Below, piece by piece: positions 1-64,000 of a DNA stretch of 64,000 nucleotides; positions within the stretch are counted from its first letter, which is position 1; each line of letters begins with the position of its first letter. Origin of the DNA: Synechococcus sp. CS-1330 (GTDB lineage Bacteria > Cyanobacteriota > Cyanobacteriia > PCC-6307 > Cyanobiaceae); assembly GCA_025128025.1 (NCBI GenBank), contig JAHLYR010000007.1, forward strand, positions 62,001 to 126,000, read 5' to 3'. Below the pieces are notes generated by a model. The model saw only the letters and a list, made by a program, of their open reading frames with translations. It had not been told where the DNA came from and did no database searches. The position numbers were made by a program, and so were the translations under genes.

Positions 1-722
1 TGCAGCTGGAGTTGGCTTAGGTCTTCCGTTTCCACCGGCCGAAAGGTGCCCAGGCCCACGTGCAGTGTGGTGGTGACCAGCTCCACACCTCGAGCGCGGA
101 TCGCCGCCAGCAGTTCGTCGCTGAGGTGAAGCCCCGCCGTTGGGGCAGCAACAGCTCCCGGCCGGGAGGCGTAGCGGGTCTGATAGCGCTCGTTGTCGCT
201 GGCGTCGTGCTCGTGGATATAGGGCGGCAGGGGAATGGCGCCGTACTGCACCAGCAGCGGCTCGAGGGCGGCCGCATCGGCGCAGCCGATCGGAAACTGC
301 AGGATGCGGCCGCCCGTGGCGGGGTCACTGCCCAGCACCTGCAACGGCAGCGGCGGCTGGCCCTCGGCCACCACCTCGAGCCAGTCACCAGGCTTGAGCT
401 TCTTGGCGGGTTTAGCCAGGCAAAGCCACTGGCCCGGCCCGCCATGCCAAGGCTCGAGCACCAGCAGCTCCACCGCCCCGCCACTGGGCCGGCGCGCCTC
501 CAACCGGGCCCGAAGCACCCGGGTGTTGTTTACGACCAGTAGGTCGCCGGGGCGCAGCTCCTGCTGCAGGTCCCAGACACTCAAATGACGAGCCTGGGGC
601 TCCACCACCAGCAGCCGCGCCGCATGGCGCGGCTCCACGGGACGCTGGGCAATGCGCTCCTCTGGCAAATGGAAGTCGTAGCTGGAGAGCCGTAGATCGA
701 GCTGCTCGGGAGCGCCACCCAT
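1..722 (-). CDS. queA: tRNA preQ1(34) S-adenosylmethionine ribosyltransferase-isomerase QueA (3' end outside window)
   Basis: QueA transfers and isomerises the ribose of SAM onto preQ1 in tRNA, giving epoxyqueuosine at the wobble base. The frame read leftward from ATG at 722 gives about 240 residues without a stop before the window edge. The N-terminal part has the family pattern: [18 protein letters not shown], then a [14 protein letters not shown] stretch, and near the edge the [13 protein letters not shown] and [10 protein letters not shown] segments. The usual family length is about 350-370 residues, so roughly a third is missing. It starts 7 bases after the E2 gene stop and is probably cotranscribed with it. 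A queuosine-precursor transporter gene lies elsewhere in the window (34768-35496). Confidence 0.93.
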
Positions 723-729
723 GGCCGCC

Positions 730-2082
730 TTAAAAAGCGAGGCTTTCGGGATTGGTCTCGATCAGCTGAGCTAAATCCTTGAGGAAGGCGGCGGCTTGGG
801 CGCCGTAAATGGTGCGATGGTCGCAGGTGAGATTCACCTGCATTTGATTGGCCACCCGAATCGAGCCATCTTTGCCTGCCACCACTGCGGGCCGGGAGGC
901 GGCCACCGCCAGGATGGCGCCGGTGCCTGGGGGCAGGATTGCATCGAAGCGATCCACACCAAACATGCCCAGGTTGGAGAGGGTGAAGGTGCCGGTGCTG
1001 TATTCCTCGGGTTGGAGCTGCTTGCTGCGGGCCCGCGCCACCAGGTCGGCCCAGTTGCGGGCCATGGCGTAGATGTCGGTCTTATCGGCGTTGGCAAGCA
1101 CCGGGGTGATCAGACCGCCGTCCTCCATAGCTACGGCTACGGCCACATTCACTGAGGCGGGGAATGCCATGGCGCTGCCATCGGCGCTGGTGGCGGCGTT
1201 TACCTGGGGATGGCGCGCCAACACCACGCCCACGGCCTTGGCCAGCAGGGCAGTCATCGTGACTCCCTTGGGCTTCACCTGCTTGTAAAAGGCGTCGAGC
1301 TTGGTGGTGGTGATTGTGTAGCCCACCCGGAAACAGGGCACCGCCAGGCTGGCGACCATGTTGCGGTTGACCGCGTTTTGCAGCGTGTTGAAGCCCACGC
1401 TCTCGCCGGGCCGGCCGAAGGCATCGCCGGCGGGAGCTGGGGCAGGCGCGGCTGCACCATTGCCAGAGGCAGGTGCGGAGGCGGGGCCTGAACCCTCGGC
1501 AACCCGCGGCACCGTGATCGGCTGACCGGTGGCAGCCATCACGTCTTCCGCCTGGATGCGGCCGTGGGGACCGCTGCCGCGCAGGGCACCCAGATCGACA
1601 CCCAACTGGGAGGCAAGCTTCTTGGCCCGCGGCGAGGCCACCACCCGGCCACTGGCCGTCGACGCGGGAGCCACCACCGGAGCCGCCACGGCAATAACCG
1701 GAGCAGGTGGTGGGGTTACGGGTGCTGCGGGAGCGGGAGTTGGGGTGGCGGCCGCAGGCGCTGGGGCTGGTGCAGCAGCTGGGGCAGGGGCGACAGCAGG
1801 TGCAGCTGGGGCCTTGGCTGCCACCTCGGCAATCTCAGCCTCGGTTTCAACGATCAGACCAATTGTTTCGCCCACCGGCGCCGTGCCACCTGCTGGCATC
1901 AACACAGCCGCCAGGTAGCCCTCGTTGAAAGACTCCACATCCATATCGGCCTTATCCGACTCGACGACCAGCACGGACTCTCCGCGCTCAACCTTGTCGC
2001 CTGGCTGCTTGAGCCACTCCACGATCTTGCCCTCCGTCATGGTGGAGGAGAGGGCCGGCATGAAGATTTCGTGGGTGGCCAA
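730..2082 (-). CDS. pdhC: Dihydrolipoamide acetyltransferase, E2 of pyruvate dehydrogenase
   Basis: This is the core acyltransferase of the pyruvate dehydrogenase complex, passing acetyl groups from lipoate to CoA. The 450 residues show an N-terminal lipoyl domain with the lipoylated lysine near residue 44 (ESDKADMD), a long Ala/Pro linker (about 88-145), a peripheral-subunit-binding domain (about 148-183, [12 protein letters not shown]), a second Ala/Pro linker and the catalytic domain ending in [18 protein letters not shown] with the catalytic His near 422. The position that is Asp in enterobacterial E2 (DHRxxDG) is Tyr here; from memory this matches plastid-type E2. The start is TTG at 2082, chosen because [19 protein letters not shown] matches the family N-terminus. 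It lies between the YlqD-like gene and queA on the same strand. Confidence 0.95.
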
Positions 2083-2133
2083 CGGAGGTCTGCCGTGTAA
2101 TGGGCTGATTTTACGCGGCTCCCGCCAGGGGGA

Positions 2134-2574
2134 TCAGCCGGCTTCGATGGCCTCGATCACGCCATCGCGCACCAGCACAGCCGCCTGCAGCTTTTCAACC
2201 AGGTTGTCGCCCACCTGCACATCGCAGACGCTCTCGATCTGGCCTTGCTCCACGATCTGCTCCATCTCCAGTTCGCGTACCTGGCGCTGCTGCTCCAGCA
2301 TCTGGCGCTTCTGCTCCTCCAGCTCGGCGCGCTTTGCCGCCACCTGCTGCTGCACTGAAGCCACCTGCTCCTGCACCCGGGGGTCGAGGGGGTTGGCGCT
2401 CTGGCGACGGATCTCGTCTACCAGCTGCTGACCCTCCTGCTCTAGCTGGGAAAGCTGGGCATCGACATTGGCGATGGCATTGCTTAGCTCACGCTCGGCG
2501 TCCTCCTTCCAGCGGGGAGTAACAACGGCACGCACGGTGATGGTGCGTTTGATCGTGAGGGAGCCGTCAGCCAT
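2134..2574 (-). CDS. YlqD-like coiled-coil protein
   Basis: A 146-residue soluble protein resembling the YlqD family, whose function is not established. The N-terminus (SLTIKRTITVRAVVTPRWK) looks like a short beta unit. It is followed by a Gln/Glu-rich heptad-like stretch of about 80 residues (roughly 25-108) expected to form a coiled coil, and a C-terminal VCDVQVGDNLVEKLQAAVLVRDGVI segment. ATG at 2574 is the only convincing start. It lies 51 bases upstream of the E2 gene on the same strand, downstream of the acyl-ACP synthetase gene. Confidence 0.8.
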   Translation of the reverse strand: MADGSLTIKRTITVRAVVTPRWKEDAERELSNAIANVDAQLSQLEQEGQQLVDEIRRQSANPLDPRVQEQVASVQQQVAAKRAELEEQKRQMLEQQRQVRELEMEQIVEQGQIESVCDVQVGDNLVEKLQAAVLVRDGVIEAIEAG

Positions 2575-2655
2575 GGGGGGAGCAAAGCAGCGCCCAGGCT
2601 GTCAGCAGGGCGCACCGGGGTCAACCGCCGGTTCGCCGCACCGCACCTACAAGGC

Positions 2656-4608
2656 TCAGCGAGGTGCGTAGATCGCCTCAATCGCCGCAGCGTCACGGGC
2701 CGTAATCCGGTCGCGGCGCTGCTTGAGGGTCTGGGTGAGCAGACCGTTGTCGAGGGTGAATGGCTCCACCAAAGCCACACCGCAGAGCCGTTCGTCGGGG
2801 CGGGAGCCGGGGCGCGCCGCCAGCAGCCGGTTGCACTCCCGCGTCAGAGCCCGCAACAGGGCCAGGTCGCTTGAGTCCGCCGCCGCCTTGGGCACCACCA
2901 GGGCGCCGAGCTGCTTGCGGTCCTGGCCCACCAACAGCACCTGCTCGATCAAGGGGCTGGCCACCAGGGTCTCCTCGAGGGGGCCGGGCTCGATGTTCTC
3001 GCCGCTGCTGAGCACGATCGTGTCCTTGGCCCGGCCGGTGAGCACCAGGGAGCCATCGGGCAGCAGGTGGCCCAGATCGCCGGTGTCAAACCAGCCTTCG
3101 CCATCCAGCACCGCCGCGCTGGCCTCCGGCTTGCCCCAGTAGCCCTCCATCACCTGGGGGCCGCGGGCCAGCACCCGGCCGCGCTGACCCAGGGCCAGCA
3201 GCTCGCCCGATTCGGGATCAACGATCCGCAGGCTGGTGCCCGCCAAGGGCTGGCCGGCGCTGCCGCGGCGGTTGGCCCAACGGCGCCGGCAGGTGAGCAC
3301 GGGACTCGTTTCGGTGAGGCCGTAGCCCACCAGCAGCTCGATGCCGATGGCTTCGAAGAAGCCATCCACGTGCATGGCCAGGGCGCCGCCACCGCTGATC
3401 GCCGTGCGCAGCCAGCCGCCCACCAGCTGCTGGCGCAGCTTCGGCCAGAGCAAGGCCGCCGCCAGCCGGTGCAGAGGCCAGCGCAGCAGGGCCAGGCCGG
3501 CCGCCCCTAACCGAGACAACACGCCTTCAGGGCGCAGGGTGAGATCGAGGGCCTGGCGGCGGCAGCGACCAAAAGCGCGGCTGTTGGCCAGGGCCGCGCC
3601 CAGTAGCCGCTGGCGCGAGGCCGGCATGGCCGCCAGGGCGTCGTCAAAGCCAGAGAGCAAGGCCTCCCACAGGCGCGGCACGCTGATCAAGTAGTGGGGC
3701 TTTACCCGCTGCAGGTCGGCGCGCAGCTGCTTGAGGGTTGTGTAGGTCTGGCGGCAGCCGCAGGCCAGCAGGAAATACTCAGCGCTGCGCTCATAGGAGT
3801 GCCAGATCGGCAGCACGCTCACCACCCGGTCACCCGGCTTGGGTGCCACGGCCACCCCCAGGTGGCGTAGCTGATGCAGCAGGTTGGCGTGGCTCAGGGG
3901 CACGCCCTTGGGCTGCCCCGTGGTGCCAGAGGTGTACAAAATCGTGGCGAGGCGGGCCCCATCAGCCGGTGGTGGCGGGGCCGGCGTGCCGCAGGCCAAC
4001 GCCGGCATGCCGCGCTCGAGCAGTTCGCCCCAACTGAAACAGGGCCCTGGCGCCGCCCCAGAATCCCTATCCCCCTCCAACAGCACCACAAAGCGCAAGC
4101 GCGCCCTTGCTTCAGGGGAGAGATTCAGCTTGGCCAGCAGGGCGGCCGACTCCACCACCAGGCCGCAAGCGCCGGAATCTTCAAGGATGTAGCGCAGCTC
4201 CTCCACAGGAGCGGCGCTGCCCCGCACCGCATCAGCGGCTCCGGCCCGCATCAGCCCCTGGTCGGCCTGCAGCCAGCGGGGGCCGTTTTCAGCAAACAGG
4301 GCCACCACATCACCAGCGCCCACGCCCAGGCCGGCAAAGGCCGCCGCGGCCTGCTCAATGCGCTGGTGCAGCTGGCGGTAGCTGAGTTGCTCGGGCGTGG
4401 CCGCATGGGGAGCCTCCAGGGCCAGGGCATCGCCGTGGCGCGCCGAGAGCACGGGCCAGAGCTGCTCCAGGCCCGTGAGGCCGCTCCAGTCGGCGCGCTG
4501 GGCCAGGGCCTGGCGATCGCGGCGACTGCCGCTCCAATGGATTTCAGCGGGGGAGGCGACGCGGGCCACGGCGGTGGAAGCGGTAGGGCTTGCCAGCAGT
4601 GTTAACAC
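2656..4608 (-). CDS. aas: Long-chain acyl-ACP/acyl-CoA synthetase (AMP-binding family)
   Basis: The enzyme activates free fatty acids as acyl-adenylates and transfers them to ACP (the usual role in cyanobacteria, fatty-acid recycling) or to CoA. The AMP-binding signature LYTSGTTGQPKGVPLSHANL begins near residue 224 and VGYGLTETSP follows near 426. The C-terminal GWFDTGDLGHLLPDGSLVLTG and TIVLSSGENIEP motifs of ANL-superfamily enzymes are intact. Length (650 residues from GTG at 4608) is normal for cyanobacterial Aas. ACP versus CoA preference cannot be told from sequence alone. It lies between the permease/binding-protein fusion and the YlqD-like gene, all on the minus strand. Confidence 0.88.
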   Translation of the reverse strand: MLTLLASPTASTAVARVASPAEIHWSGSRRDRQALAQRADWSGLTGLEQLWPVLSARHGDALALEAPHAATPEQLSYRQLHQRIEQAAAAFAGLGVGAGDVVALFAENGPRWLQADQGLMRAGAADAVRGSAAPVEELRYILEDSGACGLVVESAALLAKLNLSPEARARLRFVVLLEGDRDSGAAPGPCFSWGELLERGMPALACGTPAPPPPADGARLATILYTSGTTGQPKGVPLSHANLLHQLRHLGVAVAPKPGDRVVSVLPIWHSYERSAEYFLLACGCRQTYTTLKQLRADLQRVKPHYLISVPRLWEALLSGFDDALAAMPASRQRLLGAALANSRAFGRCRRQALDLTLRPEGVLSRLGAAGLALLRWPLHRLAAALLWPKLRQQLVGGWLRTAISGGGALAMHVDGFFEAIGIELLVGYGLTETSPVLTCRRRWANRRGSAGQPLAGTSLRIVDPESGELLALGQRGRVLARGPQVMEGYWGKPEASAAVLDGEGWFDTGDLGHLLPDGSLVLTGRAKDTIVLSSGENIEPGPLEETLVASPLIEQVLLVGQDRKQLGALVVPKAAADSSDLALLRALTRECNRLLAARPGSRPDERLCGVALVEPFTLDNGLLTQTLKQRRDRITARDAAAIEAIYAPR

Positions 4609-4653
4609 CCGGGACCGGCGGCCTTGGCCTAACGGCGCCAGGAAGGGGGCTGT

Positions 4654-6228
4654 TCAGTGATCCTGCCGCCAGCGGCGCACCACCAGTTCGGGGCTCTGGT
4701 GGTCCAGATCCACCGCGGCATTTAGCTGTTGCATGGTGACGGCCGAGAGGCGGCCGGCCAGGTTCTCCAGCACCGGCACCAGCTCCGGATGGCGCTCCAG
4801 GCTTGCGGCGTTGAACACGGGCACCGCGTCATAGGAGGGGAAGTAGTGGCGGTCGTCCAGAAGCACCTGCAGCTTCAGGGAGGGGATCAGGCCGCTGGTG
4901 CTATCTCCTGCAATCAGATCAACCCGGCCGTCGGCCAGGGCCCGGTAGGTGAGGCCCAGATCCATGGCCGTAGGCGGCGCGGCGAAACGCAGGCCATATC
5001 GGCTCGCCAGCCCCGGGTAGCCATCGCCCCGGTTGAGAAACTCGTAGCCGAATGCGGCCCGCCATCGACGTGCGGGCTTCACCGCCTGGCTGATGGTCCG
5101 GAGCCCGAGTTGCTGCCCCTGGGCCCGGCGGATCAAAACCGCAAAGGTGTTCTCGAAGCCAAGCGAGGGGAACATCCTCAACCCGTAGCGCTCCGCGTAA
5201 AGCCGTCGAGCACGGCTCCAGAGGCTGGCCCGGTCGCTGGCGCCCGGGCCCGAGGGCTGCTTGAGGATCGCCGACCAGGCCGTGCCTGTGTATTCGACGT
5301 AGCCATCGACCCGGCCCTGGCGCACGGCCTCATGGCAGAGAAAGGTGCTGCCGAGGCTGAATTCACGCCGCACCTGCAGCGAAGTGTGTTCTTCAATTTC
5401 CTGGGCCAGCAGCTCACCGAGTAACTGCTGTTCGGTAAAACCCTTGGCCCCAATCACCACCGAGCCAGCAGGGCCTGGAGGGGCCAGCTGATGCCAGCCG
5501 AGGGCGATCGCAAGCAGGGCCGCGCCGGCCAGGGCCGTCGCCAGGGCCCACCGCCGCCGGAGCCACTCCCGGAACCACTGCCATAGCCGTGACCTTTGGA
5601 GGAGCTGCCGCGACCCCTGGGTCAGGTGTGTCTCGAGGGCACCCAGGCAGGCATCGGCAGCCAGGGCAATGGCCGCCGCCGGCAGGGCCCCGGCCAGCAG
5701 CAGGGTGTTGTTCACCGTGGCGATGCCCCGGAAGATGAATACCCCCAAACCACCGGCACCAATCGCCGCGCCGATCGTGGCCACCCCCACGGAGATCACG
5801 GCAGCCACCCGCAGGCCCGCCATCAGGCTGGGCAGGGCCAGCGGCAGCTCCACGTAGCGCAGCACCTGGCCGCCACTGAGCCCCAGGGCCTGCCCGGCCT
5901 GCTTCAGCCCGGGCGGAACCTGTTGGAGCCCGGTGAGCAGTCCGCGCAGCAGGGGCAGCAAGGCGTAGAGGGTGAGGGCCACCACCGCCGGCGTGGAACC
6001 AATGCCACCGAGCAGGGGCACGGTGAGCAGCAAGCCGAAGATCGCCAGGCTGGGGATCGTCTGCACGGCATTGGCCAGCCCCAGCACCAGGCGGCGCCAG
6101 CGGGGGTGCGCCTGAATCGCCAGCCCCAGGGGCAGGGCGATCAGCAGGGCCAGCGCCACACTGGAAACAACCAGAACGAGATGTTCGCCGCTGCGGAAAA
6201 TAATTTCCCTGGCCAGCTCAGCAGTCAC
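4654..6228 (-). CDS. Osmoprotectant (betaine/choline)-type ABC transporter, fused permease and substrate-binding protein
   Basis: One chain of about 524 residues combines an ABC permease with a periplasmic binding domain of the OpuB/OpuC/YehZ type. The N-terminal part (about 15-205) has hydrophobic segments and an EAA-type loop ([20 protein letters not shown]). A further membrane segment near 225-245 leads to the binding domain, recognisable by [40 protein letters not shown] and [13 protein letters not shown]. The GTG at 6228 is chosen because it overlaps the lipB stop in a GTGA junction; the frame stays open upstream inside lipB, but those residues are unlikely to be used. No ATPase gene is next to it. 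The substrate (glycine betaine, choline or proline) is inferred only from the family. Confidence 0.88.
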
Positions 6229-6908
6229 AGCTTCAACACCCCATCCTGTTGATTGGATGGCCGCAGCTCCAGGCCGAAACGGCTGGCAAAAGCCTCCAGC
6301 AATGGCCGGCGTAGCTGCTGGGCGTTGAACTGCGGTCGCCAATCCACCAGACGCCCCACGGGCCGATCACCGAGTCCGCAGGGCACCACCGCCGCAAAAC
6401 CGGTCAGGTCGCAATCCACATTCAGGGCCAGGCCGTGCTGGCTGATCCAGCGCCGCGCCCCAACGCCGATTGCCGCCAGCTTGCGGCCCTCCAGCCACAC
6501 CCCGGTGAGCCCATCGATCCGCTCGCCGTGGAGATCCAGGCCTGCCAGCAGGTCGATCACCACCTGCTCCAGCTGGCGCAGGTAGAGGTGCAGGTCAGCG
6601 CCGTGGCGCTGCAAATTGAGCACTGGGTAAAGCACCAGCTGGCCCGGGGCGTGGTGGGTCACCTCCCCGCCGCGGTCAATGCGATGCAGGGGCAGGGGCG
6701 GTGCGGCGGGATCGAAGCGCAGAAAGGCATCCGAAGCGCCGCGGCCCAGGGTGTAGCAGGGCTCATGCTCAAGCAGGAGCACGCTGTCAGGTCCCTCGGG
6801 ATAGTCCAGCAGCCGCTGCTGCAGCTGGCGCTGGACCGCCCAGGCCCGTTCAAACGGCACCGGAGCCGTCGCTTCAAAAAGGATTGCATCGAGGTTGGGA
6901 GTTATCAC
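6225..6908 (-). CDS. lipB: Octanoyl-[ACP]-protein octanoyltransferase LipB
   Basis: LipB moves octanoate from ACP to lipoyl domains, the first step of lipoate assembly needed by enzymes such as the E2 encoded at 730-2082. Diagnostic motifs are present: [18 protein letters not shown] (from about 79), the catalytic lysine near 143 (GRKLAAIGV) and the catalytic cysteine near 177 ([11 protein letters not shown]). Length is typical (227 residues). The start is GTG at 6908. The stop TGA overlaps the GTG of the downstream transporter gene. The divergent lrtA gene begins 51 bases beyond the start, so both promoters must lie in 6909-6959 or in coding sequence. Confidence 0.95.
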
Positions 6909-6959
6909 AAGGCGTTCTTAGCGTTGGTGCACCAGAACACCGGAGGCGGTTGCCATCTG

Positions 6960-7550
6960 ATGAAACTGCTGATCCATGGCCGCAATCTTGACGTCACTCC
7001 CGCCATTCGGGAGTACACCGAAACCAAGCTGACCCGCGCCATTCACCACTTTGAGGGCCTCGTCAAAGAGGCCGACGTGCACCTTTCGGTGGCCCGCAAC
7101 CCCCGGGTGCCGCAGCAAACTGTCGAAGTCACGATGTTTGCCAATGGCACCGTGATCCGCGCCCAGGAGCGCAGCGACAACCTCTACGCCAGCATCGACC
7201 TGGTGGCCAGCAAGCTCAGCCGCCAGCTGCACCGCTACAAGGACCGCATCCAGGAGCAGGCCCAGGGCCCGGTGCACCGCTCCGCCCGCGACGAGGAAGC
7301 CGGCGCCGCCGCCAATCTGCCGCCCCCCGGCAGCACCTTGGTGGACGGCAAGGAGCCCGAACTGCCCAACCGGGGTGTGAGGCGCAAGTACTACGACATG
7401 CCCTCGATGAGCCTCGATGATGCCCTGCACCAGCTGGAGCTGATCGACCACGACTTCTACGTCTTCCGCGACGCCGAAAGTGGCCAGATCCAGGTCGTGT
7501 ACCACCGCAACCATGGCGGCTTCGGGGTAATCCAGGCCAAAGACGCGTGA
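6960..7550 (+). CDS. lrtA: Ribosome hibernation promoting factor, long form (LrtA/HPF)
   Basis: The protein dimerises and silences 70S ribosomes as 100S particles; in cyanobacteria the gene is known as the light-repressed transcript lrtA. The 196 residues comprise an N-terminal S30AE/HPF domain (1-100, MKLLIHGRNLDVTPAIREYT), a variable linker (about 100-138) and the C-terminal dimerisation domain (about 140-195, RRKYYDMPSMSLDDALHQLE). ATG at 6960 is chosen over the open frame upstream because it matches the family N-terminus and follows a GGAGG at 6942-6946. Its stop overlaps the GTG start of deoC. Confidence 0.95.
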   Translation: MKLLIHGRNLDVTPAIREYTETKLTRAIHHFEGLVKEADVHLSVARNPRVPQQTVEVTMFANGTVIRAQERSDNLYASIDLVASKLSRQLHRYKDRIQEQAQGPVHRSARDEEAGAAANLPPPGSTLVDGKEPELPNRGVRRKYYDMPSMSLDDALHQLELIDHDFYVFRDAESGQIQVVYHRNHGGFGVIQAKDA

Positions 7551-8215
7551 GCGCCGACCGGCCAGACCTAGCCCCCCTGATCGACCACGCCCTGCTGGAT
7601 CCCCACCACGGCAGCAGCGCCGTGCGCCAGTGCTGCGAGGAAGCCCGCCATTTCGGCTTTGCCGGGGTGTGCGTGGCCTCCCGCTGGGTGGCCACTGCCA
7701 GGGAGCAGCTGCCCCTCGAGGGCAAGGGCGCCAGCCCCCAGCTGATTGCCGTGGTGGGCTTCCCCTTCGGCGCCGTGCCGGCGGCGGTGAAGCTGGCCGA
7801 AGCGGTGGCAGCGGCTGAGGCCGGGGCCGACGAACTGGACGTGGTGCCCGATTTCGGCGCCCTGGCGGACCGCCAGAGCACGCCGATCCACGACGAACTC
7901 GCCGCCATCTGCGAGCTGGGCCTGCCGGTGAAAGTGATCCTGGAGGTGGGCAGGCTCGATCCCGACGCCCTGGCCCTGCTGGTGGAGATCAGCATCGATG
8001 CCGGCGCCCGCTTCCTTAAAAGCGGCAGCGGCTTCGGGCCAGCGGTAACGGTGGACCACATCGAACAGCTGCGCCAGCTGGCCCGCGGACGGGCAGCCAT
8101 CAAGGCCTCCGGTGGCATCGCCAACCTGGAGCAGGCCCTCGCCCTGGTGGAGGCTGGCGCCACCCGGCTCGGCACCAGCCGAGGCGTGGCCCTGGCCCAG
8201 GCGATGCGGGGCTGA
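7547..8215 (+). CDS. deoC: 2-deoxyribose-5-phosphate aldolase DeoC
   Basis: DeoC cleaves deoxyribose 5-phosphate to glyceraldehyde 3-phosphate and acetaldehyde in deoxynucleoside catabolism. The 222-residue protein keeps the Schiff-base lysine near 158 (ARFLKSGSGFG) and the second active-site lysine near 186 (AIKASGGI), plus VVGFPFGAV. The usual KTSTGF motif reads KSGSGF here, a mild variation. The GTG start at 7547 overlaps the lrtA stop (GTGA), and the recO start follows after 7 bases, so lrtA, deoC and recO look like one transcript. Confidence 0.94.
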   Translation: MSADRPDLAPLIDHALLDPHHGSSAVRQCCEEARHFGFAGVCVASRWVATAREQLPLEGKGASPQLIAVVGFPFGAVPAAVKLAEAVAAAEAGADELDVVPDFGALADRQSTPIHDELAAICELGLPVKVILEVGRLDPDALALLVEISIDAGARFLKSGSGFGPAVTVDHIEQLRQLARGRAAIKASGGIANLEQALALVEAGATRLGTSRGVALAQAMRG

Positions 8216-8222
8216 AGCAACC

Positions 8223-9017
8223 GTGCCGGAGCAAAGCCTCGAAGGGTTGGCGCTGAGCTGCCGGCCTCTGGGCGAAAACGACAGGCTGCTCACCCTGCTC
8301 AGCGACGAGGAGGGGGTGGTGCGGCTGGCCGTGCCGGGGGCGCGCAGACCCCGCAGCAGCCTGGCCGCCGCCGTGCCCCTGAGCCATCTACGCCTGCAGG
8401 TGGGCGGTCGGAGCGGCCTGAGGCGGGTGCGTCAACTGAAAGTGCTGCGCAGTTACAGCGGCCTGGCCCAGCAGCTGGAGGCCCTCGCCGCCGCCCAGGC
8501 CTTGATGGAGCTCTGTCTGGCCCTGGTGCCAAGCGACGCACCCTCCGCCGGCATCTTGGCCGACCTTCTGATGCAGCTGGGCCGCCTCGACGCCCTAGTT
8601 CGGGAGCGGGGCTGCGACCTAGAAGCCTTAGCAATCGCGGTGCAGGGCAGCGTCCACCTGCTGGCCCTCGGCGGCTACGCCTTACCCCTGGGCTGTTGCA
8701 GCCGCAGTGGTGAGCCCTTAGATCCGCCCGTGGGGGATTGGGATTGGCGCTGCAGCCTGGTGCCGAGCGAGGGGTTGGTGATCGGTGGCGTGCCGGGGGC
8801 GCGGGTGGTGCTCAATGCATCCGAACTGGCCCTGCTGCAACGGCTACTGCGGCCCAACCTGCCCCGCCGGCGCGATGGCGAACTGATGGGCCCCCTGCCG
8901 GTGTGGCTGCACCTGCTGGAGCTGGTGGAGCACTGGTGCCAGGAGCATCTCAGCCGCAAACCCAGGTCCTTCCGGCTGCTGCGCACCGGCTTGGCAGCCG
9001 TGGCTGAGCCATCATGA
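8223..9017 (+). CDS. recO: DNA repair protein RecO
   Basis: RecO helps load RecA on SSB-coated single-stranded DNA in the RecFOR pathway. The protein of about 264 residues begins with the OB-fold region typical of the family (LEGLALSCRPLGENDRLLTL, GVVRLAVPGARRPRSSL), followed by an all-helical domain (LAQQLEALAAAQALMELC). GTG at 8223 is chosen because it sits 7 bases after the deoC stop and yields the expected N-terminus; the frame is open further upstream inside deoC. The usual C-terminal zinc cysteines are partly represented by LGCCSRSGEPL. Confidence 0.9.
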   Translation: MPEQSLEGLALSCRPLGENDRLLTLLSDEEGVVRLAVPGARRPRSSLAAAVPLSHLRLQVGGRSGLRRVRQLKVLRSYSGLAQQLEALAAAQALMELCLALVPSDAPSAGILADLLMQLGRLDALVRERGCDLEALAIAVQGSVHLLALGGYALPLGCCSRSGEPLDPPVGDWDWRCSLVPSEGLVIGGVPGARVVLNASELALLQRLLRPNLPRRRDGELMGPLPVWLHLLELVEHWCQEHLSRKPRSFRLLRTGLAAVAEPS

Positions 9018-9042
9018 CAAGCCAGCAGCAATTCGAGCCAGT

Positions 9043-10383
9043 TTGAGCGGCAATTCCAACGCCACCGGATTGCAGGGCGTTCTGGCGCTACCCGATTTCC
9101 GCTGGCTCTGGCTTGGCCAGATCTTCTCCCAGCTGGCGGACAAGTTTTACATCGTGCTGATGGTGTTCCTGATCGCCCAGACCTGGGTGAAGGGAACGCC
9201 GGAGGCCAACCCGGCCCTGGCGGAAGCGGCCTCGGCAATCCGACTGGACCTGCCCGAAACCCGGGCCCAGATGATCACCCTGCTGGCCACGGGGATCTAC
9301 GTGGCCAACACGATTCCAGCCATGCTGCTGGGCACTGTCGCCGGGGTCTGGGCCGACCGCTGGCCCAAGCGGGGCGTGATGGTGGCCTCCAACGGCCTGC
9401 GGGCGCTGCTGGTCCTGCTAGCTCCCCTATGCCTGGTGGAGGGCCCCGAGTGGCTGGGGCTGAGCTGGGGTTACTGGGGGCTGGTGCTGATGACCTTTTT
9501 CGAATCGGTGCTCACCCAGTTTTTTGCACCGGCCGAACAAGCAGCCCTACCCCAGCTGGTGCCCAGCGACCAGCTGCTAGCTGCAAACTCGCTTTATCAG
9601 GCCACCAGCATGGCCGCCACGATCGTGGGTTTTGCCCTGGGTGATCCGATCCTGCGGCTCCTAAACCTGGGCCTGCAACGCATCGGCATCAGCGGCGGTG
9701 AATTTCTGCTGCTGCCGCTTTGCTACGGCCTGGCTGCCGTAGCCATCAGCCGAATCCGCTGGCAGGAGCCACCTCGAGCCCCGAGCCGCACAACCGTGTG
9801 GCAGGAGATCGGCGAGGGGATTCAGGTGCTGCGGGAGCGGCCGCGGGTGTTCAGCGCCATGGTGCAGCTGGTGTTGCTCTACAGCCTGCTTGCCGCCCTT
9901 TACGTGCTGGCGATCAGCCTGGCGGCGGCCATCCCCGGGCTTGGCCCCACCCAGTTTGGAACCCTGCTAGCGATGAGCGGCCTGGGCCTGGCCATTGGGG
10001 CCCTGGCCGTTGCCCAGCTGGGCCAGGGGCTCAACCGCCGCCACCTGGCTGCCACGGGCCTCGGCACGATCGGCTGGAGCCTGGTGCTGCTGGGTCAGTT
10101 GCGCGGCAATTTGGTGTTCACATTGCTGCTCTGCGGCGTGCTGGGGGTGGGCTCGGCCCTGCTGGCGATTCCCGCCCAAACCACAATCCAGGAAGAAACG
10201 CCGGAAGAGCTGCGCGGCAAGGTGTTTGGCCTGCAAAACAACTTGATCAACGTGGCCCTGAGCCTGCCTTTGGTGCTGGCCGGAGCGGTAGTGAGCCGCT
10301 ACGGCCTGCTGCCGGTGCTCTGGGGCCTGGCAGCCATTGCCCTGGTGGCGGCCGTATTGGAACGGCCCTGGCAGCGCTGGTAG
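9043..10383 (+). CDS. Major facilitator superfamily transporter
   Basis: An integral membrane protein of 446 residues with about 10-12 hydrophobic segments. The N-terminus (LPDFRWLWLGQIFSQLADKF) and the loop VWADRWPKRGVMVASNGLRAL after the second segment are typical of the MFS_3 group, which includes EntS-like exporters and the lysophospholipid flippase LplT. Another family-like stretch is FFAPAEQAALPQLVPSDQLL. The substrate is unknown. The start is TTG at 9043, as no ATG fits the N-terminus. It lies between recO and a glycosyltransferase gene; if that enzyme makes galactolipid, a lipid-related role is possible but speculative. Confidence 0.85.
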   Translation: MSGNSNATGLQGVLALPDFRWLWLGQIFSQLADKFYIVLMVFLIAQTWVKGTPEANPALAEAASAIRLDLPETRAQMITLLATGIYVANTIPAMLLGTVAGVWADRWPKRGVMVASNGLRALLVLLAPLCLVEGPEWLGLSWGYWGLVLMTFFESVLTQFFAPAEQAALPQLVPSDQLLAANSLYQATSMAATIVGFALGDPILRLLNLGLQRIGISGGEFLLLPLCYGLAAVAISRIRWQEPPRAPSRTTVWQEIGEGIQVLRERPRVFSAMVQLVLLYSLLAALYVLAISLAAAIPGLGPTQFGTLLAMSGLGLAIGALAVAQLGQGLNRRHLAATGLGTIGWSLVLLGQLRGNLVFTLLLCGVLGVGSALLAIPAQTTIQEETPEELRGKVFGLQNNLINVALSLPLVLAGAVVSRYGLLPVLWGLAAIALVAAVLERPWQRW

Positions 10384-10410
10384 CGTGAGCCTCCGGACGC
10401 GCGAGCCCTG

Positions 10411-11613
10411 GTGGCCCACATTGCCTGGCTGGGCAAGAAAACACCGTTCTGCGGCAACGTCACTTATGGACTGAGCACGACTCACGCGCTGCGCAGCCGC
10501 GGCCATGGGATCAGCTTTATCCACTTCGACACCCCCCCCGGCAGCCTGGCTCGCTCCAGTGATGCCCTGCCGGACGCTGACAACCAGGGTGACAGCAATG
10601 GCGGCGGCCCAGAAGTTGCCCTGCCTTACCTGGTGAAGTCGCAGGTGTACACGATTCCATCGCTGGGGGCCCAGCGGGAATTGCGCGAATCCCTGGAGCG
10701 ACTCAAGCCCGACCTGGTGCACGCCAGCCTCACCCTCTCTCCCCTCGATTTCCGCCTGCCCGATCTCTGCCAGCAGCTGGGGCTACCAGTCGTGGCCACC
10801 TTTCATCCCGCCTTCGATGCGAGCTTGCGCAACCTCACCGCCGGCACCCAGCAGCTCACCTACCAGCTCTATGGGCCCACCCTGGCCAAATTTGATCGGG
10901 TGATCGTGTTTTCGGAGCTGCAGGCGGAGATGCTGCTGCGCCTGGGGGTGCGGGCCGAGCGGCTGGCCGTGATCCCTAACGGCGTCGACACCACCATGTG
11001 GCAGCCGGCATCGCTGGCCGCCGCTGCCAGCCCAGAGCTGCAGGAGCTGCGCCAGCGCTTTGCCGGCCGGCGCGTCTTCCTGTACATGGGCAGGGTGGCC
11101 ACTGAGAAAAACGTCGAGGCCCTGATCAAGGCCTGGCGGCTCGTGCGACCCGCCGGCTGCGTGTTGGTGATCGTGGGAGATGGCCCCCTGCGCAGTGCGC
11201 TGCAGGCCCCTGGAGACGAACCAGATCTGGTGTGGTGGGGCTATGAGCCCAGCCTGGAGCGACGCGTGGCCTTCCAGCAGCTAGCCGAGGTGTTTCTGCT
11301 GCCCTCCCTGGTGGAGGGTCTGAGCCTGGCTCTACTGGAGGCCATGGCCAGCGGCACCGCCTGCATCGCCACCGACGCCGGCGCCGACGGCGAGGTGCTG
11401 GAGGGGGGCGCCGGCATCGTGATCAGCACCCAGGGCGTCACCACCCAGCTGCGCACCTTGATCCCAGTGCTGCGCGATCAACCCGTGCTCACCGCCGAGC
11501 TGGGCCGGCGGGCCCGGGCCCGCGCCCTAGAGCGCTACACACTTGAGGGCAACATCGACGCTTTAGAGGCGCTCTACGCCGAACTGGTGCCCAGAAGCTC
11601 ACTGGTGGCCTAA
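10411..11613 (+). CDS. dgdA: Family 4 glycosyltransferase, probable digalactosyldiacylglycerol synthase
   Basis: A GT-B fold glycosyltransferase of 400 residues with the GT4 pattern: [46 protein letters not shown] and the EX7E-type donor site [19 protein letters not shown]. The N-terminus [19 protein letters not shown] and the [13 protein letters not shown] segment resemble, from memory, the cyanobacterial galactolipid enzyme DgdA (Synechocystis slr1508), which makes DGDG from MGDG in thylakoid lipids. The GT4 assignment is firm and the DgdA assignment is moderate. The start is GTG at 10411, 27 bases after the transporter gene. Its stop overlaps that of convergent pyrF. Confidence 0.75.
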
Positions 11614-12392
11614 AACCCGCCCAGCTCCCGGCAACAAGCCACGAAGGCCGCAGCTGGATCTGGCGCCGCCGTGATCGGCCGGCCGATCACCAGCTGGCTG
11701 GCACCGGCGGCGACGGCCTGGGCAGGCGTCAGCACCCGCTGCTGATCGCCAAGGGCTGCTCCAGCGGGGCGGATGCCAGGGGTCACCAGGGCAAAGGGCT
11801 CGCGATGGGCAGCCCGCAGGGCGGCCACCTCCAGCGGTGAGCAGACGCAGCCGCCAATACCGGCCGACGCCGCCAGCTGGGCCAGCCGGGGGACGTAGGC
11901 AGCAAGAGGCTCCCCAATCGCCAGCTCAGATGCAAAACGGGCCTGCTCCCAGCTGGTGAGCACCGTCACCGCCAGCAGGGTGGGGGCAGCCAGGCCTGAC
12001 GCCGCAGCCGACTCCAGCGCCGCCGCCTGGGCCGCGCCCAGGGCCGCGCTGCCCGCGCTGGCATGCACAGTGATCAGCTCGGCACCGAGGCGGGCGGCGC
12101 TACGGCAGGCGCCGGCCATCGTGGCCGGGATGTCGTGGAACTTGAGATCGAGGAACACCCGCTTGCCCTGATCGCGCAGCTGCTGGACCACCGTCGGGCC
12201 GCCCGCCACGAACAGCTCCAGGCCCACCTTCACCCAGCGCAGCTCAGGAACCGAACGCGCAAGTGCCATGGCTTGCTCTGGCGTCATGCCATCGAGGGCC
12301 ACGATGATTTGATCAATGGGCTCAAGCAAGGGCCGCTGGCAGCTCGCTTGCAGGCTAGGTAGGGCGTCTCCCAGGCGACATCGAAATGGCAT
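11610..12392 (-). CDS. pyrF: Orotidine 5'-phosphate decarboxylase
   Basis: PyrF decarboxylates OMP to UMP, the last step of pyrimidine synthesis. The type I signature is clear: [12 protein letters not shown] at the N-terminus, WVKVGLELF and the catalytic tetrad in [13 protein letters not shown] (Asp/Lys/Asp near residues 82-87), ending with [10 protein letters not shown]. From ATG at 12392 the protein has 260 residues, about 20 more than usual. A TTG at 12329, just before [13 protein letters not shown], would give the standard length, so the true start may be internal. The 3' end overlaps the convergent glycosyltransferase stop. Confidence 0.94.
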
Positions 12393-12451
12393 CAGCGCTG
12401 CATTGAGGGCCCCATGCCACCGCCCAGGCTTGGGCTGTGCGAGCCGTGGCC

Positions 12452-12631
12452 ATGCCCTTCTCCGATTCCACTCCCCTGCCGGTGACCCTCAGCCTTGAGC
12501 CGGGCGCCTCATGCCCCCTACCTGCCTGGCACCCCTGGGGCGATGGGGGCATCACCATTCCCTGCTGCAATTCAAGTGATGCAGCTGCAGTCCAGGGCCC
12601 GAGCTGGGACGACCTACTGGGCACCAGGTAG
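12452..12631 (+). CDS. Possible small hypothetical protein
   Basis: A 59-residue frame starting at ATG 12452 ([17 protein letters not shown]...) in the space between divergent-ended pyrF and the tyrS stop. It is rich in Pro, Ser and Trp, with a Cys pair (IPCCNSSD) and an acidic end ([10 protein letters not shown]). I recognise no family. Support is only an intact reading frame in otherwise gene-free sequence and a reasonable residue mix, so it may be non-coding. It lies on the opposite strand to both neighbours. Confidence 0.3.
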
Positions 12632-12650
12632 GAGCTGCCGGTGGAAGCGC

Positions 12651-13967
12651 TCAGCCAGCCACCAGCCGCCGGAAAGTCTTCTTGCCCAGCTGCAGCACCT
12701 TGCCGGCGAGGGCCTCGGGGCCGGCAAATTCCTGATTGGGATCGGCCAGCTTTTCGCCATCAAGCTTGACGCCGCCGCCCTGGATCTGGCGGCGGGCCTC
12801 GCTGCTGCTGGCACAGAGGCCCACGGCACTGAGCAGGTAGAAGGCCTTGGCGGGGAAGTTCACCGCCGCCAGCGAAGCCTCTGGCACCTCGGCAGCCGCT
12901 GCACCGCTACCCGCCGCACCGGCCACAAGCTTGGCGGCATCCACCTGGGCCGCCGCCGCCGCCGGCCCGCCATGGCGCGCCTGGGTGATCTCCAGGGCCA
13001 TCAGTTTCTGACGCTCCCTTGGGTTCTCGGGCAAGGCCGCCAAATCCAAATCAGTCAGCAGGGTGAGGTAGTCGTCGACCACCGCATCTGGCACCTTTTC
13101 AAGCTTCGAATACATCGAAAGTGGGTCTTCCGCTAGGCCCACGGTGTTGCCCAGGCTTTTACTCATCTTCTGCACGCCATCAAGGCCCGGCAGGATCGGC
13201 AGCAGCATTCCGAATTGGGGGCGCTGGCCGAAGTGGCGCTGCAGGTCGCGGCCCATGGCCACGTTGAACTTTTGGTCAGTGCCACCCAGCTCCAGATCCG
13301 CCTGCACCTGAACCGAGTCGTAGCCCTGCAGCAGTGGATAAAGAAACTCGTGCAGGGAGATGGGGGCGCCCGAGCCGTAGCGATTGGAAAAGTCCTCCTT
13401 GGCGAGCATCTGGCCCACGGTGCTGATGCCCAGCAGCTCAATCACCTGGGGCAGGTCAAGCCCGGTGAGCCACTCGCTGTTGCGGCGCACCTCCAGCCGG
13501 CCAGGAGTCTCGAAATCAAGCAGGGCGCGCTCGGGGTCCTGGCCCTGACCCAGCTGCTGCAGGTAGGTGGCGGCATTGGCCTCCACCGCAGCAGCGCTGA
13601 GTTGCACCCGGGTGGCGCTCTTACCGGTGGGATCGCCGATGCGGGCGGTGAAGTCGCCGATGATCAGTACGGCGATGTGGCCGGCATCCTGGAAGGCCCG
13701 CAGCTTGCGGAACAGCAGCGAGTGCCCCAGGTGGATATCTGAGCCGGTGGGGTCGATGCCGAGCTTGATGCGCAAGGGCCGTCCGGCCCGCTTGGCCTCT
13801 TCCAGGCGAGCGGCTAGCTGCTGGTCTGGATCGCTGCAGGCACCTGCACCGCTGCCGGCGGGGAACAGATCCGCCATTCCCCGCTCAATCCAGGCCGGCA
13901 GAGGAGGCAGCCCGGTGGCTGGCTGCTCTGCTGGAGGCTGCTCTGCTGACGGGTGCGCTGTTGTCAT
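12651..13967 (-). CDS. tyrS: Tyrosyl-tRNA synthetase
   Basis: TyrS charges tRNA-Tyr with tyrosine. The class I motifs are intact: [20 protein letters not shown] (HIGH-type motif HLGH) and the KMSKS loop ([15 protein letters not shown]). A C-terminal S4 RNA-binding domain (about 370-436, [20 protein letters not shown]) is present. The long form of about 438 residues has HLGH rather than HIGH. Start ATG at 13967. The N-terminal 25 residues are low-complexity (Pro/Glu/Ala), so a slightly shorter protein is possible. Confidence 0.96.
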
Positions 13968-14014
13968 TCGAACTGCGGCCCGCCCTGACTCTGTGGCGAG
14001 ATCGTAGGCAGCCG

Positions 14015-14338
14015 CTAGGCGGTGGCCTCCAGCTCAGACTTCATGCGCTCCAGGGTCTGGTGCATCTGCTGGAACATGGTTTCCGGTGTCATGCCGAACT
14101 GGCCCAGCTGGGTGCGTAGCTGCTCCACGGTGAGCTTTGCCTGGAAGTCTTCGGAGAGCTCGAAGCGCTTCATGAACACCCTGTAGCGCTCCATCATGTC
14201 TTCCATCCTTTCGATGTAGAGCTTCTTGCCCTCGCGATCAAACTTGCCGTACTCACTACCAAGCTGCATCAGCTGCTGGTAATCGCCAAACAGCCGCTTG
14301 GCTTCGTCCTGAACGATTTCGGATTCAAAGAACGCCAT
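14015..14338 (-). CDS. DUF1825 family protein
   Basis: A 107-residue, largely helical, charged protein conserved in cyanobacteria, without assigned function. The N-terminus [20 protein letters not shown] and the centre [20 protein letters not shown] are typical of the family. The open frame continues upstream of the ATG at 14338, but the added residues are unrelated low-quality sequence, so the short version is chosen. Divergent to the LuxR-type regulator gene, with 142 bases between the starts. Confidence 0.85.
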
Positions 14339-14480
14339 AACCCTGGCAGCGCAGCGTTTGCAGATTCTGGTGAGGCCTGGCACCCCTGGGGAGTGCGGAT
14401 AGGCGTATTGCCCCTGGCGGATCGAGCGGAGCTGGCCAGGATGGCGCCAGTGCAGGGCCCCAGCACAGACTTCAGCGCCG

Positions 14481-15182
14481 ATGGACTTCACTCCCAAGCT
14501 TGAGCAGATCCGGCGCAACACCAGCCAGATCAACAACCTGCTGCGGGATGCCCGCCTGGTGGCCTGCCTCGGCAACCGGGCCCTGCTCAGCTTCTTTGTG
14601 GGCGGCCTGATCGGCCAGGAGCACCTGGTGGGTGCTGCCACCTGTGAGGCCGCCGGCCTGGAGTTGGTGGAGCGGCACCGGCCCTCGATGGTGTTTCTCA
14701 GCGACACCCTGGAGCAGGGCTCGGGCGTGTCCTTGCTGCTGCAGATCAAGCAACGCTGGCCCGGCCTACACACCCTGCTGCTGATCACCCAGGAGCACCG
14801 CCAGAGCGAGATCCAAGCAGCGATCGAGGCCGGCTGCGACGGCTTGCTGGTGGAATCCCGCCTTGGGCTGGGCAGTGCCATGGCCGCCCTGCATGCGATC
14901 AGCGGTGGCGGGATCTACGTAGACCGAAGCCTGACGGAGCTGTTTCGCCGCGGACCCGGAGAGGGGGGGCCCCTTGAGCCCCTAACCGGGCGCGAACGGC
15001 AGGTGCTCAGCCTGGTGGCCGAAGGCGACACCAACGTCGAGATCGGCCAGCGGCTGTTTATCAGCGCCGACACGGCCAAAACTCACCTGCGCTCCCTCTG
15101 CCGCAAACTCCAGGCCCGCGACCGCACCCATGCCGCCGTGCTCGGCCTGCGCTGGGGCTTAATCGATTGGCCCCAAGAGTGA
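14481..15182 (+). CDS. LuxR/NarL-type regulator with a degenerate receiver domain
   Basis: A 233-residue two-domain regulator. The C-terminal LuxR helix-turn-helix (about 168-228) is intact: LTGRERQVLSLVAEGDTNVE, IGQRLFISADTAKTHL. The N-terminal half has receiver-like spacing, but the key residues look altered. The usual acidic pair near the start is replaced by CLGNRALL. The phospho-acceptor strand reads VFLSDTLEQGSG, with Ser where Asp is expected and an Asp one place later. The conserved Lys is Glu (DGLLVESR). Phosphorylation-independent control is therefore plausible. The gene leads a rightward set with the HhH and GIY-YIG genes. Confidence 0.85.
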   Translation: MDFTPKLEQIRRNTSQINNLLRDARLVACLGNRALLSFFVGGLIGQEHLVGAATCEAAGLELVERHRPSMVFLSDTLEQGSGVSLLLQIKQRWPGLHTLLLITQEHRQSEIQAAIEAGCDGLLVESRLGLGSAMAALHAISGGGIYVDRSLTELFRRGPGEGGPLEPLTGRERQVLSLVAEGDTNVEIGQRLFISADTAKTHLRSLCRKLQARDRTHAAVLGLRWGLIDWPQE

Positions 15183-15228
15183 GACCCCCGCTAGGTTCGA
15201 AGCGATTTTGATGCGGTGGCCTTCCGCC

Positions 15229-15927
15229 ATGGCCAAGCGGCACTGGTTGGATCCCCTGGCGCGTCAGCTGCTGAGGGCCACTGGCCAAATCCCGGCGGCA
15301 TCGCGCCCTGCTGCACCTGCCGATGCAGCTGCGGAGCGGGAGCGGGTTCAGAGAGAGCTGATCCAAAGGGAACTGGTGGAGCAGGAGTTGCTGGCCCTGA
15401 AACTGCAACAAAACCCAGCTCTCAAGCTCGAGGATGCTGAGGCCGTGAAGCGGGCCGCTGCCCTGGGCTGGCGGCTTGATGTGAACCGCGCCACCGCGGC
15501 TGACTGGCTGCGGCTGCCGGGCATCGCTGCCAACCAGGTGGACCTGCTGCTGCGGCTGCAGGCGGGCGGCATCCAGCTCAGCGGTGCCGACGACCTGCAA
15601 CGGGTTCTGGATCTCTCCGCTGCGCTGGTGCGCGGCTGGCTGCCCTTGCTGGAATTTCGCTGGTACGGCGAGCCATCAACGCCTTTGCAATCCGCTACCC
15701 GAGTGGATCTCAACCAGGCTTCCAGCCAGGAGCTAGCAGGGCTGGGGCTCGATCCGCCCAGGCTCAGCCGACTGCTGCGTGAACGCAGTCGCAGCCCCTT
15801 TCGCGATCTGGCAGACCTGCAACAGCGGCTGCAATTTCCCGCCGACCTGGTGGAAAGCTGGATTGGCAAGGTGAGCTTCAGGCAAGGCCCCGCCGGCCCA
15901 GCACTGCCCCCCAGCACTGGGGCCTGA
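15229..15927 (+). CDS. Tandem ComEA-like helix-hairpin-helix protein
   Basis: A protein of about 232 residues (ATG at 15229; an ATG at 15211 is also possible). After a basic N-terminus comes a Glu/Arg/Gln-rich helix likely to be a coiled coil (AAERERVQRELIQRELVEQE). Two ComEA-type helix-hairpin-helix units follow: LDVNRATAADWLRLPGIAAN...DDLQRVLDL and VDLNQASSQELAGLGL...FRDLADLQQRL. Such units bind DNA backbones without sequence specificity. No signal peptide or membrane segment is seen, unlike true ComEA, so a cytoplasmic DNA-binding role is more likely. The GIY-YIG-like gene starts 4 bases after its stop. Confidence 0.75.
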   Translation: MAKRHWLDPLARQLLRATGQIPAASRPAAPADAAAERERVQRELIQRELVEQELLALKLQQNPALKLEDAEAVKRAAALGWRLDVNRATAADWLRLPGIAANQVDLLLRLQAGGIQLSGADDLQRVLDLSAALVRGWLPLLEFRWYGEPSTPLQSATRVDLNQASSQELAGLGLDPPRLSRLLRERSRSPFRDLADLQQRLQFPADLVESWIGKVSFRQGPAGPALPPSTGA

Positions 15928-15931
15928 AGCG

Positions 15932-16531
15932 ATGGCGCGTCAAGGCGAGTTGTTTACGGCCAGCCAGCGGGGAAGCGCTGGCCGCGCCGATGCCCCTGAT
16001 CTGCCCCTGCAAGCTTCGCAGCTTCTCGACTGGCAGACCCGCCTCGCCGCCCACCAGCAGCCCCTGTGGAGCAACCAGGCTCGTGGTGCCGCGCAGGTCT
16101 CGCTGTTTGCCGGTAGCCCCGCAACGCCTGACGAGATAGCCGAGGCCTTCAACCCCCTGCAGCTCACCCCCCAGGCCCTTTCTTTCTGGCGCTGGCCCGC
16201 CGCACCCCAGCAGGGGGCAGCCCTTTATCTGGTGACAGATCGGCCCGCCGCTCTAAGCCAGCCCCTGCTGCTCTATGTGGGTGAAACCGGCCAGGCAGAT
16301 CGGCGCTGGAAAGGCGAACACGACTGCAAGGCCTATCTCGCTGCTTATAGCGAAGCCCTACTGAAAGCGGGCCTGTGCTGCCAAACCAGCATCCGCTTTT
16401 GGTTAGACGTGCCCACCGCCATCCGGCCGCGGCGTGCCCTGGAGCAGGCCCTGATTCACCGCTGGCTGCCGCCCTTCAACAAGGAAACCCGCAGCCGCTG
16501 GGCCACGCCGTTTCAAGCCGATCCCGCCTAG
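15932..16531 (+). CDS. GIY-YIG-like nuclease domain protein
   Basis: A 199-residue protein of unknown role. Residues 97-103 (ALYLVTD) and 113-119 (LLYVGET) form a GIY-YIG-like pair, followed by Arg near 124-125, a glutamate in RALEQALIHRW (near 171) and the asparagine of PPFNKE (near 183). These match the order of catalytic residues in that nuclease family, though both core triplets are divergent (LYL/YVG). The N-terminal 90 residues have no family I recognise and include a Gln-rich region. The 4-base gap from the HhH gene suggests translational coupling and a shared DNA-directed job. Confidence 0.65.
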   Translation: MARQGELFTASQRGSAGRADAPDLPLQASQLLDWQTRLAAHQQPLWSNQARGAAQVSLFAGSPATPDEIAEAFNPLQLTPQALSFWRWPAAPQQGAALYLVTDRPAALSQPLLLYVGETGQADRRWKGEHDCKAYLAAYSEALLKAGLCCQTSIRFWLDVPTAIRPRRALEQALIHRWLPPFNKETRSRWATPFQADPA

Positions 16532-16583
16532 GTGAGTTGGGCTGGCCGAGCTGGCTACGATCGCGCCCAACCTCGGCCGCTCC

Positions 16584-18101
16584 ATGGACTTTCGCTGCAT
16601 CCCCGACGTCCTACCTGCGGCCCTGGGCCGTTTCGATGGTGACTGCCTGGCCGTGGGCCTGTTCGCCGGTGCCGAAGATCGCCCCGACCACCCCCAGCTT
16701 GAGCAGCTCACCGCCCCCCTGGGACAGTCGCTGACGAGTCGCCTGGAGCAAAGGCGCTTCAAAGCCAAGCCCGGCCAATGCCTCAGCCTCGATCGCCTAG
16801 ATGCCAGCCCCCAGACCCTGATCCTGGTGGGCCTGGGGGCTCCGGCCGACTTCAACCTGGCCGGCCTGCGCAGGGCCTGCGCCGCCGCCAGCCAAGCTGC
16901 TGCCGCCGCTGGAGCAAGCCATCTAGCCCTGGCCATGCCGATCGAGGCCTTGGCAGCAGGTGCCGCGGCCCAGGCCATGGCTGAGGCCAGCCGCCTAGCC
17001 CTGTTCAGCGACCAGCGCTTCAAGGGGGAGCCCGAGCCCCGCAGCCTGCCGGAGACGATCAGCCTGATCGGGGTGGCTGCAAGCGCCGCTCCCGCCCTGG
17101 CGGCAGTGGCAGCCAGCTGCGCCGGCGTCGAGCTGGCCCGGGAGCTGGTGGCCGCTCCGCCCAACGTGGCTACGCCCCAGCACCTGGCCGACACCGCTGC
17201 TGCCCTCGCCCGGGAATTTGGCCTGGAGCTGACGGTGCTGGAGAGGGACGACTGCGCCGCCCTGGGCATGGGCTCCTACCTGGCGGTGGCCCAGGGCTCA
17301 GACCTGGCGCCGAAGTTCATCCACCTCACCTACCGCCCCGCCGGGACCGTGCAAAGGCGCCTGGTGCTGGTGGGCAAGGGCCTCACCTTCGATTCCGGCG
17401 GCTACAACCTCAAGACCGCCGGCTCCCAGATAGAGATGATGAAGTACGACATGGGCGGCAGCGCGGCGGTGCTGGGAGCCATGCGGGCCATCGCCGAGCT
17501 CAAGCCCGCCGGAGTGGAGGTGCACATGATCGTGGCGGCCTGCGAAAACATGATTAGTGGCGGGGCCATCCACCCCGGCGCGATCGTCACCGCCTCCAAT
17601 GGCAAAACGATCGAAATCAACAACACCGATGCCGAGGGGCGCCTCACCCTGGCTGATGCCCTGGTGTACGCCTGCAAGCTCGAACCGGATGCGGTGGTGG
17701 ATCTGGCCACCCTCACCGGAGCCTGCGTGATCGCCCTGGGAGAGGAGATGGCGGGCCTGTGGTCCAACAACGACGGCCTAGCCGATGCCCTGCTGGGCGC
17801 CAGCGAAGCCAGCGGTGAAGACCTCTGGCGCATGCCCCTAAGGGCCTCCTACAAGGCCGGGCTAAAGAGCCAGTTTGCCGACCTCAAGAACACCGGCCCC
17901 CGCCCCGGCGGCTCGATCACCGCAGCCCTGTTCCTGCAGGACTTCGTGACTCCAAAATTGCCTTGGGCCCACTTGGATATCGCCGGCACCGTCTGGAGTG
18001 ACAAGGGCCGCGGCGCCGATCCGGCCGGCGCCACCGGCTTCGGCGTGCGCACGCTGGTGAATTGGGTGTGTTCGGGGGCGCCGCATGAAGCAGCAGCCTA
18101 A
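16584..18101 (+). CDS. pepA: Leucyl aminopeptidase (M17) PepA
   Basis: A cytoplasmic dimetal exopeptidase that removes N-terminal residues from peptides. The catalytic domain is intact: VGKGLTFDSGGYNLK (metal and catalytic Lys), MKYDMGGSAAVLGAM and the signature NTDAEGRLTLADAL. The 505-residue length is usual. The N-terminal domain is rich in Ala and Leu and less conserved, as in other members. ATG at 16584 follows the GIY-YIG gene by 52 bases. A small membrane protein gene follows 30 bases after its stop. Confidence 0.96.
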   Translation: MDFRCIPDVLPAALGRFDGDCLAVGLFAGAEDRPDHPQLEQLTAPLGQSLTSRLEQRRFKAKPGQCLSLDRLDASPQTLILVGLGAPADFNLAGLRRACAAASQAAAAAGASHLALAMPIEALAAGAAAQAMAEASRLALFSDQRFKGEPEPRSLPETISLIGVAASAAPALAAVAASCAGVELARELVAAPPNVATPQHLADTAAALAREFGLELTVLERDDCAALGMGSYLAVAQGSDLAPKFIHLTYRPAGTVQRRLVLVGKGLTFDSGGYNLKTAGSQIEMMKYDMGGSAAVLGAMRAIAELKPAGVEVHMIVAACENMISGGAIHPGAIVTASNGKTIEINNTDAEGRLTLADALVYACKLEPDAVVDLATLTGACVIALGEEMAGLWSNNDGLADALLGASEASGEDLWRMPLRASYKAGLKSQFADLKNTGPRPGGSITAALFLQDFVTPKLPWAHLDIAGTVWSDKGRGADPAGATGFGVRTLVNWVCSGAPHEAAA

Positions 18102-18131
18102 GTTTGGAGCCCTGACGCCTTTGAGCCCTCC

Positions 18132-18386
18132 ATGGCCGTTCAGAAGATCCGCTGGTATGTCAAGGCCCAACTCGGCGTGCTGCTCCTGCCCGCCGGGCTT
18201 TGCCTATTTGGCGAGGCGGTGATCCGCAAAGGCATCCAGGTGCTTGCCGCCGCAGGCAAATTGGAAACCCTGACCAGCCCCGGACCCTGGTTCTGGTATG
18301 GCACGTTTGGCCTGATCCTGATCAATGCCGGCGTGGGGCTGATGATCGAAAGTGGCCTACTGCGCGGCTATCCCGGACGCAGTTAG
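18132..18386 (+). CDS. Small two-helix membrane protein
   Basis: An 84-residue protein with two hydrophobic segments (about 14-30, LGVLLLPAGLCLFGEAV; and about 53-72, FWYGTFGLILINAGVGLMIE) separated by a short polar loop. The N-terminus is basic (MAVQKIRWYVKAQ). No family is recognised; small proteins of this kind are common in cyanobacteria. It lies downstream of pepA in the same direction and converges on the 68-residue gene at 18391-18597. Confidence 0.7.
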   Translation: MAVQKIRWYVKAQLGVLLLPAGLCLFGEAVIRKGIQVLAAAGKLETLTSPGPWFWYGTFGLILINAGVGLMIESGLLRGYPGRS

Positions 18387-18390
18387 GGCA

Positions 18391-18597
18391 TTAGGCAGCC
18401 ACAACAGCCGTACGAGCGGCTCCAGCACCCAGGCTGGCCATCAACTCCGCAGGCGATTCCAGGGCATGAATTTGCCAGCGGGCCCGCTCACCGCAGAGGG
18501 GCAAGAGGCGATCAAGGTCGTCAGCGGCCTGCTTCGGACTTACGTAGGGCCCAACATGGCGAGTATTCAAACCATCGCGGATGGTCAGCAGATACAT
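18391..18597 (-). CDS. Conserved small hypothetical protein
   Basis: A 68-residue soluble protein (MYLLTIRDGLNTRHVGPYVS..., then QAADDLDRLLPLC). It reads like a small alpha/beta domain; I believe similar short proteins occur in marine Synechococcus, but I cannot name a function. ATG at 18597 is directly preceded in the mRNA by a possible hairpin (18601-18637). It converges with the membrane protein gene at 18132-18386, leaving only 4 bases between stops. Confidence 0.65.
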   Translation of the reverse strand: MYLLTIRDGLNTRHVGPYVSPKQAADDLDRLLPLCGERARWQIHALESPAELMASLGAGAARTAVVAA

Positions 18598-18600
18598 ACA

Positions 18601-18637
18601 GGACTGCTCACGTAGTTAGGAGAATGTTAGGCAGTCC
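18601..18637 (-). promoter_or_regulatory. Inverted repeat just upstream of a small-protein start codon
   Basis: GGACTGC at 18601-18607 and GCAGTCC at 18631-18637 are perfect 7-base complements separated by 23 bases. In the leftward mRNA the second arm ends 3 bases before the AUG at 18597, exactly where a ribosome would bind. The loop also holds two copies of CCTAAC. A role in translational control is inference; the stem is short. Confidence 0.35.
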
Positions 18638-18771
18638 TAGTTGGCCCTGAAAGGGTGGAAAGCCGCTCCAAAACTGCAGCTAGGTGCCCGACAGGGACCC
18701 TGCGCCTTTAGATTTTCCTTGGAATTGCCGCAATCGCCAAACTGTTTTGCTCCCAAGGGAGCGACCGCTAG

Positions 18772-19452
18772 TCAGGACTTGCTGCCAGAAGTCCAAGCCG
18801 CCCCACTGCGAGCGCGCTTGCCCCACACCGAATCAAGCCGTCGATCCCGGCCGCAAGCCCAGCGGTAGTAGTTGTATTTGACGCTGTTGATCTCCGCGTA
18901 GTTCTGGTGATAGGCCTCTGCCGGCCAGAAGCGATTCAGCGGCTTGATCTGCACCTTCAGTGCTACGACCGGACGGCCCAGCTCGGCGGCAGCCGAGCGC
19001 AGGCTTGCCTGGGCCTGGTTTTGTTGATCGGCGCCACTGGTAAAAATCACAGGGCGATAGGAGCTACCGCGATCGCAAAACTGGCCACCACCATCTAAGG
19101 GATCAATATTGCGCCAGTAGGAGCGCAGCAGGCTTGCGTAGCTGATCCGGGCGGGATCGAACCGCACCCGCACCACCTCCTGGTGGCCGCTGCCGCCAGC
19201 CGATACCTGGCCGTAGGTGGGGTTAGCGCCGGCGCCACCGCTGTAACCACTCTGAGCGTCCAGCACCCCTGGGAGCTTTTCGAGGTCGTGTTCCAAACAC
19301 CAGAAGCAACCGCCCGCAAGCACCGCTTCCTGGGGCGCATTGGCAGCCAGAGCTGGGGCTGGGGATAGGGCTGGAGCTGCGCAAAGCAGGAGCATCAGGC
19401 TCAACAGCCAGGCCAGGGGGCGGGCCCCAAGAGAGGGGGGGCGGGTATTCAT
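18772..19452 (-). CDS. msrA: Exported peptide-methionine (S)-S-oxide reductase MsrA
   Basis: MsrA repairs S-diastereomers of methionine sulfoxide. The 226-residue protein has an N-terminal hydrophobic segment (about 11-31) ending in an AxA-type site (APALAANA), so export to periplasm or thylakoid lumen is likely. The catalytic motif GCFWC has the reactive Cys near 49 and an extra Cys at 52. SGYSGG and [14 protein letters not shown] motifs follow. The ATG overlaps the lpxB stop (ATGA), making it the last gene of the bamA-lpx operon. An exported MsrB is encoded at 56329-56817. Confidence 0.93.
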
Positions 19453-20642
19453 CGAGCTTCCAGTACCTGGTCAAAGATGGCGGATGCGGCCCGCTGGGTG
19501 ACGCCCGGCTCCCCTAATTCCAATCGCAGCCGCCGGTATCCATCCAGCATGGTTTGGCGTGCCCCGCAGCTGGCATCAAGCTCAAGCAGGGGTAGGGCCT
19601 CGCGAACGATTGCCGCAGCAGTGAGGTCCTCCTGCAGCAGCTCAGGCACCAGCCGCTCTCCCAGCACCAGGTTTACCGGCGAAATGTGGGGCACGCTGAA
19701 GCGCAGGAGGTGGCGGGCCACGAAGGCTGTCGCCCGGCTGACCCGATAAACCACCACCTGGGGCACACCTCGCAGGGCCAGCTCCAGATTCACCGTGCCC
19801 GATTTAGCCAGGGCCAGATCGGCTGCAGCGCAGAGGCAGGCCTTGAGCTGGTCTGAATCAGCGGCAGCAATGATCTCCGCCCGCACTCCTGCCTGGCCAA
19901 GTTGCCTCGCCAGATGAGCCTCGAAGCCTGGCAATCCCGCCGGCACCACCACCTGCAACTCGGGCCGCTGGCGCTGCAGCTCTGCAGCCGCCTCCACGAT
20001 GTGGGGTAGCATATAGCGGATCTCCTGGCGCCGCGATGCCGGCATCAGCAGCAGCACTGGCGCATCCCCGCGCAGCCCAAGCTGACGGCGGGCCTCCTGC
20101 TGGCTTGGCACTTCACCGATGGTGTCCAGCAGAGGATGGCCCACATAGGTGACATTGGCGCCCCGACATCGATAGAAGCGGGCTTCCTCCTGAAAAATCG
20201 CCAGGATCTGATTTGTAAAGCTGATCAGATTGGAGCGGCCGCCGTTGCCGAATTTGAAAGCCCACTCCTGCGGGGCTATGTAGTAGGTGACGGGCACCTT
20301 GGGAAATCTGCGTTTGAGCCGCAGCCCCAAGCTCACATTGGGGCCCATGTAGTCGATCAGCACCACGCCATCGGGAGGGTCGCGGCGAAACCAATGCTTC
20401 AGACGCCGTTGCAGCCTCAAAGTCGGCAGCACAAAGGGAATCGCTTCCAACAAGCCGATGGCACCCATCCGGGTGGTGTTAGCCAGCAATGCCGCACCGG
20501 CGCGCTCCATGCGCTCGCCACCAAGGGCGACGATCTCGAGATCGAGCTGGCGGCGCCGGGCCTCCTCGTGCAAAGCCTTTACCAAAAGCGATCCCTGCAA
20601 ATCCCCAGACACCTCACCGGTGCTCACCAGCAGCCGCAGCAT
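19449..20642 (-). CDS. lpxB: Lipid-A-disaccharide synthase LpxB
   Basis: LpxB (family GT19) joins UDP-diacylglucosamine to lipid X, giving the lipid A disaccharide. The start [20 protein letters not shown], the [20 protein letters not shown] segment and [13 protein letters not shown] are typical; length is 397 residues. ATG at 20642 shares one base with the lpxA stop (TGATG). The frame stays open upstream inside lpxA, but those residues are unlike the family. The stop overlaps the msrA ATG. Confidence 0.94.
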
Positions 20643-21448
20643 CAGCGCGTCCCCGGGATCGGCCCGCGGCGGGAGGGGCCAATGGAGGCCTCTAGGAAAC
20701 TGCACAGCTGGCCTGCAGCGCCTCCCAAGGGCTGGGAGCGCAACTGGCTTAGGGCTTCAGCCAGGGTGATGCCACTGCGGTAAAGCAGGGTCCAGGCCTG
20801 TTTGAGCTCTTCAAATTGTTGGCTGCCGTCCTGATCAAATAGGCCACTGCGCCGCAGGCCGATCTTGTTGAGGGCCCTGACACGGGAGGGATGGCCCTCC
20901 ACCAAGGTGAATGGCGGCACATCTCGCTCGATACGGCTCATACCCCCCACCATGGCCAGGGTGCCGATGTGCACGAACTGATGAATACCGAGCACTCCGC
21001 CGATCACAGCCCGATCGCCGATCACTACATGGCCGGCCACCGCCACCCCGTTGGCGATCACGATCCGGTCACCTAATTCGCAGTTGTGGCCCAAGTGGCA
21101 ATAGGCCATCAGCAAATTGCCGCTACCAAGCCGCGTTTGCTGGTGGCCAGTGGTGGCCCGATTGATGGTGACGCACTCCCTGATCGTGTTCTCATCGCCA
21201 AGCACCACCTCGGTGGGATCCCCCGTGTATTTGAGATCCTGGGGTTCGAGGCCGATGCAGGCCCCGGGAAATATGCGGTTATCGCGCCCCATGCGCACCC
21301 GGCCATCGAGAACCACATGGGGCCCGATGCGGCAGCCAGCACCAAGCTCCACCTGGGGGCCGATCACGGCGTAGGGCCCAACTTCAACACCTTCAGCCAG
21401 CTGAGCTTTGGGATCGACAACAGCCGTGGGATGGATGGTCGTGGCCAT
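20642..21448 (-). CDS. lpxA: UDP-N-acetylglucosamine acyltransferase LpxA
   Basis: LpxA adds the first 3-hydroxyacyl chain in lipid A synthesis. The 268 residues show left-handed beta-helix hexapeptide repeats ([20 protein letters not shown] and on), the catalytic histidine in [16 protein letters not shown] and the [13 protein letters not shown] segment. ATG at 21448 overlaps the fabZ stop by one base (TGATG). The frame is open upstream, but this start matches the family. Confidence 0.95.
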
Positions 21449-21927
21449 CAGTCCACCAACGAGAACATCAGTTCCCCGGAGCAAACCAGCAGACCATCCA
21501 CGCTGGCTTCTGCCTTGACCTTGCCGAAACGGCGGCGCTTGAGGCTCAGCAACTCACAGGTGATTACCAGCTGGTCGCCAGGCACAACCGGACGACGAAA
21601 CCGCACCCCATCGATGCCGGCAAACACAAATAAGCCCTTGGGCAAATCTGGCATCTGGGTGACGATCAACCCGCCCACCTGGGCCATGGCCTCAACGATC
21701 AACACTCCCGGCATGAGGGGGCGACCGGGGAAATGGCCCTGAAACTGGGGTTCATTGAGGGTGACGTTCTTGATCGCCACAGCGCGTTTACCCGGCTCAT
21801 GCTCAATCACCCGATCCACCAGGGCAAATGGATAGCGGTGGGGCAACAGTCCCTGAATCTGCTCGCTGGTGAGGATCACCGCAGCTGGGGGATCAGAAAG
21901 CGATGGGCTGGCGTCAGACAAGGGCAT
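21448..21927 (-). CDS. fabZ: 3-hydroxyacyl-[ACP] dehydratase FabZ
   Basis: FabZ dehydrates 3-hydroxyacyl-ACP in fatty acid elongation, competing with LpxA for the same substrate. The hot-dog fold signature is present: [20 protein letters not shown] with the catalytic His, and [20 protein letters not shown] with the catalytic Glu. The 159-residue version starts at ATG 21927, which shares one base with the lpxC stop. It is placed between lpxC and lpxA, as in many Gram-negative lpx operons. Confidence 0.96.
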
Positions 21928-22799
21928 CAACTGGCGAAAGAACTGGAGTGGGAGGAGCTGGCCAGGCCGGCCAGGGCCGCAGCCAAAGAGGTGTGGAGCC
22001 CGTGGGAGCCGCGGTAGGCGAAAATTTGGGCTCGAGGTAATCCGATCAGCGCCAGGTCTCCCAACAAGTCCAGGATTTTATGGCGCACCGGTTCCTCCAC
22101 AAACCGCAGCGGCGGATTTAGCCAGCTATCTCCATCACACACAAGGGCGTTCTCAAGGCAGCCGCCCCGGATCAGGCCAGCTGCCAGGAGCTGATCAACC
22201 TGGGAGCGCAGCCCAAAGGTGCGCGCCGGGGCGATCTGCTCAACAAAGGCGCTCGGTGACAAATCAAGTGAAAACAGCTGGCGGCCAATGGCCGCATCGG
22301 CAAATTCAATTGCCGCACCTACCCGCAAGCCGGCGTGGGGCAGGGCCGTGGCAAAACTGACGCCACTACTGACAGTGAGCGGCAGCTCAAGCTCCAGCGG
22401 AGACGAGTCATAGGGCAGGGCTTGAAGCCCCGCCTCACCTAGCGCCTCCACCCAGGGCAGAGCCGATCCATCCAGCAAAGGAATCTCTTCGCCGCTCACG
22501 AGAATTTCAGCCTGGGTAACGCCGGTGCCGGCTAGGGCCGACAGCAGGTGCTCAACCGTGGCCAGGCGGCGTTGGTCTAGCCGCAAAGCAGTGCAAAGTT
22601 GAGTGTCGCTCACCTGATCCGGAGCCAAACGAATCAAGGGGAGCTCCGGTGCATCCAGCCATCCCACCCAGTAGCCCGGGCGCTGTGATGGCTGTAATCG
22701 CACCTGGGTCTGCTGGCCGCTGTGCAAGCCCACACCCTCCCGTTGCACCGACTGGCTCAGGGTCCAGGCACCGGAATAGTCCCTAGGCCAATGCGCCAC
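21927..22799 (-). CDS. lpxC: UDP-3-O-acyl-N-acetylglucosamine deacetylase LpxC
   Basis: LpxC is the zinc deacetylase and committed step of lipid A synthesis. Motifs include [20 protein letters not shown], the first zinc His in [27 protein letters not shown], the His and Asp of [15 protein letters not shown], and the catalytic His of [11 protein letters not shown]. The 290-residue protein starts at GTG 22799, which shares its G with the bamA TAG stop. No lpxD, lpxH or lpxK gene is in the window. Confidence 0.93.
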
Positions 22800-24967
22800 T
22801 AGAACTTCCAGCCCACACCCAAGTTGAAGCGCCAATCACTAGAGAAATCCTGGGTGGCAACTTCAAGGCGTAGAGGGCCCACTGGCGTTGTCACGATTAA
22901 ACCAACTCCGGGCGAATAACCCTCACCTTTCTTACCAAGCAGGCCACCAGGATTACCAGGAATATCTGCCTGGGTCCCAAAAGTGGTACCAGCGTCAAAA
23001 AAGATTTCACCACTAATGATACTGAAGATGGGGAAGCGATATTCAATCGTAGCTTCAGCAAAACTTTTACCAACTCCCAAATCGCAATCGTAATAACCAC
23101 GCACGGAATTACCGCCACCCAAGCAGAAAGCCTCGTAGGGCGGAATGTCACTGCCCACCAAGGTTCCAGCCGAAACCTGGAAAGCCAGTGCCTGCTTGCA
23201 GTCTTTGGTCTCACCGGGCTTAGGCCGGCAGCCCTTGAAGATCTTCAACCACTCCACGGGTATGTAGTGGGTGAAGCTGCCGCGAACGCGGTTAAAGGTA
23301 GGGGAATTCTCGCCTACCGAAATGAATTGCTCCGTGCCAAGGCTGAGAAAATTACCCTTAGTAGGATTGCGTGGATCATTAAGGGTGCTGTATGTAGCCC
23401 CGACCCGGAAACTCACCAACTGGTTTTCTGAAGCACAATTAAAAGCAAGGCAAATAACCTGACTACTAGGAACCGTATCAGGAGAAGTCGTGGCGCCAAC
23501 TACCCCGTAGGAATATTTGCTACCGGAAAAATCCATCGGCGTAACTTCTTGCCCCCCGAACGAGAGAATCAGATTCCAGGGAGCTTTTTTGTACGGATTA
23601 CCGCCATTCAGGGGTCGGACAAACTGAACGTTGGCACCAATTCGCTGAATCGCAACAGTATCAAAATTCGTGGTAACAGTTTCGGTCCCATTATTATTAA
23701 CGGTTCGACTCGTGACCACATCAAAGTCGGCCCCGTCAAAATTCTGCAACTCATAAGTGAAGGAGTTGTTCTCGTTCTGGAACAACTGGGGCACTTCCCG
23801 ACTGAAGAAGAAGCGAGCCCGGAATGAAGTTCGGTATTTATTGTCCTTTATCCAAGGATCCGTAAAGGTCACATCGCCAAGGCCGCCGTACTGGCCGTAG
23901 GAGATGTTGGTGCCGAGGTCCCAAGCTCGACCAAACAGGTTGCTGTCCTGCAACTGGATCTGACCAAACACGCCCTGGCTCTGGCTGTAGCCCAGGCCGC
24001 CTGACAAAGAACCGCTGGACTGCTCAACAATGCCGAGCACAATCACCACCTTGCCAGGCTCGGCCGGCACCGGCTTGAGCGTCACCTTGACATCACTGAA
24101 AAGGCCCGTGCCGTAGATGCGCTTGATGTCCTCCTCCAGCTCGCGCCGGTTAAACACCTGTCCGGGGCGCAGGGAAACCTCGCGGGTCACAACCCAAGGC
24201 TTGGTCTTGCCCCTAATTGGCTCGCCTTTGTCGTTGGTGGCAGAACCTTCCTTGTTGAGGAACTGCACCTCAACCCCCTCAACGGTGCCCTGGCGCACCA
24301 GCAGCTCGACCACCCCCTCCGGACTAACGCGGCTAGGACCGGTAATCCGCGCCAGGGAGTAGCCCTGATCGGCATACCAGCGCTGCAACTCCTGCATGCG
24401 GGTCTGCAGGGTGTTGAGGTTGAGGGTTTTGCCGTAGTCAGCGGCGAAGGTGTCTTTAACCACCTGCTCCGGCAACTTCAGATCGACTGGATCGAGCTTG
24501 ACCTGCTGCAGCACCGGGTTGGCCACCACCACAACCACCAGCCGCACGCCCAGCGGACTATCTACGGGCTGGATCCGCACATCGGAAAACCAGCCGCTGG
24601 CGTAGATCGCTGAAAGGTCAGTCTGCAGCTCGTTGCGGGTCACCCGCGAACCTGGGGTGGCCGCCATCGCGGCGTAGGCAGCCAGCTCCAGCCGTTCCCG
24701 TTCAGGGTGGTCTTGAAGGCCTTCGATCACCACTTCCGCGATCAAAACCTTGGGTTCAGCTTTGGCCGCAGGCTCAGTTACTGGAGCTGCCTGGGTTGGG
24801 AATGGCGTCTGGGGGATGGGTTGGGAGGGCGCTGGCGTCTGACTGGCCGGATCCGCCAATGGGTTGTCCACCTGCTGCGATGCAGGCTGGGCAAGGGCAG
24901 GGCTCGCCGAGAGGATGGCGGCGCCCATCAGGGGCCAAACAGCCTTCAAACTCAGCAAACCAGCCAT
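22799..24967 (-). CDS. bamA: Outer-membrane assembly factor BamA/Omp85
   Basis: This protein inserts beta-barrels into the outer membrane. The 722 residues start with a signal peptide (about 1-26, ending SASPALAQ) and a Pro/Gln/Ala linker. Three POTRA domains follow (about 72-320; e.g. GSRVTRNELQTDLSAIYASG and RRELEEDIKRIYGTGLFSD), then a C-terminal barrel with the expected FCLGGGNSVRGYYDCDLGVG motif and a terminal aromatic (GVGWKF). The barrel-coding DNA, roughly 22990-23850, is much poorer in GC than the POTRA-coding DNA. The stop TAG overlaps the lpxC GTG. Confidence 0.95.
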   Translation of the reverse strand: MAGLLSLKAVWPLMGAAILSASPALAQPASQQVDNPLADPASQTPAPSQPIPQTPFPTQAAPVTEPAAKAEPKVLIAEVVIEGLQDHPERERLELAAYAAMAATPGSRVTRNELQTDLSAIYASGWFSDVRIQPVDSPLGVRLVVVVVANPVLQQVKLDPVDLKLPEQVVKDTFAADYGKTLNLNTLQTRMQELQRWYADQGYSLARITGPSRVSPEGVVELLVRQGTVEGVEVQFLNKEGSATNDKGEPIRGKTKPWVVTREVSLRPGQVFNRRELEEDIKRIYGTGLFSDVKVTLKPVPAEPGKVVIVLGIVEQSSGSLSGGLGYSQSQGVFGQIQLQDSNLFGRAWDLGTNISYGQYGGLGDVTFTDPWIKDNKYRTSFRARFFFSREVPQLFQNENNSFTYELQNFDGADFDVVTSRTVNNNGTETVTTNFDTVAIQRIGANVQFVRPLNGGNPYKKAPWNLILSFGGQEVTPMDFSGSKYSYGVVGATTSPDTVPSSQVICLAFNCASENQLVSFRVGATYSTLNDPRNPTKGNFLSLGTEQFISVGENSPTFNRVRGSFTHYIPVEWLKIFKGCRPKPGETKDCKQALAFQVSAGTLVGSDIPPYEAFCLGGGNSVRGYYDCDLGVGKSFAEATIEYRFPIFSIISGEIFFDAGTTFGTQADIPGNPGGLLGKKGEGYSPGVGLIVTTPVGPLRLEVATQDFSSDWRFNLGVGWKF

Positions 24968-25011
24968 GGGGAAGGGGTAGCGGAGCGGACAGGCCGCAAA
25001 TTGCGCTGACC

Positions 25012-25767
25012 TTACCGGTAGACCCGGGGTGGAGGACAGGCCCCTTGGACCCGTTTGAGGACCTCCCCGTAGGCCTCGACAACGCCACCTAAATCCTGTC
25101 GGAATCGATCCTTGTCCAAAATCCGGTCCTGAGAATCCAATACCGCCCGATCCCAGAGACGGCAGGTATCAGGGCTGACCTCGTCAGCAACCACCAATTC
25201 ACCACTGGCGGTATGCCCCAATTCGATCTTGAAATCAACCAGCTGCAAGCCGATTGAATCAAACAGGGCCAGCAATTCCCGGTTCACCTGACGGGCCAGC
25301 TCTTCCAACTGGCGGCGCTGCTCGGGGGTAACCAGGCCCAAATGCTCAAGCCGGGCTTCGGTGAGCAAGGGATCTCCGAAGCCATCGTCCTTGTAATAGA
25401 GATCAAGCAAGGGTGGCTCCAGGGGCGTGCCTGGCGCGATGGGCATCTGCTTGCAAAGCGAGCCCGCAGCCACGTTGCGGATCACCACTTCAATCGGGAT
25501 CACCCGCACTGGACGGGCCAGCATCCAGCGGCTGCCTTCCACCCCGAGGTAGTGGGTGGGGATGCCCCGTGCGGCGAGATGCTCAAAAAGCAAAGCCGAA
25601 ATTCGGCAGTTCAACTCTCCCTTCCCCGCCAGCTGGGCCTTTTTGAGGGCATTAAACGCCGTGGCATCGTCTTTGTATTCGACAGCTACCAAGTCGGGCT
25701 GATCTGTGGCGTATACCCGTTTGGCCTTGCCTTCGTAAAGCAGGGAACCAAGTGTGTAGGCCGTCAT
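25012..25767 (-). CDS. purC: SAICAR synthetase PurC
   Basis: PurC couples CAIR with aspartate in purine synthesis. The 251 residues keep [18 protein letters not shown], the [20 protein letters not shown] signature and [23 protein letters not shown] at 25767 forms an ATGA overlap with the stop of the upstream hypothetical gene. bamA begins 44 bases after its stop on the same strand. purD is divergent on the other side of the hypothetical gene. Confidence 0.96.
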
Positions 25768-26756
25768 GGCTGGGGATCGGGGGACTGCGGTGCGGCGGCA
25801 TGGCCACCAGGGGCTCGGGGGGTGCGAAGTTGACGCTCCAGATCACCCTGCCGGGACAGGGCAGCTGGATCCCGCCGCTGCAACAGCCACTCACCGTAGG
25901 CATCGTCGATACGGGCGCTGAGGCGCAAGCGCCGCTGCGTTGCCCGGGCGACCTGCTCCGGCGTACTGCCGGCCAGGGCAAGCTGCTGGTCGAGGATCTC
26001 AGCTACCAGCCCCCAGCTGCCTGAGGACGCCGCCTGCTCGAGGGCCAGCTCCAGCAGCCGGTCCTGCTCAGGAGCTGGTAATGCTCCAAACAGCGCCACC
26101 GCCTTAGCCAGCCGGGCCGCCGTCGCCGCACCGGGCTGGGCGCTGGTGACCAACACCTCAGCAGCCCGTTGCCGTTGACCCAGGCTTTCAAGATGACCTG
26201 CCAACAAATCCAGGGCTGGGCGATTTATCGGGGTGCCGTCCTGACGCTGGCCCACCGGCAACTCCAGCAAGGCCAGCCCTCCAAGGTTTCCAGCCGCAAG
26301 CCGCTCGAGGGCATCGGCGGCCAGCTGGTGGTGCAAGCCCGCCTGGGCAGCACGCCACTGCAACACCAGCCACTGGGTCCGCTCAGCGCCCGGTGCCGGC
26401 CCCACTCGCGCCAGCACCTGCAGGGCCCCTGACGGGGCCCTGCAGGTCAACATGCTGTGGGCATTAGCCATCACCACCGCAAGAGGCTGAGGGGCTGGGT
26501 GGATTGTGAGCAGCCGCTGTTGCAGCTGGCGCAACAGCGGCCCATCTCCCCGCCGCACGGCACTGACACAGGCAGCGTCGAGGTCATTGAGATCTCCATC
26601 GCGCAGCAGGGAAATCAGGGCTGGATCCGGGATGGCTGGCCTGGTTGCCGCCGCGCCTGCTGCTGCTGCGCAAGCCAAGGCCAGGCCCGCCAGCGCAGCG
26701 CCAAAAATTGGGAACAGCCGGGCCCGGGGCGAGAATGGCGTTGGTATTGCCGGCAT
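25764..26756 (-). CDS. Secreted or membrane-anchored helical hypothetical protein
   Basis: A protein of about 330 residues starting at ATG 26756 with a hydrophobic segment (about 15-36, [20 protein letters not shown]), likely a signal peptide or anchor. The remainder is Ala/Leu-rich and helical, with repeating short helices reminiscent of TPR/SEL-like scaffolds ([31 protein letters not shown]). I recognise no catalytic motif. Its stop overlaps purC, which links it to the purC-bamA-lpx transcript. An in-frame upstream start at 26798 is less likely. Confidence 0.7.
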
Positions 26757-26840
26757 GTCTAGAAACAGGGCTTGGCGGCCCCCCGCAGCACGTTTCAACT
26801 TAGAAGAGCTTTCGCTCCCATCCCACCTCCCGTCCGGCCC

Positions 26841-28169
26841 ATGCCCCCTGCCTCCTGTCCAACACCCGCGAGGATCTTGGTGATCGGAGCTGGTGGCCGC
26901 GAGAACGCGCTGGGCTGGGCCCTGGCCCGCTCTCCAGGGGTTGAGGCGGTCTGGATTACCCCTGGCAATGGGGGCAGCTGCGACCTACCGGGCTGCCAGC
27001 AACTGACCATCGCCGAATCCGACCAGGACGGGCTACAGGCCGCCTGCCGCGACCTAGCAATTGAACTGGTGGTGGTGGGTCCGGAAGCTCCCCTGGCTGA
27101 TGGCCTCGCCGACAGCTTGCGCGCCGCTGGATTCCCCTGCTTCGGCCCGGGGGCCGATGGGGCGCAGCTGGAGGCAAGTAAACAGTGGGCTAAAGCGCTG
27201 ATGCAGGAGGCCGGCATTCCCACTGCCGGCTACTGGGCCGCAAACAGCCGCGAACAGGCTCTGGAAATTTTGACGAGCCAAGGGCGCCCCCTGGTGGTGA
27301 AGGCCGATGGCCTAGCCGCCGGCAAAGGCGTCACGGTGGCCGAAAGTGTTGAGGAAGCCCGCGCCGCCATCGAGGAGATTTTTGCCGGCCGCTTCGACGC
27401 AGGGCCCAAGGCGGCTGGCGCCGAATTGGCAAGCGCCTGCCTGGTGCTGGAGGAGCGCACCGTTGGCCCAGAAGTGTCCGTATTCGCCCTCTGCGATGGC
27501 CAGCGCATGGTGCTGCTGCCCACTGCCCAGGATCACAAGCGCATCGGCGAGGGCGACACCGGCGCCAACACCGGCGGCATGGGCGCCTACGCCCCGGCTC
27601 CCCTATTGGACGCAGCAGGACTAGAGGAGGTGCGCCAGAGGGTGCTTGAGCCCACCGTGGCCGCCCTGCGGGCTCGAGGCATCGACTACCGCGGTGTGAT
27701 CTACGCCGGATTGATGCTCACCGCAGGGGGACCAAGCGTGATCGAATTCAATTGCCGCTTCGGCGATCCGGAGTGCGAAACCCTGATGCCATTGCTGGGT
27801 CCGGAGCTAGCCCAAATTCTGTTGGCCTGTGCCAACGGCAACCTCGACCAAGCACCAGCCCTCACCATCCATCCCGGCTGCAGTGCCTGCGTTATCGCCG
27901 CTGCGGAGGGCTACCCGGGTGAACTGCGCCGCGGCGACCCCATCGAAAGCACCCTGCAGCCCACCGACCAGTTGCAGCTGTTCCATGCCGGCACCCGCCG
28001 AGATGACCACAGCCGCTGCCTAACCAGCGGCGGCCGGGTGCTGGCGCTGGTGGCCCAGGCCGACAACTTCGATACCGCCTTCGAGCGGGCCTACGCCGGG
28101 CTAGCCCAGGTGCACTTCGAGGGCATGACCTTCCGCCGTGACATCGGCCATCAGGTGCGCAGCCGATGA
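26841..28169 (+). CDS. purD: Phosphoribosylamine-glycine ligase PurD
   Basis: PurD (GAR synthetase) is an ATP-grasp enzyme of purine synthesis. Seen here: ILVIGAGGRENALGWALARS at the N-terminus, the nucleotide loop LVVKADGLAAGKGVTV, QDHKRIGEGDTGANTGGMGA and EFNCRFGDPECETLMPLL. The 442-residue length is standard. ATG at 26841 is chosen; upstream in-frame residues are unlike the family. The stop overlaps the nblS ATG (ATGA). Confidence 0.96.
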   Translation: MPPASCPTPARILVIGAGGRENALGWALARSPGVEAVWITPGNGGSCDLPGCQQLTIAESDQDGLQAACRDLAIELVVVGPEAPLADGLADSLRAAGFPCFGPGADGAQLEASKQWAKALMQEAGIPTAGYWAANSREQALEILTSQGRPLVVKADGLAAGKGVTVAESVEEARAAIEEIFAGRFDAGPKAAGAELASACLVLEERTVGPEVSVFALCDGQRMVLLPTAQDHKRIGEGDTGANTGGMGAYAPAPLLDAAGLEEVRQRVLEPTVAALRARGIDYRGVIYAGLMLTAGGPSVIEFNCRFGDPECETLMPLLGPELAQILLACANGNLDQAPALTIHPGCSACVIAAAEGYPGELRRGDPIESTLQPTDQLQLFHAGTRRDDHSRCLTSGGRVLALVAQADNFDTAFERAYAGLAQVHFEGMTFRRDIGHQVRSR

Positions 28170-30142
28170 GCTGGCGCCAGGCCATGGGCCGCTGGTGGGC
28201 GGAATTCAGCCTGCAGACCAAGCTGCTGGCTGTGGCCACCCTGGTGGTGAGCCTGCTGATGACGGGCATCACCTTTTTGGCCCTCAACGGCATCCAGAGA
28301 GATGCCCAGCTGAGCGATACCCGCTTCGCCCGAGACCTGGGCCTGTTGCTCTCAGCCAACATCACGCCTTTGGTTGCGGAGGGCAACGACCGGGAGCTAG
28401 CGGCGGTAGCAGATCGTTTCTGGCGCTCCAGCCGCAGTCTTCGCTACATCTTTTTCGCCGACCCAGAGGGGGTGATCTACCTAGGCATTCCGATCGGTGC
28501 CAGCTCAGGCAGCAGCGAGCTGCTGCTCAGCCGCCGCCTCGAATTGCCAGCAGACCTACAGAAACGGCCTGACACTCCCCTGATCCGCCAGCACCTAAGC
28601 CCAGGCGGCCAGGTGACCGATGTGTTTGTGCCGATGGTGAGTGACGGCCGCTATCTGGGCGTGCTGGCCCTTGGTATCAATCCAAACGAAACCCTGCTTA
28701 CCAGTGCCGCCCTGACCCGGGAGGTGACAGTGGCGGTGTTCATCTCAATCTGGGTGCTGGTGATTTTGGGGGCTGTTTTCAATGCCCTCACCATCACGCG
28801 CCCAGTGAAAGAGCTGCTGCAGGGGGTGCGCTCGATCGCCGGCGGCAATTTCGAAACCCGGCTTGCCCTGCCAGTGGGCGGGGAATTAGGGGAGCTGCTC
28901 GACGGCTTCAACACCATGGCCTCCCAGCTGGAGGACTACAAGGCTGCAAACATCGAAGAGCTCACCGCCGCCCAGGTGAAGCAGCAGTCCCTGATCGCCA
29001 AGATGGCCGATGGGGCGGTGCTGCTGGATGCCGAGGGCGCAATTGTGCTGGCCAACCCCACCTCCCGTCGCCTGTTCCGCTGGGAGGGCCGCAACCTCGA
29101 GGGCAACGACCTAATTGCCGAGCTGCCGGAACGGCTGGCGATGGAGGTGCAGCCAGCCCTCGACAGCGTGACCTGCCGCGACCGAGACAGCGCCGATGTG
29201 CGTTGCAGTTTTGGCGAACCGATCCGCACCCTGCGCATCGTTTTGCAGTCGGTGAGTGATGCCAGCGGCGAAAGCCTCAAGGGCATCGCCATGACCATCC
29301 AAGACCTAACCCGCGAGGTGGAGCTCAATGCCGCCCAGAGCCGCTTCATCAGCAATGTCTCCCACGAGCTGCGCACGCCGCTGTGCAACATCAAGAGCTA
29401 CGTGGAAACCCTCCACGACCTAGGCGACCAGCTCAGCGAAGAGGAAAAGCGCGAATTTCTGGGGATCGCCAACGCCGAAGCCGACCGGCTTACCAGGCTC
29501 GTCAACGACGTACTCGACCTATCCCGGCTGGAGTCGGAGCGGGAGTGGAACCTAGAGCCGCTGGAGCTGGCCCCAGCCATCGAGCAGATCCTGCGCACCT
29601 ACCGCCTCAATGCCGATGAAAAGGGCGTCTCCCTGGCCTTTGAAGCCGATCCCCAGCTGCCGCGCATCCTGGGCAACTGGGACCTGCTGCTGCAGGTCTT
29701 CGACAACCTGGTGGGCAATGCCCTCAAGTTCACCCCCAAGGGTGGGCGGCTGCAATTACGGGCCTACCCGTGGCCCGATCTCTGCGTGCTTACGCCGGGC
29801 AACGAACCCAGCAGCGACAGCCCCAGCTGCGATCTCACCTCGCCCCTACCCCGGATTCGAATCGAAATCGCCGACAGCGGCTGCGGCATCTCGGATGCAG
29901 ATCAGGAGTGCATTTTTGATCGCTTCTATCGAGTTGAAAACGCAGTCCACACCGAAGCTGGCACCGGCTTGGGCCTATCAATTGTGCGTGGCAACCTCGA
30001 AAAACACGGCACTCAGGTGCGCATGGCCAGTGCCCTAGGGGTGGGCAGCACCTTCTGGTTTGACCTACCTCTAGAAAATTCAGACACGGACGAACTGCGG
30101 TTACTGGCCGAGCGACGCCGCTACGACCAGGCCGAGATTTAA
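28166..30142 (+). CDS. nblS: NblS/Hik33-type sensor histidine kinase
   Basis: A membrane sensor kinase of 658 residues of the NblS/DspA/Hik33 family, which in cyanobacteria controls high-light, nutrient and phycobilisome-degradation responses. Order: TM1 (about 18-40), an extracytoplasmic sensor loop (41-195), TM2 (about 195-217, VTVAVFISIWVLVILGAVF), HAMP (TRPVKELLQGVRSIAGGNFE), a PAS domain (about 280-390), HisKA with the phospho-His near 400 (SNVSHELRTPLCNIKSYVE) and HATPase with GNALKFTPKGG, ADSGCGI and AGTGLGLSIV. It overlaps purD at its start, and its stop lies within a palindrome shared with kaiC. Confidence 0.92.
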   Translation: MSWRQAMGRWWAEFSLQTKLLAVATLVVSLLMTGITFLALNGIQRDAQLSDTRFARDLGLLLSANITPLVAEGNDRELAAVADRFWRSSRSLRYIFFADPEGVIYLGIPIGASSGSSELLLSRRLELPADLQKRPDTPLIRQHLSPGGQVTDVFVPMVSDGRYLGVLALGINPNETLLTSAALTREVTVAVFISIWVLVILGAVFNALTITRPVKELLQGVRSIAGGNFETRLALPVGGELGELLDGFNTMASQLEDYKAANIEELTAAQVKQQSLIAKMADGAVLLDAEGAIVLANPTSRRLFRWEGRNLEGNDLIAELPERLAMEVQPALDSVTCRDRDSADVRCSFGEPIRTLRIVLQSVSDASGESLKGIAMTIQDLTREVELNAAQSRFISNVSHELRTPLCNIKSYVETLHDLGDQLSEEEKREFLGIANAEADRLTRLVNDVLDLSRLESEREWNLEPLELAPAIEQILRTYRLNADEKGVSLAFEADPQLPRILGNWDLLLQVFDNLVGNALKFTPKGGRLQLRAYPWPDLCVLTPGNEPSSDSPSCDLTSPLPRIRIEIADSGCGISDADQECIFDRFYRVENAVHTEAGTGLGLSIVRGNLEKHGTQVRMASALGVGSTFWFDLPLENSDTDELRLLAERRRYDQAEI

Positions 30143-30148
30143 ATCTCG
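30133..30148. repeat. 16-base perfect palindrome over the nblS and kaiC stop codons
   Basis: CGAGATTTAAATCTCG is its own reverse complement, centred between 30140 and 30141. The nblS stop (30140-30142) and the kaiC stop (30141-30139 on the other strand) overlap in its middle, so both proteins end in Glu-Ile read from the same symmetric sequence. No T-run follows on either side, so it is not a standard terminator. Confidence 0.9.
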
Positions 30149-31680
30149 TCGTCGGCGACGCTGCGGGCGATACGGGAGAGTTCGCTGCGCTCGTCGGTGG
30201 TGATTCGGTGGGGCACCCCGGAGATGATGCGCTCGAAGTTGGAAAAGGAATCCTTGATCTCAGGGCCGTTGCTGGTGATCACGAATTCACGGATGCCCTT
30301 GTCGTGCCAGGAGCCGCGCATTTTGAACACGTTCAAGGCACGGGCCATCTCACCGCGGATCTCCACGTATTGGAGCAGCAGGATCGTGTCGGTGATTGTG
30401 GAAATATGGGAGTCGGTGATCGAATGGCTGCCCATGAACTCCTCGGAGGTGTTCGTAAAGAAGCCGGCAATCTCCTCCTGCTTGGCATAACCGGTAACGC
30501 CTATCACAAACTGCCTAAAGGCGTTGTGGCTCACGCCCCGGGCCAGGGCACTTAGGGAATCGATCGCCATACGCGATGGCTTGAACTGGCCTATTTCAGT
30601 TTTGATGATTTGGAGATGATCTTCCAAACCCGTGGACTCGGGATAGGCGCAAATGATTTTGAGCAGACCGTCCTGCTCCATCTGCTCAAAATCAATACCC
30701 CAACTGGTGGCATTGCGTAGCAGCTGGGCGCGGGACTCCTCGTAAGCGAACAGGATTGCTCTCTCCTTGGAGCGGCAAGCATCCTCGACAAATTTGGATA
30801 CCAGCAAAGTTTTACCCGTACCCGTGGCACCGGTGGCCAGGATGATCGAATCCTTGAAGAAGCCTCCGCCGCACATCTCGTCGAGCCTGGGCACGCCAGA
30901 GCTGAGCCGCACATTTGAGGAGCGCTGGGTGAGGCGCATGGCTCCCAGCGGGAAAACACTGATGCCGTGGCTCCCCATCGTGAAAGGAAACTCGCCCTTC
31001 ATGTGGGTGGTGCCGCGCAGCTTAAGAATCTCCGCAGTGCGGCGCCGCCGCTCCCCCTCCAGCACGTTGCGGAGAATCACCACGTTGTCGGAAACAAATT
31101 CTTCAACCCCGTAGCGAGCAATCGGACCGTATTCATCGATCCTTTCGGTGGTCATCACCGTGGTGACACCAATTTCCTTCAACCTGGCAATAAGGCGGAA
31201 AATCTCGCGGCGCACCACGGAAACCGCATCGTATTGTTGAAATACAGCCGTGATCGAATCAATCGCTACCCGACGGGCTTTGTATTTGCGAATCGCATAA
31301 TTAATCCGCTCAATCAAGCCGGATAGATCAAAACTTCCCGCCACATCTTGGCCTTCCGGATCCGGCGAGGCATCAAGAATAAAGAGCTTGTCTTGCTCCA
31401 CCATCTCTTGCAGATCCCAGCCAAAGCTGGCCGCATTACGCAGAATGTCTAGGGGCGACTCTTCAAAGGTTACGAAGATTCCAGGTTCGTTGTACTGACG
31501 AATGCCGTTGTAGAGGAAGTTAAGTGAAAACACCGTCTTACCGGTGCCCGAGGTACCACTGATCAGGGTGGAGCGGCCGATGGGCAAGCCGCCATGGCAC
31601 ACGTCGTCGAAGCCCTCAATCCCAGTCGGGAGCTTCTGCACCTGCATCAAGGGGTTGCTGGTTGGGCTTGGTTCCTGCAT
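30139..31680 (-). CDS. kaiC: Circadian clock ATPase/kinase KaiC
   Basis: KaiC is the autophosphorylating hexamer at the centre of the cyanobacterial oscillator. Both RecA-like halves are intact: the CI loop SGTSGTGKTVFS (from about 41) with glutamates TFEESP, and the CII loop ATGATGTGKTLLVSKF with FAYEESR. The phosphosites lie in ITDSHISTITDTI, Ser427 and Thr428 by my count (S431/T432 in S. elongatus). The C-terminal KaiA-binding tail GVPHRITTDERSELSRIARS is present. Length is 513 residues. It is last in a kaiA-kaiB-kaiC order and converges on nblS. Confidence 0.97.
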   Translation of the reverse strand: MQEPSPTSNPLMQVQKLPTGIEGFDDVCHGGLPIGRSTLISGTSGTGKTVFSLNFLYNGIRQYNEPGIFVTFEESPLDILRNAASFGWDLQEMVEQDKLFILDASPDPEGQDVAGSFDLSGLIERINYAIRKYKARRVAIDSITAVFQQYDAVSVVRREIFRLIARLKEIGVTTVMTTERIDEYGPIARYGVEEFVSDNVVILRNVLEGERRRRTAEILKLRGTTHMKGEFPFTMGSHGISVFPLGAMRLTQRSSNVRLSSGVPRLDEMCGGGFFKDSIILATGATGTGKTLLVSKFVEDACRSKERAILFAYEESRAQLLRNATSWGIDFEQMEQDGLLKIICAYPESTGLEDHLQIIKTEIGQFKPSRMAIDSLSALARGVSHNAFRQFVIGVTGYAKQEEIAGFFTNTSEEFMGSHSITDSHISTITDTILLLQYVEIRGEMARALNVFKMRGSWHDKGIREFVITSNGPEIKDSFSNFERIISGVPHRITTDERSELSRIARSVADDEI

Positions 31681-31708
31681 CGAGGGAAGAGATCTGAAGA
31701 AAAACTAC

Positions 31709-32101
31709 TCAGGGCAGCGGCTCAAGAGAAGGGAGAGGATCTGTAGGAACCGAAACCGACGGATTTGCCATGCCGTCGTCGTCACATAATTCCTCTTCCA
31801 AAACCTCCTCACTGAGCTCTTCGTAGAGCAAATCAAGCCCGATCAGCACCCGCTCCCGATCGGAGAGATCACCGATGATGCGGCGCACTGGTGGCGGCAG
31901 GATCTTGGCCAAGGTGGGGGTGGCGAGAATCTTGTCCTCCTCAGCCAGCTGAGGATTTTTCAACACATCAATCACCTTGAGGGCATATACGCCCCGGAAT
32001 TCCGTTTCCAGGATATTCCGCAGTGTTTTCAATGCACGCATCGAGTTGGGCGTATTGCCCGCCACATAGAGCTTGAGGATGTAGGTCTTGCGTGGAGTCA
32101 T
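31709..32101 (-). CDS. kaiB: Circadian clock protein KaiB with a C-terminal extension
   Basis: KaiB is the fold-switching partner that binds the KaiC CI ring and sequesters KaiA. Residues 1-98 match the family closely ([54 protein letters not shown]). The protein then continues with an acidic and Pro/Ser-rich tail ([20 protein letters not shown]) to residue 130, longer than the approximately 102 residues of S. elongatus. ATG at 32101. Gaps of 19 bases to kaiA and 28 bases to kaiC indicate a single kaiABC transcript. Confidence 0.96.
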
Positions 32102-32120
32102 GGTTAAGAAACCTCCTGGT

Positions 32121-32981
32121 TCAAGCCATCGTGGGCTGGCGGGACGCCTGGACCGGCAAACCAGTCAAAGGCGCATCGGCTGGAATGGAGCGGCGGTACA
32201 TCTCGCAAAGATGGGCCATAACGTCGAGCAGGGCCAGCCGATAATCCTGGAGGAAATCGTTCTTGTGCCCTTCCAGCTTGAGCTGCTTGGAGAAGCCATC
32301 AATGAGATTCATGTGAATCTCAACAGTTTTAGTAATGGGTAAATCACTGAAAAAAGCCGTATTGACGAAACTTTCCAGAGCCTGGTTTGCCGCCGCCGGA
32401 TCCCGGAAATAACTGAGCAGCAGGTCTCGATAGGTGCGCTCCAGAGAATGGATCAGTTCTTCACGCTCATGCTGGCTCATGTTACGTAGAAATCGGGCTT
32501 GATCACGCTTGTAGAAAACCCCAACAAAGCCGACGCGGCCCTTCAGCCGGTTGGCCAGCTTCCAGCGATCGGGAGTTTCATTGCTCTGGCCAGCAGGGGA
32601 GCTCTCAGAGCCGGCTAGGCCTTCGCGCAAATAGCGGGAGACAGCCGCATCCAAGCTGTAGCTGAGCTGCTCAAGCTGATCGGGGGGCAGGTGCACCTCC
32701 GCTTCATGGAGTTCGATCTGGCCTCCCACGCCACCGATCACCACCGCCGGCATCAGCAGTCCCAAATCCACAAAGGCGCGGCAGTCCTCGGGGCTGAGGG
32801 CCCCCTGCTCCAGCAGCACGGCGTCAAATTCCTCCCGACGCTGCTCAAGCTCCACAAGAGGGTTGCTGGTGGGATCCACCCAGACCATGCGGCAACGCCC
32901 CCCGACCAGCCAGCGGGAGCACGCTTGCTGCAAGCGGGGATCTCTGATCAGAGAAGCAACGATGAGGGCCGGTTCGGGCAT
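32121..32981 (-). CDS. kaiA: Circadian clock protein KaiA
   Basis: KaiA stimulates KaiC autophosphorylation. The 286-residue full-length form has an N-terminal pseudo-receiver domain (about 1-130, [20 protein letters not shown]), a linker (about 131-160) and the C-terminal KaiC-binding helical bundle ([40 protein letters not shown]). Presence of full-length kaiA separates this organism from Prochlorococcus, which lacks it. ATG at 32981; 197 bases separate it from divergent rplU, the likely place for both promoters. Confidence 0.95.
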
Positions 32982-33178
32982 GGACCGCTATGGCAGCGGG
33001 GCAACCCGCGGGAAAGGCCCCTGAATGTTGACGAAAGGAAGGGCCAGACGCGAGGATTATTGTTTGTTTTCCGATTGTGCGCCAGGCCGAATGACGTCGA
33101 GTCACTTTTCGAGCTCTGGGTTTGCTGAAACCCTTGGCTTAAAAGGTCCTCCGTCAGCCTGGCCACGCTCCTGCCGCC

Positions 33179-33583
33179 ATGAGCCCTACCTCCGAATCCG
33201 CAGCCAAGCGCAGCGCCGAACCGGCTGCTCCCCAAGATGCCCCCACCAGTGGCGCCTACGCCATTGTTGAGGCATCAGGCCAACAGTTCTGGCTGCAGCC
33301 GAACCGCTATTACGACCTCGACCGCCTTGGCATCGATGTCGACGGCACCTTGACCATCGACAACGTGTTGTTGATCAACGACGGCAAAACCACGACCCTG
33401 GGCCAGCCGTACGTCAAAGGAGCCAGCGTTGAGCTCAAGGTGATGGCGCATCGCCGCGGCCCCAAGATCATCATTTACAAGATGCGTCCTAAGAAAAAGA
33501 CCAGGCGCAAGAACGGTCACCGTCAGGAGTTGACCCGAGTGATGGTCGAATCAATTTCCCTAGGTGGCAAGGCTCTGGCCTGA
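33179..33583 (+). CDS. rplU: 50S ribosomal protein L21
   Basis: A structural protein of the large ribosomal subunit that binds 23S rRNA. The family core is clear: [40 protein letters not shown] and the basic segment [21 protein letters not shown] non-conserved 20-residue N-terminal extension (Ser/Ala/Pro-rich) precedes the core, so a later start is possible. It is followed after 55 bases by rpmA. Confidence 0.96.
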
Positions 33584-33638
33584 GTTTTTTACCGCTCCCT
33601 TTTCAATTTCCATATCCACTCGCTGATACCCCTGATCC

Positions 33639-33902
33639 ATGGCCCACAAGAAAGGCACCGGCTCAACCCGCAACGGCCGCGATTCCAACTCCAAGCGCCT
33701 CGGCGTCAAGCGCTACGGCGGTGAAACCGTGAGCGCCGGCTCCATCCTGATCCGCCAGCGAGGCACCTCGGTTCTGCCCGGGGTCAATGTTGGCCGCGGC
33801 TCCGACGACACCCTGTTCGCCCTTGTGGATGGCGTAGTCAACTTCGAAAGCATCAAGCGCGGGCTGCGCAACCGCAAGCGCATCAACGTTGCCATCGGCT
33901 GA
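33639..33902 (+). CDS. rpmA: 50S ribosomal protein L27
   Basis: L27 lies at the peptidyl transferase centre of the large subunit. The N-terminus [20 protein letters not shown] and [18 protein letters not shown] are diagnostic. Its 87 residues are the usual length. It is cotranscribed with rplU and followed by a strong intrinsic terminator. Confidence 0.98.
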
Positions 33903-33932
33903 ATTGGCCCCAGGCCCCTAAAGCGATTCCAT

Positions 33933-33963
33933 AAAGCCGGCGGACTTCCGCCGGCTTTTTAAT
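33933..33963. terminator. Intrinsic terminator after rpmA
   Basis: A near-perfect 12-base stem AAAGCCGGCGGA (33933-33944) with TCCGCCGGCTTT (33947-33958), continuing into a T-run to about 33960. It lies 31 bases after the rpmA stop and before the convergent methyltransferase gene. The flanking A residues on the left mean it could also stop leftward transcription. Confidence 0.92.
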
Positions 33964-33983
33964 GCCCAGCGTTACGGCCCCTT

Positions 33984-34736
33984 TCAAGCCAACCGATAGG
34001 CCCGGGTGGTGATCAGGTAGGGGTGAAACACCTCGAGAAAGCGGCTCTGCAGGGTGCGGAAAAAGGCCTCCACCAGCTCTGGGGCATCGAAGTGAAAGGG
34101 GTACTCGCCCTGAAATCCCTTGAAGAAATACCAGTTGAGTAGGGCGATGCCGGCTGGGGAGAGGCGCTCTGCAAACAGGGCCAGCTGGGCAGCAGGATCG
34201 CTCAGATGCTCCAGCACATCCAGGCAAACGATCGTATCGAAGCGCCCAGGCAGGGCCGGATCAGCCATATCCCGATAGCAGCTCAACTTGGCGCCCAGGC
34301 CGAGCTCGGCAGCGCGTGCCTGCACAAAGGCCCGGTTGTGGGGATTGAGATCCACAAACCACACCCGCTCCACCTCCGGGAGAGCCGCCGCCGCCAGGGC
34401 ATGGCTGCCAATGCCGCCGCCGAAGTCGAGCACCTGGCCGCGGGCAAAGCGCTGCTGCAGCCTCAGGGTGTCGGCGATGTAGTCGGCGCTGCCTAGGTGC
34501 CAGGCCGCCAACTCCAGCAGATGGCCGGTGCCAACAGTGTCTTCATAAAAGCGACCCGCCTGATCTGGATCAAAGGCACCGGGGTGTAGGGCGGCCAGGT
34601 CGTCGGTGCTGCTGGGCAGGCGGCACTCCAGCTCCTCAGGGGAAATCTCGAGAAAGCTGGCCAACTGGGAGCGCAGGGCGAAGCCATCAGCCAAGAACCG
34701 CTCCACCCCCAACTCCAGTTCCCCTGCCGCGCCCAT
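33984..34736 (-). CDS. Class I SAM-dependent methyltransferase
   Basis: A soluble 250-residue protein with the SAM-binding motif I QVLDFGGGIGSHALAAA (near 97), acidic motif II VWFVDLNPHNRAFVQA and motif IV FDTIVCLDVLEHLSDPAAQL. The N-terminal 90 residues are helical and may bind the acceptor. The substrate is not indicated by sequence or neighbours. It converges on rpmA and lies downstream of the queuosine-precursor transporter gene on the same strand. Confidence 0.82.
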   Translation of the reverse strand: MGAAGELELGVERFLADGFALRSQLASFLEISPEELECRLPSSTDDLAALHPGAFDPDQAGRFYEDTVGTGHLLELAAWHLGSADYIADTLRLQQRFARGQVLDFGGGIGSHALAAAALPEVERVWFVDLNPHNRAFVQARAAELGLGAKLSCYRDMADPALPGRFDTIVCLDVLEHLSDPAAQLALFAERLSPAGIALLNWYFFKGFQGEYPFHFDAPELVEAFFRTLQSRFLEVFHPYLITTRAYRLA

Positions 34737-34767
34737 GCCTTGCCTTGCCCATTAGATGGGCGTCAAC

Positions 34768-35496
34768 CTAGGAGCCAGCCCCGATATGGGCCTCTTCCCC
34801 TAGTTCAGCCCCTTCTCCCGGCACCTCTAACCAGCGCCGCAGCCAGGCCACCAGGCCATAGAAGGGCAGGGTGTCAGCCAGGGCTGCCACAAGTTTGAAC
34901 AGGTAGCCACTGGCGATGAAGGAGGCCAGCTGGGGCACCACCGGCTCGCCGGGGCGCAGCGGCAGCACATGGCTGGCGTAGTGACTAATCAGCACCACGG
35001 CGCTGGTGTCCACCAGCTGGCTCACCAAGGTGGAGCCGTTATTGCGCAGCCATAGGGCCTTGCCCCCACTGAAGCGCTTCCAGAAATGGAATAGGCGCAC
35101 GTCGGTGAACTGGGCCGCCAGGTAAGCCACCATCGAGGCGCCAACCGCGCCGAAGGCGAGCCGGCGCACCTCAAAGAAGGTGGCATCGGGCGCGCCTGCC
35201 AGCCCCGGCAGGATGCCGCCAAGCCACAGGATCAGCACAATCCAGCCGTTGAGCAACAGACCCACCCACACCAGCTGGGAGGCCTTCTGCTCGCCCCACA
35301 GCTCACTGATCAGGTCGGTGCAGAGAAAGGTGATCGGATAGGGCAGGGCCCCCACCGCCACCACGATCGGCCAGGAGCCAATCGTGCCTAACTGCAGAAA
35401 GCGGGTGAGGCCAAGGATGTTGAGCATACCCATGGTGCCCAGGAAGATCCCAGCCAGCACCAGAAAGGCCAGGTCGCGGCGCTCCTGCAGGGTCAT
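34768..35496 (-). CDS. Queuosine precursor transporter (YhhQ/VUT family)
   Basis: An integral membrane protein of about 242 residues with roughly six hydrophobic helices. The family pattern is seen in TFLCTDLISELWGEQKASQL and in VRRLAFGAVGASMVAYLAAQ with TDVRLFHFWKR. Members import queuosine precursors such as preQ0/preQ1 in bacteria. ATG at 35496 is chosen; the open frame upstream overlaps the divergent truB gene. queA at 1-722 shows this organism makes or modifies queuosine. Confidence 0.85.
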   Translation of the reverse strand: MTLQERRDLAFLVLAGIFLGTMGMLNILGLTRFLQLGTIGSWPIVVAVGALPYPITFLCTDLISELWGEQKASQLVWVGLLLNGWIVLILWLGGILPGLAGAPDATFFEVRRLAFGAVGASMVAYLAAQFTDVRLFHFWKRFSGGKALWLRNNGSTLVSQLVDTSAVVLISHYASHVLPLRPGEPVVPQLASFIASGYLFKLVAALADTLPFYGLVAWLRRWLEVPGEGAELGEEAHIGAGS

Positions 35497-35538
35497 TGGC
35501 GCTGAACATGGGACGCTGCAAGGGTGACGCTCCGATAC

Positions 35539-36426
35539 ATGGCTGACCAGCCCTGCGGCTTTCTGGTGCTCGACAAGGCGGCAGGGCTCACCTCCCACGC
35601 CTGTGTGGCCCGGGTGCGGCGCGCCTACAGGCTCAAGCGCGTGGGCCATGGCGGCACCCTGGATCCAGCCGTCACTGGGGTGCTGCCAATCGCCCTGGGC
35701 CCCGCCACCCGGCTACTGCCCTACCTAGAGGGGGACAAGACCTATCGGGGCGTGGTGCAACTGGGGCTGCGCACCGTCAGCGACGATCTGGAGGGAGAGG
35801 TGCTGAGCCGCTTTGCGGTGCCCGCTTTAGAGGCAGCGGATCTGGAGGCAGCCCTGGCGAGCTTTCGGGGCAGGATCGACCAGGTGCCGCCCCAGGTTTC
35901 AGCCGTGCACGTGAAGGGGCAGCGGGCCTATGCCCTAGTGCGCCAGGGCGAGCAGGTCGAGCTGGCCCCCCGAGCGGTCACAATCCAGCGACTGGAGCTG
36001 CTCGGCTGGGATGGCGCCACAGAAAGGCTCGAGCTGCTGGTGCGCTGCTCAGCCGGCACCTACATCCGCTCCCTAGCCCGCGACCTAGGCGAGGCGTTGG
36101 GCTGCGGTGGTGCCCTGGCGCAGCTGCGCCGCAGCGAGGCCCTGGGCTTTGGCCTCGAGCAGGCCGTGCCATTGGAGGCCCTCGATCAGGCGCCATTGCC
36201 CGCCCTGCTGAATCCGCTGGCAGCACTTGGGCACCTACCCCAACGGCAGCTGCTCGATGCAGAACTTGAAGGCTGGCGCTGCGGCCGCGCCCTTGACCAT
36301 GGGCTGGCGCTGGAGGCGGGAGAGCCGGTGGCGGTGCTGGGGCCGGATGGCAACCTGGCTGGAATGGCTCGCACCAGTGAAGGCGGCCTCTTGCAGCCCA
36401 GGCTGGTGTTCAACGCAACCGGCTAG
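35539..36426 (+). CDS. truB: tRNA pseudouridine(55) synthase TruB
   Basis: TruB makes pseudouridine 55 in the T-loop of tRNAs. The catalytic Asp near residue 42 lies in [39 protein letters not shown] at the N-terminus and [20 protein letters not shown] are typical. ATG at 35539 is preferred to the GTG 15 bases earlier. The length of 295 residues is usual. The YebC-family gene follows after 28 bases. Confidence 0.96.
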
Positions 36427-36454
36427 CCCCTCGCTCCTCTCCCCCCGCACCCCG

Positions 36455-37240
36455 ATGGCCGGCCACAGCAAGTGGGTCCAGATAAAACGCACCAAGGCCG
36501 TGGTGGATTCCAAGCGCGGCGCCGTGTTCACCCGGCTTGGCAGGGAGATAACGGTGGCGGCCCGAAGTGGGGCCGACCCCGCCGGCAACTTCCAGCTGCG
36601 CACCGCCATCGAGAAGGCCAAAGCCGCCGGGATGCCCAACGCAAACATCGAGCGAGCCATCGCCAAGGGTTCAGGGCAGGGCGGTGGCGCTGGCGAAACC
36701 TTCGAGGCGGTGCGCTACGAGGGCTACGGCCCCGGCGGCGTGGCGGTGCTGGTGGAGGCCTTCACCGACAACCGCAACCGCACTGCCGCCGAGGTGCGCC
36801 TGGCCTTCGGCAAACATGGCGGCAACCTGGGCGAAACGGGCTGTGTGGGCTACCTGTTTGAGCAGCGCTCCGTGGTGCAGCTGGCCGCCGGGGATGGCCA
36901 AGCCATCGATGAAGAAACTCTGCTGGAGGGGTTGCTGGCCCTGGAGGAGCAGGGCGGACCCGCCGCCATCGGCTACACCCCCCTCGAAGAGGGGGGGCTG
37001 GAGGTGTTCGGCACCTTCGCCGACCTAGAGGCCCTGCAGGACGGCCTGCGGCAGCAGGGCTGGGCAGTGGGGGGCTGGGAACACCGCTGGATTCCCCAGA
37101 CCGCCTGCCCCCTAAGCGACGCCAAAACTCTGCGCGCCTGCCTGCGCATGCTTGATGCCCTCGAGGACCTGGAAGATGGGCGCAGCGTCACCAGCAACCT
37201 TGAGGCCGACGAGGGGCTGCTGGCGGCGGTGATGGGCTGA
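36455..37240 (+). CDS. YebC/PmpR-family protein
   Basis: A 261-residue protein of the YebC/PmpR/TACO1 family. Members have been described as transcription regulators and, more recently, as factors helping ribosomes through difficult stretches. The start [20 protein letters not shown] and [20 protein letters not shown] with [20 protein letters not shown] are diagnostic. ATG at 36455 is chosen over a much longer open frame that runs back inside truB. Same strand as truB. Confidence 0.95.
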
Positions 37241-37271
37241 GAGCAGCGGCGCCAAGCACCTGCCAACCGAC

Positions 37272-38219
37272 TTAAGGGTCCGCTCGAATCGCTTGAGCAT
37301 CAACCCGCCGCAAAAAATCGATCAGACCCTGGATGTAAACCACCTGGTCATCAACCATCGCCATATGGCTTCCATTAGGGCAGTGGAGATGGGAACCCCG
37401 CGGCAGAGCCTTGGCCATAGCCGCCATCTGCTCGGGGTCCATGGTGTCGTGGGCGGCACCAATGGTGAGAGTGGGAACCTCAATCCGGGATAGATCAGCC
37501 CTGCGATCCCACTGGGCCAACTTGCCACGGGCGCCCAGCTCACTGGGACCCTGCATGGGGATGTAGACCTTCGGATTGAGGTGATCAAACGCACGACGAA
37601 CCGAATCGGGCCATTGCGCATAGGGCCGGCGCAACACATGGTGCTCGTAGTGGTGCGGAATCAACAACTCCATGTAGCGAGGGTTGTCGTAATCCTCGGC
37701 AGCTTCGATGGCATGGAGCTCGGCCAGAATACCAGCTGGCAGTTGACGTAGAAAATGCTCTTCGGCGTAGCGATTGTACTCCGGCACACTCCACACCATA
37801 TTGGAGATTATTAATCCCTTCAGACAATGCTGGTAGCGCAGCGCATACTCAATCGACAGAATCCCGCCCCAGGAGTGACCGAGCAAGAAAAAATTGCTGC
37901 TGTCGAGATCCAGTGCTTGGCGCACCTGCTCCACCTCATCCACAAATCGCTCGATCTCCCATAGATCAGCGTGATCGGGCTGGCTGCTGTGATGCGAACC
38001 CAACTGGTCGTAGAAATAAAGCTCGATTCCCGCCTGGGGCAGAAAACTGTCAAACACCTCGAAATACTCGTGGGTGCAGCCCGGTCCGCCATGGAGCAGC
38101 AACAGCTTGATCTGCGGACTCGCACCGCTGCGACGTGTCCAAACCTCAAAGGTGCCGTGAGCAGTCCGAACCGGAATGCTGCGCACACCGGAAGCGGGCG
38201 GAGCTGGAGGGGACGGCAT
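37272..38219 (-). CDS. Proline iminopeptidase-like alpha/beta hydrolase
   Basis: A serine hydrolase of about 315 residues. The oxyanion motif LLLLHGGPGCTHEYFEVF, nucleophile elbow FFLLGHSWGGILSIEYAL, acid IGAAHDTMDPE and histidine CPNGSHMAMVDD complete the triad. The overall pattern matches the proline iminopeptidase/tricorn-interacting F1 type that removes N-terminal proline. ATG at 38219 is used; TTG at 38234 is an alternative. It follows the NagB-like gene on the same strand. Confidence 0.85.
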   Translation of the reverse strand: MPSPPAPPASGVRSIPVRTAHGTFEVWTRRSGASPQIKLLLLHGGPGCTHEYFEVFDSFLPQAGIELYFYDQLGSHHSSQPDHADLWEIERFVDEVEQVRQALDLDSSNFFLLGHSWGGILSIEYALRYQHCLKGLIISNMVWSVPEYNRYAEEHFLRQLPAGILAELHAIEAAEDYDNPRYMELLIPHHYEHHVLRRPYAQWPDSVRRAFDHLNPKVYIPMQGPSELGARGKLAQWDRRADLSRIEVPTLTIGAAHDTMDPEQMAAMAKALPRGSHLHCPNGSHMAMVDDQVVYIQGLIDFLRRVDAQAIRADP

Positions 38220-38248
38220 GGGCAAGGTCGACAAAAAGCCTTAAATCA

Positions 38249-39004
38249 TCATGGCTCCTCCAAGAACGCCCCTAGAGCAGCCCGATCCGCCACCACCTCC
38301 AGTCGGGGGTGGTGCTGCAGCCAGCTGGCTGGCACCTCAGGGCAGGGGGGCTCCTGCAACGCCCGTTTCAAGATGGCGGCCTTACAGGCCCCGGTGACCA
38401 CCAGCAAGATCCTTTCAGCAGCAAGGATCTCCGCCAATCCAAGCGTGATCGCCTGGGCAGGCACCGCCTTGGGATCACCTCCAAAGGCGCCAGCGTTCTG
38501 GGTCCGGGTGGCGGCGCTGAGGGTCAGGCAGCGGCAGTGGGCCTTAGCCCCGCAGGGGGGCTCGTTGAAGCCCACATGGCCGTTTAACCCCAAACCGAGC
38601 AGCTGTAGCCCCACGCCACCGGCAACCGCGAGGGCGGCCCCGTAGCGCCTGGCCTCAGCCTGGGGATCGCTTGCCAGGCCATCGGGCAGCAGCACCTGCT
38701 CAGGCTGCAAACCCAGCGGGCGCTGCAGCCGGGCAGCCATGAAGGCGGCAAAGGAGCGCGGATCGTGGAGCGCCAGGCCCACATATTCATCGAGGTTGAA
38801 GCTCAGCCAGCCCTGGCGGATCGCCTGCTGTTGGGCCCCACTGAGCTGCTCAAGCTGCTGAACTAAGGCCGCGTAGACAGGCTCCATGGTGCGGCCCGTG
38901 GCCAGTCCCAGGGGAAGCCGGGGCCGCTGCAGGCGCTCTTCCAGCAGGCGGGCCGCCACCGCCGCCGCCACGGCCGGCCCATCAACGAGGCAGCGCAACT
39001 CCAA
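38249..39004 (-). CDS. nagB: Glucosamine-6-phosphate deaminase (NagB-like)
   Basis: The family converts glucosamine 6-phosphate to fructose 6-phosphate and ammonia. Motifs include LGLATGRTMEPVYAAL for phosphate binding, FNLDEYVGL with the catalytic Asp, and LLGLGLNGHVGFNEPP with the active-site His; length is about 251 residues. The start is uncertain: a TTG at 39004, 2 bases after the SpoIID-like gene stop, fits the family N-terminus (LELRCLVDG). Its position after a cell-wall protein gene suggests amino-sugar recycling, which is inference. Confidence 0.82.
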   Translation of the reverse strand: MELRCLVDGPAVAAAVAARLLEERLQRPRLPLGLATGRTMEPVYAALVQQLEQLSGAQQQAIRQGWLSFNLDEYVGLALHDPRSFAAFMAARLQRPLGLQPEQVLLPDGLASDPQAEARRYGAALAVAGGVGLQLLGLGLNGHVGFNEPPCGAKAHCRCLTLSAATRTQNAGAFGGDPKAVPAQAITLGLAEILAAERILLVVTGACKAAILKRALQEPPCPEVPASWLQHHPRLEVVADRAALGAFLEEP

Positions 39005-39006
39005 CT

Positions 39007-40296
39007 TCAGGGGCTGACGTAGGGGCGCAACTCCGCTCCGCGGTAGTAGTGATGCAAAATCTGCTCGTAGCTCTGGCCTCGGTTGGCCAGGCCGTGGGCG
39101 CCCCACTGGCTCATACCCACACCATGGCCAAAGCCCCGGCCGATCGCCAGCAGCGCAGGCGGCGGCAGTAGTTGTACGGGCACCTGATCCGGGCTGATGG
39201 CAGGATCGGCAGCCTGCGGCATCAGCGGCGGCAAGGCCGGCAGGGAGGGGGGCAGGGCCGCCAGCTCTGGGGCCAGCACCTCAAAGCGCACCAGGGTGCT
39301 CTTGAGCCCCAGGCGGCTGCGCAGCTGGGCGCCGGTGAGCACCAGGGTGCCGGCAGGGCCAGTCACCCGCGCCTGGCGCACCCGACCAGAGTCGGTGGTG
39401 GCGAGCACATCGATGCGCTGGGCACCGCCGATCTCGCCAAACGCCTTCTGCAGCTGCTCGGGCTCCAACCGCTGCTCCCAGGCGTGCACCGGGCTTTGCT
39501 GATCAAAATCGGGCACGCTCACCAGGTAGGGAAGCTGCTGGCTCCAGAGATCGCCGCTGTTTTCGGTGCTGCCACCGGCGCTGCTGTGAAACACCGTGTT
39601 GGCCAGGCCGGGGCCAAACATCAACACCTGGCCGCGGGTGCTAACCACCGCCTGACGGGTTGAAGGGGTTTCCGCCTCAACGCCCTTATAAACCTGGCTC
39701 GAAACCGTGGCGCTCACGTCAAAGGCGGCAGCTGGCTTGCGCTGACGCAGGGCATAGGTGCGGGCGGCCACCGCCTGAGCGCGCAGGGCCGCCTGGGGCC
39801 AGCTAGCCGGCATCTCGCTGGCCACCACGCTGGGCAGGTAGGCCTCTAGGGGCACATGGTTTACAGCCTGTAGGGCTGAGCTGCCCACCAGCACCTGCAG
39901 TCGGCCGCGATAGCCCCGCTGCTGTAGCTGAAAATCGGCGCCCTCTTGGGGGCTGGGCTGCAAATCCAGCGGGGGGCCAGCGGACTTGGCTGCCGGCTCT
40001 AGCCAGAGCTCTCTCACCGCAGGCAGTCGCTCCACGCCGCCGGCGCGTTCCAGCAAAAGGCTGCCAGCGGCCAGTTGCAACACCACCGGCTCCAGCGGCG
40101 CGAGCGACCAGCGCTGGCTACCGGCCCGCAACACCAGGGGCTGCTGAGGCGCCGCCAGCGTCAGCCTGACCGTTTCGAGCAACAGCACCCGCACCTGCGG
40201 GTTGGCATGCTGGGCCCGCAGCTGTCCCGGAGCAGCCCCGGCCAGCACCAGGGCGCTTGCCACTAAAGACACCAGGGGAAAGCGCGCTACAGGCAC
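39007..40296 (-). CDS. SpoIID/LytB-domain protein, secreted
   Basis: A 429-residue protein with a signal peptide (about 1-28, [20 protein letters not shown]) and a SpoIID-like domain: [62 protein letters not shown] and the C-terminal [20 protein letters not shown]. SpoIID in spore formers is a lytic transglycosylase; cyanobacterial homologues presumably act on peptidoglycan in the periplasm. The GTG start at 40296 diverges from RNase Z. A Pro/Ala/Leu insert (near 340-375) interrupts the domain. Confidence 0.88.
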
Positions 40297-40368
40297 GGGG
40301 GCTGCTTCTCCCGACTCAGGGGACCCATTGTGCCCGGCGTGGCAACATGCGCCAGAGGCAACACCACA

Positions 40369-41328
40369 GTGCAGGTCACCTTTTTAGGCACCAGCTCCGG
40401 TGTGCCCACCAGGGGCCGCAATGTGTCGGCCGTGGCGCTGCGACTGCCCCAGCGCAGTGAGCTGTGGTTGTTCGACTGCGGCGAAGGCACCCAGCACCAG
40501 TTTCTGCGCAGCGATCTGCGGGTGAGCCAGCTGCGGCGAATTTTCGTCACCCACATGCACGGCGACCATGTATTTGGCCTGCCCGGCCTACTGGCCAGCC
40601 TCGGCCTGGCGGGCACCTGCGCGGGCATCGACCTCTACGGCCCCGATCCCCTGCGCGACTACCTCGAAGGGGTGCTGCGCACCTCCTCAACCCGGATCAG
40701 CTATCCGCTTCGCACCCACCGGGTGCAATCCGCTGCCGAGAGCGGCGCCCTGCTGCTCGATGACGACGACCTCACGGTGCGCTGCACGCCGCTTACCCAC
40801 CGGGTGCCTGCTTACGCCTACCGGGTCGATCAGAAGCCGCGGGCTGGCCGCTTCGACGTGAAGCGAGCCAAGGCCCTCGGCATCCCGCCAGGGCCGATCT
40901 ACGCCGAGCTCAAGGCTGGGCGCGACGTCAGCCTCGAAGACGGCCGGATCATCAATGGCGCCAGCCTTTGCGGCCCCGATCGCCCGGGGGCCAGCGTTGT
41001 GTATTGCACCGACACCGTGTTCTGCGAAGCGGCGGTGGAGCTGGCCCGCGGCGCTGACCTACTGATCCACGAATCCACCTTTTCCCACGCCGAAGCGGAG
41101 CTTGCCTACCAGCGCCAGCACTCCACCAGCACGATGGCGGCCCAAACCGCCCTGGAGGCCGGCGTCAAGCAGCTGGTGCTCACCCACCTGAGCCCTCGCT
41201 ACATGCCAGGCAATCCGATGACCCCCGACGACCTGGTAGCGGAAGCCCAATCCATCTTTGCCAACACCCTGGTGGCCAAGGATTTCCTCAGCATCGACAT
41301 CACCCCATCCGAACCGGCCACGGCCTAG
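40369..41328 (+). CDS. rnz: Ribonuclease Z
   Basis: RNase Z cuts the 3' trailer from tRNA precursors that lack encoded CCA, consistent with the tRNA-Val in this window, which has none. The metallo-beta-lactamase motif [10 protein letters not shown] (His62, His64, Asp66, His67 from the GTG at 40369) is intact, with [20 protein letters not shown] at the N-terminus and LTHLSPRYM at the C-terminus. Length is 319 residues. Upstream in-frame GTG at 40330 is less likely. Confidence 0.95.
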
Positions 41329-41426
41329 CCCTGCAACAGTTCGCGTTGATCGGCTGCGGAGGGCCCTTTCCCCGTGATACAAGGTCTCCGATGCGGTCTT
41401 TACCGCCTACCCGCCGGCTTTTTCCA

Positions 41427-41948
41427 ATGGCCTCCTCCTTCCCCTCGGCTGCCCTCCGCAAGGCGGTTCGCGTTCTTGCTCGAACCATGCTGGCCCTGCT
41501 GCTGTTCATGGGCTTCGGCAGCCCGGCTCTGGCAGCTGCCTGGACCACAGAGCAGCTCACAGTGCCCGCCACGCCAGACGGCACCCTGGTGACCTTCAGC
41601 GAGCAGGAGATCAAGGCCGGTCGCAAGGTGTTCAACAGCAGCTGCGGCGAGTGCCACGCCGGTGGCATCACCAAAACCAATCAGAACGTGGGCCTCGATC
41701 CTGAGACCCTGGCCCTAGCGACGCCGTCCCGCGACAGCGTTGAGGCCCTGGTGGACTACATGAAAGACCCCACCTCCTACGACGGGGAATACAGCATTGC
41801 TGACGTCCACCCCAGCATGCGCAGCAGCGACATCTTCGTGAAAATGCGCGACCTCGACGACGAGGACCTGCGCCTGATGGCTGGCTACATCCTGGTGGCC
41901 CCCAAGGTTCAGGGCATCCAGTGGGGCGGGGGCAAGATCTACTTCTAG
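41427..41948 (+). CDS. psbV: Cytochrome c550, photosystem II extrinsic protein PsbV
   Basis: PsbV sits on the lumenal face of photosystem II and stabilises the oxygen-evolving cluster. The 173-residue precursor has a signal peptide (about 1-37, ending GSPALAAA), the haem site CGECH (Cys73, Cys76, His77) and the second axial-ligand region YSIADVHPSMRSSDIFVKMR, ending VQGIQWGGGKIYF. ATG at 41427 is chosen; ATG at 41391 would add 12 residues. An intrinsic terminator lies 63 bases downstream. Confidence 0.96.
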   Translation: MASSFPSAALRKAVRVLARTMLALLLFMGFGSPALAAAWTTEQLTVPATPDGTLVTFSEQEIKAGRKVFNSSCGECHAGGITKTNQNVGLDPETLALATPSRDSVEALVDYMKDPTSYDGEYSIADVHPSMRSSDIFVKMRDLDDEDLRLMAGYILVAPKVQGIQWGGGKIYF

Positions 41949-42001
41949 CTTCTAGCCTCAGATCTACTTTTAGTTTCAGATCAATTTTGAGCATCACCCC
42001 A

Positions 42002-42505
42002 CTATTCAGCAGCCGGTGCAACAGCACCGGCTTTTTTATTGGCAGTAAGAGGCGGCGGCGTGCAGTTGGCCAGGTCTAGGGAGGTGGGCTGCTTGCTATA
42101 CCACCACTCCTGCAACTGAGAGCCCAGCCGCACCGGAAACAGGGTGATCACCGTGCGGGTGGGGCGGGCGCCGGGCTGCAGCAGCTCAACGGCATAGGAC
42201 GGGCAGCGGCGGGAGGCCAAATCCGGCACAAAGCGCCGGCCGATCCGCCGCCAGCTTGGCTCCTTGCTACGCCAGGCCAACCGACAGCAGGGCCAGGGCA
42301 ACTCCTCGCGATCAAACAGGCGGCAGCAGGGGCCCAGCACCCGATAGCTGTATTGGCCGCCGGGGCTGGTGTGCTCGCTGCCTGGCTCCAGCAGGGCTGC
42401 GACGTTGCCCTGAGGGGGGGGTGCCTGGGCTGACACAGAACTGCGGCTCGGGGATGACAGCAAAAAGCCACCCCTAAGGGTGGCAGAGAAATTCAGATTG
42501 CTCAA
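42002..42505 (-). CDS. Conserved hypothetical protein, Cys/Arg-rich
   Basis: A protein of up to 167 residues without recognised function. The N-terminal 30 residues look like a leader or are not translated. The core (YSYRVLGPCCRLFDREELPW, then PCCRLAWRSKEPSWRRIGRR) has repeated Cys-Cys-Arg-Leu units and several Trp residues that look conserved rather than random. The 3' end overlaps the psbV terminator hairpin. It lies downstream of petF on the same strand. Confidence that it is coding is moderate. Confidence 0.5.
   Translation of the reverse strand: MSNLNFSATLRGGFLLSSPSRSSVSAQAPPPQGNVAALLEPGSEHTSPGGQYSYRVLGPCCRLFDREELPWPCCRLAWRSKEPSWRRIGRRFVPDLASRRCPSYAVELLQPGARPTRTVITLFPVRLGSQLQEWWYSKQPTSLDLANCTPPPLTANKKAGAVAPAAE
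42012..42037 (+). terminator. Intrinsic terminator of psbV
   Basis: GCCGGTGC (42012-42019) and GCACCGGC (42024-42031) form an 8-base GC-rich stem with loop AACA, followed by six Ts (42032-42037). It is 63 bases after the psbV stop and lies within the 3' end of the gene read on the other strand. Confidence 0.92.
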
Positions 42506-42550
42506 GCGCAGGTCCGGGATTTGCCGAATCTGCGCAGGCTGATCTGGAGC

Positions 42551-42850
42551 TCAATAGAGCTCTTCTTCGGCGTGGGTCTTGATGGTGCAGTCGCTGGTGG
42601 GGTAGGCCACGCAGGTGAGTACAAAACCAGCTTCGATCTGGTCGTCGTCGAGGAAGCTCTGGTCGCTTTGATCGACGGTGCCGGAGGTCAGCTTGCCTGC
42701 GCAGGTGGAGCAAGCGCCGGCGCGGCAGGAGTAGGGCAGATCAACACCCTGCTCTTCAGCAGCGTCGAGGATGTACTGGTCATCAGGAACCTCGATGGTC
42801 TTGTTGAGGCCTTCGCTCTCGCTGATGAGGGTGACCTTGTAGGAAGCCAT
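42551..42850 (-). CDS. petF: Ferredoxin [2Fe-2S], plant type
   Basis: A soluble electron carrier from photosystem I to FNR, thioredoxin reductase and other enzymes. The 99 residues have the cluster cysteines Cys42, Cys47, Cys50 ([15 protein letters not shown]) and Cys80 (FVLTCVAYP). The rest follows photosynthetic PetF ([14 protein letters not shown], ending HAEEELY). ATG at 42850; the 141 bases upstream to the prmA stop probably contain its promoter. The partner ftrV gene is at 53489-53707. Confidence 0.97.
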
Positions 42851-42991
42851 GAAAAAGATTGGGGCTCACAGGCACCCGGAAGCCGGGCCTGTAGGACTCG
42901 CCCTTCATACATCCGCCGGACGCCCTAACTGTCGATTTGGCGGCCAGAACGCTGGAAGGCCAATCAAATTGAAGGCACAGATCAGCGTGCC

Positions 42992-43912
42992 TTATGCGAC
43001 ACGCCGGATCGTCATCAGGCCCCACTGGCTTTGTTCGGCCGTGAGTTCGGCCTGCCAGCCCTCGTCCCGCAGGGCCAGCTGCAACGCCGGAGCCTGGTCA
43101 ACGAGCAGGCCACTGAGCAGACCCACGCCGTTGGCAGCCAGCACGGTGTTGAAGGCTGGACAAAGGGCCTGAATCACCGGAGCAAGGATGTTGCAGAGCA
43201 AAAGATCGGCCGGCTGACCCTCGAGCAGCTCAGCCAGGGCCTCAACCGAGCCCAGTTGCACCCGCACTTGAGGCGTGAGGCCGTTAAGGGCGGCATTGTC
43301 GGTAGTGGCTCGCACTGCCAGCGAATCGGTGTCGACCGCCGCTACCGAGGCCGCGCCCAGCCGCAGGGCAGCCAGGCCCAGCACGCCACTACCGCAGCCG
43401 AGGTCGGCCACCCGCAGGCCAGCCAGCCCCTCTGGCGTCCTGGCGGCCAGCAGCTCCAAGGCCTCCAGGCAAAGCCTGGTGGTGGGATGGCTGCCGGTGC
43501 CGAAGGCACTGCCCGGATCCATAGCAATTAGCCGCCGCTCGGCATGCTCGGGCGGACAGGGCAGCCACGCAGGCAGGATCAGCAGCCCCTGGCCCACAGG
43601 ATCGGCCTGCCAGTGCTGCTTCCAGCTGAGGCTCCAGTCTTCATCAGCCTGCTGACTCCACTGCAGCGGGGGCAGGGCCAAGCCGAAGGGCTCGGCTAGG
43701 GGCGCCAGAGCCAGAGCAAGCTGCTGCTGCTCCGGCTCAGGCCAATCGATTGCAGGCAACCAGGCAATCAGCTGCCGCTGGCTGGGGGTTTCGGGGCGGT
43801 GCTGTACCGCTACCCGAGGAATGCCCAGCTCAGCGAGCTTCCAGAGCAGGGATTCCTCCAGCTCCGGCAGGGAGGCCAGCTCCAGTCGCCACCAGCCCGG
43901 GGCAGCAGCCAT
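42992..43912 (-). CDS. prmA: Ribosomal protein L11 methyltransferase PrmA
   Basis: PrmA trimethylates ribosomal protein L11. The protein has a variable N-terminal substrate-binding domain and the SAM domain DPGSAFGTGSHPTTRLCLEA, LRVADLGCGSGVLGLAAL and DLLLCNILAPVIQAL. The 306-residue length is standard. ATG at 43912 shares one base with the serA stop (TGATG), so the two genes are translationally coupled. Confidence 0.95.
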   Translation of the reverse strand: MAAAPGWWRLELASLPELEESLLWKLAELGIPRVAVQHRPETPSQRQLIAWLPAIDWPEPEQQQLALALAPLAEPFGLALPPLQWSQQADEDWSLSWKQHWQADPVGQGLLILPAWLPCPPEHAERRLIAMDPGSAFGTGSHPTTRLCLEALELLAARTPEGLAGLRVADLGCGSGVLGLAALRLGAASVAAVDTDSLAVRATTDNAALNGLTPQVRVQLGSVEALAELLEGQPADLLLCNILAPVIQALCPAFNTVLAANGVGLLSGLLVDQAPALQLALRDEGWQAELTAEQSQWGLMTIRRVA

Positions 43913-45498
43913 CAAAGGGTTACCGGGTGAGCTTCCTGAATGCCGTTGATGGCGTGCACCGAAACCAGCAGGCTGGGCGGGATGGGGTCATCGAGGCTGA
44001 GCACCATCACGGCGTCACCACGCACGATGCGGCGGCCCACCTGCATAGAGGCGATGTTGACGTTGTGCTCGCCCAACAGGGAGCCCAACTGGCCGATGAT
44101 CCCGGGCATGTCCCGGTGGCGAGTGAACAGCATGTGGCGGCTGGGAGCCACGTTCACCGGGAATTCATCGATGGTGGTGATGCGCAGCTCGCCTTCGGCG
44201 AACACCGCTCCGGTAACGCTGTGGCTGGCCTGGGAATTGCGGCAGCTGAGCTGCAGCGAACCACCAGCGAAATCGCGGCTGGCGTCATCCTTGACTTCGA
44301 GCACGTGGATGCCGCGCTCCTTGGCCTCCAAGCTGGCGTTCACGTAGTTGATGCTGTCGCCCAGGGCGGTGGAAAGCAAACCCTTGAGGGCCGCCACCAC
44401 CAGGGGCTGGGCCGGGTGGGCGGCGAAGTCGCCCTGAAGTCGCACCTCAAGCTCACTGATCGGGCCACCAGCCAGCTGGCTCAGCAGCTGACCCAGGGTT
44501 TCGGCCAGTTGCAGGTGGGGCTTGAGCTGCTCCATCACCTCGGCATTGAGGCCAGGGATATTCACGGCGCTGCGGGCAGGCAAGCCCAGCAGTACGTCGC
44601 GGATCTGCTCGGCCACATCGATCGCGACGTTTTCCTGGGCCTCTTCGGTGGAGGCACCCAAATGGGGCGTGAGGATTAGGCGCTCCTTCACCTGCCGCAG
44701 GGGCGAATCTGCCTCTAGGGGCTCTTTGGCGTACACATCAAGGGCCGCGCCGCCGATGGTGCCGTTCTCGACCGCCTCAGCGAGGGCCGCTTCGTCAATG
44801 ATGCCGCCGCGGGCGCAGTTAACGATCCGCGCCGTCGATTTCATTGTCTTGAGCAGCTCCGCGTTCACCAGGTTCTCGGTGTCTAGGGTGCGGGGCAGGT
44901 GCAGGCTGACGAAGTCAGCTTCGGCAAACAGGGCGGGCAGGGGCAGGAGTCGCACCTGCATTTGCTGGGCCCGCTCGGCAGATACGTAGGGGTCGTAGGC
45001 CATCACGTCCATGCCCATCGCCTTGGCCACCCGGGCCACGTGGGAGCCGATCTTGCCGAGACCCACCACGCCCAGCTTTTTCTTGTAAAGCTCGTTGCCC
45101 ACGTATTTCTTGCGATCCCAGCCGCCGGCCATGGTGCTGGCATGGGCGTGGGGCACGTGGCGCGATAGGGCCAGCATCAGGGCTAAGGCCTGCTCGGCGG
45201 CGGCGATGGTGTTGCCCTCAGGCGAGTTCACCACCAGCACACCGCGCTTGGTGGCCGCCGGCACATCAACGTTGTCGACGCCGACTCCGGCGCGGCCAAT
45301 AATCCGCAGCTTGTCGGCCGCTTCGATGATTTCGGCAGTCACCGTGGTGCCCGAGCGAATCATCAGGGCGTCGTAGTCGCCGATGATCGCCTTGAGCTCC
45401 TCGGGGGGCAGGCCAGTGCGCACATCCACCTGAGCCACCTGGGACAGGATGTCGATCCCCGCCTGGTCGATGGGATCCGAAACGAGAACCTTTGTCAT
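43912..45498 (-). CDS. serA: D-3-phosphoglycerate dehydrogenase SerA
   Basis: SerA oxidises 3-phosphoglycerate, the first step of phosphoserine-route serine synthesis. The 528-residue long form has the NAD-binding motif LGVVGLGKIGSHVARVAKAM, the catalytic region VNCARGGIIDEAALAEAVEN with GGAALDVYAKEP, an allosteric substrate-binding domain, and a C-terminal ACT domain (from about 455, HRDMPGIIGQLGSLLGEHNV). ATG at 45498; the open frame upstream is not family-like and overlaps the divergent gene. prmA is immediately downstream. Confidence 0.96.
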   Translation of the reverse strand: MTKVLVSDPIDQAGIDILSQVAQVDVRTGLPPEELKAIIGDYDALMIRSGTTVTAEIIEAADKLRIIGRAGVGVDNVDVPAATKRGVLVVNSPEGNTIAAAEQALALMLALSRHVPHAHASTMAGGWDRKKYVGNELYKKKLGVVGLGKIGSHVARVAKAMGMDVMAYDPYVSAERAQQMQVRLLPLPALFAEADFVSLHLPRTLDTENLVNAELLKTMKSTARIVNCARGGIIDEAALAEAVENGTIGGAALDVYAKEPLEADSPLRQVKERLILTPHLGASTEEAQENVAIDVAEQIRDVLLGLPARSAVNIPGLNAEVMEQLKPHLQLAETLGQLLSQLAGGPISELEVRLQGDFAAHPAQPLVVAALKGLLSTALGDSINYVNASLEAKERGIHVLEVKDDASRDFAGGSLQLSCRNSQASHSVTGAVFAEGELRITTIDEFPVNVAPSRHMLFTRHRDMPGIIGQLGSLLGEHNVNIASMQVGRRIVRGDAVMVLSLDDPIPPSLLVSVHAINGIQEAHPVTL

Positions 45499-45581
45499 GC
45501 CCGGCGGTACGAAGCGGAGAGCCGGCCGTGCAGTGTAGTGAGCGGCGAGAATCGCCCCAACAACACTGAGTAGGGCGCAGC

Positions 45582-46085
45582 GTGGGCACAAGTGTGGTGG
45601 TGGTTCTGAACGACCGCAAAAGACTGCATCAACTTCGGGATCGGCTGGCCGAGCTGCAGCCACCGCTGCTGCAGTTGGAGGCCATCGGCGAGGGAGAGCA
45701 GGCCATGGCCGAGGTGGCCCGCCTAAATCCTGCCGTGGCAAGGCGGGCCCGCCAGCAGGGCATGGCGCGCTGGCTCATTCCCTTTGGCTTTTTGGCTGGC
45801 CTCACCTTCACCTACATCACCGATCTGGACACCTTCGCCTTTGCGGGTGGCTGGAGCCAGCACCTGATCGGCGCCCTGCTGGGCATGGGTTCGGGCTGGA
45901 TGGGCAGCTTTGCGGCCGCCGCGAGCGTGCGCTCCGAAGAGGACGACCGCATCCGCAGCCTGCGCAACCGGGTGGAAGAAGGCAACTGGCTGCTGCTGGC
46001 CGAAACCGCCAACGGCGTCGATATGCCCTGGATCTCCCTGCAGCAGGCAAAACCCCTGGCGGTTGTGCGACTGGGCGATGGCTAG
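45582..46085 (+). CDS. Conserved membrane protein
   Basis: A 167-residue protein starting at GTG 45582. The N-terminal 60 residues are soluble and helical (LHQLRDRLAELQPPLLQLEA). Two hydrophobic segments follow (about 64-80, WLIPFGFLAGLTFTYIT; and about 92-110, LIGALLGMGSGWMGSFAAAA) in a Gly-rich arrangement. The C-terminus is an acidic soluble region ending VDMPWISLQQAKPLAVVRLG. I cannot name the family. It overlaps the photosystem II S4 gene by 8 bases, suggesting linked function. Confidence 0.75.
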   Translation: MGTSVVVVLNDRKRLHQLRDRLAELQPPLLQLEAIGEGEQAMAEVARLNPAVARRARQQGMARWLIPFGFLAGLTFTYITDLDTFAFAGGWSQHLIGALLGMGSGWMGSFAAAASVRSEEDDRIRSLRNRVEEGNWLLLAETANGVDMPWISLQQAKPLAVVRLGDG

Positions 46086-46827
46086 GGACCTTGAAGCTGT
46101 GATCGCTGCCGCAGACCAGGCCCTGCGCACCTGGGAGCCGGTGTGGACCCCCTTTCTTGATGGGGCGTCGCTTGAGCAGGCCCAAGAGCGCCTGGCAGGC
46201 CTGGCCGAGCTGGAGATGGCCAGCCGAGGGGGCTATCCGGGAGCTGAACGCCAGCGGCTGCTTCTGCAGCGCCATGACGCCGCCATTGCTGCCGACGAAG
46301 TTGCCGCCGGCCTGATGGGCCTGGAGCTGGGCGGCAATTTCCTATTTGACCCGGCTGAGCGACAGGACTTCCGCTCGGGCCTGCTAGCCCTGGGCGCTGC
46401 AGAGGGAGAGCTGGGCGATCTCTGGCTGCGAGGCGACCGGGGTGCCCAGGCAATTCTCACGGCTGCTCAAGCCGCGTCCCTTGATGGCCTCACCGCCATG
46501 GTGCGCACGGTGGAGGTAGCCCTAGAAGCCCGCCCCCTGCATGAGTTGCAACTTCCGGCGCCGCGCCTGCCCCGCCGCTTTCAAACCGTGGAAGCATCCC
46601 TGCGCCTCGATGCGGTGGCCTCTGCCGGATTCGGGCTATCTCGCAACCGCATGGCCGAGCTGATCCGCCAAGGCAGGGTCAGACTCAACTGGCAGTCTAC
46701 TAGTAGTCCCAGCAGGCAGCTGACGGTGGGAGACCGGGTGCAGCTGGAGGGCCGGGGCGAACTGCTGCTTGAGACGGTCACAGCAACCAAGCGGGAGCGC
46801 TGGCGAATCGAGCTGGTGCGCTGCTGA
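46078..46827 (+). CDS. Photosystem II S4 domain protein
   Basis: A 249-residue protein of the YlmH-like group annotated in cyanobacteria as photosystem II S4 domain protein. The N-terminal part carries FLDGASLEQAQERLAGLAEL and GYPGAERQRLLLQR. The C-terminal S4 RNA-binding domain (about 180-245) contains ASAGFGLSRNRMAELIRQGR and VRLNWQ. Homologues in other bacteria act in cell division or ribosome rescue; the photosystem link is only from family naming. ATG at 46078 overlaps the preceding membrane protein gene by 8 bases. Confidence 0.85.
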   Translation: MARDLEAVIAAADQALRTWEPVWTPFLDGASLEQAQERLAGLAELEMASRGGYPGAERQRLLLQRHDAAIAADEVAAGLMGLELGGNFLFDPAERQDFRSGLLALGAAEGELGDLWLRGDRGAQAILTAAQAASLDGLTAMVRTVEVALEARPLHELQLPAPRLPRRFQTVEASLRLDAVASAGFGLSRNRMAELIRQGRVRLNWQSTSSPSRQLTVGDRVQLEGRGELLLETVTATKRERWRIELVRC

Positions 46828-46872
46828 GGGGTTACCTGAATCAGGCCTACCTGTAACCTGGCAAAGCTTCTG

Positions 46873-46944
46873 GGGCGATTAGCTCAGAGGTAGAGCACTA
46901 CCTTGACACGGTAGGAGTCACTGGTTCGAATCCAGTATCGCCCA
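46873..46944 (+). tRNA. trnV: tRNA-Val (GAC)
   Basis: A complete cloverleaf of 72 bases: acceptor GGGCGAT (46873-46879) with ATCGCCC (46937-46943), D-stem GCTC/GAGC, anticodon stem CTACC/GGTAG with loop TTGACAC, so anticodon GAC, and T-arm CTGGTTCGAATCCAG. The discriminator is A at 46944 and no CCA is encoded. It lies between the S4 gene and murD. Confidence 0.97.
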
Positions 46945-46977
46945 TTTAAAAGTTCAGTATTAGCCCTAAGTTTCGAG

Positions 46978-48393
46978 ATGGCAGATGCAACAAGGGACCT
47001 AACCGTTGTTGTTGGACTTGCGCGCTCAGGCATTGGTGCTGCTCGGCTGCTTAATCATCTCGGTCATGCGGTGCTGGTGATTGAGAGCCAATCCAGCCCA
47101 GCACTCGAAACCAAAGCGAGCGCGTTGCGCCAGGCAGGCATTGATGTGCTGCTTGGTGTGCCCCTCCACGGCGACGCCTTTGCCGCCCTTGGATCCATTC
47201 CCTCATCCGTGGTGGTGAGTCCAGGCATCCGCTGGGACCATCCCACCCTGGTGGAGCTGCGCAACTCAGGAGTAAGTACCAAAGGCGAAATGGAGCTGGC
47301 TTTCCAAGCCAGTGGCAACGTGCCCTGGATCGGCATCACCGGCACCAATGGCAAAACCACCGTTACCCACCTGGTGAGCCACCTGCTTCAGCACGCTGGG
47401 CTCGATGCCCCGATGGGCGGCAACGTGGGCTTCTCTGGGGCCGAGCTGGTGCTGGAGCGACTGGAGCGCGGCGATCCCCAACCCAACTGGCTGGTGATGG
47501 AGCTCAGCAGCTATCAGATCGAATCGGCCCCTCATGTAACACCACGGGTTGGGATTTGGACCACCTTGACCCCCGACCATCTCGAGCGCCACGGCACCAT
47601 TGAGGCCTACCGGGCCATCAAGCGCAGCCTGTTGGAGCGTTCCACGGCGCCCATCCTCAACGCCGATGACGCCGACCTTCGCGCCCATGCCGCCGGCTTG
47701 CAGCGGGCCATCTGGGTCACCGCCGGCAGCCGGGAGGACCTCCCCCCCACGATTCAGCCCAGTCTCTGGATCGAAGCCGGCCAGGTATGGCAAGCCCCCC
47801 AGCCCGGCGACCCCGGCCCCGGCAAACTTTTAATGGCTGCGGATTGCCTAGCCATGCCCGGCGCCCACAACCGCCAAAACATGCTGCTGGCCGCCGCGGC
47901 CGGGCTCGAAGCCGGCTTAAGCGGCGCCCAGATGGAGCAAGCCTTCCGCTGCTTTACCGGTGTGCCCCACCGGCTCGAGCGCATCCGCGAGCAGCAAGGC
48001 ATCAGCTTCTACAACGACAGCAAGGCCACCAACTACGACGCCGCCGAGGTGGCGCTGCACGCCCTGGACGGTCCGCTAGTAGTGCTCGCCGGTGGTGAAT
48101 CTAAGCAGGGCAATCCCCATAGCTGGCTGGCAGCCTTGCAACAGAAAGCCGCAGCGGTGGTGCTCTACGGAGCTGCCCAGGCAGAGTTTCATCAACTACT
48201 TAGCCAAGCAGGCTTTAGCGGAGTTGTGCACTGCTGCGACAACCTGGCTGAAGCCGTACCCCTGGCCGACCAATTAGCCCGCAGCCATCGCTGCCTAGCG
48301 GTGCTGCTTTCCCCAGCCTGCGCCAGCTTTGACCAATACAGCGATTTTGAGGCCCGTGGTGATCACTTCCACCAGCTGGTGAAGTCGCTGTAA
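46978..48393 (+). CDS. murD: UDP-N-acetylmuramoylalanine-D-glutamate ligase MurD
   Basis: MurD adds D-Glu to UDP-MurNAc-Ala in peptidoglycan synthesis. The ATP loop GITGTNGKTTVTHLVSHLL, GNVGFSGAELVLERLE, the metal-binding ELSSYQIESAPHVTPRVGI and the C-terminal FYNDSKATNYDAAEVALHAL are all present. The 471-residue length is normal. ATG at 46978 lies 33 bases after the tRNA-Val gene, so processing of a joint transcript is possible. Confidence 0.96.
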   Translation: MADATRDLTVVVGLARSGIGAARLLNHLGHAVLVIESQSSPALETKASALRQAGIDVLLGVPLHGDAFAALGSIPSSVVVSPGIRWDHPTLVELRNSGVSTKGEMELAFQASGNVPWIGITGTNGKTTVTHLVSHLLQHAGLDAPMGGNVGFSGAELVLERLERGDPQPNWLVMELSSYQIESAPHVTPRVGIWTTLTPDHLERHGTIEAYRAIKRSLLERSTAPILNADDADLRAHAAGLQRAIWVTAGSREDLPPTIQPSLWIEAGQVWQAPQPGDPGPGKLLMAADCLAMPGAHNRQNMLLAAAAGLEAGLSGAQMEQAFRCFTGVPHRLERIREQQGISFYNDSKATNYDAAEVALHALDGPLVVLAGGESKQGNPHSWLAALQQKAAAVVLYGAAQAEFHQLLSQAGFSGVVHCCDNLAEAVPLADQLARSHRCLAVLLSPACASFDQYSDFEARGDHFHQLVKSL

Positions 48394-48448
48394 GGGCGTT
48401 CAGCTATCTAGCTCCTAACATTCGCGCACCAGGCGACCGCAACGGGCC

Positions 48449-48907
48449 ATGGCCTATTGGTTGATGAAAAGCGAGCCCGATGTCTACGGGATTGACCATC
48501 TGCAGCGGGAGGGCAGCACCCTATGGGACGGCATTCGCAACTACCAGGCCCGCAATTTTATGCGGAGCATGCAAATTGGCGATAGGGCTTTTTTCTACCA
48601 CTCCAATACCAAACCACCGGGCATTGTGGGCTTGATGGAGGTGGTTGAAACCCAGATTGTCGACCCCAGCCAATTTGATCCCAACTCCAAATATTTTGAT
48701 CCCGCCACAAGCCTGCAAAAGCCCCGCTGGGACTGTTGCAGGCTGCGCTACTTACGCCACTTCCAGCAGCTGCTCAGCCTGGATGCCTTGCGGGAAAACT
48801 TCAGCCCCGAGCAGCTGGGGGTGGTGAAGCGGGGCAACCGCCTTTCGATCCTGCCGGTTGAGCCCAGCAGTGCCGAGCGACTGCTGGAGCTGCTTGAGTC
48901 ACCATGA
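48449..48907 (+). CDS. EVE domain protein
   Basis: A 152-residue single-domain protein of the EVE (PUA-like) family, thought to bind modified bases in nucleic acids. The N-terminus MAYWLMKSEPDVYGIDHLQR, the WDGIRNYQARNFMRSMQIGD segment and FYHSNTKPPGIVGLMEVVE with ARP/D-type charged regions are diagnostic. The start codon of the next gene overlaps its stop (ATGA at 48904). Confidence 0.92.
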   Translation: MAYWLMKSEPDVYGIDHLQREGSTLWDGIRNYQARNFMRSMQIGDRAFFYHSNTKPPGIVGLMEVVETQIVDPSQFDPNSKYFDPATSLQKPRWDCCRLRYLRHFQQLLSLDALRENFSPEQLGVVKRGNRLSILPVEPSSAERLLELLESP

Positions 48908-49671
48908 GCCAACTGGCCCAGATCAGCCCCAAGCCCCCCCTGGCCATCCGCAGCGCCGTCGAGCGGGGCTGGGCGGCCTTCAGCCACTGCCCCTGGGTAC
49001 TGATGGGATTCACCCTGGTGAGCGGCGGCGCCAATTTGGCGGCCCAGCTGCTTTATCGCTACGAGAGCAGCCTGGTGCTGTCGCTGCTGGGCAAGCCCGA
49101 CCCCGTCGCCATCGCCCTGGCGGCGGCTGCCTGGATCATCTACGTCCTTACCGGGCTTTGGCTGGTGGTGGGGTTGATGCGGGGGGCCCAACTAGCCCTA
49201 AATCAGGAGAGACCCAGGCTGGCAGCACTGATCCGTGTCGATGGCAGAGCGATGTTGCGCTGCTTTGGAACCGTGGTGCTGATCCTGGTGGTGCTGGCAC
49301 TGATAGTGCGGCTGGCCCAGGCGAGCGCCTGGCTACTCACGATGATTCAACCGTTGTTAGCCCCCCTACCGTTGGTGGCGGGTTTGGCTGCCATTGTTTA
49401 TTTGAGCGCCGATCAGATTCTGAGCCTGCCGCTGGCCCTAATCGGAGGTCTTAACCCCCTGGCAGCCTTTCGCAGCGGGCGGGCCGCCACTGATCCCCAC
49501 TGGCTCCAGGCCCTTGGCCTAACCCTGGTGCTGCTGGCCATGGTGCTGGCCGGCTTCCTGGTGCTGCTCATCGGCCTAGTGGTGGCGTTGCCAGTGGCGG
49601 CCTGCACCCTCACGGCCGCCTACCAGCAACTATTTGGCCAGGAGGACCGGGGCCAGCTCACTGCTGCCTGA
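48904..49671 (+). CDS. Multi-pass membrane protein of unknown function
   Basis: A 255-residue protein with about five or six hydrophobic segments (for example IALAAAAWIIYVLTGLWLVV, GTVVLILVVLALIVRLAQAS and LTLVLLAMVLAGFLVLLIGL). A short soluble N-terminus (ISPKPPLAIRSAVERGW) precedes them. The pattern resembles DUF975/DUF2189-like integral membrane proteins, but I cannot assign it firmly. It starts inside the EVE gene stop and its 3' end overlaps the convergent DUF2811 gene by 14 bases. Confidence 0.75.
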   Translation: MSQLAQISPKPPLAIRSAVERGWAAFSHCPWVLMGFTLVSGGANLAAQLLYRYESSLVLSLLGKPDPVAIALAAAAWIIYVLTGLWLVVGLMRGAQLALNQERPRLAALIRVDGRAMLRCFGTVVLILVVLALIVRLAQASAWLLTMIQPLLAPLPLVAGLAAIVYLSADQILSLPLALIGGLNPLAAFRSGRAATDPHWLQALGLTLVLLAMVLAGFLVLLIGLVVALPVAACTLTAAYQQLFGQEDRGQLTAA

Positions 49672-49954
49672 AGCTCGCCTGGGAGGGAAAGAGATTGGCC
49701 AGGTAGCAGCGGGTGACTTCGCGGTCGCCAAGGCCATTTTGCACCAAGAAACCAGCTAGGGCCGCTTGAAAAAGCCGGTATTGATCCCAATTGGGGTGCT
49801 GCTCGATAAAGCCACGCATCGCGGCCAGTAAGGGCTCAGGCACCTCGGCGCGAAAGCTCACCGTCAAGCCTTCCCCCTCCAAGGGATCTTGAGCTCGGAC
49901 GGGAGTCTGCAGATCCATGGGCGATAGCGGCATTGTGTGGCACCAGTTCTCCAT
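49658..49954 (-). CDS. DUF2811 family protein
   Basis: A protein of up to 98 residues of a cyanobacterial family without known function. The conserved core is VSFRAEVPEPLLAAMRGFIE followed by QHPNWDQYRLFQAALAGFLV and QNGLGDREVTRCYL. The first 12-28 residues are not conserved, so the real start may be an internal one such as ATG at 49930 or 49918. Its 3' end overlaps the convergent membrane protein gene. Confidence 0.85.
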   Translation of the reverse strand: MENWCHTMPLSPMDLQTPVRAQDPLEGEGLTVSFRAEVPEPLLAAMRGFIEQHPNWDQYRLFQAALAGFLVQNGLGDREVTRCYLANLFPSQASFRQQ

Positions 49955-50256
49955 ACCAAGCCGGGCCCGTCAAATGGCCTGGCGAAGCTGCTCTGGCCAG
50001 ACTCCCAGGCTAAGAACCCAGCTCTGCCAAAGCATTTGCCATGCCCCCCTCGCCTTTGGGCCAAGCGGTGAGGCTGGAGCCGGCACTGTCAAGGGGAAAG
50101 GGTCTGGCGGCGAGCTTCTCCCCAGGCCCTAGCGGGCAAGCCCCATCTGAACAACTGACCTGGGGAAAAACTGAGCAAAACCAAGACTGATCTGGGGGCT
50201 GTGCGGGAATACGGCAATGATCAGCAGTGCTGATCAGCTTCAACTGCCCCTGGGTC
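49955..50256. other. Gene-poor 302-base gap with a 19-base palindrome
   Basis: No convincing gene is seen on either strand; the open frames here are rich in Pro, Ser and Arg and lack family resemblance. The only clear structure is the palindrome at 50218-50236. The part next to 49955 probably holds the DUF2811 promoter. Confidence 0.6.
50218..50236. repeat. 19-base inverted repeat downstream of the DUF1818 gene
   Basis: TGATCAGCA (50218-50226), a central G, then TGCTGATCA (50228-50236) are perfect inverted arms. It lies 20 bases beyond the DUF1818 stop. It could be a hairpin in the leftward transcript or a protein-binding site. No T-run follows on either strand. Confidence 0.8.
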
Positions 50257-50637
50257 TCAGCTGAAACTGTGCGGGCTTGCCCACAGAGCCAGGGCCGCCA
50301 CCAAAGCCGCGCTGGGCCCGGGTAGCCAGCTTCCCTCAACGGCACGGCAATCAGCCCCAGGCGTGAGCACAAACCGCAGCGACCAGGCGTTGCGGTCGCC
50401 TTCCAAGGCAATCCACACAGGGCCGCGCTCGAGCTCAATGCTGATCGACTCTTCCGGCATCAACTGACTTGCCAAATCATGGTGCTCTTGCACCAACTGC
50501 ACCAGAGCCCTCCCCAGCCCGTGGGCTTCCTCCGCAGTGAGCTCAAAGGCCCAGTCCTGGCCGCCAATCAAAAAAGAAAAGGGGTGGCGGGCTGAATCCT
50601 CCAGCCACCTCCACCCCTCGCCTTCTTGAACAAGCAT
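50257..50637 (-). CDS. DUF1818 family protein
   Basis: A 126-residue soluble protein of a cyanobacterial family of unknown function. The N-terminus (VQEGEGWRWLEDSARHPFSF), the LIGGQDWAFELTAEEAHGLG stretch and ISIELERGPVWIALEGD are typical of the family. It follows rpoZ on the same strand after 8 bases, so the two are likely cotranscribed. Confidence 0.85.
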   Translation of the reverse strand: MLVQEGEGWRWLEDSARHPFSFLIGGQDWAFELTAEEAHGLGRALVQLVQEHHDLASQLMPEESISIELERGPVWIALEGDRNAWSLRFVLTPGADCRAVEGSWLPGPSAALVAALALWASPHSFS

Positions 50638-50645
50638 CGGCCGAA

Positions 50646-50882
50646 TCAGCCGGGCAGCAGATCTGGCTGGTCCTGCTCATCGCTCATTTCGATGATGGCC
50701 CGCTGCACGGGTTTAATCATCGAATCGTCGAGCAGACCATCAAAATCATCAAAACGACGCTGCTTAGCCCGGAAAGCAATCTTCACCGTGGTGAGGTAAC
50801 GGTTGCTGGTGTGGCGGATCAGGCTCTCGGCCCGCTGGGCCAGTTCCTTGTGGTTGACGTCAATACCGCTCTGCATGGGCAC
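50646..50882 (-). CDS. rpoZ: RNA polymerase omega subunit
   Basis: The omega subunit aids assembly and stability of RNA polymerase. The 78-residue protein resembles cyanobacterial Rpo[21 protein letters not shown] with [20 protein letters not shown] and [16 protein letters not shown] at 50882. Divergent to the Hsp70-like gene with 57 bases between starts. Confidence 0.88.
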
Positions 50883-50939
50883 CCTTGTAATCGACTCAAC
50901 CTAGGTCAACAGCGGCAATTCACCGTTTAGAAGGGTGTA

Positions 50940-52499
50940 ATGCGGGGCACGCTGGCGATTGATCTAGGCAGCAGCACCACGGTGGTGGCCTACCAGGGGC
51001 CAGACTCCGCGGCCACGCTGCTGGCCCTGCCGCCCTATAGCAGCAGTGAGCCGGTGGTGGTGCCAACCCTGCTATGGCTCAGCGATCCAGCCATGCCAAG
51101 GCCCCTGATCGGTCGCCAGGTATTGGAGGCGGGCCTGGCCCACAGTGATGGCCCCCAGCTGCACCGGGACTTCAAACGACAAATCGGCGCGCTGCCCTAC
51201 CCGGCGCCCCAACCACCTCCAGCCTTGCCCCTGGGGCCAGAAGAGGCAGGAGCCTTGCTGCTGAGGCAGCTCTGGGCCGCCCTGCCGCCAGGGCTTACGC
51301 CCGAGCGGCTAGTGCTGACCGCTCCCATAGACAGCTACCCCCGCTACCGCCAATGGCTGCAGAAGGTGTGCAGCGAGCTAGAGGTGCCTGAGCTGGCCCT
51401 GGTGGACGAGCCCACCGCCGCAGCCATCGGTGCGGGATTACCTGCTGGCAGCACGGTGCTGGTGGTGGACCTGGGAGGCGGCACCATCGACCTGTCCCTG
51501 GTGGCCCTAGAGGGTGGCGAAGGTCGCCCGGCGCCCATGGCCCAGCTGCTGCGCTTCGCCGGCCGGGATCTGAGTTCAAGTCGCCAGGCCCTGCGCTGTG
51601 CTCGGGTGATCGGCAAGGCAGGGGTGGCCCTGGGAGGTCGGGATATAGATCGCTGGATCGCAGCCCACCTTTGTCCCGGCGCCCCCCTTGATGGGGCCCT
51701 GCTGGAGGCCGCTGAATCGCTCAAATGCCAGCTCAGCAGCGCCGAAGAGGCCCTGGTGTTCTGGAGTCCAGCGGGCCTGCCTCCCCAACCTCTGCGGCTG
51801 AGCCGCAGCCGCCTAGACGCCTTATTGATGGAGCGGGGCTTGCTGGCCCAACTCGATGATCTGTTGGAGGTCGTGTTGGCGGGAGCCCGCCGCGATGGCC
51901 TAGCCCCAAACCAGATCACCGCCCTGCTGCCGGTTGGTGGCAGCAGCCGCATGCCCCTGATCCGCCAATGGCTGCAGGAGCGCTGCGGCGGCATTCCCCT
52001 GCAGCAAAGCCGGCCGGTGGAGGCCGTAGCCCTGGGGGCCCTGGCCCTCACACCGGGGGTGCGGGTGCGCGATGTTTTGCGCCACGGAATTTGCCTGCGC
52101 TGCTGGGATCAGCGCTCCAGCCGCCATCACTGGCAACCGCTGTTTGTGGCGGGGCAAACCTGGCCGAGTGAGCGGTCGCTGGAAATCGTGCTGGCCTGCA
52201 GCAGCCCGAACCAGCGAAGCCTGGAGCTGGTGCTGGGGGAACCAGACAACGAAAGGCGCAGCGAGGTGGTGTTTGAGGCCGGGCTACCGGTGCTGCGGCC
52301 GCGACCAGCGGGGCAAGCCCGCGTGATGCCCTGGAGCGAGCAACCCCCAGATCTTGCCCTGGACGTGCCCGGCCAGCCTGGCGAGGACTGTTTGCGATTG
52401 TCATTTTCCGTCAACGACCAGGGCCAGCTGGTGCTCAGGGTCACGGACCTACGCAGCGGTCGCCGCAGTGCCCCCCAATTACTGGGCCCGGTACGCTGA
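50940..52499 (+). CDS. Short Hsp70-like chaperone/ATPase
   Basis: A 519-residue protein with an intact Hsp70/actin-like ATPase: phosphate-1 loop LAIDLGSSTTVVAYQG, connect region ALVDEPTAAAIGAGL, phosphate-2 loop LVVDLGGGTIDLSL and adenosine motif LLPVGGSSRMPLIRQWL. The C-terminal beta region (about 370-519) is shorter and diverged, and the helical lid of DnaK (usually to about 630 residues) is absent. Client range is therefore probably unlike DnaK. It is divergent to rpoZ and upstream of a hypothetical gene. Confidence 0.85.
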   Translation: MRGTLAIDLGSSTTVVAYQGPDSAATLLALPPYSSSEPVVVPTLLWLSDPAMPRPLIGRQVLEAGLAHSDGPQLHRDFKRQIGALPYPAPQPPPALPLGPEEAGALLLRQLWAALPPGLTPERLVLTAPIDSYPRYRQWLQKVCSELEVPELALVDEPTAAAIGAGLPAGSTVLVVDLGGGTIDLSLVALEGGEGRPAPMAQLLRFAGRDLSSSRQALRCARVIGKAGVALGGRDIDRWIAAHLCPGAPLDGALLEAAESLKCQLSSAEEALVFWSPAGLPPQPLRLSRSRLDALLMERGLLAQLDDLLEVVLAGARRDGLAPNQITALLPVGGSSRMPLIRQWLQERCGGIPLQQSRPVEAVALGALALTPGVRVRDVLRHGICLRCWDQRSSRHHWQPLFVAGQTWPSERSLEIVLACSSPNQRSLELVLGEPDNERRSEVVFEAGLPVLRPRPAGQARVMPWSEQPPDLALDVPGQPGEDCLRLSFSVNDQGQLVLRVTDLRSGRRSAPQLLGPVR

Positions 52500-52602
52500 A
52501 AATTAACGGCAAACCCAAGTGGACGCCGCAAGCGCTGCCCTCAGCTGACGGCATCTCGGCCGCAGCGTCCATAAAAATAAGTCTCATATTTCTGTATTTG
52601 CC

Positions 52603-53445
52603 TTGGCCCTTCGCCGCCACAGGCTGCCCCGTTTCTGGCTGGGTCTCACCCTGGGTCTTGTGGCCTGCGGCATTGGGGCGACCTACTGGTGGGAGCAGCA
52701 GCTGCCACAACGGTTGGAGCAGGCGGCAAGGAGCGGTGACCTAGAAGCCTGCCTGCGCTACAGCGAACAGCTCGAAGCCCTGCGCTGGCTGGGGGGGCAG
52801 GCCCCGGCCGAACAGGGCAGCTGCCGGCGTCGCAAAGCGGCCCAGCTCTGGCAGCAGGAGCGCTGGGGCGAGGCTCTGCAGTTGCAATTGCAACTGGTGA
52901 ACTCCCTTGCAGGCAGCGAAGCAGACCGCGAACGGCTGCTGGTCTGGCAACAAAACCTGCAGCAGCGCGCCATGACCCGCTTCCTGGAGGGCGACCTACC
53001 TGCAGCACTGAAGATCCTGGCTGTGATGGGCGATGACCACCGGGCCGACGGCGACAGCCTGGGCGACAAACTCAGTGAAAACTGGACCCGCAACCGGCTG
53101 CAGCTGGAGCGGGCCAAGGGCCTCACAGAGCAAAAGCGCTGGTGGGAGGCCCTTGAGGCCCTCACCCGCATCGACCATCCCTGGTGGAAAACCCAGAGCC
53201 GCGGCCTACAAGCCAAGGTTCAGAAGGGCATCGAAGGCTTGTCAGTGCAGGAGCGCGAACACGACGCCCATGGCCAGCTGCCCCACACCGTGCCCTCCGC
53301 CCAACTCGATGCCCAGGTGCGCCAACGGATCTCCCAGGGTATGGACGAGTGGTCCGCGTTCCAGGAGGCCTGTCGCGCCTTAGGTGGACAGGTGGTTGAG
53401 GCCGGGCCGGAGACGGCCTGTCAGCGCCGATCCAGCAAGCGGTGA
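52603..53445 (+). CDS. Membrane-anchored helical hypothetical protein
   Basis: A protein of about 280 residues with one N-terminal membrane segment (about 10-30, RFWLGLTLGLVACGIGATYW), then a helical region rich in Gln, Glu, Arg and Trp (LRYSEQLEALRWLGGQAPAE, ALQLQLQLVNSLAGSEADRE) that resembles TPR-like repeats. The C-terminus is charged. TTG at 52603 is the only start that keeps the anchor. No family is recognised. It follows the Hsp70-like gene in the same direction. Confidence 0.7.
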   Translation: MALRRHRLPRFWLGLTLGLVACGIGATYWWEQQLPQRLEQAARSGDLEACLRYSEQLEALRWLGGQAPAEQGSCRRRKAAQLWQQERWGEALQLQLQLVNSLAGSEADRERLLVWQQNLQQRAMTRFLEGDLPAALKILAVMGDDHRADGDSLGDKLSENWTRNRLQLERAKGLTEQKRWWEALEALTRIDHPWWKTQSRGLQAKVQKGIEGLSVQEREHDAHGQLPHTVPSAQLDAQVRQRISQGMDEWSAFQEACRALGGQVVEAGPETACQRRSSKR

Positions 53446-53488
53446 TTGGAGCGTGACAAGATTGGCCGCGCGATGAAGCTCTGGAGCC

Positions 53489-53707
53489 ATGCAGGCAGGT
53501 GATCAGGTTCAGGTCTCCGAAAGCGTGGTCGTATACCACCACCCCCAACACCGCGGGGTCGCCTTCGATCTCAAAGGGCAACAGGGTGAGGTGGTCACCG
53601 TGCTCAACGATTGGAAGGGCCGGGTGATCAGCCCAACCTTGCCGGTGGTGGTTGCTTTCGGCAAATTTCGGGCCCATTTCCGCTCAGATGAGCTGACTCC
53701 CGCCTGA
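53489..53707 (+). CDS. ftrV: Ferredoxin-thioredoxin reductase, variable chain
   Basis: The small chain of the enzyme that passes electrons from ferredoxin to thioredoxin in light regulation. The 72-residue protein has the SH3-like barrel pattern: MQAGDQVQVSESVVVYHHPQ, GVAFDLKGQQGEVVTVLNDW and VVVAFGKFRAHFRSDEL. The catalytic [4Fe-4S] chain (ftrC) is not in the window. The ferredoxin partner gene petF is at 42551-42850. Confidence 0.93.
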   Translation: MQAGDQVQVSESVVVYHHPQHRGVAFDLKGQQGEVVTVLNDWKGRVISPTLPVVVAFGKFRAHFRSDELTPA

Positions 53708-53725
53708 TCGCTCGCCTGACTCCCG

Positions 53726-54262
53726 CTAGAGCTCTGGCCGCAGCAGGAAAACCCCCTCCTCGCCATCGATCTGCTGCAGGCAGAGCTGGATTGATTCTTG
53801 GCGACTGGTAGGCACCACACGCCCACAGAAATCGGGCTGGATAGGCAACTCCCGGTGACCGCGATCCACCATGGCCAGCAAGCTGACCCGCTTGGGCCGC
53901 CCCCAAGCTTGCAAGGCTTCTAGGGCTGCCCGCACAGTGCGTCCCGTAAAGATCACGTCATCCACCAACACCACCTGGCGCCCATCCAGCGCCACAGGCA
54001 ACTCGGTGGGCTGGCCCAGACGGGTGCCGACTCGCTCCAGGTCATCTCGATGAAAGGTGGGATCGACACTGCCTTGGTCGATCGGATGGCCAGCTAAAAC
54101 TGCCAAGCGGGAGGCCAATACCTCAGCCAACGCCACGCCACGGGTGGGTATGCCGAGAAGCACTAATGAGCGGCTGTCCGCGACCCCTTCCAACACCTGG
54201 GATGCAAGCCGGTCAAGGGTACGGCCCAAATCCAGGGCCGAGAGCAGTTCGAGCCGATGCAT
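53726..54262 (-). CDS. pyrR: Pyrimidine operon regulator/uracil phosphoribosyltransferase PyrR
   Basis: PyrR in Gram-positive bacteria attenuates pyr operons and has UPRT activity. The PRPP-binding loop VVLVDDVIFTGRTVRAAL is intact, and GIPTRGVALAEVLASRLA with MVDRGHRELPIQPDFCGR follow the family. ATG at 54262 gives 178 residues; another in-frame start at 54277 adds five. Whether it controls RNA here is unknown; no PyrR-binding attenuator is seen in the window. Divergent to gpmI. Confidence 0.92.
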   Translation of the reverse strand: MHRLELLSALDLGRTLDRLASQVLEGVADSRSLVLLGIPTRGVALAEVLASRLAVLAGHPIDQGSVDPTFHRDDLERVGTRLGQPTELPVALDGRQVVLVDDVIFTGRTVRAALEALQAWGRPKRVSLLAMVDRGHRELPIQPDFCGRVVPTSRQESIQLCLQQIDGEEGVFLLRPEL

Positions 54263-54402
54263 TAGGGAATCCGGCAAGTCGGCTAGGGCTGGTTGGCTGT
54301 GTGACCAAAGGCTGACCCCGAGCGAGGCAGCTGGGATCGCAGCACATTTGCACTGTAAGTTGGTTTTGGAAGGCGTTGGTTCAACGTCGCTAGGCGAGAC
54401 GG

Positions 54403-56061
54403 GTGACGACTATTCCCTCCCAGCAGCAATCCACCCTGGCACCAGGGCCAGCATCGGCCTCCCGGGCTTCATCCTCTGTGGCCCCGGTCGTACTCGCCAT
54501 TCTGGATGGCTGGGGCTACAGCCACGAAGCCGATCACAACGCCATTCGTGCTGCCAGCACCCCGGTGATGGATGCCCTCTGGCATGCCTATCCCCACACC
54601 CTGATTGAAGCCAGCGGCGCCGCTGTCGGGTTGCCAGATCATCAGATGGGCAACTCCGAGGTGGGCCATCTCACCATCGGCTCCGGTCGAATCATTCGCC
54701 AGGAGCTGGTGCGGATCAGCCAAGCCGTCAAGGACGGCAGCCTGGCCGCAAACCCTGCCCTCAATGCCTTAGCCGACGGCCTCCTGCTCAAGGGCGGCTG
54801 CCTGCACCTGATCGGCCTGTGCTCCGATGGGGGCGTTCACAGTCACATCACCCACTTAGGGGGTTTATTGCAATGGGCCGCGAGCCGCGGTCTCAAGGAT
54901 GTCTGCATCCACGTGATCACCGATGGCCGGGACACGGACCCGAGCAGTGCCCCCCGATTCGTCACCCAGGTTCAAGAGCAGATCAGTAGAGCCGGCGTCG
55001 GGCGTATCGCCACCCTCTGCGGCCGCTACTGGGCCATGGATCGCGATAACCGCTGGGACCGCACCGAAAAGGCCTATCGACTCTTAACCGAACCAAGCGA
55101 GATATCCGAGCTCAGCCCGGTCAATGCCATCCACGCCTCCTACGCCCAAGAGATCGGCGACGAATTCCTCGAACCGTTGCGATTGACGGAGGGATTGATT
55201 AAGAGCGGAGACGCCCTGGTGTGTTTCAACTTCCGGCCCGACCGGGTGCGCCAGTTGATCCGCGCCCTGGTTTTGCCTGAATTTGACGACTTCGCCCGGC
55301 AGCGCCAAGCCCCCCTGGATGTAGTCACCTTCACCCAATATGAAAAGGGCCTGCCAGTAGCGGTGGCTTTCCCGCCCGAATCTCTCGATGGCTTGCTGGG
55401 CCAAGTGGTGTCGAACTCGGGGCTGCGCCAGTTCCGCACAGCTGAAACCGAAAAATATCCTCACGTCACCTATTTCATGAACGGGGGCATTGAGCAGGCC
55501 TTCCCTGGTGAAGATCGCCACCTAGTCCCCTCGCCGCGGGTGGCCACCTACGACCTATCCCCGGCGATGTCCGCCGGCGAGCTCACTGAAAGCTGTATTG
55601 CAGCAATCAAAAAGGGCATTTACTCGTTGGTGGTAATCAATTACGCCAATCCGGACATGGTTGGGCACACCGGCAAAATGGCTGCCACCACTGAAGCAAT
55701 CACCACTGTCGACACCTGCGTAGGAAAGCTGATGGAGGCCACCAACCGCATGGGGGGCACGCTGCTGATCACCGCTGACCACGGCAATGCCGAAGTGATG
55801 GAGGGCCCAGATGGTCGCCCCTGGACGGCACACACCACAAATCCCGTGCCGGTGATTTTGGTGGAGGGCGAAAAACGCAAGCTTCCCGGCCACGGCACCA
55901 ATGTGACGCTGCGTGACCATGGCGGCCTAGCCGACATCGCCCCGACCCTGCTCGAGATCTTGCACCTGCCCAAGCCCGCAACCATGAGCGGTGAATCACT
56001 GATCCTGGCAACTGGCACCGCAGCCGAAGCCAGTCCCATCCCCCAGTCCCTGGGCGTTTAG
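54403..56061 (+). CDS. gpmI: 2,3-bisphosphoglycerate-independent phosphoglycerate mutase
   Basis: GpmI interconverts 3- and 2-phosphoglycerate in glycolysis. The alkaline-phosphatase-type core is intact: [20 protein letters not shown], the catalytic Ser in [46 protein letters not shown] and [16 protein letters not shown] at 54403 gives 552 residues; the first 27 are not conserved, so a later start is possible. secG follows after 23 bases. Confidence 0.95.
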
Positions 56062-56084
56062 CCTGCCCCTATCCAAGGAGGCCC

Positions 56085-56315
56085 ATGATCACTTCCGTTT
56101 TGTCGTGGATGTGGATTGGCAGTGGCGTTCTGCTGATCATCAGCGTGCTGCTACACAGCCCCAAGGGCGATGGCATGGGCGGGCTGGCCGCTAGCGGCGG
56201 TTCAATGTTCACCAGTGCCCGTAGCGCCGAAGCCACCCTCAACCGCATCAGCTGGACATTGCTGGCAATTTTTCTTGGCCTGGCCGTTGTGCTCAGCGCC
56301 GGCTGGCTCGGTTAG
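56085..56315 (+). CDS. secG: Preprotein translocase subunit SecG
   Basis: SecG assists the SecYE channel. The 76-residue protein has two membrane helices (about 8-22 and 53-72) with the conserved loop LLHSPKGDGMGGLAASGGSM and FTSARSAEATLNRISW. A strong ribosome-binding site AAGGAGG at 56075-56081 precedes ATG 56085 with a short 3-base spacer. It lies between gpmI and msrB in the same direction. Confidence 0.95.
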   Translation: MITSVLSWMWIGSGVLLIISVLLHSPKGDGMGGLAASGGSMFTSARSAEATLNRISWTLLAIFLGLAVVLSAGWLG

Positions 56316-56328
56316 GTCTGTGACGCCA

Positions 56329-56817
56329 ATGCCGCGACGCAATCTGCTGGCAGCCCTGGGATCAAGCCTGGGCGCCTTTTTCACTAGTGTCTCCCGCGCC
56401 GAAGCCGCTTCCAAGGCCCAAGATCCCGCCTGGCAACTCAGCGAAGCCAGCTGGAAGAAACGTCTCAACCCAGCCGCCTACAACGTGCTGCGCCAGGAGG
56501 GCACCGAACGGCCCTTCTCCAGCCCATTGAATAGCGAAAAACGCCCAGGCACTTTCGTTTGTGCTGGCTGCGCCCTGCCCCTGTTTAGCTCCAAGGCCAA
56601 ATACGAGAGTGGCACCGGCTGGCCCAGCTTCTGGCAACCGCTGCCCGACGGGATCGCAACCAAGGTGGACTTCAAGTTGATCGTGCCTCGCACCGAATAC
56701 CACTGCAAGCGCTGCGGCGGCCATCAGGGCCACGTGTTTGACGACGGCCCTAAGCCCACTGGCAAGCGCTACTGCAACAACGGCGCAGCCCTCAACTTCA
56801 AGCCAGCTAAACCCTGA
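56329..56817 (+). CDS. msrB: Exported peptide-methionine (R)-S-oxide reductase MsrB
   Basis: MsrB reduces R-methionine sulfoxide. The protein (about 162 residues from ATG 56329; GTG at 56320 is an alternative) begins MPRRNLLAALGSSLGAFF, a twin-arginine-like leader ending near AEAASKA. Zinc cysteines CAGC and CKRC and the catalytic region RYCNNGAALNFKP are present, as are SGTGWPSFW and HQGHVFDDG. Export suggests repair of periplasmic or lumenal proteins, paired with the exported MsrA at 18772-19452. Confidence 0.92.
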   Translation: MPRRNLLAALGSSLGAFFTSVSRAEAASKAQDPAWQLSEASWKKRLNPAAYNVLRQEGTERPFSSPLNSEKRPGTFVCAGCALPLFSSKAKYESGTGWPSFWQPLPDGIATKVDFKLIVPRTEYHCKRCGGHQGHVFDDGPKPTGKRYCNNGAALNFKPAKP

Positions 56818-56862
56818 ACACGCCTAATTAGGTAGCCAATCGGTTCTGCCTGTTTAGAGCAC

Positions 56863-56887
56863 AAAAAAAGGAGGGCCGAAGCCCTCC
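56863..56887 (-). terminator. Intrinsic terminator of groESL
   Basis: GGAGGGC (56870-56876) and GCCCTCC (56881-56887) form a 7-base stem with loop CGAA. On the minus strand it is followed by seven Ts (56869-56863), about 50 bases after the groEL stop. A second hairpin, GATCCCC/GGGGATC at 56924-56940, overlaps the groEL stop. Confidence 0.9.
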
Positions 56888-56938
56888 CGATTAATCAGAT
56901 TTGAGTTTGGACAATCCGGCTCGGATCCCCGAAGGGGA

Positions 56939-58606
<1,668 letters not shown>

Positions 58607-58624
58607 TCAGTAATCGGCCAGTCG

Positions 58625-58936
58625 TCAGTTGACGATGGCGAGGATGTCCTTCTCGGAAAGCAGCACAAACTCGTCGCTGCCGAGCTTGATGTCGGTACCG
58701 GCGTACTTGCTATAGAGCACCTTGTCGCCAACGCTGACTTCAGGAGCCTGGCGGCTGCCGTCGTCGTTGCGCTTGCCGGGGCCGATCTGCACCACCTCGC
58801 CCACCTGGGGCTTTTCCTTGGCGGTGTCAGGAAGAAGGATGCCGCCGGCGGTTTTCTCCTCCGATTCGGACACCTTGATAAAAATGCGATCTCCGAGGGG
58901 CTTAACCGTGGAGACGCTGAGAGAAACAGCAGCCAT
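58625..58936 (-). CDS. groES: Co-chaperonin GroES
   Basis: The 103-residue lid of the GroEL chamber. Typical segments are [40 protein letters not shown] and [19 protein letters not shown] at 58936 is chosen; the open frame upstream runs into the CIRCE element and is not coding. First gene of the groESL operon. Confidence 0.97.
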
Positions 58937-59012
58937 GGATGGATTGCGAGAGCAATGACATGGCGCCTGAGACGCCACAGAACAGTGAACCTGAGTGGGC
59001 CTGAGAGGCGAT

Positions 59013-59039
59013 TTAGCACTCGGGCTCAACGAGTGCCAA
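59013..59039. promoter_or_regulatory. CIRCE operator upstream of groESL (HrcA site)
   Basis: TTAGCACTC (59013-59021), nine bases, then GAGTGCCAA (59031-59039), matching the CIRCE consensus TTAGCACTC-N9-GAGTGCTAA with one mismatch. It lies 77 bases upstream of the groES start. CIRCE binds the repressor HrcA, so heat-inducible derepression is expected. No hrcA gene is in the window. Confidence 0.93.
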
Positions 59040-59170
59040 CTTATGCCCGATCGAGCTCCAGTGCCCAGGCCCTAATCGTGCGGGTGACCGAACCGCCCGA
59101 TGCGTACAGGCCTGGGGCAACCAAGTGCGCCTGTCGCAGTGGTAAGGTTGCGCCGCTTCAGGCGGGCTGA

Positions 59171-60664
<1,494 letters not shown>

Positions 60665-60693
60665 TTCCTTCTTTTCCCTGAGGACCCCTACCC

Positions 60694-61101
60694 ATGAGTC
60701 TCACCCTCCGAGTTCTGGCCCCTGATCAGAGCGTTTTTGATGGAACCGCCGAAGAGGTGATCCTGCCAAGTACCACTGGGCAGGTAGGTATTCTTCCTGG
60801 CCACGTCACCATGCTGGCAGCCCTGGATACAGGCGTAATGCGTCTGCGCTCCGGCGGCACTTGGTCAACGATCGCCTTGATGGGTGGTTTCGCCGAAGTG
60901 GAGGCCGACGAGGTCACCGTTTTGGTGAATGCCGCTGAGCTGGGCAGTTCAATTAATGCCGCATCCGCAGAGGCTGCCTTTGAGGCTGCCCAATCTGCAG
61001 CAGCTGCATTTGAGGGCAAGCCAGCTAGCCCAGACAAGGTGAAAGCCCAGCAAGCACTGGCTTCGTCTCGCGCCCGCTTCCAAGCCAGCAAAGCAAGCTA
61101 A
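60694..61101 (+). CDS. atpC: ATP synthase F1 epsilon subunit
   Basis: Epsilon joins gamma to the c-ring and inhibits idle ATPase. The N-terminal beta sandwich is clear (SLTLRVLAPDQSVFDGTAEE, GQVGILPGHVTMLAALDTGV), followed by a helical C-terminal domain (AEAAFEAAQSAAAAFEGKPA). Length 135 residues. Last gene of an atpD-atpC pair, followed by a strong terminator. Confidence 0.96.
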   Translation: MSLTLRVLAPDQSVFDGTAEEVILPSTTGQVGILPGHVTMLAALDTGVMRLRSGGTWSTIALMGGFAEVEADEVTVLVNAAELGSSINAASAEAAFEAAQSAAAAFEGKPASPDKVKAQQALASSRARFQASKAS

Positions 61102-61150
61102 GTTTTTAAAACCTAGCTTTTTAACCAGCCTAGATTTTTAATGATTTTAT

Positions 61151-61192
61151 TCCGGATTGCACCCGTACCTCCAGTTGCAATCCGGATTTTTT
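61151..61192 (+). terminator. Intrinsic terminator of atpDC
   Basis: TCCGGATTGCA (61151-61161) and TGCAATCCGGA (61176-61186) form an 11-base perfect stem with a 14-base loop, followed by six Ts (61187-61192). It is 50 bases after the atpC stop. Confidence 0.92.
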
Positions 61193-61224
61193 ATGATCTT
61201 GCTCTAAATGGGCAAAATGATGCA

Positions 61225-61250
61225 TAAAAAAGCACTCCTCGCGGAGTGCT
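61225..61250 (-). terminator. Intrinsic terminator of the PSRP-3 gene
   Basis: AGCACTCC (61231-61238) and GGAGTGCT (61243-61250) form an 8-base stem with a short loop. On the minus strand it is followed by a run of Ts (61230-61226), about 56 bases after the PSRP-3 stop at 61306. It is separate from the atpC terminator. Confidence 0.88.
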
Positions 61251-61305
61251 AGTAAACACAACTCATATCTAGCCAAATAACTCAAGCTTAAGAAGCCAGT
61301 GCCAA

Positions 61306-61857
<552 letters not shown>

Positions 61858-61859
61858 CT

Positions 61860-62519
61860 ATGGCCCTGCGCCTGTTCCTCGATTCGGCCGATCCCAAAGC
61901 CTGGCAGCAGTGGCTGCCCAGCGGCCTATTTCACGGCGTAACCACTAACCCCACCCTGCTGCGCCGGGCCGCCCAGCCCTGCAGCCTCGACAACCTGGCA
62001 GCCCTCAGCCGCACCGCCCTGGGCCATGGCATCGCCGAACTCCAGCTGCAGGCATGGGGCGCCACCGAGGCAGAGATGCTGCGCTGCGGCAAGGCACTGG
62101 CGGCCCTGGCCCCCGGCCGCATCGCCGTGAAGCTGCCGGTGACCCAGCAGGGAGCAGCTGTTGCCCGGGAGCTGGTTGGCGCCGGCGTTGCCATCACCTT
62201 CACAGCCTGCTACGAGCCCCACCAGGTGCTGATCGCCGCGGCCCTGGAAGTCGCATACATCGCCCCCTATCTGGGCCGCATCCAGGATCAGGGGCGCGAT
62301 GGGGTAGCCGAAGTGGTCACCATGAAGCGATGCCTTGCGGGGCTCGGCTCCAGCGTGCGGCTGCTGGTGGCCAGCCTGCGCCAGCCCAGCGAACTCAGCC
62401 GCCTGGCCGCTGAAGGGCTGAACACCTTCACGATCAGCCCGGCACTGGCAGCTGAACTGTTCGGCAGTGAGGCCACCGCTGCAGCCAGCGTCCAATTTGA
62501 AAGCGATGCCCGTTCCTGA
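61860..62519 (+). CDS. Transaldolase/fructose-6-phosphate aldolase-like protein (TalC/FSA type)
   Basis: A 219-residue class I aldolase-like barrel. MALRLFLDSADPKAWQQW with TTNPTLLRRA gives the N-terminal Asp motif, IAVKLPVT provides the Schiff-base lysine (near 91), and LRQPSELSRLAAEGLNTFTI follows the family. Short transaldolases of this kind use fructose 6-phosphate or dihydroxyacetone; which applies here cannot be told. A HAD phosphatase gene follows in the same direction. Confidence 0.87.
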   Translation: MALRLFLDSADPKAWQQWLPSGLFHGVTTNPTLLRRAAQPCSLDNLAALSRTALGHGIAELQLQAWGATEAEMLRCGKALAALAPGRIAVKLPVTQQGAAVARELVGAGVAITFTACYEPHQVLIAAALEVAYIAPYLGRIQDQGRDGVAEVVTMKRCLAGLGSSVRLLVASLRQPSELSRLAAEGLNTFTISPALAAELFGSEATAAASVQFESDARS

Positions 62520-62531
62520 AATCCAATTTTG

Positions 62532-63317
62532 ATGCCCCTGTCTGCCACTCCGCCCCGGGCCGTCGTGCTGTTCGACATCGATGGCGTGATCCGCGATGTG
62601 AGCGCCAGCTACCGCCGGGCAATCGTCGAAACGGTGCACCACTTCCATGGCCAGCGTCCCGAGCCCGCCGCCATAGACGGCCTCAAAAGCGAAGGAAGCT
62701 GGAACAACGACTGGCAGGCCTCGATGGAGCTGCTGCGCCGCACCGGCCAGACCCCCCTGCCGGCGTTTGAGGAGCTGGTGGCGGTGTTCGAAGGCTTCTA
62801 TTTCGGCGGCGATCCCGCCGGCGATCCAGGCCACTGGCGGGGCTACATCCGCGACGAGCCCCTACTGGTGCAGCAAGCCTTTTTTGCCGCTATGGAGGCT
62901 GCAGGTCTGGCCTACGGCTTCGTGAGTGGCGCTGAGCCCCCCTCCTGCCGTTACGTGCTGGAAACCCGCCTGGGGCTCGCCAATCCGCCCCTGATCGCCA
63001 TGGGAGATGCGCCCGACAAGCCCGATCCCACCGGCTTGCTGCAGCTAGCCAGCCGCTTGGCCGGCGAGAGCCTGGGGGCTGGCGCAGCGCCGGTGGTTTA
63101 CCTAGGCGACACGGTGGCCGATGTGCTCACCGTGCAGCGCGCCCGCGCCCAGTGCCCCGCTCAGCGCTTCTTGAGCTTTGCGGTAGCGCCACCCCATCTG
63201 CACAGAGAGCTTGAGCGACGGGCTGCCTACGAAGCCAAGCTGCTGCAGGCCGGCGCCGATGCGGTGATTCCCTGCACGGCCAACCTGCTGGAGATGCTGC
63301 TGCCGCTGCTGGACTGA
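62532..63317 (+). CDS. HAD-superfamily hydrolase (TIGR01548-like)
   Basis: A 261-residue phosphatase-type protein. Motif I is VVLFDIDGVIRDVSASYRR with the nucleophile Asp, motif II is the Ser in AYGFVSGAEPPSC, motif III includes the Lys in GDAPDKPDPTGL, and motif IV is VVYLGDTVADVLTVQ. The helical cap contains LKSEGSWNNDWQASMELLRR, which resembles the cyanobacterial HAD group also called HAD-SF-IA-hyp1. The substrate is unknown. ATG at 62532 lies 12 bases after the aldolase-like gene. Confidence 0.85.
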   Translation: MPLSATPPRAVVLFDIDGVIRDVSASYRRAIVETVHHFHGQRPEPAAIDGLKSEGSWNNDWQASMELLRRTGQTPLPAFEELVAVFEGFYFGGDPAGDPGHWRGYIRDEPLLVQQAFFAAMEAAGLAYGFVSGAEPPSCRYVLETRLGLANPPLIAMGDAPDKPDPTGLLQLASRLAGESLGAGAAPVVYLGDTVADVLTVQRARAQCPAQRFLSFAVAPPHLHRELERRAAYEAKLLQAGADAVIPCTANLLEMLLPLLD

Positions 63318-63343
63318 TGCTCTGCCCTGCACTGCCCTGAGCC

Positions 63344-64000
63344 TCAGCGCTCCAGCGCCGCCGGAGACTTCAGGGCAGCGGCGGTGAGATTTTCATGGCC
63401 GTGGCTGGTCACGGCCACATCGTCTTCGATGCGAATACCGATGCCCTTCCATCGCGCTTCGATCTCCGGCTGGCCCTCTGGCACCGGCAGCCGATCGCTC
63501 ACATAGAGGCCCGGCTCCACGGTGAGCACCATGCCCGGCTCCAGCTCCACGTGGTGCTCACCAAGGCGATAGGCCCCCACATCGTGAACATCAAGGCCCA
63601 GCCAGTGGCCGGTGCGGTGCATGTAGAGGTGGCGGTAAGCCCCCTGCTCGATCACCCCATCGAGGGATCCCGCCAACAGCCCTAGGTCCAGCAGGCCCGC
63701 CACCAGCACCCGCAGGGCGATCTCATGCACCCCTTCAGCGCTGAAGCCCGGGGCCACCGAGGCCACCGCCGCCTCTTGGGCCGCGAGCACCAGCTCGTAG
63801 AGGGCGCGCTGCTCACCACTGAAGCGACCGTTGATCGGGAAGCTGCGGGTGATGTCGCCGTTGTAGTAATCGGCTAAGGAGCAACCGGCATCGATCAACA
63901 ACAGATCGCCGTCGTTCAGTGGGGCGTTGTTAGCGATGTAGTGCAACACGCAGGCGTTGTCGCCGCCGGCCACGATCGTGCCGTAGGCCGGGCCACGGGC
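63344..64000 (-). CDS. pepP: Xaa-Pro aminopeptidase (PepP type), 5' end outside window
   Basis: An M24 metallopeptidase that removes N-terminal residues before proline. The visible 218 residues are the C-terminal catalytic domain. Metal ligands occur in LLIDAGCSLADYYNGDITR (two Asp), HRTGHWLGLDVHDVG (His), MVLTVEPGLYV (Glu) and GIGIRIEDDVAVTSHG (Glu). The reading frame continues past the right edge without a start, so about half of the protein is missing. It converges on the HAD gene with 26 bases between stops. Confidence 0.93.
   Translation of the reverse strand, partial: ARGPAYGTIVAGGDNACVLHYIANNAPLNDGDLLLIDAGCSLADYYNGDITRSFPINGRFSGEQRALYELVLAAQEAAVASVAPGFSAEGVHEIALRVLVAGLLDLGLLAGSLDGVIEQGAYRHLYMHRTGHWLGLDVHDVGAYRLGEHHVELEPGMVLTVEPGLYVSDRLPVPEGQPEIEARWKGIGIRIEDDVAVTSHGHENLTAAALKSPAALER

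Follow-up and report, generated by a model that had tools for sequence, protein, structure and literature searches.

What do three tightly packed rightward genes do in the 64,000 nt of Synechococcus sp. CS-1330 DNA analyzed here (the window), and do they belong together? A preliminary description had proposed that a regulator, a DNA-binding protein and a probable nuclease act jointly. Its three open reading frames were recovered, all on the + strand: a gene for a LuxR-type regulator with a degenerate receiver domain (14481..15182, 233 aa), a gene for a tandem helix-hairpin-helix (HhH) protein of the ComEA/T2SK-like, DNA-binding type (15229..15927, 232 aa), and the gene for a putative GIY-YIG nuclease (15932..16531, 199 aa), which is the core of this study and starts after a gap of 4 nt behind the HhH stop codon (15927). 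The longest frame of the HhH gene spans 15208-15927 with an alternative TTG start at 15208; because relatives conserve a protein start of the form MA-x-RHWLDPLAR, the ATG at 15229 is most likely the start codon. Upstream lie a DUF1825 protein gene (14015-14341, 108 aa), which is divergent to the cluster, and, on the other strand, tyrS, while a pepA-type leucyl aminopeptidase gene follows 52 nt downstream of the nuclease gene. The names of these neighbors are readings of the open reading frames, except for DUF1825, which was matched by a profile.

Searching genome contigs with the nuclease as query returned 419 related loci, indicating conservation far beyond chance, and 80 of these were fetched. 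Nearly all 80 showed the order tyrS-DUF1825/(regulator)-HhH-GIY-pepA-msrA-lpxB. As this wider order is kept, synteny alone does not single out the three genes, but spacing does. The HhH and GIY-YIG genes are separated by ≤5 nt in 66 of 77 loci, including 22 overlaps of 4 nt, compared with median spacings of 25 nt between the regulator and HhH genes and 48 nt between GIY and pepA. The tight pair described earlier is borne out by these loci, and the HhH protein is plausibly co-translated with the nuclease in Synechococcus/Cyanobium. Outside the picocyanobacterial family, no recurrent neighbor of the nuclease gene was found in 52 loci. Among the family loci that were examined, the DUF1825 protein shares 71-99% identity with its relatives.

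The regulator is only loosely associated with this pair. It matched the GerE HTH profile of Pfam (E=1e-16), and its receiver domain stayed below the Pfam cut-off and was matched only from profile position 24. The N-terminal acidic-pair region was left unmatched by the receiver profile, no DD pair was present in the alignment, and a complete receiver with acidic pair, Asp and Lys was not found, in agreement with the earlier reading of a degenerate regulator. At least 15 contiguous loci of the picocyanobacterial family have no regulator gene between DUF1825 and HhH (L016, L022, L028, L029, L031, L039, L045, L048, L053, L055, L056, L062, L068, L069 and L078). The regulator is probably incidental and shows no consistent tie to the HhH-nuclease pair.

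The HhH protein matched Pfam HHH_3 (E=6e-5), and its AlphaFold2 model (pLDDT 89) consists of a long helix followed by two helix-hairpin-helix units, which agrees with the two HhH units behind a likely coiled coil that had been proposed. By eye, the N-terminus (MAKRHWLDPLARQLLRATG) contains no hydrophobic stretch. The best Foldseek match of the model was ComEA (8dss), with a probability of 1.00 but an E value of 0.1; the tandem HhH fold is common to both proteins. Of 24 genomes sampled from the picocyanobacterial family, all keep the nuclease and 13 have no HhH protein, Prochlorococcus-sized ones included: the HhH gene is lost in Prochlorococcus, and in Synechococcus/Cyanobium it is closely linked to the nuclease gene. 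Six HhH-less loci run directly from DUF1825 through the nuclease to pepA, with no match to HhH or regulator. Outside the family, two Synechococcus-elongatus-like genomes are the only ones with an HhH gene near the nuclease gene; HhH relatives are present in most other cyanobacteria of the class, where the nuclease is not beside them, and in many genomes that lack the nuclease. The HhH protein may aid DNA binding of the nuclease. Since the regulator and the HhH protein are variably absent, the three genes are no obligate system, and the nuclease is the constant part. Of the two points on which the preliminary description had staked its reading, the keeping of the three genes together in relatives therefore failed, and the GIY-YIG fold of the third protein held.

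The Pfam GIY-YIG profile matched the nuclease of the window weakly (E=0.1) and 19 of 26 relatives, with a best E value of 1.2e-5. Its AlphaFold2 model (pLDDT 77.6, pTM 0.75) follows a strand-strand-helix-strand-helix order. Default Foldseek with this model gave no significant match, a sequence search of solved structures gave none, and the GIY-YIG fold was seen only in a second look with VIA. The top rows of the VIA-align comparison were T4 EndoII (Z 7.0), the UvrC N-domain (6.2) and R.Eco29kI (6.0), where a Z of 6-7 is moderate, and unrelated rows ranked below these GIY-YIG matches, with one stray at Z 5.2 and the rest at ≤2.8. Within the catalytic domain (16169..16501), Y99, Y115, R125, E171 and N183 are invariant or nearly so in an alignment of about 140 relatives from the whole class, and so is the block H130-D131-C132-K133 (HDCK). 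The nuclease has the same topology and catalytic residues as the UvrC N-terminal domain, T4 EndoII and R.Eco29kI, whereas identity over the structural alignments is only 13-21% and the HDCK motif is specific to the family of the nuclease. We are highly confident that the third gene encodes a GIY-YIG nuclease, and the conserved catalytic residues together with the fold support a protein that is probably enzymatically active.

The N-terminal half of this protein, set aside earlier as uncharacterized, holds two clamp-type peptides that had been missed. It consists of a variable arm, modeled with low confidence, around a single conserved helix, which is flanked by QGELF (residues 4-8; 15941..15955) and QVSLF (residues 55-59; 16094..16108). 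Both QxxLF motifs are fixed within otherwise variable linkers: in motif 1, Q4 is conserved in 137/138, L7 in 138/138 and F8 in 132/138 relatives, and in motif 2, Q55 in 136/140 and L58 in 133/140. Motif 1 occurs in 84 of 86 non-redundant relatives (38/39 and 46/47 in the two sets) compared with 6.8 expected by shuffling (3.3 and 3.5), and motif 2 in 74 of 86 (34/39 and 40/47) against 3.4 (1.6 and 1.8). The picocyanobacterial family has QG[DE]LF as motif 1 and QxSLF-like forms as motif 2; other cyanobacteria carry QLSLF, QLNLF or QPSLF and QVSLF, QGSLF or QATLF, respectively. The pLDDT of the model falls below 50 at residues 1-3, 5-7 and 50-55, which places the peptides in exposed, flexible segments. 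Both match the consensus for binding to the bacterial sliding clamp, QL(S/D)LF (PMC9690074). Judged from these sequences, the nuclease is probably held on the beta sliding clamp by its QxxLF peptides, and the two peptides could possibly occupy both pockets of the clamp dimer. We know of no paired N-terminal clamp peptides in UvrC, T4 EndoII or R.Eco29kI.

The distribution of the nuclease was compared with those of MutL and MutS1. Of the 201 genomes of the picocyanobacterial family, 188 have the nuclease, among them all 131 good ones (≥90% complete, ≤5% contaminated), and it is kept even in family genomes of 1.6 Mb. MutL (TIGR00585) was found in none of the 201, with positive controls matched, and it was found in 241 of 281 genomes of the class and in nearly all other cyanobacteria. 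All 24 family genomes that were tested have MutS1, with the GDFFE mismatch motif intact in the sequences read, so that of canonical MutS-MutL repair the family has MutS1 and lacks MutL. Prochlorococcus MED4 was noted in 2010 to have MutS and no MutL or MutH, and its mismatch repair was left open (PMC2921402); according to a 2016 survey, several P. marinus strains lack mutL and all cyanobacteria lack mutH (PMC5101192).

Outside the family, the nuclease occurs in about 161 of 246 genomes of the class, almost all of them with MutL, and no correlation of MutL loss with nuclease presence was found. The nuclease is therefore not only a substitute for MutL and must have a role of its own too. Three good genomes outside the family lack MutL and keep MutS; of these, G433 and G441 carry the nuclease and G051 lacks it. 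G051, whose membership in the class sample follows from the counts and whose lack of nuclease and MutL was observed directly, is a complete single-contig genome that keeps MutS1, and its MutS has no C-terminal clamp peptide. Two further MutL-less genomes, 62-69% complete, were set aside. The MutL-less, nuclease-positive state thus belongs to a single clade and counts as one evolutionary event, and there is no independent correlation between MutL loss and the nuclease. The nuclease gene is not adjacent to mutS; in the genome of the window, MutS is encoded on contig C35 and the nuclease on C24. In G532 (L155), mutL is located near the nuclease gene and points toward it, an isolated case that was not seen elsewhere and was treated as chance. 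A long open frame in G445 was considered as a nuclease fusion; uncharacterized upstream sequence runs into an ordinary nuclease there, and it is probably no fusion.

The clamp peptide of MutS has moved in the picocyanobacterial family. In the MutS loci read (L139-L154 and L175-L178), most sequences from outside the family end in a clamp-type peptide, such as QLGLF (EQLGLF), QLNIF, QLDIF, QLNMF or QQLTIF, with G072 and again G051 as exceptions. None of the 11 family sequences read has such a C-terminal peptide, and eight carry an N-terminal QGSLF, QGNLF, QGDLF or QKNLF, with QGSFF in one; in the genus of the window itself (two genomes), the N-terminal peptide is an imperfect QQLSLT. Picocyanobacterial MutS is extended at its N-terminus by a long stretch that usually contains the QGxLF peptide. 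The moved peptide may reflect a changed connection to the clamp, and with QGxLF at the N-terminus of most family MutS proteins, nuclease and MutS there often share a peptide style.

The explanation that we tentatively favor is a clamp-tethered GIY-YIG nuclease whose most likely task is strand incision for mismatch repair without MutL. The nuclease would dock on the beta clamp by the two QxxLF peptides of its flexible N-terminal arm, and this tethering would let it act on freshly replicated DNA. In picocyanobacteria, where MutS1 would operate without MutL or MutH, it would supply the strand incision; MutS and nuclease would meet on the clamp, the orientation of which would indicate which strand is new. 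The HhH protein, encoded on the same transcript, would probably help the nuclease hold DNA in Synechococcus/Cyanobium and would be dispensable. That the nuclease is the incision enzyme of MutS-dependent repair or a MutS partner is, taken as a claim of its own, doubtful; slightly more doubtful is the fuller version, in which MutS and the nuclease, both docked through QxxLF, replace MutS-MutL(-MutH) as a split bacterial counterpart of MSH1.

Several known systems are comparable. Plant MSH1, in which MutS is joined to a GIY-YIG domain, provides a precedent for combining the two (PMC12292046); in plant and viral MSH1, the two are proposed to cooperate without MutL. MSH1 is one fused protein, whereas in picocyanobacteria the genes are separate and QxxLF peptides occur both in the nuclease and in most family MutS proteins. 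NucS provides a precedent for a repair nuclease that is activated by the clamp and needs no MutL (PMC8228993). EndoMS/NucS likewise acts on mismatches independently of MutL and has an LF-type clamp peptide, but it is RecB-like and recognizes mismatches by itself, whereas picocyanobacteria have a GIY-YIG fold and keep MutS. The MutL endonuclease of MutH-less bacteria is also a clamp-tethered nicking enzyme in MutS-dependent repair, but its fold is unrelated to that of the GIY-YIG nuclease, and MutL is absent from the picocyanobacterial family.

A clamp-tethered GIY-YIG nuclease could instead serve branched or flapped DNA behind the fork, like SLX1 or Cho, unconnected to MutS, and we regard this as a substantial possibility that falls short of likely. 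It would account for the coexistence of the nuclease with MutL in most cyanobacteria outside the family, which speaks for a role of its own, and GIY-YIG enzymes often act on branched DNA, according to the passage of PMC12292046 that cites Fukui 2018 on MSH1. It leaves unexplained why the nuclease is patchy where MutL is present and universal where MutL is absent, but one clade cannot decide this. The role of the nuclease alongside MutL keeps a general replication-associated nuclease nearly level with the mismatch-repair reading.

Two other explanations are less probable. The HhH and GIY-YIG proteins might be the two subunits of a single nuclease that serves repair or processes imported DNA, and clamp binding would then be incidental. 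The short gaps and overlaps between the two genes and the resemblance of the HhH model to ComEA would suit such an enzyme, and UvrC also combines GIY-YIG with HhH. However, the HhH gene is gone in more than half of the family genomes that keep the nuclease, and outside the family the pair occurs together only in the Synechococcus-elongatus-like lineage, which makes a two-subunit enzyme improbable. An anti-phage or restriction nuclease would fit the nearest folds, R.Eco29kI and T4 EndoII, and is very improbable: PADLOC and PHROGs returned nothing of note for the HhH and nuclease genes, with no match for the nuclease, viral contigs contained no relative of it, no methyltransferase gene adjoins it, its chromosomal position is fixed, and its presence is universal in good family genomes.

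Prochlorococcus and marine Synechococcus rank among the photosynthetic organisms of greatest abundance, and strand incision by the clamp-tethered nuclease, if true, would explain how MutS acts without MutL in picocyanobacteria. With or without a connection to MutS, cyanobacteria possess a widespread GIY-YIG nuclease with two conserved clamp-type peptides that is apparently undescribed in the literature searched.

Two assemblies among the fetched loci deserve mention. That of Cyanobium sp. T1B-Tous contains two copies of the locus (L002 and L007), with nucleases 91% and 73% identical, which suggests that the assembly or the culture was mixed. One record under the title Rubrivirga sp. (L038) carries the picocyanobacterial tyrS-to-lpxB locus, and its contig is probably mis-binned.
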